DNA of 64,000 nt from Hyphomonadaceae bacterium ML37 (GCA_027627685.1 CP091241.1:1292347-1356346); one strand, 5' to 3'; positions 1 through 64,000 are shown, counted from the stretch's first letter. The notes: generated from the letters alone by a model not told the origin. A program made the numbers and translations.

Positions 1-9
1 AACTGAGGC

Positions 10-48
10 GGCGCCGCTCATCCCGGTTGACGAAACCGGTGCGGCGCC
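10..48. other. Two-part hairpin upstream of rpsM
   Basis: Outer arms GGCGCCGC (10-17) and GCGGCGCC (41-48) enclose inner arms CCGGTT (23-28) and AACCGG (34-39). It lies between the end of an upstream gene, whose possible stop codon is at 4-6, and rpsM. No T-tract follows, so this is more likely a processing or attenuating structure in the ribosomal transcript than a terminator. Bases 1-161 hold no other gene I can support. Confidence 0.4.
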
Positions 49-161
49 TATAAGAACCGCCCTTCGCTCGCAGGGGCAGATACCGCATCCGCCGTCACCG
101 TTGTGGCTGCGCGGTGCGGCTTCCTTCGCGGGCGTGGGCTGATGAGGACAAGGAGAGCGTC

Positions 162-530
162 GTGGCACGGATCGCCGGCGTCAACATTCCGACCAACAAG
201 CGCGTGACCATCGCGCTGCGCTATATCCATGGCATCGGCGCAACCAAGGCTGCCGAGATCTGCGACAAGGTGGGCATCGCCCCCGAGAAGCGGGTCAATC
301 AGCTGACCGACGCTGAAGTGCTCCAGATCCGCGAAACGATCGACGCGGATCATATGGTCGAAGGCGATCTGCGCCGTGAGGTGGCAGTCAACGTCAAGCG
401 CCTGATGGATCTCGGCTGCTATCGCGGCCTGCGCCACCGGCGCGGCCTGCCTGTTCGCGGTCAGCGCACCCATACCAATGCGCGCACGCGTAAAGGTCCC
501 GCCAAGCCGATCGCTGGCAAGAAGAAATAA
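162..530 (+). CDS. rpsM: 30S ribosomal protein S13
   Basis: S13 sits in the head of the 30S subunit and contacts the 50S subunit and tRNAs. The protein has 122 residues, the normal length. It begins [14 protein letters not shown] and carries the helix-hairpin region IHGIG near residue 25. The basic C-terminal tail ends in AGKKK, as in the family. I chose the GTG at 162 because AGGAGA lies 8 bases upstream; the ATG at 114 would add 16 residues that do not resemble S13. rpsK follows after 12 bases, so the two are co-transcribed with rpoA and rplQ in the usual alpha-operon order. Confidence 0.97.
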
Positions 531-542
531 GGAACGAGGGCC

Positions 543-932
543 ATGGCCAAGGAACCGTCCCGCGTACGCCGCCGCGAGCGCAAGAATATTACCGCTGGCG
601 TGGCGCATGTGAACGCCAGCTTCAACAACACCATGATCACCATCACCGACGCCCAGGGCAATACGATCTCCTGGTCCTCGGCGGGGACCATGGGGTTCAA
701 GGGTTCGCGCAAATCGACCCCCTACGCCGCGCAGGTCGCCGCTGAAGATGCGGGCCGCAAGGCGCAGGAGCACGGCGTGAAGACGCTGGAAGTGAAGGTT
801 TCCGGTCCGGGTTCGGGCCGTGAATCCGCGCTGCGCGCGCTGCAGTCTGTGGGCCTGGTGATCACGACGATCCACGACGTGACCCCGATCCCGCACAATG
901 GCTGCCGTCCGCCCAAGCGCCGCCGGGTCTAA
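543..932 (+). CDS. rpsK: 30S ribosomal protein S11
   Basis: S11 is a platform protein of the 30S subunit next to the mRNA exit/Shine-Dalgarno region. The 129-residue product is full length. It has the diagnostic [13 protein letters not shown] strand near residues 22-34, the [11 protein letters not shown] segment and the C-terminal [25 protein letters not shown] ribosome-binding stretch precedes the ATG. It lies between rpsM and rpoA in the conserved order. The 108-base gap to rpoA shows no terminator. Confidence 0.97.
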
Positions 933-1040
933 TGCCTGGGGCTCAGCGCGCGATTCCCGCGCGCTGACAAGACCGCTGATTTCGGGCGCGCGGCTTCTTT
1001 GGGAAGCTGGCGCGCCCTCCACCTTAAAGGGGTGTTGTCC

Positions 1041-2060
1041 GTGATTGAGAAAAACTGGCAGGAACTGATCCGCCCGATGAAGCCGGAAATCCAGTCCGGC
1101 TTCGACCCGTCGCGTCACGCCAAGCTGGTGGCCGAACCGCTCGAGCGCGGCTTCGGCACGACGCTGGGCAATGCGCTGCGGCGCGTGCTGTTGTCCTCGT
1201 TGCAGGGCGCGGCGGTGACGGCGGTTCAGATCGATAACGTCCTGCACGAGTTCTCCTCCATCAAGGGCGTGCGCGAGGATGTCACCGACATCGTGCTGAA
1301 CCTGAAGCAGGTTGCTCTGCGCATGCAGGGCGAGGGCCCCAAGCGCCTGACCCTGAAGAAAAAGGGCCCGGGCGAGGTCAAGGCCGGCGATATTGAAGAG
1401 ACCGGCGATATCGTCGTGATCAACAAGGACCTGGTGATCTGCACCCTCGATGATGACGCTGAAGTGCGCATGGTCCTGACGGTCAATACCGGCAAGGGCT
1501 ATGTGCCGGCCGAGAGCAACCGCTCTGAAGATGCGCCCATCGGCCTCATCGGCGTGGATGCGCTGTACAGCCCGGTCAAGCGCGTCGCCTACCGCGTGGA
1601 GAACACGCGTGAAGGCCAGGTGCTGGACTATGACAAGCTGATCCTGGAAGTCGAAACAAACGGCGCCCTGCGCCCCGAAGACGCCCTGGCCTACGCCGCG
1701 CGCATCCTTCAGGACCAGCTGCAGGCGTTCGTGAACTTCGAAGAGCCCAATCAGGGCCGCACCGAAGGGACCGACAAGCCGGATCTCGATTTCAACCCGG
1801 CCCTTCTCAAGAAGGTCGACGAGCTGGAATTGTCGGTGCGTTCGGCCAACTGCCTGAAGAACGACAACATCGTCTATATCGGCGACCTCATCCAGAAGTC
1901 CGAGGCGGAAATGCTCCGCACCCCGAACTTCGGCCGCAAGTCGCTCAACGAGATCAAGGAAGTCCTGGCCCAGATGGGACTGCACCTGGGCATGGAGGCG
2001 CCCAACTGGCCGCCTGAAAATATCGACGATCTCGCCAAAAAATACGAGGATCAGATCTAG
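1041..2060 (+). CDS. rpoA: DNA-directed RNA polymerase subunit alpha
   Basis: The alpha subunit dimerises to nucleate RNA polymerase assembly and contacts UP elements and activators. The product has 339 residues. The N-terminal domain shows the family hallmark [20 protein letters not shown] near residues 33-52. The C-terminal domain contains the helix-hairpin-helix region around [19 protein letters not shown] chose the GTG at 1041, giving [12 protein letters not shown], because family members begin there. An in-frame upstream start at 999 would add 14 unlikely residues. rplQ follows after 48 bases in the same transcript. Confidence 0.96.
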
Positions 2061-2108
2061 TCAGAAGCGCCGCGAGGCGTCCCTTGACCGGACTTAAGGA
2101 GAAGTATC

Positions 2109-2522
2109 ATGCGCCACGGCGTCGCCCACCGCAAACTGAACCGGACCGCGAGCCACCGCCGCGCCATGTTCGCCAATATGGCGTCCTCGCTCATCGAGCA
2201 TGAGCAGATCGTCACCACGCTGCCCAAGGCCAAAGAGCTGAAGCCCATCATGGACAAGCTCATCACCCTGGCCAAGCGCGGCGATCTGCACGCGCGCCGT
2301 CAGGCGATCGCCAAGATCCGCAACAAGGATCAGGTGGCCAAGCTGTTCGCGACCCTGGGGCCGCGCTACCAGGAGCGTCAGGGCGGGTATACCCGCGTCC
2401 TGAAAGCCGGCTTCCGCCACGGCGACAACGCCCCGCTGGCCGTGATCGAGCTGGTCGACCGCGATCCCGAAGCCAAAGGCGCCATCGACCGCGCCCGCCT
2501 CGAAGAAGCGCTGTCAGACTAG
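2109..2522 (+). CDS. rplQ: 50S ribosomal protein L17
   Basis: L17 binds 23S rRNA near the exit-tunnel rim. The protein has 137 residues and opens with [21 protein letters not shown], the standard L17 start. It ends in an acidic tail. The ribosome-binding site AAGGAG lies 8 bases before the ATG. This is the last gene of the rpsM-rpsK-rpoA-rplQ operon and is followed 24 bases later by a strong intrinsic terminator. Confidence 0.97.
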
Positions 2523-2546
2523 GCTGCCTCTCAGAACGATGTATTG

Positions 2547-2581
2547 AAAAGGCCGTCCGGGCGTTCCGGGCGGCCTTTTTG
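2547..2581 (+). terminator. Intrinsic terminator after rplQ
   Basis: A GC-rich stem pairs AAAAGGCCG (2547-2555) with CGGCCTTTT (2571-2579), with a small GC stem inside, and ends in a T-run. It closes the ribosomal/rpoA operon. Confidence 0.9.
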
Positions 2582-2654
2582 CTTCGGGCGTGTGTTGGGC
2601 GCTTTCTCCGCCCGCTTGCGGGGCAGGGCTCTGGCATTTGAGGCATGCACGCTT

Positions 2655-2787
2655 TCTCCCTCCCCTTGAGGGGGTCAGACGCCGAAGGCGTCTGACGGGG
2701 GTGGGGTGTGAGGCGGTGACGGGTGACGTGGCGATGGCTGAGACTGCATGCCCCCCACCCCGGCCCTCCCCCAAGGGGGAGGGAGAA
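2655..2787. repeat. Palindromic intergenic repeat (REP/MITE-like), copy 1
   Basis: About 130 bp flanked by inverted ends of the form TCTCCCTCCCC-TTG-GGGGG. Inside is a perfect 9-bp stem TCAGACGCC/GGCGTCTGA with loop GAA (2675-2695). The right end carries CCCTCCCCC/GGGGGAGGG (2764-2783). It fills much of the 485-base gap between rplQ and the Do protease, which holds no gene I can support. A second element of the same architecture lies at 9549-9683. Confidence 0.65.
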
Positions 2788-3007
2788 CGGATGGCGCCGC
2801 CTTCACCGAAATCCGGCAGCTCCGGTCCAAATACGACTGCCCTGCACGCAAGCGGGGGGAGGAGACATGCATGGCTATGGCGTCGTCTTTTCACCGCCTG
2901 ACCTAATCGGTCATCTTTCACACCCTGTTCAGGCGCGCCTGTATTGCCTACATCGGGGCGTCGCCTCACCGGGCGCGGACCGCGATGGAAGAACGAGGGA
3001 TGAGCTG

Positions 3008-4540
3008 ATGCTGCGACTGCTGATGTCTGCGATCATGTTGCTGGCCGCCGGGCTGGGCGCCGCCTGCGCCGAGGACCGCACCGAGCGGGCCGAGGATGCC
3101 GCGGCGCCATCTGTTCAGGAACCGGCTGAACAGCGCGCTCAGGATTCGGCTGAAGAGCCCGAAGCCGCCTCCCGGCCCGCACCCGTCTTCGCCCCCGAGG
3201 CCATGTCCGAACCCCGGCGCGCCGCGCCGGACAGCCGCGAGCAGGTCCAGCTCTCCTTTGCGCCCGTCGTGCGCGAGGCCGCCCCGGCCGTGGTCAATGT
3301 GTATTCGCGCCGCGTGATCAATCAGCGCGCGCGCATGACCGGCGACCCGTTCTTTGACCGCTTCTTCGGCGGGCCCCAGACACGCCAGCGCGAGGTCAAC
3401 TCGCTGGGTTCCGGCGTGATCGTGGACGCGTCGGGCGTCATCGTCACCAACAACCATGTGGTGGCCGGCGCGCAGGATCTGCGCGTGGTGCTGTCCGACC
3501 GGCGCGAGTTCGCCGCCGAGCTTTTGCTGGCCGACGAGCGCACCGATCTCGCCGTGCTCAAGATCGAGGCGGACGCGCCGCTGCCGGTGATGACCATGGA
3601 CGCCAGCGGCACAGCCGAAGTGGGCGATCTGGTGTTGGCCATCGGCAATCCGTTCGGGGTGGGCCAGACGGTCACCTCAGGGATTGTCTCGGCGCTGGCG
3701 CGCACCGATGTGGGCATCACCGACTACGCCTTCTTCATTCAGACTGATGCGGCGGTGAACCCGGGCAATTCCGGCGGCGCGCTGGTGAACATGGCCGGCG
3801 AGCTGATCGGGGTGAACACGGCGATCTTCTCGCGCTCGGGCGGCTCCCAGGGCATCGGCTTCGCCATCCCCGCCGAGATGGTGCGCACCGTGGTGGCCGC
3901 CGCCAGCGAAGGCGGACGCGTGGTCCGCCCCTGGCTGGGCGCGCGCCTGCAGGCGGTGACCAGTGATCTGGCGCAATCGTTTGGCCTCGACCGCCCGCAG
4001 GGCGCGGTGGTGGCCGAGCTCTGGCCCGGCGGCGCCGCCGAGCGCGGCGGGCTGCAGCGCGGCGACGTGGTGCTGGCCGTGGATGGTCAGCAGGTCAATG
4101 ACGAGAACGGCGCCCGCTTCCGCTTCGCCACCCGCACCATCGGCCAGGACGCCCGCCTGACGGTGCTGCGCGACGGCGAGGAGCTGACCCTCACCGTGCC
4201 CGCCGAAGCCGCGCCTGGCGTGCTGGAGGGCCAGCGGCTGAGCGTTGAGGGCGTCAACCCGCTGGCCGGCGCCGAGCTGGTCCAGCTTTCGCCCGCCTTC
4301 AACGAAGAAAACGGCATCGACCCGTTCGCGCGCGGTGTGCTGGTCTTCGCCGTATCGCCGCGCACCAATGCCGGTTTCATCGGCTTCCAGCCCGGCGACC
4401 GCATTGTCTCGTTCATGGGCGAACCGGTGGAGGATCTGCCCACGCTCGCACGCATCCTGCGCCAGAATGACGGCGCGGCCCGCTGGCCGGTGGAGATCGA
4501 CCGGCGCGGCGAGCGGATCCGGCGCGAGGTGCGGCTGTAG
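3008..4540 (+). CDS. Do/DegP-family periplasmic serine endoprotease
   Basis: HtrA/Do proteases degrade or refold damaged envelope proteins. The 510-residue product has an N-terminal hydrophobic signal segment (residues 1-20) followed by a low-complexity acidic and proline-rich linker to about residue 75. The trypsin-like domain shows the full triad: His150 in NNHVV, Asp180 in ERTDLAVL and Ser255 in NPGNSGGAL. Two PDZ domains follow, at about 305-395 and 410-505. I chose ATG 3008 because it begins the signal peptide and follows GAGGGATGAGCTG; the open frame extends upstream into repeat sequence. A cysteine near residue 20 does not sit in a canonical lipobox, so ordinary secretion is more likely than lipidation. 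Confidence 0.93.
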   Translation: MLRLLMSAIMLLAAGLGAACAEDRTERAEDAAAPSVQEPAEQRAQDSAEEPEAASRPAPVFAPEAMSEPRRAAPDSREQVQLSFAPVVREAAPAVVNVYSRRVINQRARMTGDPFFDRFFGGPQTRQREVNSLGSGVIVDASGVIVTNNHVVAGAQDLRVVLSDRREFAAELLLADERTDLAVLKIEADAPLPVMTMDASGTAEVGDLVLAIGNPFGVGQTVTSGIVSALARTDVGITDYAFFIQTDAAVNPGNSGGALVNMAGELIGVNTAIFSRSGGSQGIGFAIPAEMVRTVVAAASEGGRVVRPWLGARLQAVTSDLAQSFGLDRPQGAVVAELWPGGAAERGGLQRGDVVLAVDGQQVNDENGARFRFATRTIGQDARLTVLRDGEELTLTVPAEAAPGVLEGQRLSVEGVNPLAGAELVQLSPAFNEENGIDPFARGVLVFAVSPRTNAGFIGFQPGDRIVSFMGEPVEDLPTLARILRQNDGAARWPVEIDRRGERIRREVRL

Positions 4541-4731
4541 GGGGCTTCAGCAGGCCGCCTGACGGCGCCCCCAACCGCCCCTCAGGTTTGCTGCGCCGCG
4601 CGGGGCTTGCTACACAGATGACATTCAGGTGACCGGCGTGATTCCGCGCCGGCGCCGCCCGTCTATGGACAGGCCAAGCAGCCACGATCACCGCGGCCGC
4701 CCGCGCCTCCGCCAGCCAGGATAGTTTCACC

Positions 4732-7536
4732 TTGAGCGACACCCCGTCCGACGATCCGATGAACGAGGGCCCGGACCACGAGGGCCCGTCCGGCCCCGCC
4801 GGGCTGACCATCGCCATCGAAGCCGAGATGAAGCGCAGCTATCTCGACTACGCCATGAGCGTGATCGTCAGCCGCGCCATTCCTGATGCGCGCGACGGGC
4901 TGAAGCCGGTGCACCGGCGCATTTTGTGGTCCATGCACGAGCAGGGCTATACGAACGACAAGGCCTATCGCAAATCGGCCCGCGTGGTCGGCGACGTGAT
5001 CGGTAAATACCACCCCCATGGCGACTCGGCGGTGTATGACGCGCTGGCGCGTATGGCCCAGGACTTCTCCATGGGGCTGGTGCTGCTGGATGGTCAGGGT
5101 AATTTCGGCTCGGTGGACGGCGATCCGCCCGCGGCGATGCGCTATACCGAAATCCGCATGGACAAGCCGGCCGAGGCGCTGCTGGCCGATATCGACAAGG
5201 ACACGGTCGATTACCGCCCCAATTATGACGGCAGCGAGAAGGAGCCCCTCGTCCTTCCCGCACGCTATCCCAATCTGCTGGTCAATGGCGCGGGCGGCAT
5301 CGCGGTGGGCATGGCCACCAATATCCCGCCGCATAACCTCACCGAAATCGTCAACGCCACGCTGGCCTTGCTCGAGAACGCACAGCTGAGCGACACCGAA
5401 CTGCTCGACATCGTGCCCGGTCCCGACTTCCCCACCGGGGGCGAGATTCTCGGCCGGTCCGGATCGCGCAAGGCCCTGATGGAAGGGCGCGGCTCGGTGC
5501 TGGTGCGCGGCAAGACCTCGATCGAGACCATCCGCAAGGATCGTGAAGCGATCATCATTCACGAGATTCCCTATCAGGTGAACAAGGCCACCATGATCGA
5601 GAAGATCGCCGAGCTGGTGCGCGAGAAGCGCATTGAGGGCATCTCCGATCTGCGTGACGAGTCCGACCGGCTGGGCATGCGCGTGGTCGTCGAGCTGAAG
5701 AAAGACGCCAATGCCGACGTGATCCTGAACCAGATGTTCCGCTGGAGCCCGCTGCAGTCGAGCTTCGGGGTGAACATGCTGGCGCTGATCGGCGGGCGCC
5801 CGCAGCAGGCGGGTCTGCGCACCTTCCTGGAAACATTTATCGCGTTCCGCAAGGACGTGGCGGCGCGGCGGGCGAAGTTTGAACTGCGCAAGGCGCGCGA
5901 CCGGGCCCATATCCTGATCGGCCTGGCCGTGGCGGTGGCCAATATTGACGAGATCATCCGCCTGATCCGCGCCGCGACGGACCCGGCCACCGCGCGCGAG
6001 CAATTGCGCGACCGCGCCTGGCCGGCGGCTGATGTGGCCTCGCTGGTGGCGCTGGTGGCCGATCCGCGCTCGATCATTCTGGAAGACGAGACGATCCGTC
6101 TGACCGAAGAGCAGGCCAAAGCCATCCTGGATCTGCGCCTCAACCGCCTCACGGCGCTGGGCCGCGACGAGATCAGCGAAGAGGCTGAAAAGCTGGCGGT
6201 GGCTATCGCGGACTTGCTGGACATCCTCAAAAGCCCGGTGCGCATCCGCGAGATCATCCGCGACGAGCTGATCGAAGTGCGCGAGGCGTTCGGCGTGCCG
6301 CGCCGGACCGTCTTCGCCGAAGGCGATCTTGAGATCGAGGACGAAGACCTGATCCCGCGCGACGAGATGGTCGTGACGCTGACCCATGGCGGCTATGTGA
6401 AGCGCACGGCGCTGTCCACCTATCGCGCCCAGAACCGGGGCGGACGCGGCCGGGCCGGCATGGCCATGAAGGACGAGGATTTCGTCGCCACCCTGTTCGT
6501 GGCCTCCACCCATGCGCCGCTCCTGTTCTTCAGCTCCGACGGCATGGTCTACAAGACCAAGACTTGGCGCCTGCCGCTGGGCGCGCCCAACAGCCGGGGC
6601 AAGTACCTGACCAATCTCCTGCCCTCGCTCAATGAGGGCGCCTGGATCACGTCTGTGATGGCGCTGCCCGAGGACGAGGAGAGCTGGGACCAGTACGACG
6701 TAATGTTCGCCACCACCGAAGGCACGGTGCGGCGCAACAAGCTGTCCGACTTCGTGCAGGTCAATCGCAATGGCAAGATCGCCATGAAGCTGGAAGAGGC
6801 CGGGTCGCGCATTCTCGATGTGCGCCTGTGCCGCGAGGGCCAGGACGTGCTGCTGGTCACAGCGTCCGGCAAGGCGATCCGCTTCCCGGTGGGCGATGTG
6901 CGCGTGTTCGCCAGCCGCAATTCCACCGGCGTGCGCGGCATCCGCATGGGCAAGGGCGACAGCCTCATCTCCATGGCGATCCTCAACGGTATCGAGATCA
7001 GCCGCGCCGAGACCCGCGCCTATATCAAGCGCCGCCGCGCCGAGATGCGCGCCGAGGGCGATGAGGCTCTGGAAGTCGAAGAGATCGTGGATGACGCCGC
7101 CGAGGAGGGCGCAGACGACGCGGGCGAGGACATCACCCTGTCGGACGTGCGCTATATGGAGCTCTACGCCAATGAGGAGATGCTGCTGACCGTGGCGGCC
7201 TCGGGCATGGGCAAGCGCGTCATCGCCTATGAATACTTCACGCAAGGGCGCGGCGGGCAGGGCGTGTGGACCAAGGACAAGCGCTTCCCCGAGCCGCTGG
7301 CAGGCTGCTTCCCGGTGACCGAGGGCGACACGGTGATGGCCGTCACCGATGGCGGCCAGCTGATCCGTTTCCCGGTGGATTCGGTGCGCATCGCCGCGCG
7401 CGCCACCAAGGGCGTGCGACTGATCCGGCTCGGCGAGGGCGAGAAGCTGGTCTCCATCGTGCGCGTCGCCGAGACGGGCGAAGGTGACGGCGAGGGCGAT
7501 GCAGAGTCCGAGGCGCCAACGGGGGGCGATGCCTGA
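4732..7536 (+). CDS. gyrA: DNA gyrase subunit A
   Basis: GyrA cuts and rejoins DNA during negative supercoiling. The product has 934 residues. The breakage-reunion domain contains KPVHRRILW, the catalytic tyrosine Tyr138 in AMRYTEIR, and the quinolone-determining stretch with Ser99 and Asp103 in [10 protein letters not shown], the susceptible-type residues. The C-terminal beta-pinwheel carries a GyrA box ([10 protein letters not shown]), which separates it from ParC, and contains an acidic insert near residues 760-800. The TTG at 4732 is the best start, with AGGAT upstream; an ATG nine codons later is possible. The stop overlaps the coaD start by one base. Confidence 0.95.
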
Positions 7537-8030
7537 TGAAATCGCGCACCGCCCTCTATCCCGGCACGTTTGATCCGCTGACCAACGGCCATCTCGACAT
7601 AATTGGCCGGGCGGTGAAGCTCTATGACAAGCTGGTCATCGGCGTGGCGCGCAATTCGGACAAGAACCCGCTCTTCGGCCTCGACGAGCGGGTGGAGATG
7701 GCGCGCGAGCTGTCGCTGTCTGTTGCCGGCGATACGGTGATCGAGGTGCGCCCGTTTCAGGGTCTCCTGATGCATTTCGCCGAGGAAGTCGGCGCCAGCG
7801 CCATCATTCGCGGGCTGCGCGCCGTGTCTGATTTCGAGTATGAGTTTCAGATGGTCGGTATGAACCAGCGCCTTAATGCGGACATCGAGACTGTGTTCCT
7901 GATGGCTGACCCGCGCCACCAGGCCATCGCCTCGCGTCTGGTCAAGGAAATCGCCCGGCTGGGCGGCAATATCGAGCCGTTCGTGCCGCCGCTCGTCAAA
8001 CAGCGCCTGATGGAGAAATTTGCCCGATGA
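7536..8030 (+). CDS. coaD: Pantetheine-phosphate adenylyltransferase
   Basis: CoaD transfers AMP from ATP to 4'-phosphopantetheine, the penultimate step of coenzyme A synthesis. The 164-residue protein has the nucleotidyltransferase start YPGTFDPLTNGH with the TxGH-type motif at residues 16-20, the IRGLRAVSDFEYE segment, and the C-terminal SRLVKEIARLGG that replaces the commoner ISSS form. It overlaps gyrA by one base and the next isomerase gene by four, so translation is probably coupled. The gyrA-coaD-isomerase-queA neighbourhood recurs in alphaproteobacteria. Confidence 0.95.
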   Translation: MKSRTALYPGTFDPLTNGHLDIIGRAVKLYDKLVIGVARNSDKNPLFGLDERVEMARELSLSVAGDTVIEVRPFQGLLMHFAEEVGASAIIRGLRAVSDFEYEFQMVGMNQRLNADIETVFLMADPRHQAIASRLVKEIARLGGNIEPFVPPLVKQRLMEKFAR

Positions 8031-9067
8031 CCCGTCTGTTCGCGTCCGCCGCCCTGTGCGCCGCCCTGTTCGCCGCCACCGCCTGCGCCGAGAGCGCGGA
8101 CAATGGCGCCGATGTCTCCACGCAAGACTCTGACGTCTCCATGGAAGGCGCGGATGTCTCCGGCGAGGGCTCGGATGTCACCAGCGGGACGGGCGTCCAG
8201 CTGGACGCCGACGGCCCGGCCGTGGCCGAAGCCGGCTCGCCCCAAGCGGTGATCGACGCTGCCCCCGACGCCGCCTGGCGCACGGTGGACCCGGAAAACC
8301 TCCTGCGTATCCGCACCCGCACAGGCATGGTCTGGGTCGAGCTGGCGCCGGAATTCGCGCCCGCCCATGTCGAGCGCATTCGCGAGCTGGCGCGCTCAAG
8401 CTATTTCGATTTCAAGGTGTTCCACCGCGTCATTGACGGCTTCATGGCCCAGGGCGGCGGCGCGCCGGACAATCCCAATGTGTCGGCCCCGACGCAGCCC
8501 CTGCGCGCTGAATTCTCCATCCAGCGCTCGCCCGATGAACTGAACATCTCCGAGCTGCAGGAACGCGTGATCAATCCGCGCGAAAACCGCACCGCGGCCC
8601 AGGCCGGCTTCTGGAAAGGCTTCCCCGCCGGCACGCTGCCCGCCGCCCAGGCCTTTATTCGCGAGGACGGTCAAGTAGATAGCTGGCTCCTGCACTGCGA
8701 CGGCGCCGCCGCCATGGCGCGCACCGCCGATCCCAACTCGGCCAACGCCCAGTTCTACATCGTGCGCGGCCAGGCCGAGCATCTGAACGCCACCTACACC
8801 GTGTGGGGCCATGTGCGCGCCGGCATGGACGCCGTGCGCGCCATCCGCGTCGGCACGGTCGGCGAGACGCCGGGCTTCTCGCCTGACTTCATCATGGGCT
8901 TCCACATCGCCAGCGACCTGCCCGAGGACGAACGCCCCACAGTCCAGGTGTTCGACACCGACACCCCCGACTTCGCCCGCTATCTCGAGGCGCTCGCCGC
9001 CTCGAGCCGCAATAACCGCCTGCCGGACATCTGCGAGATTGATGTGCCGGTGCGCATCATTGAATGA
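8027..9067 (+). CDS. Exported cyclophilin-type peptidyl-prolyl isomerase, probable lipoprotein
   Basis: Cyclophilins catalyse cis-trans isomerisation of prolyl bonds; this one is probably envelope-located. Of 346 residues, the first 20 form a signal peptide with a cysteine at 20 (AATAC), a non-ideal lipobox. Residues 27-54 are four copies of a heptad of the form GADVSxx. The cyclophilin fold then carries [13 protein letters not shown] and, after a long insertion of roughly 80 residues, MARTADPNSANAQFYIV and the final strands. Family members of this size occur in this neighbourhood in alphaproteobacteria. It overlaps coaD by four bases. The next gene encodes a compact cyclophilin without a signal peptide, so the pair likely serves envelope and cytoplasm. 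Confidence 0.88.
   Translation: MTRLFASAALCAALFAATACAESADNGADVSTQDSDVSMEGADVSGEGSDVTSGTGVQLDADGPAVAEAGSPQAVIDAAPDAAWRTVDPENLLRIRTRTGMVWVELAPEFAPAHVERIRELARSSYFDFKVFHRVIDGFMAQGGGAPDNPNVSAPTQPLRAEFSIQRSPDELNISELQERVINPRENRTAAQAGFWKGFPAGTLPAAQAFIREDGQVDSWLLHCDGAAAMARTADPNSANAQFYIVRGQAEHLNATYTVWGHVRAGMDAVRAIRVGTVGETPGFSPDFIMGFHIASDLPEDERPTVQVFDTDTPDFARYLEALAASSRNNRLPDICEIDVPVRIIE
8105..8188 (+). repeat. Four tandem 21-bp units coding a GADVSxx heptad
   Basis: Four consecutive heptads (GADVSTQ, DSDVSME, GADVSGE, GSDVTSG) follow the signal peptide of the cyclophilin precursor. The DNA copies are imperfect. They form a flexible acidic tether. Confidence 0.7.
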
Positions 9068-9082
9068 GCATGGGAGACTGAC

Positions 9083-9532
9083 TTGGCTGACGCACGCACT
9101 CTGGTTCTGACCCTTGATAGCGGGGATGTGGTCATCCGCCTGCGCGATGATCTGGCGCCCAAGCATGTGGCGCGCATCTCCGCGCTGGTGGAGGAAGGGT
9201 TTTATGACGGCCTGACCTTCCACCGGGTGATTGACGGCTTCATGGCCCAGGGCGGCTGCCCGCGCGGCAATGGCACCGGCGGCACGGGCGAGAAAATCCC
9301 GGCTGAATTCAATGACGCGCCCCATGTGCGCGGCGCCGCCTCCATGGCGCGCACGCAGGATCCGAACTCGGGCGATTGCCAGTTCTTCATCTGCCTGGAC
9401 GACGCGCGCTTCCTCGACCGCCAGTACACGGTCTGGGGCGAAGTGACCTCCGGCATGGAGCATGTGGACGCCCTGCCCAAAGGCGAGCCGCCGCGGTCGC
9501 CGGGCAAAATCGTGAAGGCAGTGGTGCAGTAG
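9083..9532 (+). CDS. Cytoplasmic cyclophilin-type peptidyl-prolyl isomerase
   Basis: A compact 149-residue cyclophilin of the PpiB type with no signal peptide. The active-site segments [13 protein letters not shown] and [19 protein letters not shown] are present. The tryptophan near residue 118 (YTVWGEV) that shapes the proline pocket is also present. The start is TTG at 9083, preceded by GGGAGA. It follows the exported cyclophilin by 15 bases and shares its active-site segment, so the two are probably an old duplication. queA follows after a palindromic repeat. Confidence 0.92.
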
Positions 9533-9548
9533 GAGGCGCTTCGTCTTT

Positions 9549-9683
9549 GTCTCCCCCCGCGTGCGGGGGGAGTGGCCCGAAGGGCCGAGGGGGGCTGGCA
9601 GAACAGGCATCTCCAGGCTTTGCAGAAGCCTCTTCCCCCCTCCGTCCGCTTCGCGGACACCTCCCCCGCAGGCGGGGGAGGAC
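9549..9683. repeat. Palindromic intergenic repeat (REP/MITE-like), copy 2
   Basis: The left arm is a hairpin of CTCCCCCC...GGGGGGAG (9551-9572) and the right arm is CTCCCCCGC/GCGGGGGAG (9661-9680). Inner stems TGGCCC/GGGCCG and GTCCGC/GCGGAC lie between. The build is the same as the copy at 2655-2787. It occupies the gap between the cyclophilin gene and queA. Confidence 0.65.
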
Positions 9684-9701
9684 AAGCATGGTTGCACCCC
9701 C

Positions 9702-10766
9702 ATGAAACTCTCCGATTTCGATTTCCACCTGCCCGAAGACCTGATCGCCCTGCGTCCGGCGCGGCCGCGTGATGCTGCGCGCCTGCTGCATGTGCGCGCG
9801 GGTCAGGGGCCCGAAGATCTGGGCGTGCTGGACCTGCCGGACTTGCTGCAGCCGGGCGATCTGATGGTGTTCAACGACACCCGCGTCCTGCCCGCCGCCC
9901 TCACGGGCATTCGCCCGGCGCGCGCCCATGGCGGGGGCGGGCCGGCGAGCATCGAGATCAATCTGCATCACCGCGATGGGCCGGATGTCTGGCGCGCCTT
10001 CGCGCGTCCGGCCAAGCGCCTGAAGCTCGGCGACCGGCTGGATTTTGCTGGCGGGCTCATCGCTGAGGTGAGCTGGAAAGGCGAGGGCGGGGAGGCGGCG
10101 CTGCGCTTTGACCGCGCGGGCGCCGCGCTGGATGCGGCCATAGACGCCGCCGGCGCCCCGCCTTTGCCGCCCTACATCGCGTCCAAGCGCGCCGCCGATG
10201 AGGCCGACCGCAGCGATTACCAGACGCTCTACGCCGCGCCGGACAAGACCGGATCGGTGGCGGCGCCTACGGCGGGGCTGCATTTCACCGAGCGCCTGTT
10301 CGCGGCGCTGGATGCGCGCGGCGTGCGCCGGACGCAAGTCACGCTGCATGTGGGGGCCGGCACCTTCCTGCCGGTGAAGACTGAAAATCTGGCCGAGCAC
10401 CGCATGCATGGCGAATGGTTTGAGGTGAGTGAGGCGGCGGCAGACGCTATCAATACCGCGAAGGCTGAAGGCGCGCGCATTATCGCGGTGGGCACCACCG
10501 CCCTGCGCACGCTGGAAAGCGCGGCCGATCAGGATGGCCGTATCAGCGCAGGATCGCGTGAGACCGACATCTTCATCACGCCGGGTTATGACTTCCGCGT
10601 CGTGGACGGGCTGATGACCAATTTCCACCTGCCCAAATCGACGCTGTTCATGCTGGTCAGCGCGCTGGCGGGGCTGGACGTGATGCAAGGCGCTTACGCC
10701 CACGCGATCCGTGAGCGCTATCGCTTCTTTTCCTATGGCGATTCCAGCCTGATCTGGCGGGCCTAG
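9702..10766 (+). CDS. queA: S-adenosylmethionine:tRNA ribosyltransferase-isomerase
   Basis: QueA builds the cyclopentene ring of epoxyqueuosine on tRNA using the ribosyl part of SAM. The protein has 354 residues. Recognisable blocks are the N-terminal [52 protein letters not shown] and the C-terminal [18 protein letters not shown] chose the ATG at 9702 because the family starts at MKLSDFDF; the frame is open upstream only through repeat sequence. A tgt gene often follows queA but does not here: the next gene is convergent and the two stop codons overlap. Confidence 0.95.
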
Positions 10767-10984
10767 TTGCGGCGGCGGTCGCGGTCGCGCTCACGCTCTT
10801 CTTCTTCGTCCTCATCCTTGCCGTCCGGCGTGACCAGATTGACCGTGCCTTCGGCCACATCGCCTGCGACGCGCACGGTGCCCACCGCAGCGCCCACGGC
10901 GAGGTCGGCAGCAGCGACGGCGATGCAGCCCGAGGTCAGGCAGGGTGCGGCCAGCACGGCGGCAAGAAGCATGAAACGCGGCAT
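10763..10984 (-). CDS. Small lipoprotein with charged tail
   Basis: A 73-residue product with a signal peptide ending in the lipobox LTSGC (Cys20), then a glycine/alanine/valine-rich hydrophobic stretch (residues 21-48). The tail is made almost entirely of Asp, Glu and Arg. It is similar in style to small alphaproteobacterial lipoproteins of unknown role. Its stop codon overlaps the queA stop by the shared CTAG. No enzymatic motif is visible and I cannot assign a function. Confidence 0.7.
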
Positions 10985-11009
10985 GAGGCGGCCCCTATGG
11001 CTAAAGCAG

Positions 11010-11042
11010 TGACGGGCGGCGCAGAGTGAGCGCCGCCCGTCA
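11010..11042 (-). terminator. Terminator-like hairpin after the pirin gene
   Basis: A perfect 13-bp stem (11010-11022 with 11030-11042) with a 7-base loop lies just downstream of the leftward pirin gene. Only a weak T-rich stretch follows on that strand. Confidence 0.55.
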
Positions 11043-11070
11043 TGCTTAACGGCTGGATATGAAGGCGGGC

Positions 11071-11766
11071 TTACCGGCTGTCGACCAGTACGACTTCGGC
11101 TTCATCGAGTGCTTCCACTTCGATGCGCGCCACATCCTTGATGGCGGCGCCGTCGCGCGGGTTCACGTCCACGCCATTGACCCGGATGCGGCCCTTGGCC
11201 GGCGCCAGATAGGCGTGGCGGCCCGGCTCCAGCTCATAAACGGCGCGTGCGCCGGGCTGCAGCGTGGCGCCCAGAACCCGCGCATCAGCGCGGATGGGCA
11301 GGGCGTCATCACCCTTGCGGCCAGAGGCGAGGATCGCGAACTGGCCGTCGCGCGTGTCCTTCGGGAATTCGCGCGCATTCCAGTAGGGCTCGCCGCCTTT
11401 TTCATCGGGCAGGATCCAGATCTGGAAAATGCGGGTGGGCTCGTTTTCCAGATTGAACTCCGCGTGGCGGATGCCCGACCCCGCGCTCATCACCTGCACA
11501 TCGCCCGCCACGGTGCGGCCCTTATTGCCAAGGGAGTCCTCGTGGCTGATGGCGCCGTCGCGCACATAGGTGATGATCTCCATGTCCGCATGGGGATGTG
11601 GCGGGAAGCCCGAACGCGGCGCGATCGCGTCGTCATTCCAGACCCGCAGCGCGCCCCAGCCCATGCGGGCCGGGTCGTAATGGGACCCGAAGGAAAAGTG
11701 GTGGCTGGCTTTGAGCCAGCCATGGTCAGCCTTGCCGAGGGTGTCAAACGGTCTCACGTCAATCAT
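11071..11766 (-). CDS. Pirin family protein (YhhW/quercetinase-like bicupin)
   Basis: Pirins are two-domain cupins that bind a metal. Some act as quercetin 2,3-dioxygenases and others as redox-sensing co-regulators. The 231-residue product shows the cupin metal site HPHADMEIITYV near residue 57, DSLGNKG, the SAGSGIRHAEFN second metal segment and a divergent C-terminal cupin. I chose the second ATG (11766) because GGAGG sits five bases upstream of it; an ATG four codons earlier lacks such a site. It is a single gene followed by a hairpin. The true substrate cannot be told from sequence. Confidence 0.88.
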   Translation of the reverse strand: MIDVRPFDTLGKADHGWLKASHHFSFGSHYDPARMGWGALRVWNDDAIAPRSGFPPHPHADMEIITYVRDGAISHEDSLGNKGRTVAGDVQVMSAGSGIRHAEFNLENEPTRIFQIWILPDEKGGEPYWNAREFPKDTRDGQFAILASGRKGDDALPIRADARVLGATLQPGARAVYELEPGRHAYLAPAKGRIRVNGVDVNPRDGAAIKDVARIEVEALDEAEVVLVDSR

Positions 11767-11891
11767 GACGGCCTCCATCGTGTGTTGCGGCGCGCAGGCG
11801 CGCGCGCCTGTTGACAGCCCAGATAGGCATGAAGGGCCGCGCCATTGAGACGGCTCGCGGATGCAGTCTTTTGCCGGGCCGGAAAGACCGC

Positions 11892-12338
11892 TCAGGCGAC
11901 GCGTTGCTCCTTGATCAGCGTGCGCTGATACAGCTCGTCATCGCGGAACCAGTGCCAGGTGCGTCCACGCTTGTTTGAGCAGGCGCTGAGCTGGATCATC
12001 TCGTAGAGATATTCGCCGGGCATGTCCTTGCGGCTCCAGGTCAGGCACACCGTGCGCGCATCAATCTCCCAGGCGCAGCCCTCAATCCGCTCGGTATCCC
12101 ACCAGATGCGCCCCTCGGCATAGGTGGCGGGGAAGACATGGGTTTCCTCGCGCCCATCGTCCCAGGAATATCGATTGGTCTGGTGGTAATCCCACGGACC
12201 CTCGTCCGGGAACTGGCAGACCAGGTGGGAGCGGTGCGCGTCGATCAGCGTGCCGGCGGCGTCGACATGGGAATACACGCCGCGCCATTCACCGGCGTGT
12301 CGGGCCAGCACCGGCATGCGCCATTTGATCAGTTTCAT
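11892..12338 (-). CDS. DUF3598-like protein of unknown function
   Basis: A 148-residue soluble protein without signal peptide. It is rich in aromatic residues: HAGEWRGVYSHVD near the start, CQFPDEGPWDYHQTNRYSWDDGR in the middle and RTWHWFRDDELYQRTLI at the end. This spacing resembles DUF3598-type calycin-like proteins, but I rely on memory of the pattern. I chose ATG 12338 because GAGGA lies upstream and the protein then starts MKLIKWRMPVL; the frame is open a further 25 codons. It stands alone between the pirin gene and the divergent crotonase gene. Confidence 0.72.
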   Translation of the reverse strand: MKLIKWRMPVLARHAGEWRGVYSHVDAAGTLIDAHRSHLVCQFPDEGPWDYHQTNRYSWDDGREETHVFPATYAEGRIWWDTERIEGCAWEIDARTVCLTWSRKDMPGEYLYEMIQLSACSNKRGRTWHWFRDDELYQRTLIKEQRVA

Positions 12339-12459
12339 TGCACGCGTCCTCGGGTCAGAGTTGGGGCTTGAATGGCGCCGCCTGAGTTGACGCCATTGGT
12401 CCGGACAAATCATAAGGCGATGTCAGCCCGCGCCCAGCCCTGTTTGAAGGAGGAACTGC

Positions 12460-13242
12460 ATGAGCCGCGACCCGGTTTATCTCCAACGTGAGGGATGCAC
12501 GGCGCATCTGGTCCTCAACCGGCCGGAGAAGCGCAACGCCCTCAATGGCGCCATGTGGTCGGCGATCCCGGGCTTGCTTAGCGCCGCCGCCGCCGATGAC
12601 GGCGTGCGGGTGCTGGTGTTGCGCGGGGCAGGGGGCGCGTTCGCGGCGGGCGCGGATATTTCCGAGTTCGAACAGGTCTACGCCACCCCCGACAGCGCGG
12701 CGGCCTATTCACGCTCCATCGCCGAGGCGCTGGACGCGCTGGCGGCGTTCGCGAAGCCGACGCTCGCCATGATTGACGGCGCGTGTGTGGGTGGCGGTTG
12801 TGGCCTCGCGCTGGCCTGCGACCTGCGCTTCGCGGCGCAGGGGTCGAAATTCGGTATCACGCCGGGCAAGCTCGGGCTCGCCTATACGCTCAACGATACG
12901 CGCCGCCTGATTGATGCGGTGGGGGTGAGCGCGGCCAAGGACATATTGTTCACCGGGCGCATTCTGGAGGCGGACGAGGCGCTGGCCCTAGGCCTGATCG
13001 ACCGGCTGGTAACGCGGGAGGCCCTGGCGGAGGCGGTGGAGGGGTTCGCCGGGGCGGTGGCCAAGACCTCCGCCCAATCGGCGCGCGTCACCAAGCAAAT
13101 CATCGCCCGCATCCAGGCCGGTCAGGCCAGCGACGACGCCGCCACGCGCGAGCTGTTCCTGAAAGCCTTCCAGAGCGCGGATTTTCAGGAAGGCTATAGC
13201 GCCTTCCTTGAAAAGCGTGCGCCGAAATTCACGCTGGAATAG
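12460..13242 (+). CDS. Enoyl-CoA hydratase/isomerase (crotonase) family protein
   Basis: Crotonase-fold enzymes stabilise enolates of acyl-CoA thioesters. The 260-residue protein has NRPEKRNALN, the first oxyanion loop (AAGADISEF), and the second oxyanion-hole block GACVGGGCGLALACDLRFA. The place of the first catalytic Glu of classical hydratases reads TPGKLGLAYTLNDTRRL, without that Glu. A well-populated crotonase subgroup shares this change, so the reaction may not be simple hydration. A strong AAGGAGG ribosome-binding site precedes the ATG. It converges with the TRAP operon, 15 bases away. Confidence 0.87.
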   Translation: MSRDPVYLQREGCTAHLVLNRPEKRNALNGAMWSAIPGLLSAAAADDGVRVLVLRGAGGAFAAGADISEFEQVYATPDSAAAYSRSIAEALDALAAFAKPTLAMIDGACVGGGCGLALACDLRFAAQGSKFGITPGKLGLAYTLNDTRRLIDAVGVSAAKDILFTGRILEADEALALGLIDRLVTREALAEAVEGFAGAVAKTSAQSARVTKQIIARIQAGQASDDAATRELFLKAFQSADFQEGYSAFLEKRAPKFTLE

Positions 13243-13257
13243 CGCGGCCGGTCCCTG

Positions 13258-14517
13258 TCACCTGACGAAGTAAAGCGCGATCTCCGGCACGAAGGCGACC
13301 ACGCTCAGCACGAGCAGCATGAGCCCGATAAAGGGCAGCACCGCCCTGGTCACCGTCCAGAAGCTCTCCTTGAAGGCGGCCATGGCCACAATCAGATTGA
13401 GGCCGAGCGGCGGGGTCAGATAGCCGATCCCCAGATTGACGATCATGACGATGCCGAAATGCACCGGGTCCACCCCCTGCGCCTCTGCCAGCGGCTGCAG
13501 CAGGGGCGCCAGCACCAGCGTAGCCGAACCCACATCGATCACCATGCCCACGCCCAGCAGCAGCACATTGGCCAGCAGCATGAATTCGGTACGCCCGGAA
13601 ATCATCTCGTTGAGCTCAGCCACCAGCGCCTGGGGCACGCCCTCGGCGGTGAGGAAGACATTGAGCGCAAAGGCAAACGCCAGCACCGGATAGAGCGAGC
13701 CCAGGAGCTTGCCTGATTCCACGGTGACGGCTTTCAGGTCCGCCAGCGACAGGTCGCGGTGCAGCACCACCTCAACCCCCACGGCCAGGATCACGGCGAC
13801 GGCCGCAGCCTCGGTCACCGTGAAGAAGCCGCCATAAATGCCGCCCAGGATCACGATGGGGATGGGAATGGCGAAGAGGGAGCGGCCCAGCGCCCGCACG
13901 AAGCCACTGATGCGCCATGCGCCCTCGCGGCGGCGGAAATTGACGATGAAGGCGTAGAGCGCGAACACCGCCACCATGACCAGCGCCGGGCCGATGCCGG
14001 CCAGGAACAGCTTCGCGATCGAGGTCTGGGTGATGTAGCCGTACAGGATGAGCGGGATGGAGGGCGGGATGATGATGCCCAGCACGCCGCCCGAACACAG
14101 CATGCCGATGGAGAAGCTTTTCGAATAGCCCGCCTCGGTCAGCGCCTTGTACATAATGCCGCCGACGGCCAGCAGCGTCACCGCCGCCGAGCCGGAGATG
14201 GCCGCGAAGCCCGCGCACGACAGCACCGCCGCCAGCGCCAGACCGCCGGGGATCGGCCGCGTGATCTCGCGCATCAGATCAATGATGCGTTCGGCGATGG
14301 AGCCCTTGGACATCACCGCGCCGGCCAGCACAAACAGGGGAATGGCCAGCAGCACTTCCTGGTTCACCGCAAACCAGACGTCATAGACGGCGTATTCGGG
14401 CCGTCCGTCATTGAACACCGAGTAGACAAACAGGGTCGCGCACCCGAGCAGCACCAGCACCGGCTGGCGCAGCACCATCAGGACGACGATCAGTCCGACC
14501 AGCAGCCACATTTCCAT
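13258..14517 (-). CDS. dctM: TRAP transporter large membrane subunit
   Basis: DctM-type subunits form the elevator domain of tripartite Na+-coupled transporters for organic acids. The 419-residue protein is almost wholly hydrophobic, with about 12 membrane segments including helical hairpins. It carries family segments such as AIPLFVLAGAVM, FAAISGSAAVTLLAVG and GVLGIIIPPSIPLILYG. Its start overlaps the dctQ stop by one base. Gene order P-Q-M in transcription is standard for TRAP operons. The substrate is not visible from this subunit. Confidence 0.93.
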   Translation of the reverse strand: MEMWLLVGLIVVLMVLRQPVLVLLGCATLFVYSVFNDGRPEYAVYDVWFAVNQEVLLAIPLFVLAGAVMSKGSIAERIIDLMREITRPIPGGLALAAVLSCAGFAAISGSAAVTLLAVGGIMYKALTEAGYSKSFSIGMLCSGGVLGIIIPPSIPLILYGYITQTSIAKLFLAGIGPALVMVAVFALYAFIVNFRRREGAWRISGFVRALGRSLFAIPIPIVILGGIYGGFFTVTEAAAVAVILAVGVEVVLHRDLSLADLKAVTVESGKLLGSLYPVLAFAFALNVFLTAEGVPQALVAELNEMISGRTEFMLLANVLLLGVGMVIDVGSATLVLAPLLQPLAEAQGVDPVHFGIVMIVNLGIGYLTPPLGLNLIVAMAAFKESFWTVTRAVLPFIGLMLLVLSVVAFVPEIALYFVR

Positions 14518-15056
14518 CAGCGCGCGTCCCCGTCCGGCAGGTCCACGGCGTCGGAGGCCACGTCCTTGATCTCTTCGATAAACTCGTTCGGCTTCAGGCC
14601 CGGGTCGAGGGCGTAGGCCGCGAAGCGGATGAAATTGGTGATGAAGGCGCCGGCGATCATCACCTGCAGCGTCCAGATCGGCAGGCGCAGGATTTCGGTG
14701 CGGTCGCTCAGGATCATGCTTTCGACGACCATCCAGATGGCGAGGCCGGCGAACACCGCGAAGAAGGCCGCCGTCACGGCGCTGACGAGGCGGTCCAGAA
14801 CCGGTTCAAAGGATTTCGGAATCAGGAAGTCGAACAGGCGCGGGCGCAAGTGCGCCCCGGTGTCGGTGGCGACGCCGATGCCGAACATGGCCACGGCGAC
14901 CATGCCGATCACGGCGATCTCCGTGGCGCCAATGAGGCCGGTGAGGAACACGCGGCGCGAGATGACATCGGCCAGCAGGGCCAGCGCCATCAGCGCGAAG
15001 GCGGCGATGGTCAGCCAGCGCTCGGCGGCGCCGATGACGTTCAACAACGCTCTCAT
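14517..15056 (-). CDS. dctQ: TRAP transporter small membrane subunit
   Basis: A DctQ-type four-helix membrane protein that docks with DctM and receives the periplasmic binding protein. The 179-residue product has four hydrophobic segments, the family's VISRRVF after the first helix, and a GATEIAVIGMVAVAMFG block in the second. It overlaps dctP by four bases and dctM by one, so the three subunits are translationally coupled. Confidence 0.9.
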   Translation of the reverse strand: MRALLNVIGAAERWLTIAAFALMALALLADVISRRVFLTGLIGATEIAVIGMVAVAMFGIGVATDTGAHLRPRLFDFLIPKSFEPVLDRLVSAVTAAFFAVFAGLAIWMVVESMILSDRTEILRLPIWTLQVMIAGAFITNFIRFAAYALDPGLKPNEFIEEIKDVASDAVDLPDGDAR

Positions 15057-16153
15057 GCCGGGTCCTCCGGCTGTGCTGTATCGGCGGTGCGCTGCGCGAA
15101 CGCGGCCTTGCCGGCCATAATCTGATCAGCGAAGTCGCGCGCCCGCCCGCCAATGGAATTGATGAGGCGGTCCAGCACATTGCCGGTCACCGCGCGCCAG
15201 GCGGCGCGGTCGTCGTCGGACAGTTCATGGATATTGATCGGCGCGCCGCTGGTGGTGCGGATCTCGCGCACCACCTGGCCGTCCGGCCCGCGCTGGGCGC
15301 CGTCACGCATCCAGCCGACCACCAGATCATCCAACACCCGCACGCCCGCCCGCGCCGAGGCCGGACTGCCCCAGGCCGTGTCGATGGTGGCGCGCTGGCT
15401 GTCGCTGGCGGTCTCGTACCAGGGCTTGTTCAGGATGATCGCGCCGGTGTCGTAGGAATGGCGCGTCAGGGTGAAATGCTCGGCCAGATCCAGCGTGGAG
15501 AAGAAATGGAACACCGCGCTGGACAGCCCGCCCTGGACCAGGCCGGTCTGCAGGGCCGGGATCACATCGGCGATGCCCAGCGGGATCGCGTCCATGCCGG
15601 CGGCTTCGCAGAAATAGCGCGCCGCCGCGTTGGGGCTGGTGCGCATGCGCAGGCCCGCCGCCATGTCGGGATGGGTCAGGGGCCGGTTGGCGAAGACATG
15701 GGTCCAGCCCACCTCCACCCACTGCAGCAGCCGCAGATTCTGCGCCCGCGCCAGCTCGTCGGAAATGTCGAACAGGTATTCGTCATAGACAAAATCCACC
15801 TCGGCCTGGCTGTCGAACAGATAGGGAGCCATGGCGATGGTGAGTTCGGGGATGGAGGAGGACAGGCCCTGCAGGCTCATGCCGCCCACATGGGCGCGGC
15901 CGCGGCGCAGATCGTGGAGCATGCGCTCCTCGTCGCCGAGCTCCGCCTTGGTGAAATACTCGAAATTCAGCGACGGGTTGGCGGCGATATTGGCTTCGAA
16001 ATTGGCCCATTGCGCGTCCCAGGGCGTACGGGGCGGCGCCTGCGCCACGGCGCGGCCATAGAGTCGTTCGGGATCGCGCCGGTCGCCGCAGGCGGCGATC
16101 CACGGCGCAGCGCCCGCCGCTCCGGCCAGGGCCATGAATTGTCTGCGGCGCAT
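15053..16153 (-). CDS. dctP: TRAP transporter periplasmic substrate-binding protein
   Basis: This DctP-family protein delivers substrate to DctQM. The 366-residue product starts with RRRQFMALAGAAGAAPWIAAC, a Tat-like twin-arginine signal with a cysteine at its end, so export through Tat and perhaps lipidation are likely. The body has the family fold, including LQGLSSSIPELTIAMAPYLF and GLRMRTSPNAAARYFCEAAGMDAIPL, where the conserved Arg binds the substrate carboxylate. I chose ATG 16153 because AGGAGG lies upstream and it opens the signal peptide; the frame runs 34 codons further. The operon is divergent from a flavin amine oxidase gene, which suggests uptake of an amine or its product acid. 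Confidence 0.9.
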   Translation of the reverse strand: MRRRQFMALAGAAGAAPWIAACGDRRDPERLYGRAVAQAPPRTPWDAQWANFEANIAANPSLNFEYFTKAELGDEERMLHDLRRGRAHVGGMSLQGLSSSIPELTIAMAPYLFDSQAEVDFVYDEYLFDISDELARAQNLRLLQWVEVGWTHVFANRPLTHPDMAAGLRMRTSPNAAARYFCEAAGMDAIPLGIADVIPALQTGLVQGGLSSAVFHFFSTLDLAEHFTLTRHSYDTGAIILNKPWYETASDSQRATIDTAWGSPASARAGVRVLDDLVVGWMRDGAQRGPDGQVVREIRTTSGAPINIHELSDDDRAAWRAVTGNVLDRLINSIGGRARDFADQIMAGKAAFAQRTADTAQPEDPA

Positions 16154-16210
16154 CCCCGCTCCCCTCCTGGCGGCCGGGCGCGCTTTTGACTTGCGCTTCG
16201 CTCCGGCTTC

Positions 16211-16226
16211 AAATGGTATAACATTT
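16211..16226. promoter_or_regulatory. Palindromic operator between dctP and the amine oxidase gene
   Basis: AAATGGTATAACATTT is a 16-bp near-perfect palindrome (one mismatched pair) in the 141-base divergent gap. Its TGGT-AT-AACA centre resembles operators of FadR-type GntR regulators. It is AT-rich in a GC-rich region and well placed to control both directions. Confidence 0.55.
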
Positions 16227-16294
16227 AAATTCGCCCCTGATGGCAAGGCGCGCACTGCGCGCCGCCGCCAGGAGCAGGTGCGGGGAGCATAGCG

Positions 16295-17722
16295 ATGAAA
16301 CTGACGCGGCGCAGCGCCTTATCGGGACTTTTGAGTGCAGGGGTCTTCGCGCTGGGCGGCTGCGGGCCGCGCGGCGACCGGGGCCGCAAGGACGCCGATG
16401 TCATCGTCATTGGCGCCGGGCTGTCCGGCCTCCACGCCGCGCTGATGCTTGAGGAGGCGGGGTTGAGCGTCATTGTGCTCGAAGCCTCGGGCCGCATCGG
16501 TGGGCGGCTGATGACGCTGGACCATCTGCCCGGCGCGCCCGAGGCCGGCGGCCAGCAGGTGGGCGCCACCTATGCCCGTTTCCGCGCCCGGGCCGGGGAG
16601 GCGGGACTGGAGTTCGCGGGCTTCCCGCCCAGCCGGTTCGGCGAGGTGCTCAGCGTCAATGGCGCGCTGATCCGCGCCAGCGACTGGGCGGCGTCTGAGC
16701 ATAACGGCCTGCCCGATTCCTGGCGCGCCATCCCGCCGAGCCGCCTGTTCATGGGGCTCGCCGCCCGCGCCAATCCGCTTGAGGACATCTATGCCTGGCG
16801 CGATCCGGGCTCGGCGGCCCATGACATCGCGGCGGCCGAATGGCTCGTCAGCCAGGGCGCCAATGACGAGGCGCTGCGCCTCATGGACACCACCCTGAAC
16901 GGGCGCGATCTGGCGAGCTATTCCATGCTCAATGTCTGGCGCTCGCTGGCGATCTACGAACAGGAGCGTCCGCTGGGCGGGTCGCAGCAAGTGGTCGGCG
17001 GCGCCCAGCGCGTGCCCGAAAGCATGGCCGCGCAGCTGGGACGCGAGGTGCGCCTGAACCAGGCGGTGCGCGCGATCCACGCTGACGAGACCGGCGCGCG
17101 CGTGCGTCTCAGCGACGGAGCGGAGCTGCGCGCGGACTTTGCCGTATGCACCATCCCCTTCGCCGCCCTGCGCAACCTTGATCTCGACGCGCCGCTCGAC
17201 CCGGTCACCCGCGAGGCGGTGGAGGAGATGGCCTACACTCCCATCGTGCAGCTGCATCTGGAGGCGGAACACAGCTGGTGGGAGGATGACGGGCTGGCGC
17301 CGGACATGTGGACGGACTCCCCCCTCAACCGGATTTTCGCCCAGCGCCACGCCGATGGCGCGCCTACGGGCATGCTCACAGCCTGGATTGACGGGCGCGG
17401 CGCGCTGGCCGCCGATGAGCTGGATGACGCGGGCCTGGAGGCGCTGGCGCGGGACACCCTGTCCGCTATCCGCCCGGCCAGCGAAGGCAGGGTGCGGCTG
17501 GCCCATGTGCAGCGCTGGACGGCGTCCAACCCGCTGGCGGGCGGCGCCTACATGCACTGGCGCCCGGGCGAGGCCCACCGCTGGGCCGATGCGCGCCTTC
17601 AGCCGGCGGGGAGGCTCCACTTTGCCGGGGAGCACACCGGCGATCTCCACACCGGCATGGAGGCGGCCATGGAATCGGGCGAACGCGCCGCAATCGCCAT
17701 TCTGGATGCGGCGGGGGTTTAG
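16295..17722 (+). CDS. Tat-exported flavin-dependent amine oxidase (lipoprotein)
   Basis: FAD amine oxidases oxidise amines to imines, giving aldehyde, ammonia and hydrogen peroxide. The 475-residue protein starts with a twin-arginine signal (LTRRSALSG) and a lipobox LGGC (Cys23). The Rossmann motif VIVIGAGLSGLHAALMLEEAGLSVIVLEA begins near residue 37, followed by GRIGGR. The C-terminal FAD block reads LHFAGEHTGDLHTGMEAAMESGERAA. GGGGAG precedes the ATG. It is divergent from dctPQM across a palindrome, so I infer that the enzyme and transporter act on the same nutrient. Which amine is used cannot be told. Confidence 0.9.
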   Translation: MKLTRRSALSGLLSAGVFALGGCGPRGDRGRKDADVIVIGAGLSGLHAALMLEEAGLSVIVLEASGRIGGRLMTLDHLPGAPEAGGQQVGATYARFRARAGEAGLEFAGFPPSRFGEVLSVNGALIRASDWAASEHNGLPDSWRAIPPSRLFMGLAARANPLEDIYAWRDPGSAAHDIAAAEWLVSQGANDEALRLMDTTLNGRDLASYSMLNVWRSLAIYEQERPLGGSQQVVGGAQRVPESMAAQLGREVRLNQAVRAIHADETGARVRLSDGAELRADFAVCTIPFAALRNLDLDAPLDPVTREAVEEMAYTPIVQLHLEAEHSWWEDDGLAPDMWTDSPLNRIFAQRHADGAPTGMLTAWIDGRGALAADELDDAGLEALARDTLSAIRPASEGRVRLAHVQRWTASNPLAGGAYMHWRPGEAHRWADARLQPAGRLHFAGEHTGDLHTGMEAAMESGERAAIAILDAAGV

Positions 17723-17792
17723 GCGGTGCGATTCGCGTCCGGCGCCTTGCCGGGCGAGACTTTCGACGTGAGTAGCTGAGGGAGGCAGGTCC

Positions 17793-18461
17793 ATGATGAT
17801 GAGCTTGATACTGGCTAGCGCCGCATTCGCCGCAGGCGAGATCGAGCGCGAAGGGGCGGCCCTCGCCGCGCTCCTCGACGGGCGCTGGTCCAACGCCGCC
17901 CAGTACGAAGCGGCGGATGAGAGCCTTAAGCGCCCGCCTGCGCCGGGGCATCCCTATGACTGGCTGGATTTGCAGCACGCGCGCTTTGTGCCGGTGGAGA
18001 CGCCCCACATTCCCGGAGACGCGATATATCTCGAATGGCGCTCGGGCGGGCCGGACGGGCCGGTGAGCCGCCAGCGCCTGTGGGTGTTTCACTCCGAAAT
18101 CCGCGAGCATGACAGCCCGCTCACCGGCATGGATTTCTATGCCTTCCGCAATCCCGACGCCTTTGAGGGAAGCACCGGCGAGCATGATTTCACCGATCTC
18201 ACCCTCGATGATCTGATCGGTTATCCAGAAGACTGCCGCCTGACGCCGGTCTCGCGCGAGGATGGCGTGACGGTGCTGGAAGTCGATGAGAGCGCCTGTG
18301 TGATCACGGCGCAATCAGGCCGGCAGATGGGGATCAACGCCCGTATCGAGCTCAGCCTGATGCAGGTCCGCTACAGCGAATCGGGACGCCTCGACGGCGG
18401 CGCCTACGCCTTCAAGGTGCCGGGCGCCGGCGCCTATGAATTTGATCGCCTGCTCGACTAG
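17793..18461 (+). CDS. CpcT/CpeT-like protein, exported
   Basis: The CpcT/CpeT fold is best known from phycobilin lyases but also occurs in bacteria without phycobiliproteins, where its role is unknown. The 222-residue product has a short signal peptide ending in AFA near residue 14. It has the family-like N-terminal LLDGRWSNAAQYEAA, then QRLWVFH and a long segment with paired cysteines in DCRLTP and ACVITA. GGAGG precedes the ATG. I see no pigment genes nearby, so a chromophore role is unlikely. The stop codon lies inside a hairpin. Confidence 0.68.
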   Translation: MMMSLILASAAFAAGEIEREGAALAALLDGRWSNAAQYEAADESLKRPPAPGHPYDWLDLQHARFVPVETPHIPGDAIYLEWRSGGPDGPVSRQRLWVFHSEIREHDSPLTGMDFYAFRNPDAFEGSTGEHDFTDLTLDDLIGYPEDCRLTPVSREDGVTVLEVDESACVITAQSGRQMGINARIELSLMQVRYSESGRLDGGAYAFKVPGAGAYEFDRLLD

Positions 18462-18562
18462 AGCGTGGTCCGACCTGACTGCGTCAGGCCGCACGCTCTA
18501 GCCTTTTGATCTGGAGCGCAATTTATCCGAAAACCGGTACCCACTTTTCGGATTGCGCTCTA
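18458..18562. repeat. Double hairpin repeat filling a convergent gene junction
   Basis: Two adjacent palindromes fill the junction: 18458-18501 (arms CTAGAGCGTG / CACGCTCTAG) and 18512-18562 (arms GGAGCGCAA / TTGCGCTCT, with inner ATCCGAAAA / TTTTCGGAT). They contain the stop codons of both converging genes. The GCGCTCTAG/CCGAAAACCGGT pattern is a common alphaproteobacterial intergenic repeat and probably works as a two-way terminator. Confidence 0.75.
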
Positions 18563-19402
18563 GGGTCCCGCCACCGTGGTGCGGTGCAGGAGCCGGGCAT
18601 GACCGTCATAGCCGCCCGTGGCCATGTGCTGGGTGCACCGATTATCCCACATCAAGAGCATGTCCGGCTCCCACACATGGCGGTAGACGACGCGCTCGTC
18701 ATGGGCGGCCTGATAGAGCTCGATGAGCAGGAAGAAGGCCTCTTCCTCGCTTAGGCCGTCAATGGTGCGCACATAGCCAGGATTGACGAACAGCGTCTTG
18801 CGCCCGGTTTCGGGGTGGGTTTTCACCACCGGATGCAGGCGGGCGGCGCGGGCGCGCTCGTCGGGGCGGATGGTCATGGACCGGTCCGGCCCATCCATGG
18901 CGCCGTAGACGCCGTCAGGCGCGTAAGCCAGCGCCGCCGAATGCACCGCCTGCAAGCCCTCGATCCGGGCCCTGGTCGCATCTGACAGCGCCTCATAGGC
19001 CGCATAGCCATTGCAGAACAGCGTGTCGCCGCCGACGGGCGGAGTGATCTTGGAGTGCAGGATGGTGGCCGCAGGCGGCGTGTCCTGAAAGCTCCAGTCG
19101 GAATGCCAGGCGGCGGCGAACACAGAGGCTTTTTCATGCGCCTCGCGTTTCACCTCGATGATGCGCGGCCGGTCGGGCAGGGGGGCGATGAAGGGATCAT
19201 CCCCGAACGGCCCGAAATAGAGCGTGAAACGCTCCAGATCGTCATGGCTCATGGGCTGACCGGGAAAGGCCAGCACCAGATGCTCCAGCCAGGCGGCGCG
19301 AATCGCGGCGACCGCGCCGGGGTCCAGCGGCTGTGTCAGGTCGATGCCGGTCACCGATGCGCCGAGCGCGGCGCCGCTGGGGGTGACGGTGATGGTGCTC
19401 AT
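18560..19402 (-). CDS. TauD/TfdA-family Fe(II)/2-oxoglutarate dioxygenase
   Basis: These enzymes couple 2-oxoglutarate decarboxylation to hydroxylation of small substrates, often releasing sulfite from sulfonates or cleaving aryloxy acids. The 280-residue protein has the iron ligands WHSDWSF (H-x-D near residue 99-101) and the distal histidine in CTQHMA near residue 261. The 2-oxoglutarate-binding arginine is in ARLLHRTTV. Length and fold fit the family. The substrate is unknown; no sulfonate transporter is nearby. Its stop codon lies in the double hairpin shared with the CpcT-like gene. Confidence 0.9.
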   Translation of the reverse strand: MSTITVTPSGAALGASVTGIDLTQPLDPGAVAAIRAAWLEHLVLAFPGQPMSHDDLERFTLYFGPFGDDPFIAPLPDRPRIIEVKREAHEKASVFAAAWHSDWSFQDTPPAATILHSKITPPVGGDTLFCNGYAAYEALSDATRARIEGLQAVHSAALAYAPDGVYGAMDGPDRSMTIRPDERARAARLHPVVKTHPETGRKTLFVNPGYVRTIDGLSEEEAFFLLIELYQAAHDERVVYRHVWEPDMLLMWDNRCTQHMATGGYDGHARLLHRTTVAGP

Positions 19403-19568
19403 TCATGACCTCCCGCAGCCGTGTTCCGGCTTGGCTGGGCGGATGCTCGGCCATGGCGCGGGCACGCGTCAAGCTGCCGGTCCGGCGCGCCCCAGCTTGC
19501 CGCCTTGTGCGCAGGCGCGCTAAACCGGCTTCCGTGCTCATTTCCTTCAAGCGTGGCTGGCGCAATTC

Positions 19569-21599
19569 ATGTTCAAGAAAATCCTGATCGCCAACCGCGG
19601 CGAGATTGCTGTCCGGATCATCAAGACCTGCAAGCGGCTGGGCATACCCACCGTTGCTGTCTATTCGGAAGCCGACGCCGATACGCTGGCCGTGCAGATG
19701 GCTGACGAGGCTGTGTTCATCGGCCCGCCTGCGCCGGGCCAGTCCTATCTGGACATGACCAAGATCATTGCCGCCTGCGTTGAGACGGGCGCTGATGCGG
19801 TGCATCCCGGATTCGGCTTTCTGTCCGAGAACGCCGCCTTCCCGCGCGCGCTGGCCGAGAAGAATATCGCCTGGATCGGGCCGAACCCGGACGCCATCGC
19901 GGCCATGGGCGACAAGCTTGAATCCAAAAAGCTCGCGGCCCAGGCCGGCGTCAGCACCGTGCCCGGCTTCAAGGGCGAGATCATGGACGACCAGCAGGCC
20001 GTCGAAGTGGCCAATGACATCGGCTATCCGGTGATGATCAAGGCCTCGGCGGGCGGCGGCGGAAAAGGCATGCGCATCGCCCGGTCCGAAGGCGAGGTGC
20101 GCGAGGGCTTTCAGGCGGCGCGCAACGAGGCCAAATCCTCGTTTGGCGATGACCGCATCCTGATCGAGAAATTCATCGAGCGCCCGCGCCATATCGAGAT
20201 ACAGGTCCTGGGCGACAAGCACGGCCACGTCATCCACCTCAATGAACGCGAATGCTCGATCCAGCGCCGCAATCAGAAAGTCCTGGAAGAGGCGCCGTCG
20301 CCGTTTCTGGATGCGGCCACCCGGCGCAAGATGGGCGAACAGGCCGTCGCCCTGTCCAAGGCCGTCGATTACGACAGTGCGGGCACGGTGGAATTCATCG
20401 TCGCGCCCGACAAGAGCTTCTATTTCCTCGAAATGAACACCCGTTTGCAGGTGGAGCACCCGGTCACCGAGCTCACCCACGATATTGATCTGGTCGAGCA
20501 GATGATCCGCGTCGCCGCCGGCGAAGAGCTGGGATTCACCCAAGCCGACATGCGCATCAAGGGCTGGGCGGTGGAGGCGCGCCTCTATGCCGAGGACCCG
20601 TATCGCGGCTTCCTGCCCTCTATCGGACGGCTCAAGCGCTATATCCAGCCAGAAGAGGGCGAGGCCGGGCCGGGGCGTTTGCGCATCGACGCCGGGGTGC
20701 GCGAGGGCGATGAAATCTCGCTGTTTTACGATCCCATGATCGCCAAGGTGATCGGCTATGGCAAAACCCGCGAGACTGCCATCGAGGCGCTGAGCGTGTC
20801 GATGGACCGTCTGCATGTCGAAGGGCTGCAGTCCAATGCGCCCTTCCTGTCAGCCGTGCTGGAGGAGCCGGACTTCCGCGCCGGACGCATTCACACTGGC
20901 TATATCGAGCAGCACTTCCCCGAAGGCTTCAAAGGCGCCGCGCCGCGCGAGGCGCAATTGCGCTGGATGACGGCGGCGGCGGCCTATGTGCACACGGTCT
21001 TCACCGAACGCGCCGCCGGGGTGAGCGGACGCCTGACCCCGTCGCCCGCGCCGGGACGCGTGCATGAGTGGTCCGTGCTGCTCGACGGACAACGCTTTGA
21101 TGTGGAGATCACGCTGGGCGCCGGCGCGCTGGAGGCGCAGCCCACCACGGCGGAGATCTGGGTTCCGGCCCTCAAGGCTGAGCGCATGCGCCTGACCACG
21201 TCCTGGTTGCCGGGCCAGCCCGTGTTCGACGCGCATCTCGATGACGAACCTTTCGCGGTCTTCCTGACCGAGACGCTGGAGGGCTACGCCCTGCGCCATC
21301 GCGGCTATGGCGCCAAGGTGATCGTGTGCGCCCCGCGCGTGGCCGAGCTCTATGCGCGCCTGCCCGAGAAGGAAGCCGCTGACACGGCCAGACAGGTGCT
21401 CAGCCCGATGCCGGGCCTGGTGGTTTCGGTCGCGGTGAAGGCCGGTCAGGACGTCAAGGCGGGCGAGCCGCTGCTGGTGGTCGAAGCCATGAAGATGGAA
21501 AACGTCCTGCGCGCCGAACGCGACGGTGTGGTCAAGGCGGTCAATTGCACCCCGGGCGCCAGCGTCGCGGCGGATGATCTGCTGGTCGAGTTTGAGTAG
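19569..21599 (+). CDS. pccA: Acyl-CoA carboxylase biotin-carboxylase/biotin-carrier subunit (propionyl/acetyl-CoA type)
   Basis: The alpha subunit of acyl-CoA carboxylases carboxylates biotin with ATP and bicarbonate and carries the biotin to a partner carboxyltransferase. The 676-residue protein starts with the biotin carboxylase domain (KILIANRGEIAVRIIKT). It has the ATP-grasp glycine loop KASAGGGGKGMRIA and EMNTRLQVEHPVTE, and ends with a biotinyl domain where Lys642 in EAMKMEN is biotinylated. The length suits propionyl-CoA carboxylase alpha. No pccB is in the window. Isovaleryl-CoA dehydrogenase 7 kb away may share branched-chain catabolism, but the two are not linked as an operon. Confidence 0.9.
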   Translation: MFKKILIANRGEIAVRIIKTCKRLGIPTVAVYSEADADTLAVQMADEAVFIGPPAPGQSYLDMTKIIAACVETGADAVHPGFGFLSENAAFPRALAEKNIAWIGPNPDAIAAMGDKLESKKLAAQAGVSTVPGFKGEIMDDQQAVEVANDIGYPVMIKASAGGGGKGMRIARSEGEVREGFQAARNEAKSSFGDDRILIEKFIERPRHIEIQVLGDKHGHVIHLNERECSIQRRNQKVLEEAPSPFLDAATRRKMGEQAVALSKAVDYDSAGTVEFIVAPDKSFYFLEMNTRLQVEHPVTELTHDIDLVEQMIRVAAGEELGFTQADMRIKGWAVEARLYAEDPYRGFLPSIGRLKRYIQPEEGEAGPGRLRIDAGVREGDEISLFYDPMIAKVIGYGKTRETAIEALSVSMDRLHVEGLQSNAPFLSAVLEEPDFRAGRIHTGYIEQHFPEGFKGAAPREAQLRWMTAAAAYVHTVFTERAAGVSGRLTPSPAPGRVHEWSVLLDGQRFDVEITLGAGALEAQPTTAEIWVPALKAERMRLTTSWLPGQPVFDAHLDDEPFAVFLTETLEGYALRHRGYGAKVIVCAPRVAELYARLPEKEAADTARQVLSPMPGLVVSVAVKAGQDVKAGEPLLVVEAMKMENVLRAERDGVVKAVNCTPGASVAADDLLVEFE

Positions 21600-21680
21600 G
21601 CGGCCAGTGCGCCTTTCGTTGACTTTGCGCGCCGGCGCGGAGACTCTATGGATGGACTCCAAAAAGGGAAGGATGCCGCC

Positions 21681-22181
21681 ATGAACCTCTCCCATGTGCT
21701 CTTCAGCCCGAATGGGCGGATCGGTCAGCAGGAATATTGGATTGGCGTCCTGATACTGATCGCAGGCAATGTCGTCACCGGCATTGTGCCCAGCATAGGA
21801 GGCCTGCTCTGGCTTGGACTTGTCTGGGTTGGCATCGCGGTGTTCGGAAAGCGCCTTCATGATGGCGGCAAGACGGCCTGGCTGCACGTCATTCCCTGGG
21901 CGATTACCAGCGTTCTGGCGATTTCGGCGCTGTCTATCGTCGGCGTCGGCGTGGTTCAACTGGTTTTGGACGCTGCACAAAATGATCGCCCGAGCACGGC
22001 CAGCATCGCTGCGATGATCGCCGCCGGGGGATTTTCCTTACTCCTGTTCTCCGTGGCGATGCTGGTCTGGGCTGGCTACACCATCTGGGTCGGCCTGCTG
22101 AAGGGCGACGCAAGTGAAAACCAGTATGGGCCCGTGCCGCTCAGCCCGGAGGCGCAGGCGTCTCCTGACACGGCGCTTTGA
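21681..22181 (+). CDS. DUF805 family membrane protein
   Basis: A 166-residue membrane protein with about four hydrophobic segments. It has the DUF805 start (LFSPNGRIGQQEYWIG) and the cytoplasmic signature FGKRLHDGGKTAW near residue 55. I chose ATG 21681 since the family begins there and GGAAGGAT precedes it; an ATG 11 codons earlier is possible. The function of DUF805 is unknown. A TM2 protein and a possible distant DUF805 relative follow on the same strand. Confidence 0.85.
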   Translation: MNLSHVLFSPNGRIGQQEYWIGVLILIAGNVVTGIVPSIGGLLWLGLVWVGIAVFGKRLHDGGKTAWLHVIPWAITSVLAISALSIVGVGVVQLVLDAAQNDRPSTASIAAMIAAGGFSLLLFSVAMLVWAGYTIWVGLLKGDASENQYGPVPLSPEAQASPDTAL

Positions 22182-22347
22182 CCCGCTGGTCATCTGACTG
22201 ACGCGGTGAGATGGCGGCGGCATCCACGATGACCACGCGGGGCCTGCCGGACAGCAGCTATTGATCGTCCACACCCATCGCATTTCAGTGGAGTAGCGCC
22301 CGGATCGGCGCTAGTCTGACCGCCTGAAGTTTGATCAGGGGGGGACC

Positions 22348-22710
22348 ATGAATCTCAAAGGCTATACAGTTGAATTGGCATCCATTGTCTCGTCAGTTCC
22401 CGAGGCGAATCGGCAATCGTTTCTGAGCGCGTTTCAGGCGTCGGAGAAGAACCCGACCTTGTTGTATGGATTTAATACCTGGCTTGGATGGTTGGGCATT
22501 GACCGCTTCCTGGTCGGCGACATTGTCGCCGGCATCCTCAAGCTGATCACGCTCGGAGGATTCGGCCTGTGGGTGCTGATCGATTATTTCCTGATCGGCA
22601 GCCGGGCGCGGGCGAAGAATATTGAGCTGGCGCGCCAACTCAGGGCGTCTTTTGCTGGCGGCTCGTCCAGCCCGGCTCCGACTCCCGCCGCGACGGACAA
22701 CCCGGCCTGA
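22348..22710 (+). CDS. TM2 domain protein
   Basis: A 120-residue protein. The N-terminal 40 residues are soluble. The TM2 domain follows, with LLYGFNTWLGWLGIDRFLVGD, a first helix, then LGGFGLWVLIDYFLIG as the second. TM2 proteins are small two-helix membrane proteins of unknown bacterial function. It is followed by a terminator-like hairpin at 22733-22763. Confidence 0.82.
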   Translation: MNLKGYTVELASIVSSVPEANRQSFLSAFQASEKNPTLLYGFNTWLGWLGIDRFLVGDIVAGILKLITLGGFGLWVLIDYFLIGSRARAKNIELARQLRASFAGGSSSPAPTPAATDNPA

Positions 22711-22732
22711 TCCTGTCCGCAAACGCATGAAC

Positions 22733-22763
22733 CCGGCGCCCGGAGGCCTCCTCCGGGCGCCGG
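22733..22763 (+). terminator. Terminator-like 14-bp hairpin
   Basis: Perfect arms of 14 bp (22733-22746 with 22750-22763) and loop CCT follow the TM2 gene. The trailing TGTGTCTT is only weakly T-rich. Confidence 0.6.
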
Positions 22764-22859
22764 TGTGTCTTGAACAGCGGGCGGGCGCGCCCCATACCCT
22801 GTGGTGTCAAACCCGCGAGCGTCGCGGGCGCGCTCCGCGCTGAACCCGGTGTCCGACCT

Positions 22860-23405
22860 GTGATCTCCCGCCTGCCTTTTGCCGCCGCCTTCCTGCCCAA
22901 TCAGCGCGCCGACGCGGACCAGTACTGGATCGCGCTGGGTCTGATTGCGGCGGTGGATTTTGTGCGGCTGAGCCTTCTGGGCGTGGGCGGCTCCATTTTC
23001 TGGCCCCTGATCGCTTTCTTCGTGCTGGCTGCCCACATCAACCGCCTGCGCCATGCCGGGCGCCGGGTGGACATGGCGGTGGTCCCGCTGCTGGTCGCGT
23101 GGCTGGTTAAATTCGCCGCCGGGGTGCTGGCCATGACCGTGGCGGTGCTGCCGGTGTTCTTGGACATGATGCGCGAGGCCGGGGTGGACCTGGATGATCC
23201 CCAGGCGGTGAACGCGGCCGCCTATGACCCGGCTCTGCAGCAGGCCCTGTCCGAGCGTTTGTCCACTGACGGGGAACTGGCGCGCCAGATCGCCGAGGCC
23301 GGCATTTGGCCATCCACCTGGGCGTTCTGGATCGTCATTGCGCTGTTTGCGCTGTGGTATGCGCGTCTGCGACCGGCGATCAGGCGGGCGCCGCCTCGCG
23401 AGTGA
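22860..23405 (+). CDS. Predicted membrane protein, possibly distant DUF805 relative
   Basis: A 181-residue protein with three or four membrane segments. ADQYWIALG near the start and [11 protein letters not shown] after the second helix sit where DUF805 proteins have their REYW and RLHD-G signatures, so I suspect distant kinship. A loop of about 60 residues separates the last helices. The GTG at 22860 gives the most compact protein, but no clear ribosome-binding site is visible and the frame is open 30 codons upstream. The 3' end overlaps the convergent lipB by 26 bases. Confidence 0.6.
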
Positions 23406-24051
23406 CCGGGCCGAACACCGCTTCGAACGCCTGTTTGAGCGCCAGGTCAGCATCCTCCATCGTGACGGGAAGTCCCAGATCGACCAGGCTTGTCACGCCA
23501 TAGCGCGGATCGGTGATGCCGCACGGCGTGATGCCGGAAAAATGCGACAGGTCCGGCTCCACATTCAGCGCGATGCCGTGAAACGACACCCAGCGGCGCA
23601 GGCGGATGCCGATGGCGGCGATCTTGTCTTCGCGCTCGGGCCCGCCCGGCTGAGTGCGGCCCACCCAGACCCCGACCCGCCCGCAGCGCCGTTCGCCGGT
23701 CACGTTGAATGTCCCAAGCGTCTCGATGAGCCATTGCTCCAGATCGCGCACGAATTGGCGCGCATCCCGTCCGCGCTCGCGCAAATCCAGCATCACATAG
23801 GCCACGCGCTGGCCCGGTCCGTGATAGGTGTATTCGCCGCCGCGCCCGGTGCGGTGCACGGTGAAGCGTTCCGGATCGCGCAGATCTTTCGGGTCGGCGC
23901 TGGTCCCGGCGGTGTAGATCGGGTCATGCTCGAGCAGCCAGACCAGCTCACTGGCCTCGCCACGGGCGATCGCCTCCACCCGCGCCTCCATGGCCGAGAC
24001 GGCGTCGGGGTAGGGCACGCGCGCTGCTGAAACCGCCCAGCTGATCGGCAT
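23380..24051 (-). CDS. lipB: Octanoyl-[acyl-carrier-protein]:protein N-octanoyltransferase
   Basis: LipB moves octanoyl groups from acyl carrier protein to lipoyl domains, the first step of de novo lipoylation. The 223-residue protein has [22 protein letters not shown] near residue 70. It also has the catalytic Lys in [21 protein letters not shown] and the acyl-thioester Cys in GITPCGITD. It is full length. The 3' end overlaps the convergent membrane protein gene by 26 bases. No lipA is present in the window. Confidence 0.93.
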
Positions 24052-24166
24052 TTTTCGCTGTCCTTGCTCAGGGCCTTAACGGCTCCGAAACCGGTGCGGA
24101 ACATCGTGACTCCCACGCCGCGAGGCAAGGCCTCGCATCATTTGGGTCCAACCGGTCCGTATCACC

Positions 24167-24412
24167 ATGAGCCAGCTGGGCGAAGTCCAGGTCGAAATCT
24201 CCGTTTTGCTGGGCAGGTCCCGCCTGCCGATCCAGCAATTCCTGCGCATGGGCCGCGGCGCGGTGATTCCGCTCGCCACGGCCGAGCACGAGGAAGTGTG
24301 GATTCTGGCGAACAACCACCCCATCGCCCGAGGTGAGATCGTCATCCAGGGCGACCGGGTCGCTGTGTCGATCACCGGTCCGGCGGACGTTCACGATTAT
24401 TTCGCAGCGTAA
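24167..24412 (+). CDS. fliN: FliN-type flagellar motor switch protein
   Basis: FliN forms the lower ring of the flagellar C-ring and takes part in rotation switching. The 81-residue protein is a bare SpoA/FliN domain: VEISVLLGRSRLPIQQFLRMGRGAVIPL, then a short linker and the second strand block ARGEIVIQGDRVAVSIT. Most FliN proteins have an N-terminal extension that is lacking here. No other flagellar gene is near. It sits between lipB and tRNA-Leu, so it is an orphan locus, either relocated or a paralogue. Confidence 0.82.
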   Translation: MSQLGEVQVEISVLLGRSRLPIQQFLRMGRGAVIPLATAEHEEVWILANNHPIARGEIVIQGDRVAVSITGPADVHDYFAA

Positions 24413-24482
24413 GCGCCACGGCCCTGTACACCGGGGGACTTCACAAGCCCCTGCGGTCTTGGTACACGCGCGCTCCGGTTTT

Positions 24483-24569
24483 GCGGTCGTGGCGGAATTG
24501 GTAGACGCGCAGCGTTGAGGTCGCTGTGGGGTAAAACCCGTGGAAGTTCGAGTCTTCTCGACCGCACCA
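24483..24569 (+). tRNA. tRNA-Leu (GAG anticodon)
   Basis: The acceptor stem GCGGTCG pairs with CGACCGC and the CCA end is encoded (24567-24569). The anticodon stem CAGCG/CGCTG frames the loop TTGAGGT, giving anticodon GAG. A long variable arm fits a class II tRNA. The T-arm reads GTTCGAGTC. Confidence 0.96.
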
Positions 24570-24599
24570 GAACTGGCTCTCTCAATGAGCCTTGGTAAC

Positions 24600-24628
24600 A
24601 AGGCCCGGCTCCATCGCCGGGCCTTTTT
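24600..24628 (+). terminator. Intrinsic terminator after tRNA-Leu
   Basis: The stem AAGGCCCGGC with GCCGGGCCTT encloses a short loop and is followed by a T-run. Confidence 0.85.
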
Positions 24629-24742
24629 GCATCCAGCATCTGTCAGCGCCACGCATGACCCGCGCGCTGGCCCTTGTTCCGCCGCCTTTGGCGCCAGACA
24701 ATGGGGCCTCGACATAAGGGGCGGCACTGACAGGATTGATCC

Positions 24743-25750
24743 ATGCTCCGCACACTCTGCTTCATCGCAATGGTAAGCTCGCTGGCCGGGCTCGCCCCTT
24801 CGACGGCTCTGGCTCAGGCGGACGCGCCCGAGTGGAGCGAGCGCGGGCCGGTGTCGGCCTATTCGATCAACGGACCGTGGCGTCCCGGCCCCCGGCTTGA
24901 AAGCGCGCGCGCCGGGCTGGCGGGTGTTGTCCATGATGGCGTGATATACGCGGCCGGCGGCGCCGGGCTGGTGGAGCCGCGCAATGATTTCGAGGCGCTG
25001 GAGCCGGAAGATGGCGCCTGGCGCGCCCGGGCGCCGCTGCCGCTGGGGCTGGAGCGTTTCGGCATGGCGTCGGCGGACGGGCGAATCTGGGTGGCGGGGG
25101 GATACTCCTCGGAATCCGGCGGCGAGCCTATCGCGGAAGTCTGGTCTTATGATCCTGAAAGCGATATCTGGCAGGGCGAACCGGCCATGCCGGGCGCCAA
25201 GGCCTCCTTCTCCCTGATCGAAGCGGACGGCATGCTCTATGCGGTCGGCGGCGAGGATGGCTCCACGGACATGTATGTCTTTGATCTGGCGGCGCGCGAG
25301 TGGACCACGCTGGCGGCGCCGCTGGAGACCGGCCGGCGCGGCTCGGCGGCGGTGCGCATCGGGTCTCAGATTTGGCTGGCGGGCGGGTCGCGCGATGGCG
25401 AGACCAGCGCGCGCGTCGATATCTATGATATCGAAGCGGGCGAGTGGCGGCGCGGTCCGGACCTGCCCCAGCCGCGCGCCGGGCATGCCATGACGGCGCT
25501 GGACGGCGCCATTCACATTCTGGGCGGGCGCAGCTCCGACATGCGCCAGACCCTGCGCGATCATCTGATCCTGGACGCGGGGGCATCGGGCTGGCGTGAG
25601 GGCGCAGCGCTGCCCGCCACCCGCACCGAAGCGGCGGCGGTGGCGCTGGGGGCCGAGATCTGGGTGATCGGCGGCGGCGCCGGCGCCGGCTTCTTTGCGC
25701 CTTTCACGGCAGTGGATTCGGTGGACGTGCTGGACCGTCCGGCCCGCTGA
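24743..25750 (+). CDS. Secreted kelch-repeat protein
   Basis: A 335-residue protein with a signal peptide cleaved near ALA-QA (residue 25). At least five kelch units follow, each with the double-glycine strand: VIYAAGGAG, RIWVAGGY, MLYAVGGED, QIWLAGGS, AIHILGGR and EIWVIGGGAG. These would form a beta-propeller in the periplasm or on the surface. Kelch propellers bind sugars or proteins; no catalytic residues are evident. A second kelch gene lies at the right edge of the window. Confidence 0.85.
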   Translation: MLRTLCFIAMVSSLAGLAPSTALAQADAPEWSERGPVSAYSINGPWRPGPRLESARAGLAGVVHDGVIYAAGGAGLVEPRNDFEALEPEDGAWRARAPLPLGLERFGMASADGRIWVAGGYSSESGGEPIAEVWSYDPESDIWQGEPAMPGAKASFSLIEADGMLYAVGGEDGSTDMYVFDLAAREWTTLAAPLETGRRGSAAVRIGSQIWLAGGSRDGETSARVDIYDIEAGEWRRGPDLPQPRAGHAMTALDGAIHILGGRSSDMRQTLRDHLILDAGASGWREGAALPATRTEAAAVALGAEIWVIGGGAGAGFFAPFTAVDSVDVLDRPAR

Positions 25751-25810
25751 CGGCCTCGAGCTTGCAATGCCTGTACGGCCTGAGCACTGCCGTTTCGGAA
25801 CGGGACAGCG

Positions 25811-27343
25811 ATGAAACCGCGTTTGAAATCCACCCGCGCTGCGCGCGACCTGATCAAGACCCATGAACCCTTTCTGGGCGAGGCGCAGCGCCGTGGGCGC
25901 CGCTGGCTGGTCGGGTACGGGCACAGCGCCGCCGCGAAAGAGGGCGTGATCCTCAGCCGCGAGAATGCCGAGCTTCTCCTCATTTATGACGTGCTGCTGG
26001 CCGAACAGGCGGTCGAGGCGGCTGTGGGCGCCGATCTGCCCGCGCCCATGCGCGATGCGCTGGTGTCTTTCGCGGCGTCCGTGGGCGCCAATGCCTTCAA
26101 GGTGTCCGACGTGGCGCGCCTGACGCGCGCTGGCAAGCACCGCGAGGCTGCGGCAGCCCTGGAGACGTGGGTGCGCGCTGAAGAGGGCGGGCGCCTAGTG
26201 GTGTCCGAGCGTCTGGTGCGCCGCCGCGCCGCAGAGAAGGCGCTGTTCCTGACGGCGCTGGACGCCCCGGCTGAAGCCGCCGCACCGGCGTCTGCGCCTG
26301 CGCCAGCGCCTCAGGACCAACCCGAACCCGCACCGCGCCTCGGCCCGCTGGTCGAGGTGGATATTGCTTTTGAAGACTGGTCTGAAGCTGCCGCCGCCAT
26401 GGATGCGCCTGCATCCGCCGACGAGCCGGCGGCCGAACCGGAGCCGGTCGCCGAGGCGGACCCCGAAACAGAGGCCGTGGCTGAGATTGCCCCGGACGCT
26501 GAGGCCGAGCCTGAAGCGGAAGCTGAAGCCGCGCCTGTGCTTGAGCCGGCGCCCGAGCCGCAACTATCCCCGATGGCCGCCCGCACCGAGCAGGTCGGCG
26601 CGGTTCAAGCCGTGCTGGCGCGCATGGCCGCCTCCATGGCGGGCGATGCCGCGCGCGCGCCGGAGGCTGTCTTGGAGCCTGAGCCGGTGGTTGAGGTGGA
26701 GCCTCACAACGAACCCGCAGCGCTGAGCGAGGCTGCGCTGGATTCATCTGGTGCGCCCGCCAGTCCCAATCCGGTGCTCGGCTTCAGCTTCCTGACGCCC
26801 GCGATCGTCACGGCGCCGGTTGCGCGCAAAGCGGCCACGACTGCGCCCGAGCCGGTGCATCAACCCGCGCCTGAACCCGCCGTCGTGGAGGCGAAAGCGG
26901 CGTCGCCCGTACTGCGCGCCCATCCGGCCCCGCCGCACCCCGGCGAGGCTCCCGCCCGCGCCGCCGGTCTGTCGGGCGAGGTGGAGGGCCCGGAGCGCCC
27001 CGAAGGCGAATACGCCGACACCGCCCACGAAGACGACGCCGCCCTCGAACCGGCCCATGTGGCCGGCGCCGAAGCCATGGCGCATACGCCGGAAGCGGCG
27101 GCAAGCGAGCCGCATGGCGGCGGCGTCAAGATTTTCATCGCCAATCTGGTCCTCGGCGTGCTCATGGCCGGACTGGGCGCATCGATGCTGGCCGCCAATT
27201 TCGAGACTTACATGGCCGAAGGCATTCGCCTCAGCGACGACTGGCCTGCGCCAGCGCTGTTCGTGGGCGGCGTGTTGATGGTGGTCGCCTCTGGCCTCAC
27301 CCTGGCCGGCCGTCTGAAGGAGCGCCGCGCCAGGCGCGCCTGA
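25811..27343 (+). CDS. spmX: SpmX-like polar muramidase-domain protein
   Basis: In Caulobacter, SpmX is a GH24 muramidase-like protein with a proline-rich linker and two C-terminal membrane helices. It recruits the kinase DivJ to the stalked pole. This 510-residue protein has the same plan. Residues 1-155 are the lysozyme-like domain, with the catalytic-position Glu19 in THEPFLG, GYGHS near residue 37, DALVSFAASVG, and LVRRRAAEKALFL at its end. Residues 155-435 are a disordered Ala/Pro/Glu linker. Two membrane segments follow (about 440-465 and 478-500). No signal peptide is present, as in SpmX. The linker is longer than in Caulobacter. DivJ is not in the window. Confidence 0.85.
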   Translation: MKPRLKSTRAARDLIKTHEPFLGEAQRRGRRWLVGYGHSAAAKEGVILSRENAELLLIYDVLLAEQAVEAAVGADLPAPMRDALVSFAASVGANAFKVSDVARLTRAGKHREAAAALETWVRAEEGGRLVVSERLVRRRAAEKALFLTALDAPAEAAAPASAPAPAPQDQPEPAPRLGPLVEVDIAFEDWSEAAAAMDAPASADEPAAEPEPVAEADPETEAVAEIAPDAEAEPEAEAEAAPVLEPAPEPQLSPMAARTEQVGAVQAVLARMAASMAGDAARAPEAVLEPEPVVEVEPHNEPAALSEAALDSSGAPASPNPVLGFSFLTPAIVTAPVARKAATTAPEPVHQPAPEPAVVEAKAASPVLRAHPAPPHPGEAPARAAGLSGEVEGPERPEGEYADTAHEDDAALEPAHVAGAEAMAHTPEAAASEPHGGGVKIFIANLVLGVLMAGLGASMLAANFETYMAEGIRLSDDWPAPALFVGGVLMVVASGLTLAGRLKERRARRA

Positions 27344-27430
27344 TCACAACAGAAACGTCTCATCTCCTGTTCGTCTTGCCGCTGGACCGCGCCCGCTCAG
27401 GGCGCCAAAGTCCGTCCGGGAGGGGCGTGC

Positions 27431-28117
27431 ATGGCGGATGAGGCTGTCACCGAAGGCCGGCGGACGCTGGGCGTGATCGACGGCGCGCTGACGCAGCTGT
27501 CGCTGGGCCTCATATTGATCCTTCCGACCTTGCTGGCGGTGCTGCTCAATCCGCGCCTCCTGACGCCCCAGCTGGATGCCATCGAGGATGACGGCCGGCG
27601 CTCATGGCGCCTGGCGCCCGGGCCGTTTCTGGTGCTGGGCCTGTTCGCCGGATTGATCGGCATATCCCTCGCGGCGCCGCAGGCGGGCGGGGCTGTCGTC
27701 GCCATGGGCGAGGGCGTGCGCACCGCCGCCGGAGAGGGCCAGTTCTGGCGAGCCGCCTCGGTCGCTCTGCCGCTGTTTCTCGCCGCCCTGGCCTTTGGCG
27801 TCTTGCTGTTCGTCTCGGCCCAGCTCTGGCGGCTGAAGCGCCGGGGGCTGACCGCGTGCGTGCGGGCCGCGCAGTATGGCCTGTTCGGTTTTCTGGCTGT
27901 GATCAGCGCGGCCGAGCCGGTCTCGGTGCTGGCCGGGCCGGGTGGGGACAACCGGGTCTATGAGGCGGTGGTGCTGGTCGCCATCGTTCTGTGGATGAGC
28001 TATTTCCATGTGCGGGCGCTGTCGGGCCCTGATGATGCGGCCTGGCGGCGCTTCGGCGCCGCGCTGAGCGCAGCCGCCGGGATCGCTGCGCTGATGGGCG
28101 CCGTGGTGTACGCCTGA
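27431..28117 (+). CDS. Predicted multi-pass membrane protein of unknown function
   Basis: A 228-residue protein with about six hydrophobic segments, starting with [17 protein letters not shown]. Short charged loops such as [18 protein letters not shown] separate them. No known transporter or enzyme motif is visible. It follows the spmX-like gene by 87 bases on the same strand without an obvious terminator, so they could be co-transcribed, but I see no direct functional link. The ribosome-binding site is GGGAGGGG. Confidence 0.7.
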
Positions 28118-28170
28118 TCCGGGCTGCGCCGCCGCTTGACCGGGTCCCCCAGCGTGGTATCTCGCTCCGC

Positions 28171-29343
28171 ATGACAGCCAATCAGTACCCCCCGCTCGAG
28201 TTTGACCTCGGCGACACGGCGGAGATGCTGCGCGACACCGTGCGCTCCTTCGCGTCCGACAAAATTGCGCCGCGCGCCGCCGAGATTGACGCCACGGACA
28301 CCTTCCCGGCCGATCTCTGGCAGGAGATGGGCGCGCTGGGCCTTCTGGGCATCACGGTGGAAGAGGAGCTGGGCGGGTCCGGGCTCGGCTATCTTGAACA
28401 CTGCATCGCCATGGAAGAGATCAGCCGGGCGTCCGCCTCGGTGGGATTGTCCTACGGCGCGCACTCAAACCTGTGTGTCAACCAGATCCGGCTCAACGGC
28501 AATGACGATCAGCGCGCGCGCTATCTGCCCAGGCTGATCAGCGGCGAGCATGTGGGCGCGCTGGCCATGAGCGAGACGGGCGCCGGGTCTGACGTGGTGT
28601 CCATGCGCCTGAAAGCTGAGAAGAAGGGCGATCATTACCTCCTCAACGGCTCAAAGATGTGGATCACCAACGGACCCAGCGCCGATGTGCTGGTGGTTTA
28701 CGCCAAGACCGACCCGCAGGGCGGCTCCAAGGGCATCACCGCCTTCCTGATCGAGAAGGGGATGAAGGGCTTCTCTGTGGCCCAGAAGCTCGACAAGCTG
28801 GGCATGCGCGGGTCTGAGACCGGCGAGCTGGTGTTTGAAAACTGCGACGTGCCCGAAGAGAACGTGCTGGGCTCTATCGGCGGCGGCGTGCGCGTGTTGA
28901 TGAGCGGGCTCGATTATGAGCGCGCCGTACTGGCCTCGGGTCCCATCGGGATCATGCAGGCCTGCATGGATGTGGTCATGCCCTATGTCCACGAGCGCAA
29001 ACAATTCGGCCAGGCCATCGGCGAGTTCCAGCTGATCCAGGGCAAGATCGCCGACATGTACACCCGCATGACGGCCGCGCGCGCCTATGTCTACGCCGTG
29101 GCGCAAGCCTGCGACCGGGGCCGGACCACGCGCCAGGACGCGGCGGGCGCCATATTGTTCGCGGCAGAAGCCGCCACCCAGTGCGCGCTGGACGCCATCC
29201 AGATCCTGGGCGGCAATGGCTATATCAACGAATACCCGACGGGCCGCCTCTTGCGCGACGCCAAGCTCTACGAGATCGGCGCGGGCACCAGCGAAATCCG
29301 CCGCATGCTGATCGGCCGCGAGCTTTTCAACGCGACAAGGTAG
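28171..29343 (+). CDS. ivd: Isovaleryl-CoA dehydrogenase
   Basis: A flavoprotein of leucine breakdown that oxidises isovaleryl-CoA to 3-methylcrotonyl-CoA. The 390-residue protein has [17 protein letters not shown] (typical of this subfamily), [35 protein letters not shown] and the C-terminal [35 protein letters not shown]. Glu250, in [13 protein letters not shown], is at the position of the catalytic base specific to isovaleryl-CoA dehydrogenases, which supports this over other acyl-CoA dehydrogenases. Leucine-pathway partner genes (methylcrotonyl-CoA carboxylase) are not in the window. Confidence 0.93.
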
Positions 29344-29432
29344 CGTCTTCCAGGCGGCGTTGGACACTGGACTGAGCAGGTGCACCAAAGCGTGCTTCCT
29401 TGTGCTTTGCTCAACTTCCAGCTTTCATCACA

Positions 29433-29461
29433 TTGACAGAACCGGCCGTTTAGACACTGTT
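29433..29461 (+). promoter_or_regulatory. Possible sigma-70 promoter for the FAH-family gene
   Basis: A perfect TTGACA (29433-29438), 17 bases, then ACTGTT, a poor -10. It lies about 40 bases before the likely start codon of the next gene, in an AT-richer patch. Confidence 0.35.
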
Positions 29462-29502
29462 TGGCGGACATGAATGGTCTGGGCCGCGAGGAGCAGCGTG
29501 AA

Positions 29503-30267
29503 ATGAGCGGCCAAGGTTCTCAATCCGTGATTGGTCGTAGTATGGTCCGAATACAGTCTGCGGGCTATGAAGGATGGGCAGAGCAGATCGGGCCCGGGCA
29601 GTTCCTTGTAACTGACGGTCCACTTGAGGGAGTTAGGGCCGATAATGTGATTGTGAAGGCACCCTTTTACGGGACACATGTTTTCGGAATGGCCATCAAC
29701 TTCAAATGCATGGTGGGTGATCGTGAAAACTATGAAACCCCGATCGCATTTCTGAAGTCACCTCACTCATTGGTTTTGCCCGATCAGGGCTTTCTCAGGC
29801 CAAGAGAAGCGGCGGATATCTGGGTAGAAGTGGAGCTGGCCCTGGTTGTAGGCCAGAGTTCCAGACCGGGTGACGATCTTGAGGGTGACGAAGCGATTTT
29901 CGGGTTTACAACCGCCTGTGACGTGACCCGGCGCGGTGACTATGGCCGGGACAACCATCTTGCTATCAGCAAGGCGCGGCCGGGCTTCTGTCCAATAAAC
30001 CCAGTCGTCAGAAAGCATCCGCCTGAAAAAGCGTCATATATGCGCACTTGGATCAATAACAGACTGTTTCAGGATGGGCGCGTGGCGGACATGATTTTCG
30101 ACTGGCGCGCTTGCTATCGTTATCTCGCCGATTCCTTCACATTGGATGAAGGCGACGTCATTCTTTGCGGCACGCCAGCTAATTCAACAAATTGCCTCGT
30201 TCAGCCGGGCGATTATGTGCGCCACGAAATCGAGGGCTTTGAGCCGCTTGCTTTCAAGGTTCACTGA
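29503..30267 (+). CDS. Fumarylacetoacetate hydrolase-family protein
   Basis: FAH-family enzymes hydrate, hydrolyse or decarboxylate beta-keto acids using a bound divalent metal. The 254-residue protein keeps the metal-ligand run EVELALVVG with the paired glutamates, ACDVTRRGD holding the aspartate ligand, and the C-terminal ILCGTPANSTNCLVQPGDYVRHEIEG. The N-terminal half is divergent. I chose ATG 29503, which follows GAGGAG; earlier in-frame starts exist. Base composition is visibly lower in GC than the neighbours (about 43-52% in sampled 60-base stretches against about 64% in ivd), suggesting recent acquisition. The substrate is unknown. Confidence 0.82.
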   Translation: MSGQGSQSVIGRSMVRIQSAGYEGWAEQIGPGQFLVTDGPLEGVRADNVIVKAPFYGTHVFGMAINFKCMVGDRENYETPIAFLKSPHSLVLPDQGFLRPREAADIWVEVELALVVGQSSRPGDDLEGDEAIFGFTTACDVTRRGDYGRDNHLAISKARPGFCPINPVVRKHPPEKASYMRTWINNRLFQDGRVADMIFDWRACYRYLADSFTLDEGDVILCGTPANSTNCLVQPGDYVRHEIEGFEPLAFKVH

Positions 30268-30418
30268 TCAGCCAGAACTCGCGGAGGTGAATGCACCGAG
30301 CTCGGTTTCACCATGGCGGGTGAAGCAAATTGACCTCAATGATGCCGAAACCGGACGCGTCCGCCCAGCCTTCGCATTATCGGCAATCGGGCGGGGCAAT
30401 CCTTCGCTGTTAGCTCTC

Positions 30419-31072
30419 TCACTCCGCCCGGGTCGCGCGGATGGTCACCGGCTCGGTCAGGAACTGGTGGGCGAAGCCCTCGGGGGCGCCCTCCCGGCCG
30501 CCCGCCGGTCGGTTCATGATCGCCTCGGCGATCTCGATGCCCTCCACCACCTGGCCGAATACGGCATAGCCCGCCTCATCGCCCGGATTGCGCCCGTCCG
30601 GACCGGCGTCCAGGCCCGGCGTGTCGTTGAGCATGATGAAAAACTCGGTGGTCGCCGTGCCCACGTCATAGCGCGCCATCGATACCGCGCCGCGCACATG
30701 GGACAGGCCGGTGATGTCCGTGCCTTCATGGGCGATGCCGTCCGCCTCCGGCGGGCCTTCAAACCCCCAGCCGCCCTGGATGAGGTTCATCGGGTTCTCG
30801 ATATCAGGCCGGTCATTATCGTCGCGCACCACGCGGTAGAATTCACCGTCATCGAATGTGCCAGCCTCCACATGGGCCAGGAAATTGCTCACGCTCACCG
30901 GCGCGCGGTCGGCATGAAGCATGATGCGGATATCGCCCAGCGAGGTTTCGATCACGGCATGTGGCTGCCCGGCCGGCGCCGGTTCAGCAGGCTGCTCTGC
31001 CGGTCCGTTGCAGGCGGCGAGCAAGGCGGCTGACACCGCAGCGGCGGCGATGGCGGTGAAGCGGATGGGCAT
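30419..31072 (-). CDS. Cyclophilin-type peptidyl-prolyl isomerase lipoprotein
   Basis: A 217-residue cyclophilin with a signal peptide and lipobox LLAAC (Cys20), so it is tethered in the envelope. The domain has VSVSNFLAHVEAG, FYRVVRDD in place of FHRVI, RGAVSMARYDVGTATTEFFIML and AVFGQVVEG. The active-site Arg is kept while several hydrophobic pocket residues differ. ATG 31072 was chosen for its signal peptide and upstream GGAGA; the open frame runs 47 codons further. This is the third cyclophilin in the window. It is divergent from pheA. Confidence 0.9.
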   Translation of the reverse strand: MPIRFTAIAAAAVSAALLAACNGPAEQPAEPAPAGQPHAVIETSLGDIRIMLHADRAPVSVSNFLAHVEAGTFDDGEFYRVVRDDNDRPDIENPMNLIQGGWGFEGPPEADGIAHEGTDITGLSHVRGAVSMARYDVGTATTEFFIMLNDTPGLDAGPDGRNPGDEAGYAVFGQVVEGIEIAEAIMNRPAGGREGAPEGFAHQFLTEPVTIRATRAE

Positions 31073-31181
31073 GGCGGTCTCCTGTCCCCTGAACGGATGT
31101 CTTGGCGTGATCGGAGCGCGCCGGGGCGCAGGAGTCAACGTGATCGGTTTTCCCGCTTGACCGGACAAACGCCGCTGCGCC

Positions 31182-31259
31182 ATGCTGCGCTGCATGATCA
31201 CGCGCTCGGCCACCTATCTGTTTATCGGCTATACCAGCGGCCCGGAGGGGACCGGCTGA
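31182..31259 (+). CDS. Possible pheA leader peptide
   Basis: A 25-codon frame starts at ATG 31182 and has a second ATG at 31194. It encodes ...SATYLFIGYTSG..., with Tyr, Phe and Tyr codons within six positions. It ends 31 bases before the terminator hairpin preceding pheA. I see no ribosome-binding site and there is only one Phe codon, so the claim is tentative. Translation could start leaderless if the promoter is the TTGACC-based one at 31157. Confidence 0.25.
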   Translation: MLRCMITRSATYLFIGYTSGPEGTG

Positions 31260-31290
31260 GCTCGTCTGTTTGAAGATGAAGACCAGTCCG

Positions 31291-31316
31291 CCCCCGCCGC
31301 CCAGCGGGGGTTTTTG
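31291..31316 (+). terminator. Intrinsic terminator just before pheA (candidate attenuator)
   Basis: The stem CCCCCGC/GCGGGGG (31291-31297 with 31304-31310) with loop CGCCCA is followed by TTTTTGTTT. It ends only about 17 bases before the pheA ATG and has no rightward gene upstream to terminate except a possible short leader. That is the layout of a transcription attenuator. Confidence 0.6.
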
Positions 31317-31333
31317 TTTGTCAGGAGACGATT

Positions 31334-32500
31334 ATGACCCCGTCCGAACCGCGCAATGAACGCGCCGTGCTGCGCGCCGCCATCGACCGGGCGGACGCCG
31401 AGCTGATCCGCCTCCTGGCCGAGCGCCGGCGTCTTGGTGAGGCGCTGGGGGCGCTGAAAGCCGGCGAGCAGACCCCGGTGCGTGATGTGGAGCGCGAGCA
31501 GGACGTGATCGCCCGCGCCGTGAAGATGGGCGAAGAGGCGGGGCTGGACGCGCGCTTCATCGAGACGCTGTTCCAGGCGATCATAGACGACTCTTTGCGC
31601 CGCCAGCGCGCCGGGCTGGACGCCCGCGCTGGCGACCGGCTGCTGACCGAGGCGCGCGTGGCGTATCTGGGCGGGCCGGGCAGCTATTCCCACTTTGGCG
31701 TCTACGCCCATTACTCCGGGCGCTATTCCGGCGTCGCGCCGGTGATCAAGCGTGATTACGCCGCGATCTTCGCCACCGTGGAGGCGGGCGAGGCCGAATA
31801 CGGCTTCCTGCCCATCGAGAACACAGCCACCGGCGGCATTGTGGAAGTCTATGACCTGTTGCGTGAAACCCGCCTGAAAATCGCCGGCGAGCACCATCAG
31901 CGCATCGTTCATGCCCTGATCGGCAAGGCCAGCGATGTGGGCGTCGTGCGCACCGTCTACGGCCACCCCCAGGCGCTGCGCCAGGCCCAGCGCTGGCTCA
32001 ATGCCCGCCCTGACCTGCAGAAGGTCTCGGTCTCGTCCACCACCCGCGCGCTGGAGCGGGCGCTGGACGAAGGCGCAGGCGTCGCCGCCGTGGCGAGCCC
32101 GGATGCCGCGCGCCTGTTCGGGCTGAATGTGATCGAGCCCAATATCTCCGACTTTGCCGGCAACGAGACGCGCTTTGTCTCGCTGGCGCTAGACCCGGCT
32201 CCGGCCTCGCCGCTTCTGCCATGCAAGACCTCGCTGGTGGTGGTCACCAGCGACGAGGCCGGCTCGCTGATCAGCGCGCTGGAGGGTTTCCGCACCGAGG
32301 GCGTCAACCTCACCAAGCTGGAAAGCCGGCCCGTGCCGGGCGCGCCGTGGGAACAGCTTTTCTTCCTCGATCTGGAGGGCCATGAGGACGATCCGGCCGT
32401 GGCGCGCGCCCTGGCGCATCTGGCCAAGCATGCCAAAACCGTGCGTCAGCTCGGCTGCTACGGATCAGACCGGTTGAAGCCGGCGGGCCGGGCGGAGTAG
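31334..32500 (+). CDS. pheA: Bifunctional chorismate mutase/prephenate dehydratase (P-protein)
   Basis: The P-protein converts chorismate to prephenate and then to phenylpyruvate for phenylalanine synthesis. In the 388-residue product, residues 1-90 form an AroQ-type mutase helix bundle (AAIDRADAELIRLLAERRRL). Residues about 105-285 are the dehydratase domain, with VAYLGGPGSYSHFG, PIENTATGGIVEVYDLL and the catalytic NETRF motif. The C-terminal ACT domain has the phenylalanine-binding LTKLESRPVPGAPWEQLFFLDLEG. The CAGGAGA ribosome-binding site follows an attenuator-like terminator directly, which suggests control by aromatic amino-acid supply. tRNA-Val follows 11 bases downstream. Confidence 0.94.
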   Translation: MTPSEPRNERAVLRAAIDRADAELIRLLAERRRLGEALGALKAGEQTPVRDVEREQDVIARAVKMGEEAGLDARFIETLFQAIIDDSLRRQRAGLDARAGDRLLTEARVAYLGGPGSYSHFGVYAHYSGRYSGVAPVIKRDYAAIFATVEAGEAEYGFLPIENTATGGIVEVYDLLRETRLKIAGEHHQRIVHALIGKASDVGVVRTVYGHPQALRQAQRWLNARPDLQKVSVSSTTRALERALDEGAGVAAVASPDAARLFGLNVIEPNISDFAGNETRFVSLALDPAPASPLLPCKTSLVVVTSDEAGSLISALEGFRTEGVNLTKLESRPVPGAPWEQLFFLDLEGHEDDPAVARALAHLAKHAKTVRQLGCYGSDRLKPAGRAE

Positions 32501-32511
32501 ATAAAGGCCAA

Positions 32512-32587
32512 GGGCGGTTAGCTCAGTTGGTAGAGCATCTCGTTTACACCGAGAGGGTCGGCGGTTCGAGCCCGTCACCGCCCACCA
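32512..32587 (+). tRNA. tRNA-Val (UAC anticodon), integration target
   Basis: The acceptor GGGCGGT pairs with ACCGCCC, and CCA is encoded at 32585-32587. The anticodon stem TCTCG/CGAGA frames TTTACAC, giving anticodon UAC. The 3' part from 32542 on is repeated exactly at 42286-42331, so this tRNA is the attachment site of the element to its right and stays intact after integration. Confidence 0.96.
32542..32587. repeat. attL core: 46-bp direct repeat in tRNA-Val
   Basis: These 46 bases, from the anticodon loop to the CCA end, match 42286-42331 exactly, 9,744 bp away. The match starts at GTTTACACC and ends at CCCACCA; the bases on either side differ. This is the usual mark of tyrosine-recombinase integration into a tRNA gene. 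Confidence 0.95.
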
Positions 32588-32644
32588 TAAAAATCAAACA
32601 CATAAGCATATAAATTAATCCGGGTTCGGACAATGTGTGTCTTC

Positions 32645-32663
32645 CGGGTAACGCGCGGGGTAA
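32645..32663. promoter_or_regulatory. Candidate integrase arm sites, left end
   Basis: CGGGTAA (32645-32651) and GGGGTAA (32657-32663) lie 12 bp apart, 58 bp inside the attL core. Matching copies lie inside the right end at 42129-42164, so these are candidate arm-type sites for the element's integrase. Confidence 0.4.
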
Positions 32664-32685
32664 AAGTATCGGCGCCGGTACTTTT
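32662..32685. terminator. 24-bp palindrome ending the element's left side
   Basis: Arms AAAAGTATCGGC and GCCGGTACTTTT pair with one mismatch, with T-runs on both strands. It lies downstream of the leftward capsid operon and 75 bp from the att core, and probably stops transcription in both directions. Confidence 0.55.
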
Positions 32686-32694
32686 CGGTGCGGG

Positions 32695-32997
32695 TTAATT
32701 GAGTGTAGGCGGTTGGTCGCTATCGACCTGCGCCTCAAAATCTGCTTCCGGGATATTGGCAACGCGCGTTGCGGTCATTTGCTGGCGCTTGGACATGCCA
32801 GCGTCACGGGCGGCGTCTGACCTAGTGTCGCCAGCGGCACTAGGTTCTAGATCAGTGCGCGCTCCGGCTTTTGGCTCTATCTGCTTCAGCAATTCGCCCG
32901 CTCGCCTGATCGCCCTAGCACGGATGCGGTCCGACATTCCCGCTTCATAAGCGGCGCTAGACCTACTGCTTGGGCCGCCGCCGTCCCGTGCGGGTTA
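32695..32997 (-). pseudogene. Remnant of a ParB-like/phage protein with repeated motif
   Basis: The leftward frame encodes RIRARAIRRAGELLKQIEP and then DAGMSKRQQMTATRVANIPEADFEAQV, a pairing found in larger phage and plasmid proteins related to ParB-like or methylase-linked families. Here it ends right after SDQPPTLN, and the frame has no good start: an ATG at 32937 gives 80 residues. Upstream of that ATG the frame continues to a stop at 32995-32997 and repeats the motif as RSSAAYEAGMSDRIRARA. A 24-bp near-palindrome (arms CCTAGTG/CACTAGG, 32821-32844) lies inside. I read it as a truncated, internally duplicated leftover at the element's end. Bases 32998-33223 hold no gene I can support. Confidence 0.5.
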
Positions 32998-33223
32998 TCA
33001 ATGGGCCGGCGCCGTCCCGTTGATCGCTGCGCAACGGGGTATCGCCAGAGGCATCCCGTTTCCGCGCCCCCTGCCTGAAACATGAATGCGCCCCCGGCGG
33101 GCGCGAAACCACCGGGGGCGCGTGCGGGTCATGTCAGCCCGCATTGCCGCGCGCGTCTCAATGGAGCCGGGCGCGGCGGATCAGCGGCGGGCCAGAGGAG
33201 ACGAAATCCCGCCGCCGATTCGG

Positions 33224-34285
33224 TCAAAGCTCCCAGTTCACCAGGCGGCCTGCATTGGCGATGGCGTCCGGTGACACGTCTGCGGCCTTCGCATCGGCCA
33301 GCGCGTTTAGAATGGCGTTGAGCGCGCGGGCGCGGCCTCCCGCGTCATAGGCTTGGAGCGGCGCCATCACGTCGAGGCTCACCGGCTGGCCGGTCTTGCG
33401 CTCGATTTCCTCTGCGATCCCGCCTGCTATTGGCTGGAGGGTCCATTGCGCCAGATGACGTTGAGCCTCGCGCACAAGCGTGCCTTGCGCCGTGCTGGAA
33501 AACCATGAGGGCAGGACGCCAAACGCCGTCAGGATCGCGCTGCGCGCCGCCTCAAGCGTTTCTTTGGTCATCGCGCGCTGAAGGTCCGGGGTCACGTCCT
33601 GCGGGCGCCAGTCCTGCGCCGGGGCCGCGCCACCGGCTGCGGTGACGTGAACCGACTCACGCAAGAGCACGCGGCCACGGCGGCCACGGAAGCCGCGTCC
33701 AAGGGCCTCCAGGTCGGTGTCCGGCGCTTCGGGGAATGGGACAATCTGCGAGCCTAGCGGGGCATTCTGGTACACGTCAGACAGTGCAGACTCCAGCGTG
33801 TGCAGAAGGCCAGCGGTCAGGCTGGAGCGTTTGAGCGGGGCAGTGCCAGACCAAGGGGCGGCCACGTCCGAACCGATGCGAAAATGCAAAACCTCGCCTG
33901 CCAGGGCGGTCATGCTTACGCCGCCCCCGGCTTCTGACACGCTGACACGATAGGCGCGGGGGATGCCGTCACGGGTCGCCAAGTCCCAATCCGCCGCCGG
34001 GATAAGCCGGTCCTCACGGATCAGGAATACCGCCTCGCCGCGCAGCGCCAGAGCGCGCCCGGCCAGTGCGAGGGTCTGGCGGTCAAGGTCGAAGCCGGAC
34101 ACGTCAGCAAGGCTTAATCCGTGCTCCCACAGAGACACGCAGCTTTGCGCCGTGGCGGTCAGCTCGCCAACGCCGCGCGATCCGCTAATCCAGCCCTCAC
34201 GGGCCGCGATCAATTCGGCGGTGAAGCCGGACGCGCTGGCGCGGGTTTCCTGTTTCGGCTCTGCGCGTTTGAAAAGTCCGAACAT
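33224..34285 (-). CDS. HK97-family phage portal protein
   Basis: The portal is the dodecameric ring at one capsid vertex through which DNA enters and leaves. The 353-residue protein has the family start (MFGLFKR), a V-x-A-C-V-like segment in ATAQSCVSLW near residue 47, and GEAVFLIRED. It also has PLKRSSLTAGL and the C-terminal AFGVLPSWFSSTAQGTLVREAQRHLAQWTLQPIAGGIAEEIERK. It is somewhat shorter than many HK97 portals (about 400). It is the last intact gene of the leftward capsid operon, three bases after the connector gene. In classic HK97 phages the portal precedes protease and capsid, so the order here is unusual. Confidence 0.88.
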   Translation of the reverse strand: MFGLFKRAEPKQETRASASGFTAELIAAREGWISGSRGVGELTATAQSCVSLWEHGLSLADVSGFDLDRQTLALAGRALALRGEAVFLIREDRLIPAADWDLATRDGIPRAYRVSVSEAGGGVSMTALAGEVLHFRIGSDVAAPWSGTAPLKRSSLTAGLLHTLESALSDVYQNAPLGSQIVPFPEAPDTDLEALGRGFRGRRGRVLLRESVHVTAAGGAAPAQDWRPQDVTPDLQRAMTKETLEAARSAILTAFGVLPSWFSSTAQGTLVREAQRHLAQWTLQPIAGGIAEEIERKTGQPVSLDVMAPLQAYDAGGRARALNAILNALADAKAADVSPDAIANAGRLVNWEL

Positions 34286-34288
34286 GGA

Positions 34289-34837
34289 TTAAGCCTTCCT
34301 GTAAATGCGCAGGAGGTCGCCAGCCCCGGACATGTCCAGAGCGCGCGCACGCCGCCACGGGTCGAACCGCGTCGATTCCTTCACGCCGCCAAGGTCGATG
34401 GAATGGGAGTAAGCGCCAGCCGGAACCGGCTCGTTTTCCACCTCGCCCAGATACTCGGCCAAGCGGCGGTAAGCCTCCAGCATGATGTCCGGCGGGGTTT
34501 CGGTGTCGCCTGCGGTGAACGTGATGCGATAGGGTGCGCGGCTGGAGAGATACACGCCGCCGCGCGGGGCCGTGGCGAGCGTGACGGCTTCCCAGCTTTC
34601 CCCGTTCCATGCCTCCGTCAGCGTGATTTCAGCCGGGCGCAAAGGCAGTTCAAACGGGCCGGGGCCGCCCTCCAGAATCACCTCCGCCGAGCGTGAAGCC
34701 CAGCGCCACGCAATGCGCCGTTCCAGCATGTGCCAAATGAAAGCGGCGGGGTAAGCGTCCGCTGCGCTCGATAGGCCGGACGGCTTGGCCGGGTAGGTGT
34801 CCGGGCGGCCTTCCTCAAAGCTCATAATCTCGATCAT
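34289..34837 (-). CDS. Head-tail connector (adaptor, gp6-like)
   Basis: Adaptor proteins form a ring beneath the portal and prepare the head for tail joining. The 182-residue protein has a helical N-terminal part (DAYPAAFIWHMLERRIAWRW), a beta-rich middle (FELPLRPAEITLTEAWNGESWEAV) and a helical end with PDIMLEAYRRLAEYLGE. This layout matches gp6-like connectors. It lies between protease and portal with gaps of one to three bases. Its presence without tail genes implies a head made ready for tails supplied from elsewhere. Confidence 0.75.
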   Translation of the reverse strand: MIEIMSFEEGRPDTYPAKPSGLSSAADAYPAAFIWHMLERRIAWRWASRSAEVILEGGPGPFELPLRPAEITLTEAWNGESWEAVTLATAPRGGVYLSSRAPYRITFTAGDTETPPDIMLEAYRRLAEYLGEVENEPVPAGAYSHSIDLGGVKESTRFDPWRRARALDMSGAGDLLRIYRKA

Positions 34838-34838
34838 G

Positions 34839-35444
34839 TCAGCGCCTCCAGCGGTACAGGGTGCGGCGCAAGCCCGCGTCCGGGGCCTCGCTGCATTGGC
34901 GGGTTACGCTTGCGCGCGCGGCGGCATAGGCGGGGCGGGTCACAAGGCTCATTTCGGCCAGCATGGCGCGCTTGATCATGCGCACGCGGGCGCCGTCCGG
35001 GGCCTCGCTCCAGCTTTCGGCGCTTTCCCTGTCAGGGGGAAGGCGGAAGCCGGGGGACAGGCCGGTGATCAATCCAGCCTCTGCGGCGGCGATGGCGTCT
35101 GCGGCGTAGGACGCGCGCAAGATGGCGGGGGTTATGTGCGCTTCCACCTCCAGCGCGTCGGGTGTGTCCCTGAAAGTCAGGGTGCCGGAACGCTTGGACG
35201 CCAGCGGCTTGTCAAAGCTATGGGCGGCCAGAAAATGGATCTCCGAATCCGCCGCGATAGCGTCTGCGAATGCGCCCGGTTCGATAACCTCGCGCACTTC
35301 ACCGCCATTGCGTCCACGTTCGACCAGAATTGCAGGGGAGCGGTAAGGGAAGCGCCCGCTAATGCGAACGCTCCCGTCACCTTCGCGGCGAAGCTCCAGC
35401 CGGGAAGCTAGGGCCGCGCCAAGCTGGAGTTCACCGTTTGCCAT
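34839..35444 (-). CDS. HK97-type prohead maturation protease (S78)
   Basis: This serine protease trims the capsid protein's delta domain during head maturation. The 201-residue product has the family's ISGRFPYRSPAIL start, VIEPGAFADAI, the catalytic His in FLAAHSFDKPLASKRSGTL, and the catalytic Ser in LITGLSPGF. The last conserved block is MLAEMSLVTRPAY. Its start codon overlaps the capsid gene's stop by one base. It should act on the capsid protein encoded immediately upstream. Confidence 0.9.
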   Translation of the reverse strand: MANGELQLGAALASRLELRREGDGSVRISGRFPYRSPAILVERGRNGGEVREVIEPGAFADAIAADSEIHFLAAHSFDKPLASKRSGTLTFRDTPDALEVEAHITPAILRASYAADAIAAAEAGLITGLSPGFRLPPDRESAESWSEAPDGARVRMIKRAMLAEMSLVTRPAYAAARASVTRQCSEAPDAGLRRTLYRWRR

Positions 35445-36712
35445 TAGGCGCCCCCGGCCAGTTCGACGCCGGTCAGGACTTCAAGCTGTTGCGCCCGGCT
35501 GATCGTGACGTCTGCGGTCACCAGCCCGGTAAGGCGAAGCCCGCCGGACTGCGCATCGGTGTACGGATCGCGCACAAGGTCGATCCCGCCCCACGTCGCC
35601 AGATACATGGGCGCTTGGCCGCCTGCGGAAGTGGTCAGCAGGACGGACGTTGCGAGCGGATCGCCAGCCGGTGCGCCAAGGGCATTCGAGGACATGGCGA
35701 AGTTCGCCGCCGGGATTGCCCGCGTCACCCGGTCCCATTCGCTGACGGACGTCCCGGTGATCAGTTCACCGTCGAGGAAGTCCCACAGCTCTGGCCGGAT
35801 CAGTGCGCGCACGTCAGCGGGCGAGGACGCTGCATTGCGAACCATGAAGCGGGTCACGGCGGCGCGCAGCAAAGCCCAGGACGCCAGCGCGTCTTCGGCC
35901 TCGACGTTGACGCCATAGGTCGCCGCGCCGGTGATGACGCCGAGCGGCTGGCCATTGGCGCCGGTTCCGAGGAATGCAGCTTCGTCCAGCTTGGCGCTGA
36001 TCGCGCCGTTCAGGTCGCGGCGGATAGCTTGCTCCAGACCGTCGCCAGCCTGTTTCAGAGCGCGCCGGCTGACACGCATCTGAACGCCGAGGGTGTGATC
36101 CGGTTTCATCGGACGGTCCACGGTCGTGAAGGCGGTAGGGCCTGAAACGTTGGCGTTTTCGCCATCCTGCCAGCCTGCGGACACGGCGCTGGAGGTCACC
36201 GGATATTCGACGCCACCGGACGCAATGTTGATCAGGCTCGCGCCCATGCGGCTGGCCACAGACTGCGGAAACAACCTGTCGATAATCGGCGCAGTGCGCA
36301 TCGGATCAGGGACGCCAGCAGCCACAGTGTTGCGCACTTCAAGGGCCTGCCACGGGACAGGCGTCCCGCGATAGCCGCCCTGCGCGCGCATCTCTTGGAC
36401 AATCTCGGCGGTCTGGCCGCTCAGGGCCGCGCCTTCATCGAGATGCAGTGCGATCTGGCGCAGCTCGAAATTGGCGAGCACGTCCGACCATTCGCGCTCA
36501 GAGCGGCCTTCGATCTCCTCGCCAGCCTCGCGGCGTTCGGCGGCCTCCGCGATCAGAGCGGCGCGATAGCGCTTTTCGTTCACGCGGTATTCCGTATCCA
36601 GCGAATCGAGTTCGCGGGTTTCGGTGTCGTTGGGGGTTTCGTTCGCGGCCAGTGCGGCCAGGCGCTCGCGCACCTCGCTTTGACGCCGCTGGATTTTCAC
36701 TGATTCAAGCAT
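35444..36712 (-). CDS. HK97-type major capsid protein with delta domain
   Basis: The 422-residue protein has an N-terminal alpha-helical, charged scaffold-like delta domain (residues 1-110, rich in Glu, Arg and Ala). The HK97 fold follows, with LFPQSVASRMGASLI, VEYPVTSSAVSAGWQDGEN and MKPDHTLGVQMRVSRRALKQAG. The C-terminal part has FMVRNAASSPADVRALIRPELWDFLDG. The cleavage point is likely near residue 110-125, before the E-loop region. It overlaps the HNH gene by 16 bases upstream and touches the protease gene downstream. Length is normal for the family, so heads of usual build are plausible. Confidence 0.9.
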   Translation of the reverse strand: MLESVKIQRRQSEVRERLAALAANETPNDTETRELDSLDTEYRVNEKRYRAALIAEAAERREAGEEIEGRSEREWSDVLANFELRQIALHLDEGAALSGQTAEIVQEMRAQGGYRGTPVPWQALEVRNTVAAGVPDPMRTAPIIDRLFPQSVASRMGASLINIASGGVEYPVTSSAVSAGWQDGENANVSGPTAFTTVDRPMKPDHTLGVQMRVSRRALKQAGDGLEQAIRRDLNGAISAKLDEAAFLGTGANGQPLGVITGAATYGVNVEAEDALASWALLRAAVTRFMVRNAASSPADVRALIRPELWDFLDGELITGTSVSEWDRVTRAIPAANFAMSSNALGAPAGDPLATSVLLTTSAGGQAPMYLATWGGIDLVRDPYTDAQSGGLRLTGLVTADVTISRAQQLEVLTGVELAGGA

Positions 36713-37017
36713 GGGGAGGTTTCCTTATTCATGAGGTCGCGCCACGCTTGGCGCTTGGGGTTGAGCGGTTTGTGGCCGCACTCGATGCGCGTTTTCGCCG
36801 TGTGACAGGACGCGCAAATCGTCTGGAGATTTTCGAGGTCGAAGGCGCGTTCGGGGTGCGTCCGCACCGGCTGGACGTGATCAATCTCGAGCCGGGTCCG
36901 GGCGCCGCACTGGACACAAGCCCAGCCATCGCGGCGCAGCGCCTCCAGGCGGACGGCCTGCCAGCGGCGCGTTTTCAGGACCGCGCGCGAGTAGCGGGGA
37001 AAGCGGTCTAAGCCCAT
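36697..37017 (-). CDS. HNH endonuclease (packaging-associated)
   Basis: HNH nucleases encoded next to terminases assist DNA cutting during packaging in HK97-like phages. The 106-residue protein has two zinc-binding pairs (CVQC near residue 35 and CASC near 70). Its ββα-metal site is EIDHVQPV, with ENLQTICASCHTAKT supplying the Asn and His. All expected residues are present. It overlaps the large terminase gene by 10 bases and the capsid gene by 16, which suggests coupled translation. Confidence 0.88.
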   Translation of the reverse strand: MGLDRFPRYSRAVLKTRRWQAVRLEALRRDGWACVQCGARTRLEIDHVQPVRTHPERAFDLENLQTICASCHTAKTRIECGHKPLNPKRQAWRDLMNKETSPCLNQ

Positions 37018-38525
37018 ATCGCCACCCTCGCTCGCTGCGCCGGGCGGCCCATGCGGCGCGCACCTTCGGCCACGGCCAGAACGGAGGCGCTTACCGCGTC
37101 GATCCGGCCATTAGAGCGGGCCTTGGCCAGCTTCAGATTGTTGGCGGGGTCGCGCAGGCATACCGCGTCCGCGAAGGCGCTGCGCAGCAGCAGGGACGGG
37201 CGGGATTTCACCTTCCCGTCATACGCTGCGCGGCGGAACCGCTCGCAATCTTCGCCGCCATCGCGGAAGCCCGCGCCTCGCCAGACAACCGGAGCCCGCA
37301 CGCCCGCGCGGTCCAGGGCCTCGCCAAACTCGGCTTGTTTGAAACGGTCGGCCACAACGGCGGCGATGGTCTCGCCTTCGGCCAGCGCCATGATTTCGGT
37401 CAGCCATGCCGCCGGGGGGACGGTTCGATCCCCTAGCGTGTTCAGCTCGCCGCGTTCGGCCATCTCCAGATAGCGCCCGCCAACGCCATCGCTGGCGCCG
37501 CGCTCGCCAAGGGGCGGGCTAGAGGGGAAGGTCGCAACGGTTTCCAAGCGGCCAGTTGCTGGCCAATACAATGCCGCCGCTGACATGCTGGCGGAACCGC
37601 CAAGGTCGATTCCGAGGATCAATTCGCCCTCGCGCGGGGGCAGGTCCACGGTCTCGCAGCCCAGCCATTCGTCCACGGTCAAAAGCAGGTCGCGGGTCTC
37701 GCCCGAAACTCGCTCATTGCGATTATAAAGTCTGAAACTTGTCAGGGTCGAACCGCCACGGGCGGCGGCGCGCTTGGCCTGCGCTTCGAGCCATTCCAGC
37801 GAACCGCCGATGCCATGCTTTGCGCCGGGGTTTGCCTCGATCAGTGACGGCATGTCATCAACCGGAAGGCCGGGGGCGGGGCGGTGCTCTTGCACATAGA
37901 CGCCCGCTTGTTCGGTGTCGCACCACTGTGAGAACGGATGCGCGTCATCCGGGGCGCTTGTCGAGATGATCAGGGCCTTGCCGCCGCGCTTCCCCAAACC
38001 GGACAAAAGAGCGTGCTCCAGCTCGTCGCCCCGGTCGCGCTGCCAGTGTCCGCGCTCATCCATCAGCACAAGGTTTGGAGCGCTGCCAAGAGCGCTCTTG
38101 CCGTCCGCCGCGATGGCTCGCAACGAGTGTTCGCCGCCGGTCGCGTCCTCGTAAATGATCTCCAGCCGGGGGGACCGCTTGAAGGTCAGCCGGGCTTGTT
38201 CGTCTTCGGGCAGGGACCGGGCAAAGCCCGCCACAAACTGCCATGCGATAGAGGCTTGATCACGCGTGCGGGCGGCGATCAGGATTTCCCGGCGCGGCTG
38301 ATCATCCCAGCGTCCCAAAAGGGCGCCCAGGGCGATGCCACCGGCCAGAGCGGTTTTTGCGTTGCCCCGGCCAATGGAAAGCACGGCGGTGTTGATCGCG
38401 GTGTCCAGCGCCCCGGTGACGAATTGGCGCTGGAAAGGCGCCAGCGAAACCGGCTTGCCCGCCAAGGGGCCTTCAGGAATCTTGAGGCTTTGCAGGAAGC
38501 GCGCGCACGCGGTCGAGGGCTTCAT
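37008..38525 (-). CDS. Phage terminase large subunit
   Basis: TerL is the ATPase-nuclease motor that packs DNA into the head. From ATG 38525 the protein has 505 residues. The ATPase domain has a Walker A variant GRGNAKT near residue 52 and Walker B LVLMDERGHW. The RNase H-like nuclease domain has its aspartates in ILGIDLGGSAS, AAVVADRF and GRIDAVSAS. The start follows a GGGGGG stretch; another ATG at 38597 (24 codons earlier) is possible, and the frame is open to 38720. The 123-residue gene just upstream looks like a neck protein, so no small terminase is next to it. Confidence 0.9.
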   Translation of the reverse strand: MKPSTACARFLQSLKIPEGPLAGKPVSLAPFQRQFVTGALDTAINTAVLSIGRGNAKTALAGGIALGALLGRWDDQPRREILIAARTRDQASIAWQFVAGFARSLPEDEQARLTFKRSPRLEIIYEDATGGEHSLRAIAADGKSALGSAPNLVLMDERGHWQRDRGDELEHALLSGLGKRGGKALIISTSAPDDAHPFSQWCDTEQAGVYVQEHRPAPGLPVDDMPSLIEANPGAKHGIGGSLEWLEAQAKRAAARGGSTLTSFRLYNRNERVSGETRDLLLTVDEWLGCETVDLPPREGELILGIDLGGSASMSAAALYWPATGRLETVATFPSSPPLGERGASDGVGGRYLEMAERGELNTLGDRTVPPAAWLTEIMALAEGETIAAVVADRFKQAEFGEALDRAGVRAPVVWRGAGFRDGGEDCERFRRAAYDGKVKSRPSLLLRSAFADAVCLRDPANNLKLAKARSNGRIDAVSASVLAVAEGARRMGRPAQRARVAIWA

Positions 38526-38607
38526 GGCCGCCCCCCGTGTAGCGAGAGCGGAAAACTCCCCTCCCCGGTCCCCCGGCGCACATTGATTCGCAGGCATTGG
38601 GACCAGC

Positions 38608-38979
38608 TCATAGCTTGCCCTTCCACCGGTACAGGATCGCCGTTTGGTCCGGGTCTGGCCGGACGGGTTCGACTTCCAAAAGCGTGACGGTTTCGCCGCC
38701 AATCGTGAGGGTGTCGCCAATGGCGGGGACCGCGCCAGTCGCCAGCGTATTGATCAGGCCATGCCGCTCGCCAGCGTCCAGGCCGGGCGTGACGCCAAAG
38801 GCTGACTTGCTGCCGGTGTCGATAGCGCGCACTGCATGGCTGACTTCGGTCTGGACCGGGTTTCCCCAGCCATCGGTCCCGCCGTCCTCGATACGGGTCA
38901 GCGTTGCCGCCCCGCCAAACTGGAGGGTCAGCCGGTCAGCAGCCTTGCGGTGCCGTGCATTTGGGTAATTCGCGCCCAT
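38608..38979 (-). CDS. Probable head-closure/neck protein
   Basis: A 123-residue beta-rich protein with a DGWGNPVQTEV turn and a GLDAGERHGLINTL segment. A hallmark-like ending, AIGDTLTIGGETVTLLEVEPVRPDPDQTAILYRW, follows. Stopper and neck proteins that close the head after packaging share this P-x-x-GD-x-I-x-x-GG pattern. The identification is by pattern only. It is the first gene of the head operon and follows an AT-rich region with a palindrome, so it probably starts the late transcript. Confidence 0.6.
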   Translation of the reverse strand: MGANYPNARHRKAADRLTLQFGGAATLTRIEDGGTDGWGNPVQTEVSHAVRAIDTGSKSAFGVTPGLDAGERHGLINTLATGAVPAIGDTLTIGGETVTLLEVEPVRPDPDQTAILYRWKGKL

Positions 38980-39009
38980 GCTTCAAATATAGCACGGGGC
39001 AATATACAG

Positions 39010-39027
39010 TAGAATAATCTCATTCTA
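39010..39027. promoter_or_regulatory. Palindrome in the presumed late promoter of the element
   Basis: TAGAATAATCTCATTCTA has perfect 6-bp arms 6 bp apart, in an AT-rich 76-base gap between the replication and head genes. On the leftward strand it lies just upstream of a TATATT -10-like box. No consensus -35 is present, so an activator may bind here. Confidence 0.5.
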
Positions 39028-39055
39028 TAACATAGCCTATCAGAAAGCGCGCCCT

Positions 39056-39532
39056 TCACTCGAAAACATCAGGAATGCGCTTCAGCGCGAAGGCCGCCAT
39101 TGTTTTGCGGCGCTCTGGTTCGAGGGCGACGGCTGCCATCTCCAGGTCACGGATCAGCTCACGCCGTGGCCGGGCGACACGCTCCAGCTCCTCGCGCAGC
39201 TCGCACCACGCGGGCCACCATTTGTTGTTGTCCGGCCATGCGTGCAGCACCTTCGCAACCACGTCTGCGGGATAGTCGGAGAGCCGGTCCACATACGCCG
39301 CCATGCGCAGGCGCGCTTCCGTTTCCGATTGCTGGCGCGATTGAACAAGAGCGGCGTTCATCGTGGCGAGCATTCCGGCCAGCTTCGCGCGGCTGGCTGG
39401 AGGGGCATTGCTGCGAAGCTCTTGAGCCGCTTCAGCCATGTTTGCTGCCGAGCCTGAATAACGCCGCCATCCGATTGCGACTTCTTCACCGTCGATCCGG
39501 GGCATAGAGTTGGCGTCGCAGCTACTGGCCAT
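39056..39532 (-). CDS. Putative helicase-loader-like (lambda P-like) replication protein
   Basis: From ATG 39532 the protein has 158 residues, mainly helical. The C-terminal half contains AAYVDRLSDYPADVVAKVLHAWPDNNKWWPAWCELREELE, a pattern seen in phage replisome-organiser or loader proteins. The frame is open upstream to 39745, and ATG 39694 has a good GAAGGA site. That would overlap the initiator gene by 173 bases, so I prefer the start inside the initiator's last codons. The position directly after an iteron-containing initiator mirrors the lambda O-P pair. Confidence 0.55.
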   Translation of the reverse strand: MASSCDANSMPRIDGEEVAIGWRRYSGSAANMAEAAQELRSNAPPASRAKLAGMLATMNAALVQSRQQSETEARLRMAAYVDRLSDYPADVVAKVLHAWPDNNKWWPAWCELREELERVARPRRELIRDLEMAAVALEPERRKTMAAFALKRIPDVFE

Positions 39533-40094
39533 CCGCGTTGAAATATTCCATCGCGATTTCAGCCATAGAGACACCGGCGCGTCCGGGTTTGCGTGGCTGG
39601 CCAGACTGCGGTCCAGGCCGCGCGCCAGCGTTTCCAGATTCGGGGCTTCGATTAAATCTGCTCGCGCGAGTGCGCTTTTGCTCAGCGTTTCCATAAGCAT
39701 TTCCTTCAGTAGTTCGGGGGGCCGTGTGGCCCGTGTTTGTGGCACCGTCTGGCCCGTGTTTGTGGCACCGTCTGGCCCGTGTTTCTTCGGGGGGGCCGTG
39801 TGGCCCGTGTTTGGGATAGAAGATGGTTTTCCGGCTGCGCCCGCCGGATGAACCGCGATCAGCGATAAAGAACGCGCCTTCGATATGCTGGCGGATCATC
39901 CGCCGCACCGTCCGCTCGTTACTGCCCAGCTGTGAGGCGAGGCGATCCGCACCCGGATATGTCGCACCGGTTTCAGCGTTTGCGTGAAGGGCCATCAGCA
40001 CGCCGACACGCGCCGCCAGCGGCGGAATGTCCGCGCACACGAGCGCATGAATCAGCGCCGCACGGTCAGCCTGGGGGAATGGGTGTGCTGTCAT
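39522..40094 (-). CDS. Putative replication initiator with winged-helix domain (lambda O-like)
   Basis: The 190-residue protein has an N-terminal winged-helix/HTH_36-like domain: VGVLMALHANAETGATYPGADRLASQLGSNERTVRRMIRQH near residues 30-70. A basic, low-complexity middle follows and then a short helical end (SMAEIAMEYFNADG). ATG 40094 is preceded by GAAGGGG. Its coding region contains four direct copies of a 12-bp repeat, as lambda O carries the origin iterons in its own gene. This and the loader-like gene after it support a replication role, but no residue proves it. Confidence 0.6.
   Translation of the reverse strand: MTAHPFPQADRAALIHALVCADIPPLAARVGVLMALHANAETGATYPGADRLASQLGSNERTVRRMIRQHIEGAFFIADRGSSGGRSRKTIFYPKHGPHGPPEETRARRCHKHGPDGATNTGHTAPRTTEGNAYGNAEQKRTRASRFNRSPESGNAGARPGPQSGQPRKPGRAGVSMAEIAMEYFNADGQ
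39713..39812. repeat. Four iterons inside the initiator gene (candidate origin)
   Basis: TGGCCCGTGTTT occurs at 39727, 39750, 39773 and 39801. The first two copies belong to a perfect 23-bp tandem unit. A flanking TTCGGGGGG-CCGTG motif precedes copies one and four. Spacings of 23, 23 and 28 are not multiples of three, so the copies are read in different frames and the protein is not repetitive. Selection is therefore probably on DNA, as for iterons. Confidence 0.65.
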
Positions 40095-40123
40095 GGCCGC
40101 CCCTTCGCGCCGAGCGTGGCCAA

Positions 40124-40330
40124 TCAAGCGCTGTTACGCTGCCGTTCAATCCATGCCAATATTTCTGACAGCCACCAATGTCGGCGTTTGCCGATGTAGA
40201 TTGGCTTCGGAAAGTCCAGCTCAGGATCAGCGAGCATCCGCCATATTGTCATATCGCTTTTCCCGCCAAGCAATTCCTTGACTGGATTGGCGGTGATCAG
40301 GCGGTCGTTTTCGGTATCAGAGAGTGTCAT
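40124..40330 (-). CDS. AlpA-family transcriptional regulator/excisionase
   Basis: AlpA-type proteins are small MerR-like HTH proteins that activate genes of P4-like and PICI-type satellites or act as excisionases. The 68-residue product has the typical run LGGKSDMTIWRMLADPELDFPKPIYIGKRRHWWLSEILAWIERQ. GGAGCG precedes the ATG. It is the only clear regulator in the element and stands between the integrase side and the replication genes, so it is the likely switch. Confidence 0.88.
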   Translation of the reverse strand: MTLSDTENDRLITANPVKELLGGKSDMTIWRMLADPELDFPKPIYIGKRRHWWLSEILAWIERQRNSA

Positions 40331-40416
40331 TGTGTCGCTCCATGTTGAACACGGGATACACAGTGACGCAGCGTTAGCTTGATGTAATCCGCACGATTTT
40401 GAGATTTCTGCGGAGA

Positions 40417-40851
40417 CTATATATTGAGATAAGGCTCTAGTCGCCGCTTACCATCATAATATCGCCTCTCGGCATAGGAAGGACTCACATTAAGAAATTC
40501 CGCAATAGCCTCGAACAAACCTTTGTCTGTTTTCATTTTTTTGTCTTCTGAAAGGATGCGCTGGCCTGTCAGGTAGCAGGCTATTTCATCATGGGTCCGC
40601 CCCTCTTTTAGGTGCTTTCCTTTCTCAAACGGCGCGCCGAACGCCTGATCCCATGAGCGAACACGCTCTTGCACCACGTCATCAACTGACGTGATAAACG
40701 CCTCTCGCGCCCAGTCCGGAACCGGGCGATTCCACGCGAGCGCATCGCGCACCGCATACAGTAGCGCCTTGCCGTCACCGTTCTGCCACTGCTCGCGCAA
40801 GGCGGTTTCCATGAGCGCGTGAAGGTCCGGCGTGTCAGTCTTTTCTGTCAT
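40417..40851 (-). CDS. Hypothetical protein coupled to the integrase
   Basis: A 144-residue soluble, mostly helical protein starting MTEKTDTPDLHALM. It includes DALAWNRPVPDWAREAF near residue 35 and a C-terminal segment (FLNVSPSYAERRYYDGKRRL) that may be helix-turn-helix-like. Similar unnamed proteins often sit beside integrases in proteobacterial islands. Its ATG overlaps the integrase stop by four bases, so the two are co-translated. It could be a regulator or, less likely, the missing small terminase. Confidence 0.65.
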   Translation of the reverse strand: MTEKTDTPDLHALMETALREQWQNGDGKALLYAVRDALAWNRPVPDWAREAFITSVDDVVQERVRSWDQAFGAPFEKGKHLKEGRTHDEIACYLTGQRILSEDKKMKTDKGLFEAIAEFLNVSPSYAERRYYDGKRRLEPYLNI

Positions 40852-42098
40852 CGCCGCGCCTCCAGCTCGATCACATTGGCCGGGGCCTCGCCGCTCACGA
40901 TGGCGCCCACCCGGCGCTCCCAAGCCTCCAGCGCCTCGCGCTTTTCTGTCGCATAATCAAAGCGATTATAGACGCGCGCAATTCCCTTAATGATCCCCGT
41001 CCGGTGATTCAGGACGGCCTCGATAAAGTGAGGCGGGATGCGAATTTCAGCCATCCCGGAAGCGGCGGTGCGGCGCAAATCGTGAATGCGGAAGGGCGCA
41101 ATCTCCACCGGCGAGCCGCGTTCCTTTGCCGCCGCCTCTGCCATGAGCCGGTCAAGCCGGGCCTTGGCCTTCGAGCGGCCCGATATAGGCGTGTCGCCGG
41201 TCGTGGTGAAAACGAGGGCGCGATCCCCGATCACGGGTGCGGCCTCGATTATCGCCGCCACGGCTGGCGCCAGAGGGATTGCGTGCGCCTCGCCATTCTT
41301 GGCGCGCTCTGGCGGTATCACCCATGTGTCGCCATCAATCTCGCGCCGGGTCATGCCGGTCACCTCGCCCACGCGCTGGCCGGTTAAGAGGCACACGCGC
41401 AGCGCATCGCCAAACGGGTATCCCATCGCCCCGGTTGCCTGCCAGAACCACCGGACTTCATCGGCGGACAGGACGCGATCACGGCTCTTGCTTTCAAAGG
41501 GCTTTTCCATTCCAGCCATCGGGGAGGCGGCGATCCAGTCGCGTTGAATAGCCCAGTTCAAAAGAGCGCGCAGGGCCTCAAACGTCCGGTTCGCCATCGC
41601 CGGGCGGTCAGCGAGAATGTCCAGCACGTCCAGCACGTCCCGCTTTGTCAGCTTGGCCACCGGGCGCGATCCGATCACCGGCAACACATACACGTCGAAT
41701 ATCCGCTTCACCTCTCCGATTGAGCGGATGGCCTTTTGGCGAGGTCGGAGCTTCAGATACTCCGCCACAAGGGCGCTCACCGTGTCCCCGCGTTTGTGTC
41801 CGGCTGCGCCGGTCTCGCGCCTGCGCTGCGCTTTCTCTTGTGCCGGGTCTGCGCCGCGCTCGATCCGCTCCAGCGCCTTCACGGTCATCTCGCGGGCCTC
41901 TGCCAAGCCCAGATCAGGAAACCGGCCAAGGGTCAGCTTCCGGCTGCGATCATTCTGGCGGTATCGTACTGCCCAGCTTTTCCGCCCGCTCGGCTGAACG
42001 ATCAAATAAAGCGCGCTCTGTCCTGGGTCTGGTATCTCCAGCCGCTTTGACGGGTCTGGAGCCAAGTTTCGCACAGTCAGGTCTGTGAAACGCTTCAC
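40848..42098 (-). CDS. int: Tyrosine-recombinase integrase (P4-like)
   Basis: This enzyme inserts and excises the element at tRNA-Val. The protein has about 416 residues. The N-terminal arm-binding domain carries KSWAVRYRQNDRSRKLTLGRFPDLGLAEAREM. A SAM-like core-binding domain follows. The catalytic domain has Arg in LLTGQRVGEVTGMT, HDLRRTAASGM, a late His in VLNHRTG and the nucleophile Tyr in VYNRFDYATEKREALEAW. The start is uncertain: GTG at 42098 has AAAGGTG upstream, while GTG at 42119 or 42107 would lengthen it. The gene lies next to attR, as expected. Confidence 0.93.
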   Translation of the reverse strand: MKRFTDLTVRNLAPDPSKRLEIPDPGQSALYLIVQPSGRKSWAVRYRQNDRSRKLTLGRFPDLGLAEAREMTVKALERIERGADPAQEKAQRRRETGAAGHKRGDTVSALVAEYLKLRPRQKAIRSIGEVKRIFDVYVLPVIGSRPVAKLTKRDVLDVLDILADRPAMANRTFEALRALLNWAIQRDWIAASPMAGMEKPFESKSRDRVLSADEVRWFWQATGAMGYPFGDALRVCLLTGQRVGEVTGMTRREIDGDTWVIPPERAKNGEAHAIPLAPAVAAIIEAAPVIGDRALVFTTTGDTPISGRSKAKARLDRLMAEAAAKERGSPVEIAPFRIHDLRRTAASGMAEIRIPPHFIEAVLNHRTGIIKGIARVYNRFDYATEKREALEAWERRVGAIVSGEAPANVIELEARR

Positions 42099-42128
42099 GC
42101 GGAGCACCTTTCGATTCACGAGGCTCTG

Positions 42129-42164
42129 TTACCCGGAGGCTCTAGGGGTAAATCGGCGGGGTAA
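42129..42164. promoter_or_regulatory. Candidate integrase arm sites, right end
   Basis: TTACCCG (42129-42135, inverted) and GGGGTAA at 42145-42151 and 42158-42164 lie just upstream of int. They match the pair inside the left end. The gap 42120-42285 has no gene I can support. Confidence 0.4.
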
Positions 42165-42285
42165 TAGGCGTCGTTTTGCTTCGATATATCGGAAGCTATC
42201 ACAAGCCCGAAATATGTGTCTAGACAGGCGTTTGCGAGCGCTCTGGCGTTCGGGTCTGATAGGCACTGAAAGGGGGGATAAAATA

Positions 42286-42331
42286 GTTTACACCGAGAGG
42301 GTCGGCGGTTCGAGCCCGTCACCGCCCACCA
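42286..42331. repeat. attR core: displaced 3' part of tRNA-Val
   Basis: An exact 46-bp copy of 32542-32587. It is only the 3' part of the tRNA and is not a functional tRNA gene. It marks the right end of the element. Confidence 0.95.
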
Positions 42332-42400
42332 ATAAAATCCATTCAGCCTGATCGTCAAAACACGACGCAGGGCCTTTTGTGCGCTGGCATCCGCTGCCGC

Positions 42401-43864
42401 TCAGAACACCGCCGGGGCGATCACCAGCGCTACGACACTGAGCACGGCCACGGCGATGATGTTCAGCACCAGGCCCACCCGGGCCATGGTCGGGATCGCC
42501 ACGAGCCCGGAGCTGAACACGACCGCGTTGGGCGGCGTGGCCACCGGCAGCATGAAGGCGCAGCTCGCCGCCAGGGTGACGGGGATGACATAGATGAGCG
42601 GGTCCTGTCCGGTCTCCACCCCGATGGCCGCGATCACTGGCAGGAAGGTGGCGGTGGTGGCCAGATTGCTGGTCAGCTCGGTCAGGAAGATCACCAGCGC
42701 CGTGGCCGCGACCACCAGCAGCACGGCATTGACGGTCCCGATTCCCGATAGCTGCTGGCCCAGCCACAAGGCGAGGCCCGAGCCGCTCACCGCCGCGGCC
42801 AGGGCGAGGCCGCCGCCGAACAGGATCAGCACGCCCCAAGGCAGGCGGGACATGGTGTCCCAGGTCATCAGCGCCTCGCCCTTCTTGCCTGACGGGATGA
42901 GGAAGGCCGCCATTGCGGCAATCATCGCCACGCCGGTGTCGCTGAGTTCGCCCACGAAGGGCAGACCTTCCAGCCAGCCGCGCCCGAGCCAGCCGGCGAC
43001 CAGAAAAAGGAACAGGCCGGCGGTTCGCACCTCGGCCTTGCTCATGGCGCCCAGGCTCGTGCGCATGGACTTGATGTAGCGCAGCGTCTCGGACGAAGCC
43101 TTGAAGTCGATCGGGAACATGATCCGGGTCATCAGCAGCCAGGCCAGCGGCAGCAGCACCAGCGTGACCGGCAGGCCCACCAGCATCCAGCGCGCAAAAT
43201 CGATCTCCACGCCATAGTTGTCGACCATGAAGCCGGCCATGAAGGCGTTGGGCGGCGTACCCACCAGCGTGGCCATCCCGCCCAGCGTCGCGCCATAGGC
43301 CAGGCCCAGCAGCAGAGAGATCCCGAAATTGTTGCGCTGGCGCAAGGAAAGCGTCGGCATGGTTTCGGCGATCACCGTGACCACCGAAACCGCGATGGGC
43401 AGGAGCATCAGCGTCGTGGAGGTGTTGGAGATCCACATGCTCACGAATGCTGCGGCGATCATGAACCCGGCGACCAGGCCGCGCGCATCGGCGCCGGACA
43501 GGGCGAACACGCTCAGCGCGATGCGCCGGTGGAGGCCGCAGCGCTCGATAGCCAGGGCGATCACGAAGCCGCCAAAGAACAAGTAAATGATCGGATTGGC
43601 GTAGGGCGCGGCCATACTGCTCAGCGGCGCCACGTCCAGAATGGGCAGAGCCACCAGGGGCAGGAAGGCGGTGATCGCGACGGGGATGGCCTCGGTCGCC
43701 CACCAGATCGCCATCAGCACGCCGATGGCCGCGACCAGCGTAGCCTCTCGCGGCAGCCCTTCCGGGGCGAAGGTGGTGGCCATGAGCACAGCCGCTAGAG
43801 GCCCCAAAACAAGGCCGATGCGCTGATACAGGGCAGGCCCGCTGGCAGGTTCAGATGCGGTCAT
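42401..43864 (-). CDS. DASS/SLC13-family Na+-coupled dicarboxylate symporter
   Basis: DASS carriers import succinate, fumarate, malate and related anions with sodium. The 487-residue protein has about 11-12 membrane segments. It carries both substrate/Na+ clamshell motifs: SNTSTTLMLLPIAV near residue 128 and TELTSNLATTATFLPV near residue 420. It follows the exported alpha/beta hydrolase by 18 bases and is probably on the same leftward transcript as that gene and the TonB receptor. That pairing and the exported fumarase-superfamily lyase across the divergent promoter suggest it takes up a released C4-dicarboxylate. Confidence 0.9.
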   Translation of the reverse strand: MTASEPASGPALYQRIGLVLGPLAAVLMATTFAPEGLPREATLVAAIGVLMAIWWATEAIPVAITAFLPLVALPILDVAPLSSMAAPYANPIIYLFFGGFVIALAIERCGLHRRIALSVFALSGADARGLVAGFMIAAAFVSMWISNTSTTLMLLPIAVSVVTVIAETMPTLSLRQRNNFGISLLLGLAYGATLGGMATLVGTPPNAFMAGFMVDNYGVEIDFARWMLVGLPVTLVLLPLAWLLMTRIMFPIDFKASSETLRYIKSMRTSLGAMSKAEVRTAGLFLFLVAGWLGRGWLEGLPFVGELSDTGVAMIAAMAAFLIPSGKKGEALMTWDTMSRLPWGVLILFGGGLALAAAVSGSGLALWLGQQLSGIGTVNAVLLVVAATALVIFLTELTSNLATTATFLPVIAAIGVETGQDPLIYVIPVTLAASCAFMLPVATPPNAVVFSSGLVAIPTMARVGLVLNIIAVAVLSVVALVIAPAVF

Positions 43865-43882
43865 GGCGTGTCCTGATCTCGA

Positions 43883-44749
43883 TTATTCGGTCTGCGCGGC
43901 GAAGCCGCCGGGATAGCGTGCGATGATGGCGGCGGCCGCCTGCGCCATGCCGGCATTGTCGTGGGCGATGCCTGGCACAGACCCGACCTTCCAGTTGAAG
44001 TCCGCCCCCAGCGCCTCAGCCTGCGCCCGGCCCACGGCGGCGAAATAGGCGCCCCTCGCATACCGGTGAGGCCCTTGGGCGGTGGCCTCGGGCGTACGCC
44101 GCAGGTGACGGTGGCGCGGATCGGTGTCCTGATCGCCCAGCAGAATCATCAGCGGCGCCTCCAGCCAGTTGCGCACCGCCGCCTGCGCAATGCCGGTCCC
44201 GCCCAGGCCATAGGGCCAGGCGGCGCCGTCATGGGGCAGGGTATACCAGCCGGCATTGGCGGCGTAGGCGGTGATGAGGCGCGGCAGAGGCTCGAGCAGC
44301 ATCGCGCGGTGCGCCACCTGTGCGCCGGCTGAATGACCGAACAGATGATAACCGGCTACATCGCCGCCGCGCGCGGCGATCGCGTCGAACAAGGGCTCAA
44401 AGGCGGCGTAGGCGAAAGGTCCGTCGGTGCCCAGACCGCCCAGATTGTACATCGCCGCGCCGGGAAAGGCCTCGGCGGTGAATTCCGGGGCGTAGACCCT
44501 GAGCCCGTAGACAGCCGCCAGCGCTTCCCAGTTGCGGGCATAGTCATCGGCGTTGCGGTCCACGCCGTGCAGCACGATCACCACGGGCGCGCCGGCCATC
44601 GCTTCGGCTGCCGGCTCAGCGAAGAACACGCGCAGCGGCGGTCCCGGCCAATCGGAAAACATGAAGCTGCCCGTGCGCAATGCCTGGCCAGAGGCTGGCC
44701 CAGTCAGCACTGCGAACACGGTCAGGATGAGTGTGAGGGCAGCACGCAT
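43883..44749 (-). CDS. Exported alpha/beta hydrolase
   Basis: A 288-residue protein with a signal peptide ending near ASGQA (residue 22). The alpha/beta hydrolase fold shows the HGVDRN oxyanion segment near residue 60, the nucleophile Ser in FGHSAGAQ near residue 147 and a probable Asp in LLGDQDTDPRH. A late His in PGIAHDN completes the triad. It resembles secreted depolymerase or feruloyl-esterase-like hydrolases, but the substrate is not clear. No ribosome-binding site is visible: a strong hairpin ends 10 bases before the ATG. It lies between the receptor and the symporter in one direction. Confidence 0.82.
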   Translation of the reverse strand: MRAALTLILTVFAVLTGPASGQALRTGSFMFSDWPGPPLRVFFAEPAAEAMAGAPVVIVLHGVDRNADDYARNWEALAAVYGLRVYAPEFTAEAFPGAAMYNLGGLGTDGPFAYAAFEPLFDAIAARGGDVAGYHLFGHSAGAQVAHRAMLLEPLPRLITAYAANAGWYTLPHDGAAWPYGLGGTGIAQAAVRNWLEAPLMILLGDQDTDPRHRHLRRTPEATAQGPHRYARGAYFAAVGRAQAEALGADFNWKVGSVPGIAHDNAGMAQAAAAIIARYPGGFAAQTE

Positions 44750-44758
44750 GGCGCAATC

Positions 44759-44787
44759 GGGGCGCCGTCTGAAACAGACGGCGCCCC
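44759..44787 (-). terminator. 13-bp hairpin between receptor and hydrolase genes
   Basis: Perfect 13-bp arms (44759-44771 with 44775-44787) with loop AAA/TTT follow the receptor stop. No T-run follows and the hydrolase ATG is 10 bases away. It may partly terminate the transcript, protect its 3' end or limit hydrolase translation. Confidence 0.55.
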
Positions 44788-44800
44788 TGATCTCGCTCGA

Positions 44801-47800
44801 TCAGAACTGCATGCGCAGGTCGAAGTAGATCTGACGTCCGCGAACGCTGTGATAGGCCGCGTCATAGCCGTTGGTCTCGTCGGCCAGGGGCGGGTCCACA
44901 TCGAAGATGTTGTTGGCGCCCACTCGCACCCGGAGGCCGTCGAGCGGACCCGGGCTGTCCACATCATACTGGAGGTAGGCATTGGTCTGGGTCCAGGACT
45001 CCACGATGAACGGCTCCCCGGCCGGGTTCAGACCAGCGCCGGTGTCGATGAAGTCGCTGGTATAATCGGCGCGCACACCCGCCCCGAAACCGCTGTCATG
45101 GCGCCAGGTCACCCCGCCGGAGATGCGCCATTCTGGCTGGCCATCCTGACGGATGATCTCGCCTTCCTGGGATACCGTGATCTCGTTTGAGATCAGCCCG
45201 CTGTCCACCGCGTCGCGGATTTGCTGGGCGCCCGGAGACAGGGCGATGAAGTAGGTGTCCAGGTAAGACGCGTTCACCTTGATGTTGAAATCGCCGATCG
45301 GGGTGTCGTCAATGTTATAGTAGACCCCGAAATCCCACCCTTCGACGTCGATATTCTCGTTGTTGTCGTAGGTGTCCTGGATGAACAGGATGTCCCCGGC
45401 CGGATCAAGACCGGCGGCGGCGAAGTAGGCGATCTGGTCTGCGTTCGGCGCCGCGCGCACCACGTTGGGGTTGGAACTGCCCTGCAGGCGCAGCAGATAG
45501 TCCAGACTGATATGGTTCTCGGCGCCGAACACGCCGACCACGTTCTGACGCTGGATCTCCCAGCGATCCACGGTGACGGTCAGTCCGTTGAGGAAGCTCA
45601 GCGGCCCCTGGATGCCGCTCGGCTCGAACACAACGCCATAGGTGATGTTGGTCGCATCCTCCGGACCGATATCGTCGGCCACTGCGCGGCGCTCAATCCG
45701 CCCTTCACTGAAGCCGGTGCAGGCGCCAAAATTGGCGAAGGTGCCGTTGCGCACGCCCGCTTCGCAGGCATAGCTGTCCTCGCGGGCGTTGGACCGGTCC
45801 ACGCCTTCATTGATGACAATCAGGTTGGGCGCGCGGAAACCTTCAGAGTAGGCGCCGCGGAATTTCAGGCCCGCAAACGGAACCCAGGCCGCCGCGATAC
45901 GCGGCTTGATCCCGCTGCCGCCAAAGTCGGAATACTCCTCGTAGCGCGCGGCGATCTGGATATCGAACGTATCCACCAGCGGGACGTTCATGTCCGGGCT
46001 GACCAGCGGGATCGAGGCTTCGGCGAACGCCGCCAGCACCTCGCGCGAACCGCTGGAGTCCGGCGTCGGGCTGGTGCCGTAGATATCGGTTTCGCTGAAT
46101 TCGCCCGTCACCGCGTCGGTGAAGGTGATGGTGCCGTCCACGCGCGCGTCGCGGTCCTCGTCATAGGCCTCGTATCGCGCCTCCACGCCGGCGGCGAAGC
46201 CGACCGATCCGCCAGGCACATTAAACAGCGCGCCATTGGTGACCCGGAAGTCGGCCAGCGCCAGCTCGGCGGTGCTGTCGCGCACCACGTCCACCAGGAA
46301 AGGTTCGATCAGACTGCGCGGGTTCGCCGTGGCGTCGCCCACTGACGGGTTAGCCGGATCGCCCCCGTTGAACAGGTTGTAGACGTCCGGGGTTTCCTTC
46401 ATGAGCTCACGCTGGAGCAGGGTGCGCGAGATCGAGTTGTTCTCCGTGTCCTCGGCGTGGGACCGGTTGTAAAGCACTGCCGAATCCCAGTCCCAGCCGG
46501 ACTGGCCGAACGTGCCGCGCGCCCCGCCCAGGGCCCGGAACTGGGAGTTGACCACGACGATGTCGCGGAAGCCCACATCGACGAAGCGGTAGCGGCCAGC
46601 GTCGGTGAAGACCGGCAAGCCGCCGGCTGGCACATTGCTCAGCCCCGACAGGCGGTTGGGGTTCGGCCGACCGTCAGAGAACGTCACCGGACCGAACGGG
46701 TTATAGTAATACTGCGCCGGAACCGAGATGTTGGTCGCGCCGATACCATTGCGCGGCTCGTTGGTGGAACGGGTCTCAGCCCTGTAGAAGCCGAACTCAC
46801 CATACAGCTCCATGCCATTATCGAGATCATGGTTCACGAAGGCGAAGGCGTTGAACCGGTCGCGGTCGGAAATGATCGAGCGCTCGGTTGCCCCGTCATA
46901 GCGCAGATTGCGATCCTGGGAGCTGTCATCGATGCATAGTCCCGCGGTAGACAGGCTGTCTGCGCGGCAACCCGCGAAGGTATCCGGCTGAAAGTGGAAG
47001 ACCCCCGATGGCGTCGTCAGGATTTGACCGTTCTGCCGTACGCGAGTTGATGTGGTGGTTCTCAGCGTCCACTGACCCCAGGGGGTCTGGGTGGCGCGAT
47101 TGTCAAAGGACAAGTCGCCTTCAAAGCTGGTGCCGATCAGGAAGGGACGCCGGTCCTCGCTCGAGGCCACCGGGATTTCGTTCGCGAACAGGCCTTCGCG
47201 GCGCGAATACTGGGCGGAGAAGGACACATTTGTGCGTCCGCCATTGAAATCCTCGCCCGCGCGTACGGTCAGGCTCTGTTCGTTGAGTCCGTTGCCGGTC
47301 GCCCAGAGATGGCGGCCCTGAACATTAAATCCTGTGAAGTTGTCCGTGAGAATGGTGTTGAAAACACCCGCCACCGCGTCGCTGCCATAGATGGCTGACG
47401 CGCCGTCATTGAGCACTTCCACGCGCGAGATGCCCGATACCGGCAATGCGTTCACGTTCACCGTGGTGACCGGGGTGGACAATTCGGCCTGCGTCGACGG
47501 GCGATTGACCACCCGGCGTCCGTTGAGCAGCACAAGAGTGCCGCTGGACCCGATGGAGCGCAGGTTAATGGAGGCGATGTCGCCGCGCGCGTTGTTGTTG
47601 GTCGTGTTGTTGTCGTTGCGGAACTGAACGCTGCCCTGGGATGGCAGCGATCGGATCAGGTCTTCGCCGTCAACCCCGCCGATGGCGGCGATGTCGGCTT
47701 CGGTCAGGATGGTGACCGGCAGCGCCTCATTGATGCGCGCACCCCGGATATTGGTGCCGGTGACGACGACTACGTCATTGGCCTGGCGCGCAGCAGGCGG

Positions 47801-47908
47801 TTGAGGCTGAGGCTGTGGCGTTGTCACAGGCTCCTGCGCCAGCGCTGTTCCACACAGCGCAAGCACCCCGAGCGCCGCACCCGATTTCAAAATTCCCCGA
47901 ACCGACAT
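44801..47908 (-). CDS. TonB-dependent outer-membrane receptor
   Basis: This receptor imports a large or scarce nutrient across the outer membrane with TonB energy. The 1035-residue protein has a signal peptide ending in ALA-Q (residue 24) and a short proline/glutamine linker. The plug domain has VVVTGTNIRG, DLIRSLPSQG and RSIGSSGTLVLLNGRRVV. A long beta-barrel ends in the terminal phenylalanine (YFDLRMQF). ATG 47908 follows GGAGGAAGTC; the open frame continues upstream without similarity. It is divergent from the double-TetR gene, 171 bases away, with a TTGACA on its strand (47960-47965) but a poor -10. The ligand cannot be told; peptide/carbohydrate-type receptors of this size are common. 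Confidence 0.93.
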   Translation of the reverse strand: MSVRGILKSGAALGVLALCGTALAQEPVTTPQPQPQPPAARQANDVVVVTGTNIRGARINEALPVTILTEADIAAIGGVDGEDLIRSLPSQGSVQFRNDNNTTNNNARGDIASINLRSIGSSGTLVLLNGRRVVNRPSTQAELSTPVTTVNVNALPVSGISRVEVLNDGASAIYGSDAVAGVFNTILTDNFTGFNVQGRHLWATGNGLNEQSLTVRAGEDFNGGRTNVSFSAQYSRREGLFANEIPVASSEDRRPFLIGTSFEGDLSFDNRATQTPWGQWTLRTTTSTRVRQNGQILTTPSGVFHFQPDTFAGCRADSLSTAGLCIDDSSQDRNLRYDGATERSIISDRDRFNAFAFVNHDLDNGMELYGEFGFYRAETRSTNEPRNGIGATNISVPAQYYYNPFGPVTFSDGRPNPNRLSGLSNVPAGGLPVFTDAGRYRFVDVGFRDIVVVNSQFRALGGARGTFGQSGWDWDSAVLYNRSHAEDTENNSISRTLLQRELMKETPDVYNLFNGGDPANPSVGDATANPRSLIEPFLVDVVRDSTAELALADFRVTNGALFNVPGGSVGFAAGVEARYEAYDEDRDARVDGTITFTDAVTGEFSETDIYGTSPTPDSSGSREVLAAFAEASIPLVSPDMNVPLVDTFDIQIAARYEEYSDFGGSGIKPRIAAAWVPFAGLKFRGAYSEGFRAPNLIVINEGVDRSNAREDSYACEAGVRNGTFANFGACTGFSEGRIERRAVADDIGPEDATNITYGVVFEPSGIQGPLSFLNGLTVTVDRWEIQRQNVVGVFGAENHISLDYLLRLQGSSNPNVVRAAPNADQIAYFAAAGLDPAGDILFIQDTYDNNENIDVEGWDFGVYYNIDDTPIGDFNIKVNASYLDTYFIALSPGAQQIRDAVDSGLISNEITVSQEGEIIRQDGQPEWRISGGVTWRHDSGFGAGVRADYTSDFIDTGAGLNPAGEPFIVESWTQTNAYLQYDVDSPGPLDGLRVRVGANNIFDVDPPLADETNGYDAAYHSVRGRQIYFDLRMQF

Positions 47909-48079
47909 GACTTCCTCCCGGTTATGTGTTTTGCGGAAGAGAGCAATGCGACTGAACAGTGTCAACGAAAAATATACACACGGTTCAAATTTAAAGCGGC
48001 AGGGGTTGCCTTTTTGTGTCATTCCGGCCACGTCGTAAGGGGCGCATCGGCGCCAGATCGCAAGGGAGCGTTGCCCGAC

Positions 48080-49393
48080 ATGTCGGTTCTCCGGCCGGAA
48101 TTTCCCGACCATAGCTCGCCCTTCTCCCGCAAGCAGGAGCGGAGGCGGAAACTCGACGCGATCGTGTCCGCGGCTGCACAGCGCTTCAACGAGCAGGGCT
48201 TCGCCCACACCCGGTTGGAGGATGTGGCCGCGGATCTGGGCCTGACCAAGACCAGCATCTCCTATTATTTCGCCAGCAAGGAAGACCTCGCCGAGGCGGT
48301 GTTCCGCGCCGCCGCCGAGTTTCTGCATGACGCTGTCAACTCCGCGCGCGCCGCGCCGGGCGATCCGGCCGACCGCATACAGGCGCTGGTCTCAGCCTAT
48401 GCCGCCCAGCTTGGAGAGGCCGCCCGCGGGCGGCGAGCGCATCTGGCCGCGTTGCGCGACCTCGAGGCTCTGCCCGACGGCGTGCGCGACCAGATCGCCG
48501 GGCGCATGTCCGAGGCGGTGGCGCTGATCAACGCGCTGGTCACCGACTGGATCGGCCATGCGCGCGCTCCTGTGCGTCGGCCTGAGCCTGTGACCGTACT
48601 GATTCTGGAGCTGCTGGACTGGCTGGCCGAACGTCAGGGCGGCGCGGGCAAGGGCGGTGATATCAGCGCGGCTGGCACGGCTCTGGCCGATTTGCTTGAC
48701 CATGGGCTCACTGCCGCCGGCGCCGCCGCCGCCGGTGCGGCTGCGCCACTTGATCTGACCAGCGATGAGACCCTGGCGATCTTCGACCGCGACGCGCGCA
48801 ACCGGATGAAGCGCGAGGCTTTTCTCAAGGCCGGCTCGCGCCTGTTCAATCAGAAGGGCTTTGGCGGCGCATCTCTGGCTGAGGTCGCGTCGGCGCTGGG
48901 TGTGTCGAGAGGGGCGTTCTATTATCATATCCAGGACAAGGAGCAGTTCCTGGACCAGTGCCTTGACCGCTCGCTGCACATCGTGGAGCGCGCCCTGAGC
49001 CTGGCCGAGGCCGCCGAATTGTCGGCGCTGGGCCGGGTGCGCAGCGTCCTGGTGGAGCTGGTCTACCGCCAGGCCGCCGGGGTGGAGCCGCTGATCCGGC
49101 CAGGCATGGCCGCTGTGCTGCCGCCGCCGCGGCGGCGGCGCTACCAGAGCCGCATGCGCAACATCGCCCTGCGCCTGGGCGATGCGTTGGCCGAGGGTGT
49201 GGAAACCGGGGAGATTCGCGCCCTCGACACAGGGCTGATCGAGGAGATTCTGGCCGGCGCCGTTTTCCTGAACGGCGGTTACACCCTGGCCGCTGCGACC
49301 CGGATTTCCGGCTGGAGCCTGGCCGAAGATCCGCGCTCTGCGAGCAATGATTACCTCCACCTGATCCTTTATGGCCTTAAGGGACCGGCATGA
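48080..49393 (+). CDS. Tandem double-TetR transcriptional regulator
   Basis: TetR proteins are usually about 200 residues with one N-terminal HTH. This 437-residue protein carries two full TetR units. The first HTH is at about residues 22-70 (AAAQRFNEQGFAHTRLEDVAADLGLTKTSISYYFASKEDL). After an Ala/Gly-rich linker the second is at about 240-290 (AGSRLFNQKGFGGASLAEVASALGVSRGAFYYHIQDKEQF), followed by its own ligand-domain helices. It lies divergent from the TonB receptor and overlaps the lyase gene by four bases, so it most likely controls this locus. I chose ATG 48080 because the first TetR unit begins there; the frame is open far upstream. Confidence 0.88.
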   Translation: MSVLRPEFPDHSSPFSRKQERRRKLDAIVSAAAQRFNEQGFAHTRLEDVAADLGLTKTSISYYFASKEDLAEAVFRAAAEFLHDAVNSARAAPGDPADRIQALVSAYAAQLGEAARGRRAHLAALRDLEALPDGVRDQIAGRMSEAVALINALVTDWIGHARAPVRRPEPVTVLILELLDWLAERQGGAGKGGDISAAGTALADLLDHGLTAAGAAAAGAAAPLDLTSDETLAIFDRDARNRMKREAFLKAGSRLFNQKGFGGASLAEVASALGVSRGAFYYHIQDKEQFLDQCLDRSLHIVERALSLAEAAELSALGRVRSVLVELVYRQAAGVEPLIRPGMAAVLPPPRRRRYQSRMRNIALRLGDALAEGVETGEIRALDTGLIEEILAGAVFLNGGYTLAAATRISGWSLAEDPRSASNDYLHLILYGLKGPA

Positions 49394-50820
49394 TCACCGT
49401 CCTGCGCACCCTCACCGCAGCGGCCGCCGCTGCGCTGCTCCTGCCAGGGCTGAGCGCGCCTGCCGCCGCCCAGGACGCCCCGCGCCCGCTCTCCACACTT
49501 GAGATCGCGGCGATCTTCTCGGCTGACCAGCTGAATGCACGGGTGCTTCTCGTGGAGGCGGCGCTGGCCCGCGCCCAGGCCGAGGAGGGCGTGATCCCGC
49601 AGGTCGCGGCGGAGGCCATCGTCCGCGCCGCCGTGCCCGGGAACATCCCGCTGGCCGAGATCGAGGCGGAAAATGCTGTCGTGCGCCATCGCATGGTGGC
49701 CTTGCTTAATGTGCTGCGCCGGTCGATCGACGAGGAGAGCGCCTCCTACCTGCATTACGGGGCGACCACGGTGGACATTTACGACACCGCGCTGATGCTG
49801 CAGCTGCGCGACGCGGTGCTGGCGCTGATCGGCGACCTTCGCACCATTGAGCTTCAGCTAATCGCCGCGGCCGAAGAACACCGCGCGACGCCCATGATCG
49901 GGCGCACGCTGGGCCAGCACGCCCTGCCCATTACCTTCGGAAAGAAGATGAGCGTGTGGATCGGGGAGAACCGGCGCCACGTGGAGAGGCTCCACGACTT
50001 GCTGGCGCGTATCGAGCGCTCGGCGATCATGAAGGGCGCGGTGGGCAGTTATCTGGGGCTCGGGCCCCGGGCCATGGCGGTGGAGACCCGCCTGGCCGGC
50101 CATCTCGGTTTTGAGGCACCTTATGAGGATGACTGGCACAGCGCGCGCGACGTCATCGCCGAGTACGCAATGGTGTGTGGTCTGATTTCCCGGTCCTGGA
50201 GCCGGTTTGGCCAGGAGATCTTCCTTCTGCAGTCCACCGATATCGGCGAGCTGGTGGAGCGCCGCCCGGCCGAGGCGGTGGGCTCCAGCGCCATGCCGCA
50301 CAAGTCCAACCCCTCCCTGTCCGAAGCGCTGATCCACCGTGGCCGGGTCATACCCCGCCAGGCCGAAATCGTGGCCGACGACGTGATCAATTTTTTCGAG
50401 CGCGACAACACCTCCCGCCCCATAACCCAGGTGGAAGAGCTGTCCATGGAAATCGAACTGCAATTGCGCGACGCCAGCCGTCTGATTGACCGGCTTGATG
50501 TTTTCCCCGCGCGCATGCGGGCCAATCTCGATCGCAGCCAGGGCTGGATCCTGTCCCAGCGTGTGGTGTTCGCCCTGTCCGATCACATGCCCCGCGAGCA
50601 GGCCGAGGCCTTGATGCGCGCCCTGGCCGACGGCGCGCGCGAAAGCGGGGCGAGCCTGTCCGAGGCCATGGCTGAGAGCGACGCGATCACCGCTGTGCTG
50701 TCTGCCGAAGCCCGCGCCGCCTTGCTGGACCCGGCGGGCTATATCGGCCTGGCCGCAGAGCAGACCGACGCCGTGATCGCCGCCGCCTTGAGCGCGCGTG
50801 CCAGCGACCGGCGCCCATGA
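49390..50820 (+). CDS. Exported aspartase/fumarase-superfamily lyase
   Basis: Members of this superfamily usually cleave C-N or C-O bonds to give fumarate; PcaB-type members are cycloisomerases. The 476-residue protein has the superfamily signature GSSAMPHKSNP (residues 298-308, with the catalytic Ser loop) and LHYGATTVDIYDTA near residue 117. GRTLGQHALPITFGKK lies near residue 171. Overall it resembles PcaB and adenylosuccinate lyase-like members. Unusually it starts with a clear signal peptide (LTAAAAAALLLPGLSAPAAAQ), so it should work in the periplasm. It overlaps the regulator and the carboxypeptidase genes by four bases each. Confidence 0.85.
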   Translation: MITVLRTLTAAAAAALLLPGLSAPAAAQDAPRPLSTLEIAAIFSADQLNARVLLVEAALARAQAEEGVIPQVAAEAIVRAAVPGNIPLAEIEAENAVVRHRMVALLNVLRRSIDEESASYLHYGATTVDIYDTALMLQLRDAVLALIGDLRTIELQLIAAAEEHRATPMIGRTLGQHALPITFGKKMSVWIGENRRHVERLHDLLARIERSAIMKGAVGSYLGLGPRAMAVETRLAGHLGFEAPYEDDWHSARDVIAEYAMVCGLISRSWSRFGQEIFLLQSTDIGELVERRPAEAVGSSAMPHKSNPSLSEALIHRGRVIPRQAEIVADDVINFFERDNTSRPITQVEELSMEIELQLRDASRLIDRLDVFPARMRANLDRSQGWILSQRVVFALSDHMPREQAEALMRALADGARESGASLSEAMAESDAITAVLSAEARAALLDPAGYIGLAAEQTDAVIAAALSARASDRRP

Positions 50821-51962
50821 AGCCATCCCTTGCGCTTTTCGCCCTCAGCCTGAGCCTGCTCGCCGGCCTGGCAATCGCGCCGGCCGGTGCTGATTGTGGA
50901 GCCGGCGCCGTACGGCTGGTCACCGGGTATGACAGCGCTGCGGACAGTGTGTGCCGCCGGGGCGACGCCGGCGCGGCGCATTTCAGCCTGGTGATCGCGC
51001 CGGAGGCCGAACCCATCAATCCCAGCCCCTGGTACGCCTTCACGCTGGACGGCGCCCCGGGGCGCTATCAGGTCGAACTGATCTATGCGGCCGCCGCCCA
51101 TCGCTACGCCCCGTGGATCCGTAGCGGGGACGGGCACTGGATCCGGCTGGGTGAGGACCGGGTGGTTTTGGCGGATGAAGGACGCCGGGCCGTTCTGGAT
51201 GTCACCCTGGGCGCGGCCCCGCTGCAAGTCGCCGCGCAGCCGCCCTACACTCTGGCTGACTATGCCTCTCTTGAGCGACGCTGGCCCGGCCCGTGGCGCA
51301 CGATCGGTCACAGCGTCGAAGGCCGCGACCTGCGCGCGCTGATCCTCGAGCCGCTCGCAGACGTGGACGGATGGGTGCTCGTGCTCGGCCGCCAGCACCC
51401 CCCGGAAGTTCCCGGCGCCTGGGCGCTGGACGCGTTCGTCGATGAAGCCTTGCGCCTGCGGGAAGCCGGGCTGTTGCGGTCCGGGCTGATTGTCATCCCG
51501 GTTCTCAACCCGGACGGCGTGGAAGCGGGCTATTGGCGGCTCAACGAGAACCGGGTGGACCTCAATCGTGACTGGCGCGCGCGCACCCAGCCGGAAGTCC
51601 TGGCGGTGTTCGCTCTGCTGGACGCACTGTCCCTGGCCCAAAGCGATCTTGCGCTGATGGTGGATTTCCACGCCACCGTGGCCGAGCGGCTCTACCTGCC
51701 CCAGCCAGAAGAATTGCCGGCCGAGGCCAATGCCCGGCTCGACGCGTGGCTGGCCGCCATGGAGGCGGACGGCGTGTTCGAGACGCTCGAGCCCATGCGC
51801 ACCAATCCGCGCCGGCGGGTCAGCGCAAAGGCCGTGTTCACCGATGACTGGCGCACGGTCGCGGTCACCTGGGAGGCCGGCGACGAAACTGCGCCGGACC
51901 TGGTGCGCGATCACGCGCGGCGGGCAGCGCATCATTGGGCTTTGAGCCGAAATGGGCCCTGA
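50817..51962 (+). CDS. Exported M14-family zinc carboxypeptidase
   Basis: M14 enzymes remove C-terminal residues or amide groups using zinc. The 381-residue protein has a signal peptide ending near residue 25 and an N-terminal beta domain typical of cytosolic-carboxypeptidase-like members. The metallopeptidase domain has zinc ligands His194 and Glu197 in RQHPPE, the NPDGVEAGYWRLNENRVDLNRDW block, the third zinc His in MVDFHAT and a catalytic Glu in VTWEAGDET. It overlaps the lyase gene by four bases, so it belongs to the same operon. It may trim a peptide or amino-acid part of the imported compound. Confidence 0.87.
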   Translation: MKPSLALFALSLSLLAGLAIAPAGADCGAGAVRLVTGYDSAADSVCRRGDAGAAHFSLVIAPEAEPINPSPWYAFTLDGAPGRYQVELIYAAAAHRYAPWIRSGDGHWIRLGEDRVVLADEGRRAVLDVTLGAAPLQVAAQPPYTLADYASLERRWPGPWRTIGHSVEGRDLRALILEPLADVDGWVLVLGRQHPPEVPGAWALDAFVDEALRLREAGLLRSGLIVIPVLNPDGVEAGYWRLNENRVDLNRDWRARTQPEVLAVFALLDALSLAQSDLALMVDFHATVAERLYLPQPEELPAEANARLDAWLAAMEADGVFETLEPMRTNPRRRVSAKAVFTDDWRTVAVTWEAGDETAPDLVRDHARRAAHHWALSRNGP

Positions 51963-52034
51963 GGCTCGCCGTTGAAGCGCCCGGCATCACCGCAATGACG
52001 CAGCGGGCCGGGGAGGGCGAGTGAGCTCAGCCTG

Positions 52035-53357
52035 TCAAGGCTGGCGATTACCATCCTCTAACAGCGCGCGATGGGCGTCGGCGAAATCCAGCATCGCGCG
52101 CCAGTCGCTGGCGCGCACGCCATGCAGCCCGCCGCGCATGTGGGTGGCTAGGCGTGAGCCGGGCTCAAATGTGTCCAAATCCGTTTGCCAGGGCTCGTCC
52201 GCCTCATGGAGCCGCCAGGCGGGCCGTGCAGCCTGAGCCGCGCGGAAGGCGCCCGCCGGGTCCGACCAGGTGTCGCGCATGGCGCCGCCCAGCAGGACCG
52301 GGCGCGGCGCGATCAAAGCCAGCAGGTGATGGGCGTCCACCGGCAGCGCGTTCTCGTCGTGGGCATAGTCCGCGTAGCGCCGGGCGAACCAGTGTGGATA
52401 GCTCTGCGAGATGGACGCGGCCGGCTCGCCCACCCCATCGCCATGCAGCGAAGCGCCGCCGGTGCCCGATTGCAGCGACAGCACCATGGCGAATCGCGAA
52501 TCGCGTGCGGCGGCCAGCAGCACCGCCTTGGCGCGCCGCGAATGGCCGTACAGGATAAGGCCATTGGGCAACAGGCGGTCATCAGCGCCGAGGTGGTCCG
52601 CGACGCGGCTCATGGTCCACGCCCAAAGGGACATCAGTCCGGGCCGGTCGTCCGTGTCGGGATCAAGCCCCAGGCGCGCCAGCGCCTCGGCGTGCAGTGA
52701 TTCTGAGTCTGGCCCGGTCTCGCTTTCATGCCAGACCGCCAGCGCGTAGCCGCGCGCCAGAATGTCCGCGACCGGCGGGGTGAGCACATGCTCGCCGAAA
52801 ATGAGGCCGGCCACCGGGCTCAAGAACCCGCCCGGCTCGCAATAGCTATGTCGGAAAGCGTCGGGTTCGCCCAAAGCCTCAGCCTCAAGCGCGGATGCGA
52901 TGCCGCAATCGCTTGCGATCAGGATAACCGGAAAAGGCCCCGGCATGTTTGTCGGCAGGACCAGGGCCAGCGTCTGAGTGACCGCGCGCCCGTTCTCGAA
53001 GTCAAATTCCAGCGCGTGGCGTTCAATCCGTCCGGCGCCGCCATACGCGGCCGAATCGATCAGGGTCGAGGCGACGAGGCGCGCCTGGGCGGGCGGCGGG
53101 GCAGCGCCGTATACGTGCTCATCCAGCGCCGCGAGCAGGGCCGGGCGACGCGCTTGCCAGTCGTCGCGCGAGGTCACAGCGTCGTGCCCGAAACCCGGCG
53201 CCAGCAAAGGCGGGGATGCGGCAGGCCCGCGCGCCGTCATGTCTACGGTCATCACCAGGTGGCGCACGGGCGTGCAGGCGCTGAGATAGGCGGCGAAACC
53301 GGCCGCCAGCGACACGATGGCGAGGGTCAGGATGAGGGGGCGCAGGCGTGGCGTCAT
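52035..53357 (-). CDS. CE15-like (glucuronoyl esterase-like) lipoprotein
   Basis: CE15 esterases cleave ester links between glucuronic acid and lignin or other alcohols. The 440-residue protein has a signal peptide and lipobox LSAC (Cys28). The nucleophile elbow is GHSRRAK (Ser273), near the CE15 form G-C-S-R-x-G-K. WFARRYADYAHDENALPVDAHHLLALIAPRPVLLG and the C-terminal GGLHGVRASDW (catalytic His) also match the CE15 pattern. The substitution of Cys by His in the elbow is unusual. It converges with the carboxypeptidase gene, and a share in the same uptake system is possible. Confidence 0.72.
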   Translation of the reverse strand: MTPRLRPLILTLAIVSLAAGFAAYLSACTPVRHLVMTVDMTARGPAASPPLLAPGFGHDAVTSRDDWQARRPALLAALDEHVYGAAPPPAQARLVASTLIDSAAYGGAGRIERHALEFDFENGRAVTQTLALVLPTNMPGPFPVILIASDCGIASALEAEALGEPDAFRHSYCEPGGFLSPVAGLIFGEHVLTPPVADILARGYALAVWHESETGPDSESLHAEALARLGLDPDTDDRPGLMSLWAWTMSRVADHLGADDRLLPNGLILYGHSRRAKAVLLAAARDSRFAMVLSLQSGTGGASLHGDGVGEPAASISQSYPHWFARRYADYAHDENALPVDAHHLLALIAPRPVLLGGAMRDTWSDPAGAFRAAQAARPAWRLHEADEPWQTDLDTFEPGSRLATHMRGGLHGVRASDWRAMLDFADAHRALLEDGNRQP

Positions 53358-53534
53358 CGGCTTACATTAGCGCCGCGGCGCGTGCGCAGCCATCAGCGGC
53401 GCGCATCTGGCGAGGGCGCCCCGGCGGGCGCCCCCGCCGCCTGTGCAGATGGCGGCTAAACCGGCTTGACCGGCGCCCGGCGCCCTATTAGGACAACGCC
53501 TCCCGGCCAGACACACCGCCGGGTACGCAGCAAT

Positions 53535-53611
<77 letters not shown>

Positions 53612-53733
53612 TTTTCCTCATAATGGACCATCGTGGCCGACCAGCCGGACCGCCGCTCCGTCCCCGCTGGCGCACACACCGCTCATCGCCTTATGCTTGC
53701 ACTCGTGATTCGCAGCAGACAAAGGGGCTCGAC

Positions 53734-54342
53734 ATGGCGAATGTGCTGACCAATCTGCGCACGACGGTGCTGATTTCGGTGCTGTTGGCGCTGGCCTTCT
53801 TCTTCATCTACGTGATCGTCGGACAAGGCGTGGGACTGGGCGAGCCGCAAGTGCTCGAGGCGCTGCTGCGCTGGACCCACGTGGTCGCTGGGGTGATGTG
53901 GATCGGCCTGCTCTGGTATTTCAACTTTGTCCAGATCCCGACCATGCCGTCCATCCCGGATGCGCTCAAGCCCGCCATCGGCAAGCATATCGCCCCCGCC
54001 GCCCTGTTCTGGTTCCGCTGGGGCGCGGCCTTCACCGTGCTGACCGGCGTGCTGTTGGCGCTGGTGAAAGGTTATCTGGTCGAGACGCTGACCCTGGGCG
54101 CGCTGGCGGGCTTTGCGCCGGGCTTTGTGTTCATGGGCATCGGCATGTGGCTCGCTCTGATCATGGCGTTCAATGTCTGGTTCGTGATCTGGCCGAACCA
54201 GAAAATCGCGCTGGGACTGGTGGAGGCCGAAGCCGAGGCCAAGCCGAAGGCGGCGCGCACGGCGATGCTGTTCTCGCGCACCAATACACTGCTGTCCCTG
54301 CCCATGCTGGTGGCGATGGCGGGCTTCCAGACGCTGGGCTGA
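53734..54342 (+). CDS. PuuD-like membrane protein
   Basis: The 202-residue protein has five or so membrane helices and the pattern LLRWTHVVAGVMWIGLLWYFNFVQ near residue 44, found in the membrane domain of PuuD urate hydroxylases. Many short alphaproteobacterial homologues lack the cytochrome c part of true PuuD, as here, so urate oxidation is unproven. Conserved His and Trp residues in helices could bind haem. AAAGGGG precedes the ATG. It is a single gene with a terminator after it. Confidence 0.7.
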   Translation: MANVLTNLRTTVLISVLLALAFFFIYVIVGQGVGLGEPQVLEALLRWTHVVAGVMWIGLLWYFNFVQIPTMPSIPDALKPAIGKHIAPAALFWFRWGAAFTVLTGVLLALVKGYLVETLTLGALAGFAPGFVFMGIGMWLALIMAFNVWFVIWPNQKIALGLVEAEAEAKPKAARTAMLFSRTNTLLSLPMLVAMAGFQTLG

Positions 54343-54369
54343 TACTCGGGCGTTCCCTGGATGAAGAAC

Positions 54370-54404
54370 GGCCCCCGGAGGCGATCCGGGGGCCGGTTTC
54401 GTTT
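54370..54404. terminator. Terminator between convergent genes
   Basis: A perfect 10-bp stem GGCCCCCGGA/TCCGGGGGCC (54370-54379 with 54385-54394), loop GGCGA, is followed by GGTTTCGTTT. It serves the PuuD-like gene. Confidence 0.75.
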
Positions 54405-54420
54405 GCCGATATCGCACGCC

Positions 54421-55764
54421 TCAGCTCTCGACCGGGATCAGACCGGCCAGCTGGCTTTGCAACACCTCGCCGGCGCTGGTGGTGTCGCGTGTGCCGGGGC
54501 CGGGCTCTTCCTGGGCCATGATCACGGCGACCACGCCTGTGGCCGGGCTCACTACAAAGGCCGTGTCGAAATAGCCGCCCCAGCCGAAATCGCCGATGCG
54601 CCGCCCGCCATCTTCGTTCACCGACACGCCCACTGAATAGCCGAACGCCAGCCCGATGCGGCGCTGGCCTTCGCCCATACGGTCCAGGCCCACATGGGGC
54701 GTGACCATGGCGGCGACGCTGTCCGCGCTCATCACCCGCACGCCGTCGAGCTCGCCGCCATTGGCCAGCATCTGGGCGAAGCGAAGATAATCATTGGCAG
54801 TCGAAAACAGGCCCGCGCCGCCGGCTTCAACCGGCGCCGATACGGCGACATCGCGCTCGCCCGCCACCCGGACCAGCGTCCCGTCTTCGTCGTGGGTGTA
54901 GAGCGCCGCCAGGCGTTCTCGCTGGACCTCGCCCGGGAAGAAGCTGCTGTCGCTCATGCCCAAGGGCTGAAACAGGCGCGCCTGCATGAAGTCTTCCACG
55001 CTCTGACCGGACGCTGCGGCGATGACCTGGCCCAGAATGTCGTTGGAATAGGAGTAGAACCAGCGCTCGCCCGGTTGAAAGTAAAGCGGCAGGCCGGCCA
55101 GCGTGTTGATGCGTTCTTCCAGCGATTGCTCACCGGCGCGGTAGATGTCGCGGTCGATATAGAGCGCGCCCAGATGGGTCTGGTAGTCGAAGATATACCC
55201 CACGCCCGAGGTGTGGGTGAGCAAATCCTCGATGGTGATCGGGCGCGCCAGCGGCTCGGTGGGAATCTCGAAATTCTCGTCATGCATCAGCTGGGTGGCG
55301 ACGCGGGCATTGGCGAAGGCGGGGATGTAATCCGACACCGGATCGGTCACCGACAAGACCCCGTCCTCGGCCAGGATCAGGATCGCGGCCGCCGTCACCG
55401 GCTTGCTCATGGAGGCGATGCGCACGACCGTGTCGGCGCGCATGGGCGCGCCGGCCCCGACATCGGCATAGCCCGCCTCACTGACATGCTGGATCACGCC
55501 GTCGCGGGCGATGACAGCGACATAGCCTGACCGGTCCTGGCTTGCCGCCAGCGCGGCCAGCGTCTCGTCGAGCCGCGCAACTGCCGATGCATCAAGCCCG
55601 CGCGCGGACGGAACGGTATCTGCCGATTGCTCCGCTGGCGCGGCGGCGGGCGCGGGTTCAGCTGAGCGTTGACTGCGATCACCACATGCGCCCAGCGCCA
55701 ACAGGGCCGCCAGCGCGCCAGCGCCTATCCATATGCGCCAGGGCGCGTGATCAGTCCGGCTCAT
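54421..55764 (-). CDS. Class C beta-lactamase-fold serine hydrolase, lipoprotein
   Basis: A 447-residue protein with a lipobox LGAC (Cys27) and a proline/alanine linker. Its domain has the nucleophile motif SMSK (Ser118, Lys121), YSN in FYSYSNDILG and a late G-W-G-G-Y block in place of the KTG motif. This pattern suits esterases and peptidases of the EstB/class C group more than true beta-lactamases. It begins about 90 bases downstream of sodB in the same direction, with a terminator between. Confidence 0.85.
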   Translation of the reverse strand: MSRTDHAPWRIWIGAGALAALLALGACGDRSQRSAEPAPAAAPAEQSADTVPSARGLDASAVARLDETLAALAASQDRSGYVAVIARDGVIQHVSEAGYADVGAGAPMRADTVVRIASMSKPVTAAAILILAEDGVLSVTDPVSDYIPAFANARVATQLMHDENFEIPTEPLARPITIEDLLTHTSGVGYIFDYQTHLGALYIDRDIYRAGEQSLEERINTLAGLPLYFQPGERWFYSYSNDILGQVIAAASGQSVEDFMQARLFQPLGMSDSSFFPGEVQRERLAALYTHDEDGTLVRVAGERDVAVSAPVEAGGAGLFSTANDYLRFAQMLANGGELDGVRVMSADSVAAMVTPHVGLDRMGEGQRRIGLAFGYSVGVSVNEDGGRRIGDFGWGGYFDTAFVVSPATGVVAVIMAQEEPGPGTRDTTSAGEVLQSQLAGLIPVES

Positions 55765-55782
55765 GAAATCCCCTCTCCAGCC

Positions 55783-55821
55783 AAAACAAAACGACCGCAG
55801 CGAGCCTCGCCGCGGCCGGTC
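55783..55821 (-). terminator. Intrinsic terminator after sodB
   Basis: On the leftward strand a GC-rich stem (GACCG...GCGAG with CTCGCTGCGGTC) is followed by GTTTTGTTTT. It ends the sodB transcript just before the serine hydrolase gene. Confidence 0.7.
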
Positions 55822-55854
55822 TGTTCGTCAATCGCGGATTGATGACGCTGGTGC

Positions 55855-56454
55855 TCAGGCGTTCGCGAAATTCTCCGCCGCGAAGTCCCAATTCACCAGA
55901 TGCCCGAGGAAAGCGCCCATATAATCGGGACGCCGGTTCTGGAAATCGAGATAATAGGCGTGCTCCCACACATCCATGGTCAGAAGCGGCGTCACGCCAG
56001 CCTCGGTGATTGGGGTTTCGGCGTTGGGGGTCTTGCGCACTTCCAGCTTGCCGTCCTTGACCACCAGCCAGGCCCAGCCAGAGCCGAACTGGCCCGCGCC
56101 GGCCGTCTTAAAGGCGTCGGCGAATTTTTCAAACGAGCCGAAATCCCGGTCGATGGCTTCAGCCAGCTTGCCGGACGGCTTTCCGCCGCCCTTGGGCGAC
56201 ATGGAGTTCCAGTAAAATGTGTGGTTCCAGATTTGGGCGGCGTTGTTGAACAGGGCGGTGTTCTTGTCCTTCCAGGCGGCGCGGATCGCGGTTTCAAGGT
56301 CCGCGCTCTCCAGATCGGTCCCCTTCACCAGATCATTGGCTTTGTCCACATAGGCCTTGTGGTGCTTGCCGTGGTGGAAATCCAGCGTCTCACCGCTGAT
56401 ATGAGGGGCCAGCGCGTCGCGGGCATAGGGCAGGTCGGGGAGGGTGAAGGCCAT
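55855..56454 (-). CDS. sodB: Fe-type superoxide dismutase
   Basis: This enzyme converts superoxide to oxygen and hydrogen peroxide. The 199-residue protein has all four metal ligands: His27 in DFHHGKHH, His78 in IWNHTFYW, and the Asp and His in MDVWEHAYYLDFQNRR. FYWNSMSPKGGGKP and the GSGWAWLV segment point to the iron-type subfamily. It is full length. It stands alone, with a terminator downstream and a divergent gene upstream. Confidence 0.95.
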   Translation of the reverse strand: MAFTLPDLPYARDALAPHISGETLDFHHGKHHKAYVDKANDLVKGTDLESADLETAIRAAWKDKNTALFNNAAQIWNHTFYWNSMSPKGGGKPSGKLAEAIDRDFGSFEKFADAFKTAGAGQFGSGWAWLVVKDGKLEVRKTPNAETPITEAGVTPLLTMDVWEHAYYLDFQNRRPDYMGAFLGHLVNWDFAAENFANA

Positions 56455-56560
56455 GGTTGGTAATCCTTTTGGGTCGCTACGGTCGAATCGGCGCCTTTAG
56501 CGGCGCCCCCCGTGCGCCATATGGCGCCTGTCACGCTAAGGTCCACATGAGGAACGCGCA

Positions 56561-57412
56561 TTGACTGAAAGAAGTTTCGAGGCGGCGCTGCAGCGCGATG
56601 ATCCTGACCGCTGGATGGCGGCGCTGTTCGCGCCCGCTGACGCGCGCGCGCGCCTGATCACGCTGTACGCCTTCTATCATGAGATCGCGCGGGTGCCCGA
56701 CGCGGTCAGCGAGCCGGTGATCGGCGAGATGCGGCTGAGCTGGGCGCGTGACGCCGTGCGCGATCTCTACGCCTCCCCGCCCAAAGTGCGCCGCCATGAC
56801 GTGTACGAGGCGCTGGCCGGGCTCACGAGCGCGCCCGGCGCGCCGGATGCGGACATGCTCGACCAGCTGATCGAGGCGCGCGCCGCCGATCTGGGCCAGG
56901 GGCCGTTCCCGACCCGGCAGGACCGGCGCGACTATGTCGACCGCACCGCCGGTGCGCTGATGACCGCCGCCGCGCGCCTGGCCGCGCCGGAGTCTGTCTT
57001 GAATGAAGCGGCGCAGGCGGCGCTGACCGAGGCGGGGCGGCTGTGGGGGCTCACCGGCCTGATCCGCGCCTTCGCGCCCTTGTGCGCCGCAGGACGTCCG
57101 CCACTCGCCGCCGACGAAGCCGCTGGCGCGGGCCTGACCGAATCCGACTGGCTGGCCGGGCGCAAGCCGGACGCGGCGCGTGCAGCGCTGGCGGGCCTGA
57201 TCACTGAAGCCGAGACGTCGGCGCAGGCGCTGTCAGGCCTGTCCAAAGCCCTTCCTGCAGCCGTGTTCCCGGCCGTGGGCTATGCCAGCCTGGCGCGCGT
57301 CTACCTGCGCCGCGCGCGCAGCGTCGCTGACCCGTTCCGCGAACAGGTGGACCCGCTGCTTATCGCCCGCCAGCTGCGCCTGATTTGGGCCTCGCTGACG
57401 GGGCGGATCTAA
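56561..57412 (+). CDS. Squalene/phytoene synthase-fold protein, NDUFAF6-like
   Basis: The 283-residue protein has the helical squalene/phytoene synthase fold pattern: DPDRWMAALFAPADARARLITLYAFYHEIARVPDAVSEPVIGEMRLSWARDAV near the start. However, it lacks both Asp-rich motifs (DDxxD-type) needed for prenyl transfer. The first site reads HEIARVPDAVSEP. This is the form seen in NDUFAF6, a mitochondrial complex I assembly factor, and its alphaproteobacterial relatives. A biosynthetic role is therefore unlikely. The start is TTG at 56561 with GAGGA upstream. Confidence 0.8.
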   Translation: MTERSFEAALQRDDPDRWMAALFAPADARARLITLYAFYHEIARVPDAVSEPVIGEMRLSWARDAVRDLYASPPKVRRHDVYEALAGLTSAPGAPDADMLDQLIEARAADLGQGPFPTRQDRRDYVDRTAGALMTAAARLAAPESVLNEAAQAALTEAGRLWGLTGLIRAFAPLCAAGRPPLAADEAAGAGLTESDWLAGRKPDAARAALAGLITEAETSAQALSGLSKALPAAVFPAVGYASLARVYLRRARSVADPFREQVDPLLIARQLRLIWASLTGRI

Positions 57413-57442
57413 TCCTCATCAGGCCAGGGCTGTAGCAGCTGG

Positions 57443-58147
57443 TCAATCGGCCTTGAAGACCGCCCGGTAGGCGAAGCCCGCGATCAGCGCGCCGGCGATG
57501 GGCGCGGCCCAGAACAGCCAGAGCTGCCCCACCGCCCCGCCATCGCCCAGCGCCAGCCATTCCAGCAGCGCCGGACCGGTGCTGCGCGCCGGGTTCACCG
57601 AGGTGTTGGTGACCGGAATGCTGATCAGGTGAATGAGGGTGAGGCACAGCCCGATGGCGACGGGGGCGAACCCGGCCGGGGCGCGGCTGTCCGTGGCGCC
57701 GATGATCACCATCAGGAAGCCCAGGGTCAGGATCAGCTCGATCGAGAAACCGGAGATCAGGGAGAAGCCGCCCGGGGAGCGCTCGCCAAACCCGTTGGAG
57801 GCCAGCCCCGTCACCTCGCCTGGCGCGCCTTGCGCGATGAGCAGGAGGGCGGCGGCCGCCACAAGCGCGCCCAGCACTTGGGCGATGACATAGGCCGGCA
57901 CGTCGCGCGCCTCAAACCGCCCGCCGGCCCACAGGCCCAGCGTCACGGCCGGGTTGAGATGGCAGCCGGAGATATGCCCGATGGCATAGGCCATGGTCAG
58001 CACCGTCAGGCCGAACGCGAGCGACACGCCCAGCAGCCCGATCCCGATTTCGCCAAAGGCGGCGGCGTAGATCGCGCTGCCGCACCCGCCGAACACCAGC
58101 CAGAACGTCCCCAAAAACTCGGCAAGCCCACGTTTTGCAATCGGCAT
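57443..58147 (-). CDS. aqpZ: Aquaporin Z-type water channel
   Basis: A 234-residue channel with six membrane helices and both pore-lining NPA motifs (HLNPAVT near residue 65 and SVNPARS near 184). The selectivity filter includes the Arg after the second [20 protein letters not shown] at the start and [17 protein letters not shown] are typical of AqpZ. It converges with the NDUFAF6-like gene, 30 bases apart. Confidence 0.93.
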
Positions 58148-59293
58148 CGCGTATCCCCCTCTGCCCTTGTTCCGGCGGGACTATGGCACTGGTTAACGCG
58201 CGCGCCTAGATGGAAAAACGATCTGGATTTGGGGGTGTATTGTATAGGCGAGGGTGGGGCGCATCCTTCAGCGTGCGCACCAAATCCGATGGGAAGGCCT
58301 GGCGCCACTTTGCGCTTTACGCGCTGGAGCGTTCCCCTGAAGCTTGCATCTTCATCTTTGCAAGGGGAGGGGGCATGGTTGATCTTTACGCGCCGGAGCG
58401 TTTCAGCGTGCGCGCCGCGCTGTCGCGGCCATTTCGCATTGCGCGCAGCCGGACCGGGGCGTTCACGGCGCTTGTCGTGTTCGAGCTGGCGCTGATTGCG
58501 GGGGTCAGTCTGGTGTTTGGCCCGGTATTCGCCGGGCTTGAAGACCCAGCCGCCGCAGAGCAAGGCTCGCCCGAGGCGATCCGGGCGGAGATTCAGGCCG
58601 CTGCCACCTTCTTCGCCATTGTCCCGGTTTTGATCGCGTGGGGAGTCGCCAGTGAGGCTGCCTGGTACAGGCTGATGACTGATCGCAAGCCCCATTTCCT
58701 GCCGCCGTATCGGCTTTGGGCTGACGAGGGTCGGGTGTTTGTGGTGTACGCGGTGCTGTTCGCGCTGATGTATGTGGTGCTGTTCGTGATCATGTTCGCC
58801 GCCATGATCCCGCTCGCCTTCATCCTGCCTGCAACTACGGGCGGCGGTATTGCGGCGGGCGATACGCCGGACTGGGCCAACGTGACCACACTCCTGATAT
58901 TGGTAATTTATCTTGGCCTCATGATCCTGGCCGTGCGCTTCGCGGTGGGCGTGCCGGTCTCTGTCGTTGACCGCAAGATCCGCATTTTCTCCGGGTGGCG
59001 AGCGACGCGGGGCATGGTCTGGCGCCTGCTCGCCACGCACATTGTGCTCCTTATGAGCTTTGTGCTCATTGTCGCCGGCGTTGCGCATCTCGCCGCTCCG
59101 CCCGTCCATGCCTGGCTCGACACCCTACCCGTTGATCGCGACACCACCCTATTCAGGGCCGGCCTCGCGGCCTATTTCGCGATCATGCTGGTGTTCTACG
59201 TGCTTCAACGCAGCGTCAGCGCAGAGGCCGCCATGGTCCACCTGACCCGGGAGCGCAAGGCGGCAAGGGACGCCCAGTCAGGTGCGCCGACGC

Positions 59294-62188
<2,895 letters not shown>

Positions 62189-62340
62189 AAAATTCTCCAG
62201 CAAACACGCCCTAACTAGACCGGCGGGCCCGGCTTCGCCACAACACCGCTGCGCCCCGTGAAGTTCAGTGCGGCGCAGGTCTGCAAGGTGGACTTACGCG
62301 CCCGCCTCGTGTTCGCTGAGCCGCGACTCGCGCGCTGGAA

Positions 62341-62369
62341 TTGACGCGCGGAACATTGTGTGAACAAAA
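62341..62369 (+). promoter_or_regulatory. Likely ssb promoter
   Basis: TTGACG (62341-62346), 17 bases, then ACAAAA. The LexA box lies across the spacer, as expected for repression. The -10 box is a weak match. Confidence 0.4.
62351..62365. promoter_or_regulatory. LexA (SOS) box
   Basis: GAACATTGTGTGAAC fits the alphaproteobacterial LexA site GAAC-N7-GAAC (GTTC-N7-GTTC on the other strand) exactly. It lies in the 212-base divergent gap between uvrA and ssb, both common SOS genes. Confidence 0.8.
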
Positions 62370-62400
62370 TGCCGGCAAACGGCAATAGGGAGTGGATGTG

Positions 62401-62889
62401 ATGGCGGGCAGTGTGAACAAGGTCATTCTGGTGGGCAATCTGGGCGCGGACCCGGAAATCAAGGCCATGCCGTCCGGCGACAAGATGGCCAAATTCCCGG
62501 TCGCCACCTCGGAAAACTGGCGCGATCGCCAGTCGGGCGAGAAGCGCGAAAAGACCGAGTGGCACAATGTAGTGATCTTCAACGACAACCTCACGAAGGT
62601 GGCCGAGAATTATCTGCGCAAGGGCATGAAGGTCTATATCGAAGGCGCGCTCCAGACCCGCAAATGGCAGGACCAGAACGGCCAGGACCGCTACATGACC
62701 GAAGTGGTGCTGCAGAAATTCCGCGGCGAGCTCCAGATGCTCGACTCCAAGGGCGATGGCGGCGGCCGCAGCGGCGGCTATGACCAGATGGACGACCGCT
62801 CCGGCGGCGGCAGCGGCGGCCAGCGCCAGATGGACAAGCCCCGCGAGGACTTCTCGTCGGACACGCTGGATGACGATATTCCGTTTTAG
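62401..62889 (+). CDS. ssb: Single-stranded DNA-binding protein
   Basis: SSB coats single-stranded DNA in replication and repair and recruits partners by its acidic tail. The 162-residue protein has the OB fold with [38 protein letters not shown] and [15 protein letters not shown] glycine-rich linker (residues 118-145) follows, and the partner-binding tip DDDIPF ends the chain. ATG 62401 follows AGGGAG; GTG codons at 62392 and 62398 are alternatives. A LexA box lies upstream. Confidence 0.96.
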
Positions 62890-62943
62890 GGGGTTGGCCG
62901 GCATCTTGGCGGGCGCGCCCGCAACTGAAACACGGCATTGGCG

Positions 62944-63525
62944 ATGAATGCTGATCATCCGTGGGTGGAGGTGACAAGCCGGGCCGGGCTGCGTGCGTGG
63001 CTGCAGGCCAATCACGCCATATCAGGTTCCATCTGGTTGATTACATGGAAGAAGGCCGTGCCGGATAGGCACGTATCCTATGATGCGGTGGTCGAAGAGG
63101 CCTTGTGCTTCGGCTGGATCGACAGCCTGCCGCGCAAACTGGATGAGGATCGGACGATGCTGCGCCTGTCGCCGCGCAAATCAGGTTCCGCCTGGTCGGC
63201 CCTGAACAAGGCGAGAGTCGACGCGATGAATCACGCCGGCCTGATGGCTGAGGCGGGGCTTGCCGCTGTAGCTGCAGCCAAGGCCGATGGGAGCTGGAGC
63301 TTTCTCGACGATGTGGAGGCCGGGATTGTTCCGGCTGACCTCGCGGCAGCATTGAACAGGCGTCCGCCAGCGCAAACCGAGTTCGCCGCCTTTCCAAAAT
63401 CTGCACGGCGCGGAATCCTTGAATGGATCAAACAGGCAAAAACCCCGCAGACCCGGGCGCGCCGCATCGAAGAAACCGCGCGGCTCGCTCAGACCGGTGA
63501 ACGGGCCAACCAATTCCGCAGGTGA
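62944..63525 (+). CDS. YdeI/OmpD-associated family protein
   Basis: A 193-residue soluble protein with the family's early block SIWLITWKKAVPDRHVSYDAVVEEALCFGWIDS. RLSPRKSGSAWSALNKARV follows, and a C-terminal FPKSARRGILEWIKQAKTPQTRARRIEET. YdeI-like proteins are linked to stress and bacteriocin tolerance in some bacteria, but the biochemical role is not known. No ribosome-binding site is clear; ATG 62944 is preferred to TTG 62938. It follows ssb by 54 bases on the same strand. Confidence 0.82.
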   Translation: MNADHPWVEVTSRAGLRAWLQANHAISGSIWLITWKKAVPDRHVSYDAVVEEALCFGWIDSLPRKLDEDRTMLRLSPRKSGSAWSALNKARVDAMNHAGLMAEAGLAAVAAAKADGSWSFLDDVEAGIVPADLAAALNRRPPAQTEFAAFPKSARRGILEWIKQAKTPQTRARRIEETARLAQTGERANQFRR

Positions 63526-63534
63526 TTGCCCCCC

Positions 63535-64000
63535 CTACGGCCTGAACACCTCCACCACGGCGCTGGTATCCACTGCGCCGCGCTGGGCGGCGCCGCCAAT
63601 CGTGTAGATGGCGCCGTCAATGGCGTGGGCGCCCAGGCCGTGGCGCGGGGTGGGCATGGTGCCGGCGGCTTCCCAGGCGTCTGCGCCAGCGCGCCAGGCC
63701 CAGACCTCGTCATACACTCCGCCGCCATCTTCAAACCACTCGCCGCCAAACACGTAGAGCGTCTCGCCCACGCTGGCGGCGGCCAGCCCGCCCGAGCCGT
63801 GCGGGCCGCGCGCAGGCCGGGGCAGGGGTGCGGCGATGCTCCAGCTATTGCTGGCCGGATCATAGACCTCGTGCACCGGCGTGTTGCCGCCCGAGACCGT
63901 GCGCCCGGCCACCACATGGATGCGCCCGTTCAGCACGGCGGCGGAAGCGGAGTTTCGGGCGCTGGGAGCCGGTGCACGCGTGGTCCAGTCGCCGCTGGCG
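63535..64000 (-). CDS. Kelch-repeat protein, N-terminal part outside the window
   Basis: The leftward frame is open to the right edge, so only the C-terminal 154 residues or so are seen. They contain kelch units with double-glycine strands: RIHVVAGR, TLYVFGGEW and AIYTIGGAA. A W-x-x-x-x-P-x-P-R spacing also recurs (SWSIAAPLPRPARG, AWEAAGTMPTPRHG). It resembles the secreted kelch protein at 24743-25750, though the two need not share a function. The signal peptide cannot be judged. Confidence 0.8.
   Translation of the reverse strand, partial: ASGDWTTRAPAPSARNSASAAVLNGRIHVVAGRTVSGGNTPVHEVYDPASNSWSIAAPLPRPARGPHGSGGLAAASVGETLYVFGGEWFEDGGGVYDEVWAWRAGADAWEAAGTMPTPRHGLGAHAIDGAIYTIGGAAQRGAVDTSAVVEVFRP

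Follow-up and report, generated by a model that had tools for sequence, protein, structure and literature searches.

Does a compact element in a tRNA-Val gene of Hyphomonadaceae bacterium ML37, which encodes a phage head but no tail, represent a capsid-forming satellite, or is it what is left of a prophage? The window analysed here is a stretch of 64,000 nucleotides (GCA_027627685.1, CP091241.1:1292347-1356346), and positions are counted from its first base. The first-pass annotation, made from the sequence alone, had favoured a satellite that makes its own heads and takes its tails from a helper phage. With the family-level evidence set out below, we consider it very likely that the element is a capsid-encoding phage satellite that functions like the capsid-forming PICIs (cf-PICIs) and belongs to a lineage confined, in the sampled genomes, to Alphaproteobacteria. 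Dependence on helper tails is the inferred part of this reading.

The features of the element are listed in Table 1. The 46 bp exact repeat corresponds to the 3′ part of tRNA-Val, its two copies are identical, and the tRNA gene is left complete. The start-to-start spacing of the attachment repeats is 9,744 bp. When the outer flanks are joined, they align end to end with two genomes of the same genus, G012 (90 %) and G001 (87 %). As the empty site is contiguous in both, the 9,744 bp must have been inserted, and the element is integrated at tRNA-Val. This agrees with the perfect direct repeat around 9.7 kb that had been described at the outset. As to the accompanying suggestion, that the same element be sought at tRNA-Val in related genomes, these two genus-mates have an empty site and a third, G010, has a related element at tRNA-Ser. 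The G010 element is approximately 9.97 kb long and is bounded by a 14 bp repeat, without a longer exact repeat, that was found by a short-repeat search. It has a different integrase from the ML37 element, and its head proteins are 55–77 % identical to those of ML37.

Table 1. Features of the ML37 element and its integration site, in window coordinates
Feature	Position	Strand	Basis
tRNA-Val(tac), integration target, intact	32512..32587	+	Rfam tRNA match
Attachment repeat within tRNA gene	32542..32587		Exact repeat search
Phage cargo gene fragment, 80 aa	32695..32937	-	phrog_33995 positions 64-143 of 224, E 1.5e-21
Terminator-like hairpin 3′ of portal gene	33088..33121	-	13-bp stem; consensus match only
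Portal protein	33224..34285	-	PF04860 Phage_portal, E 1.8e-10
Head-tail adaptor ('connector')	34289..34837	-	Fold; no convincing sequence match
Prohead protease S78	34839..35444	-	PF04586 Peptidase_S78, E 1.1e-17
HK97-fold major capsid protein	35444..36712	-	PF05065 Phage_capsid, E 1.4e-13
HNH endonuclease of packaging module	36697..37017	-	PF01844; phrog_144
Large terminase TerL, HK97-type	37008..38525	-	phrog_9, E 1.9e-53; ATPase and nuclease families
Head closure protein Hc1	38608..38979	-	phrog_161, E 2.3e-11
Helicase-loader-like protein, G39P-like, weak	39056..39700	-	PF11417, E 0.009; 57 % identical in G010
Replication initiator	39522..40127	-	HTH_36 / phrog_270, E 2.7e-7; 57 % identical in G010
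Four iterons, mostly 23-bp period, AAACACGGGCCA.ACGG	39716..39813		Inside initiator gene
AlpA/excisionase-type HTH regulator	40124..40330	-	PF05930, E 1e-3; phrog_66, E 1.4e-5
144-aa protein, no family	40417..40851	-	Sub-threshold C-terminal HTH match, Sigma70_r4_2
Tyrosine integrase	40848..42119	-	PF13356, PF00589, PF22022; catalytic motifs present
Second attachment repeat, integrase side	42286..42331		Exact repeat; empty site in G012 and G001

The element has 12 genes, all on the minus strand and all unbroken, in the order integrase, 144-aa protein, AlpA-like, initiator, loader-like, Hc1, TerL, HNH, capsid, protease, adaptor and portal from attR to attL. The integrase carries the Arm_DNA-bind_3 and Phage_integrase domains. 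Among the fetched family loci, the AlpA-type regulator has 22 matches and the 144-aa protein no homologue; the PF05930 match of the former falls just below the gathering score, with phrog_66 backing the same assignment. Profile searches of the element placed no tail or lysis gene in its gene list, and catalytic motifs are present in the integrase, protease, HNH protein and TerL. Thus most of the original inventory stands, namely a leftward set of integrase, AlpA, initiator, neck, TerL, HNH, capsid, protease and portal genes, tail and lysis genes being absent and the catalytic residues of four enzymes intact. The loader match is weak, and the connector is recovered by fold and not by sequence. 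A small correction is that the 80-aa phrog_33995 fragment sits between the portal gene and attL, so that part of a cargo gene is missing at the end nearest the tRNA.

The iterons are probably the replication origin. The G010 element has the same iteron (AAACACGGGCCA.ACGG; L004 5227-5290) at the matching place in its own initiator gene, and as the two elements differ in tRNA site and integrase, the common iteron suggests that the origin is embedded in this gene. In phage lambda, the origin likewise lies within the initiator gene, O. The element may therefore direct its own replication using the host helicase. We note that the initiator and loader-like genes overlap by about 220 bp in different frames (39522-39745 in ML37, 5267-5490 in L004) and that, over this region, the ML37 and G010 elements align at about 57 % in each of the two frames. 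This is probably explained by conservation at the DNA level around the iterons together with a loader that in fact begins further downstream.

In the packaging module, the TerL profile of the family matches a solved large terminase, 6z6d (E 4.8e-54), which we take to be HK97 TerL. Because a TerL of HK97 type has an HNH gene beside it, cos-type packaging would be the likeliest mode. A small terminase was not recognised: no TerS family matched in the element, and a phmmer search with the P27 TerS as query found no homologue among the genes of about 120 loci of the family. The AlpA-like HTH proteins resemble TerS of the Nu1 type, and one gene of the element (144 aa) is without a family. A 123-aa gene, A6, that is conserved upstream of the connectors in the family has no family match and is absent from the window.

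Relatives of the element are numerous. The capsid search of IMG/VR gave 40 loci, and TerL and portal searches gave 479 and 427, respectively. With the capsid, 196 relatives were also found in genomes, and in the 80 of these that were examined every named host is an alphaproteobacterium or an unplaced proteobacterium, the orders represented being Rhodobacterales, Hyphomicrobiales, Sphingomonadales and Hyphomonadales. The portal was found in 6 of 398 genomes drawn across the phylum, all six in the class of ML37, and in 36 of 296 sampled genomes of one family in that class. We take this family to be Rhodobacteraceae-like, because most named matches are Rhodobacterales. When the class was sampled evenly, the capsid was found in 3 of 385 genomes. 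Among the strains with a member are Ruegeria pomeroyi SZCCDBG043 (L057) and Rhodobacter capsulatus DSM 1710 (L124). On the capsid tree there are 11 changes among the four orders, against a minimum possible of 3, and this mixing of orders suggests horizontal movement, to which contamination of bins may add.

Gene order within the cassette, terL-(hc1)-hnh-mcp-prot-(hta)-portal, is preserved nearly without exception in 121 loci. Two layouts are seen. In the ML37 type the integrase is at the end distant from the tRNA gene. In the second, which is commoner and found in Rhodobacterales, the integrase adjoins the tRNA gene and there is a gp6-type connector (phrog_442) and a PF05521 closure protein. 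Elements bounded by a tRNA attachment repeat of at least 28 bp (n=27) measure 10,365 +/- 371 bp (range 9,367-10,939) and occupy Cys, Thr, Phe, Lys, Leu, Asn, Gln and Val tRNA genes; Glu and Ser are added when shorter repeats are admitted. No tail family occurred among the matches listed, which cover 25 of the 42 accessory-gene families of the bounded elements. Apart from a primase, none of their accessory proteins exceeds 302 aa, so the accessory genes are too short to encode a tape measure or a tail fibre. In L053, L048 and related loci, a zone of 3 kb lies between the portal and the tRNA gene, and many Rhodobacterales members have there a variable set of small genes and, on the opposite strand, a repressor of the XRE type; this is likely to be a zone for regulation and cargo. 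One member (L145) immediately follows a different phage-like remnant, which has a separate integrase and head genes, an arrangement that suggests tandem insertion at one site.

These data bear on the main rival, that a complete prophage was stripped of its tail and lysis genes and left this remnant. The cargo gene cut short near attL would fit such a history, as would the unusually long branch of the ML37 capsid (0.59 in the tree) and the broken state of some members, for example L120 with its 3.8 kb gap. However, the same tail-less layout and size recur in dozens of independent insertions, the ML37 genes are intact, and purifying selection acts on the family's head genes. The median dN/dS is 0.24 for the capsid, 0.22 for TerL, 0.31 for the protease, 0.25 for the portal, 0.24 for HNH and 0.26 for the adaptor, each value being a family median and not that of ML37 (the ML37 capsid included) alone. 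Phage, plasmid and viral collections held no relative with a tail at comparable identity. The closest known phages are 27 % identical in TerL and at most 27 % in the capsid, and the portal, closure and adaptor proteins had no match among 50,697 phage records. The broken or relaxed genes and the complete-phage relatives expected of a decayed prophage are thus not what this element shows, its relatives being tail-less and about 10 kb long. On the conserved collinear cassette, the uniform size and the purifying selection, we therefore reject decay, which appears highly improbable. The first-pass annotation had named relatives inside complete prophages as a finding that would overturn the satellite; none was seen, and the searches of head proteins and gene order that it proposed returned discrete tail-less elements of about 10 kb in many tRNA genes and, for some, as circles.

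The uniform size of the elements, despite large sequence divergence, would be expected from a packaging limit. It weighs, together with the retention of a full packaging set including TerL, HNH and portal, against the idea that the head genes serve interference with phages, as decoys or through mis-assembly, instead of transmission. The idea has a precedent in the remodelling of helper capsids by capsid homologues of PICIs (PMC6092414), but we regard it as extremely improbable here.

Family members also exist as excised or episomal circles. Complete-looking members among the 172 viral loci examined cluster at 9.5-11 kb. Two metagenomic contigs are exact circles, namely L147 (10,022 bp with a 99 bp terminal overlap, giving 9,923 bp) and L242 (9,766 bp with a 127 bp terminal overlap, giving 9,639 bp), and L193 is a near-exact circle of about 10.64 kb. 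No integrase was detectable in any of these three, and L242 and L193 carry primase-type genes. As the exact circles have no integrase, they are not evidence on the excision of ML37-type elements. L200 is a circularly permuted contig in which a tRNA-Cys-like stretch adjoins an integrase gene. It may be an excised form; its tRNA-Cys piece covers a different half of the gene than in integrated relatives and is no more than consistent with attP. L186 was rejected as a clean circle, its ends being 86 % identical over 732 bp. L147, L242, L193 and L034 form a set of integrase-less, circular or permuted contigs that measure 9.6-10.7 kb and in some cases carry primase-type genes; they are possibly the alphaproteobacterial counterpart of the Vibrio cf-PISP satellite-plasmids.

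By analogy with cf-PICIs, we infer that the ML37 satellite is induced by a helper phage and borrows its tails. The helper would trigger the AlpA-type switch, the integrase would excise the element, and the initiator would bind the iterons in its own gene and load the host helicase. A small head would be assembled from the element's own portal, capsid and protease, the HK97-type TerL and HNH protein would package the DNA, probably by a cos mechanism, and the adaptor and closure proteins would seal the head. A helper tail would then dock on it, and the helper would lyse the cell. A resident helper was not seen in the few families searched in the ML37 genome; PF10145 tape measure genes were not found, and the one other HK97-type capsid gene and the one Terminase_6C gene are both in a gene transfer agent (GTA) cluster at about 2.05 Mb. 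This cluster corresponds to G000:C1 2040000-2059999 (L138). A superinfecting phage is therefore taken as the default helper. We count against the satellite the unrecognised TerS, the absence of a resident helper among the families searched, the capsid branch length and the truncated cargo gene.

The GTA cluster, as the only tail-bearing cluster found in ML37, raises another alternative, in which the element has no tail from a free phage and its heads couple to host GTA tails, or are released without tails or inside vesicles. The adaptor, which has 173 tblastn matches among the family loci (some overlapping), was modelled with AlphaFold2 from an alignment of 28 sequences (pLDDT 89), and the nearest solved folds by VIA-align are those of the neck adaptor from the Rhodobacter GTA (Z 9.4-9.7). 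Other phage necks come after it, the next score being 7.6. The connector of the Rhodobacterales type is 27 % identical to the ML37 GTA connector (E 1e-6). However, the GTA-type neck is a general siphovirus fold, the searches of the host for other tails covered a few families, and the cf-PICI precedent relies on phage tails (PMC10690885). We consider this alternative unlikely, and GTA tails in the role of helper would be a bold proposal with no support beyond the modelled adaptor fold. Still less probable is its extension, an ancient alphaproteobacterial satellite lineage that encodes no TerS for its packaging, uses both GTA and phage tails and has a domesticated GTA as helper.

If the mechanism proposed for a phage-dependent satellite is true, capsid-forming satellites extend into Alphaproteobacteria on a large scale, as the portal counts in one family indicate, and prophage counts and gene transfer models for marine bacteria need revision. 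Such elements would sit in databases disguised as 'incomplete prophages' of about 10 kb. The lineage is smaller and poorer in genes than the described cf-PICIs, would show a minimal head-and-packaging kit, and would raise the question of how DNA is packaged without an obvious TerS. It is not described in the open literature searched, but an earlier listing in the primary cf-PICI paper or the SatelliteFinder catalogue is possible.

Several known systems share parts of this gene set. HK97-type siphoviruses have the TerL, capsid, protease, portal and HNH families in common with the ML37 element but, at the low identities given above, are complete phages with tail and lysis genes. RcGTA-type clusters also encode alphaproteobacterial HK97-type heads, and theirs is the neck nearest to the ML37 adaptor fold, but they include tails and are without an integrase or att sites. 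In Streptomyces, MulchRoom and MiniFlayer are satellites with their own capsid and packaging genes that are reported to be unrelated to cf-PICIs; as described, they are set apart from the ML37 family by their actinobacterial hosts, virulent helpers and direct terminal repeats (PMC10690885). The cf-PISP of Vibrio is an episomal satellite-plasmid of 15.8 kb with parA/repA that clusters with gammaproteobacterial cf-PICIs (PMC13230959). The circular, integrase-less L147 and L242 resemble it in having head genes without a tail, but the contigs of the ML37 family measure 9.6-10.7 kb and have alphaproteobacterial affinities, and the ML37 element, unlike cf-PISP, is integrated and has an integrase.

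The closest functional likeness is to the cf-PICIs, which are described as having genes for the capsid, protease, portal and connectors, for HNH and for both subunits of the terminase, so that tails are all they need from a helper (PMC10690885). Their mean size is 14 kb, as compared with about 10.4 kb for the ML37 family, and their hosts are mainly enterics, Pasteurella, Morganellaceae and Firmicutes (PMC10803314). Capsid, protease, portal, head-tail connectors, TerL, HNH, an integrase with att sites and an AlpA-type regulator (sub-cut-off PF05930) are all present in ML37. For direct comparison, we used an element of Escherichia coli EDL933 (NZ_CP008957, 1,680,329-1,694,760), which has the cf-PICI gene set, including a P27 TerS, and no tail genes. 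This is the CP-933C locus, checked by annotation, which we take to be EcCIEDL933. A PerC gene at the locus agrees with the description of EcCIEDL933 (PMC11773190). Common to the two elements are an integrase, AlpA-type HTH, replication gene, capsid, S78 protease, portal, closure, connector, HNH and TerL, and neither has tail or lysis genes. However, the order is mcp-prot-portal-closure-connector-HNH-TerS-TerL in EDL933 and closure-TerL-HNH-mcp-prot-adaptor-portal in ML37, and a P27 TerS is found in EDL933, whereas the ML37 family has no recognisable TerS. TerL is about 24 % and the protease about 31 % identical, the portal similarity is marginal and the capsids have no detectable similarity. 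The homology and gene order of the gammaproteobacterial cf-PICIs were thus not found in the ML37 element. Given the different order, the distant or absent similarity and the lack of a TerS match, we describe its function as cf-PICI-like and leave formal membership aside, the best reading being a separate minimal lineage that works like the capsid-forming PICIs.
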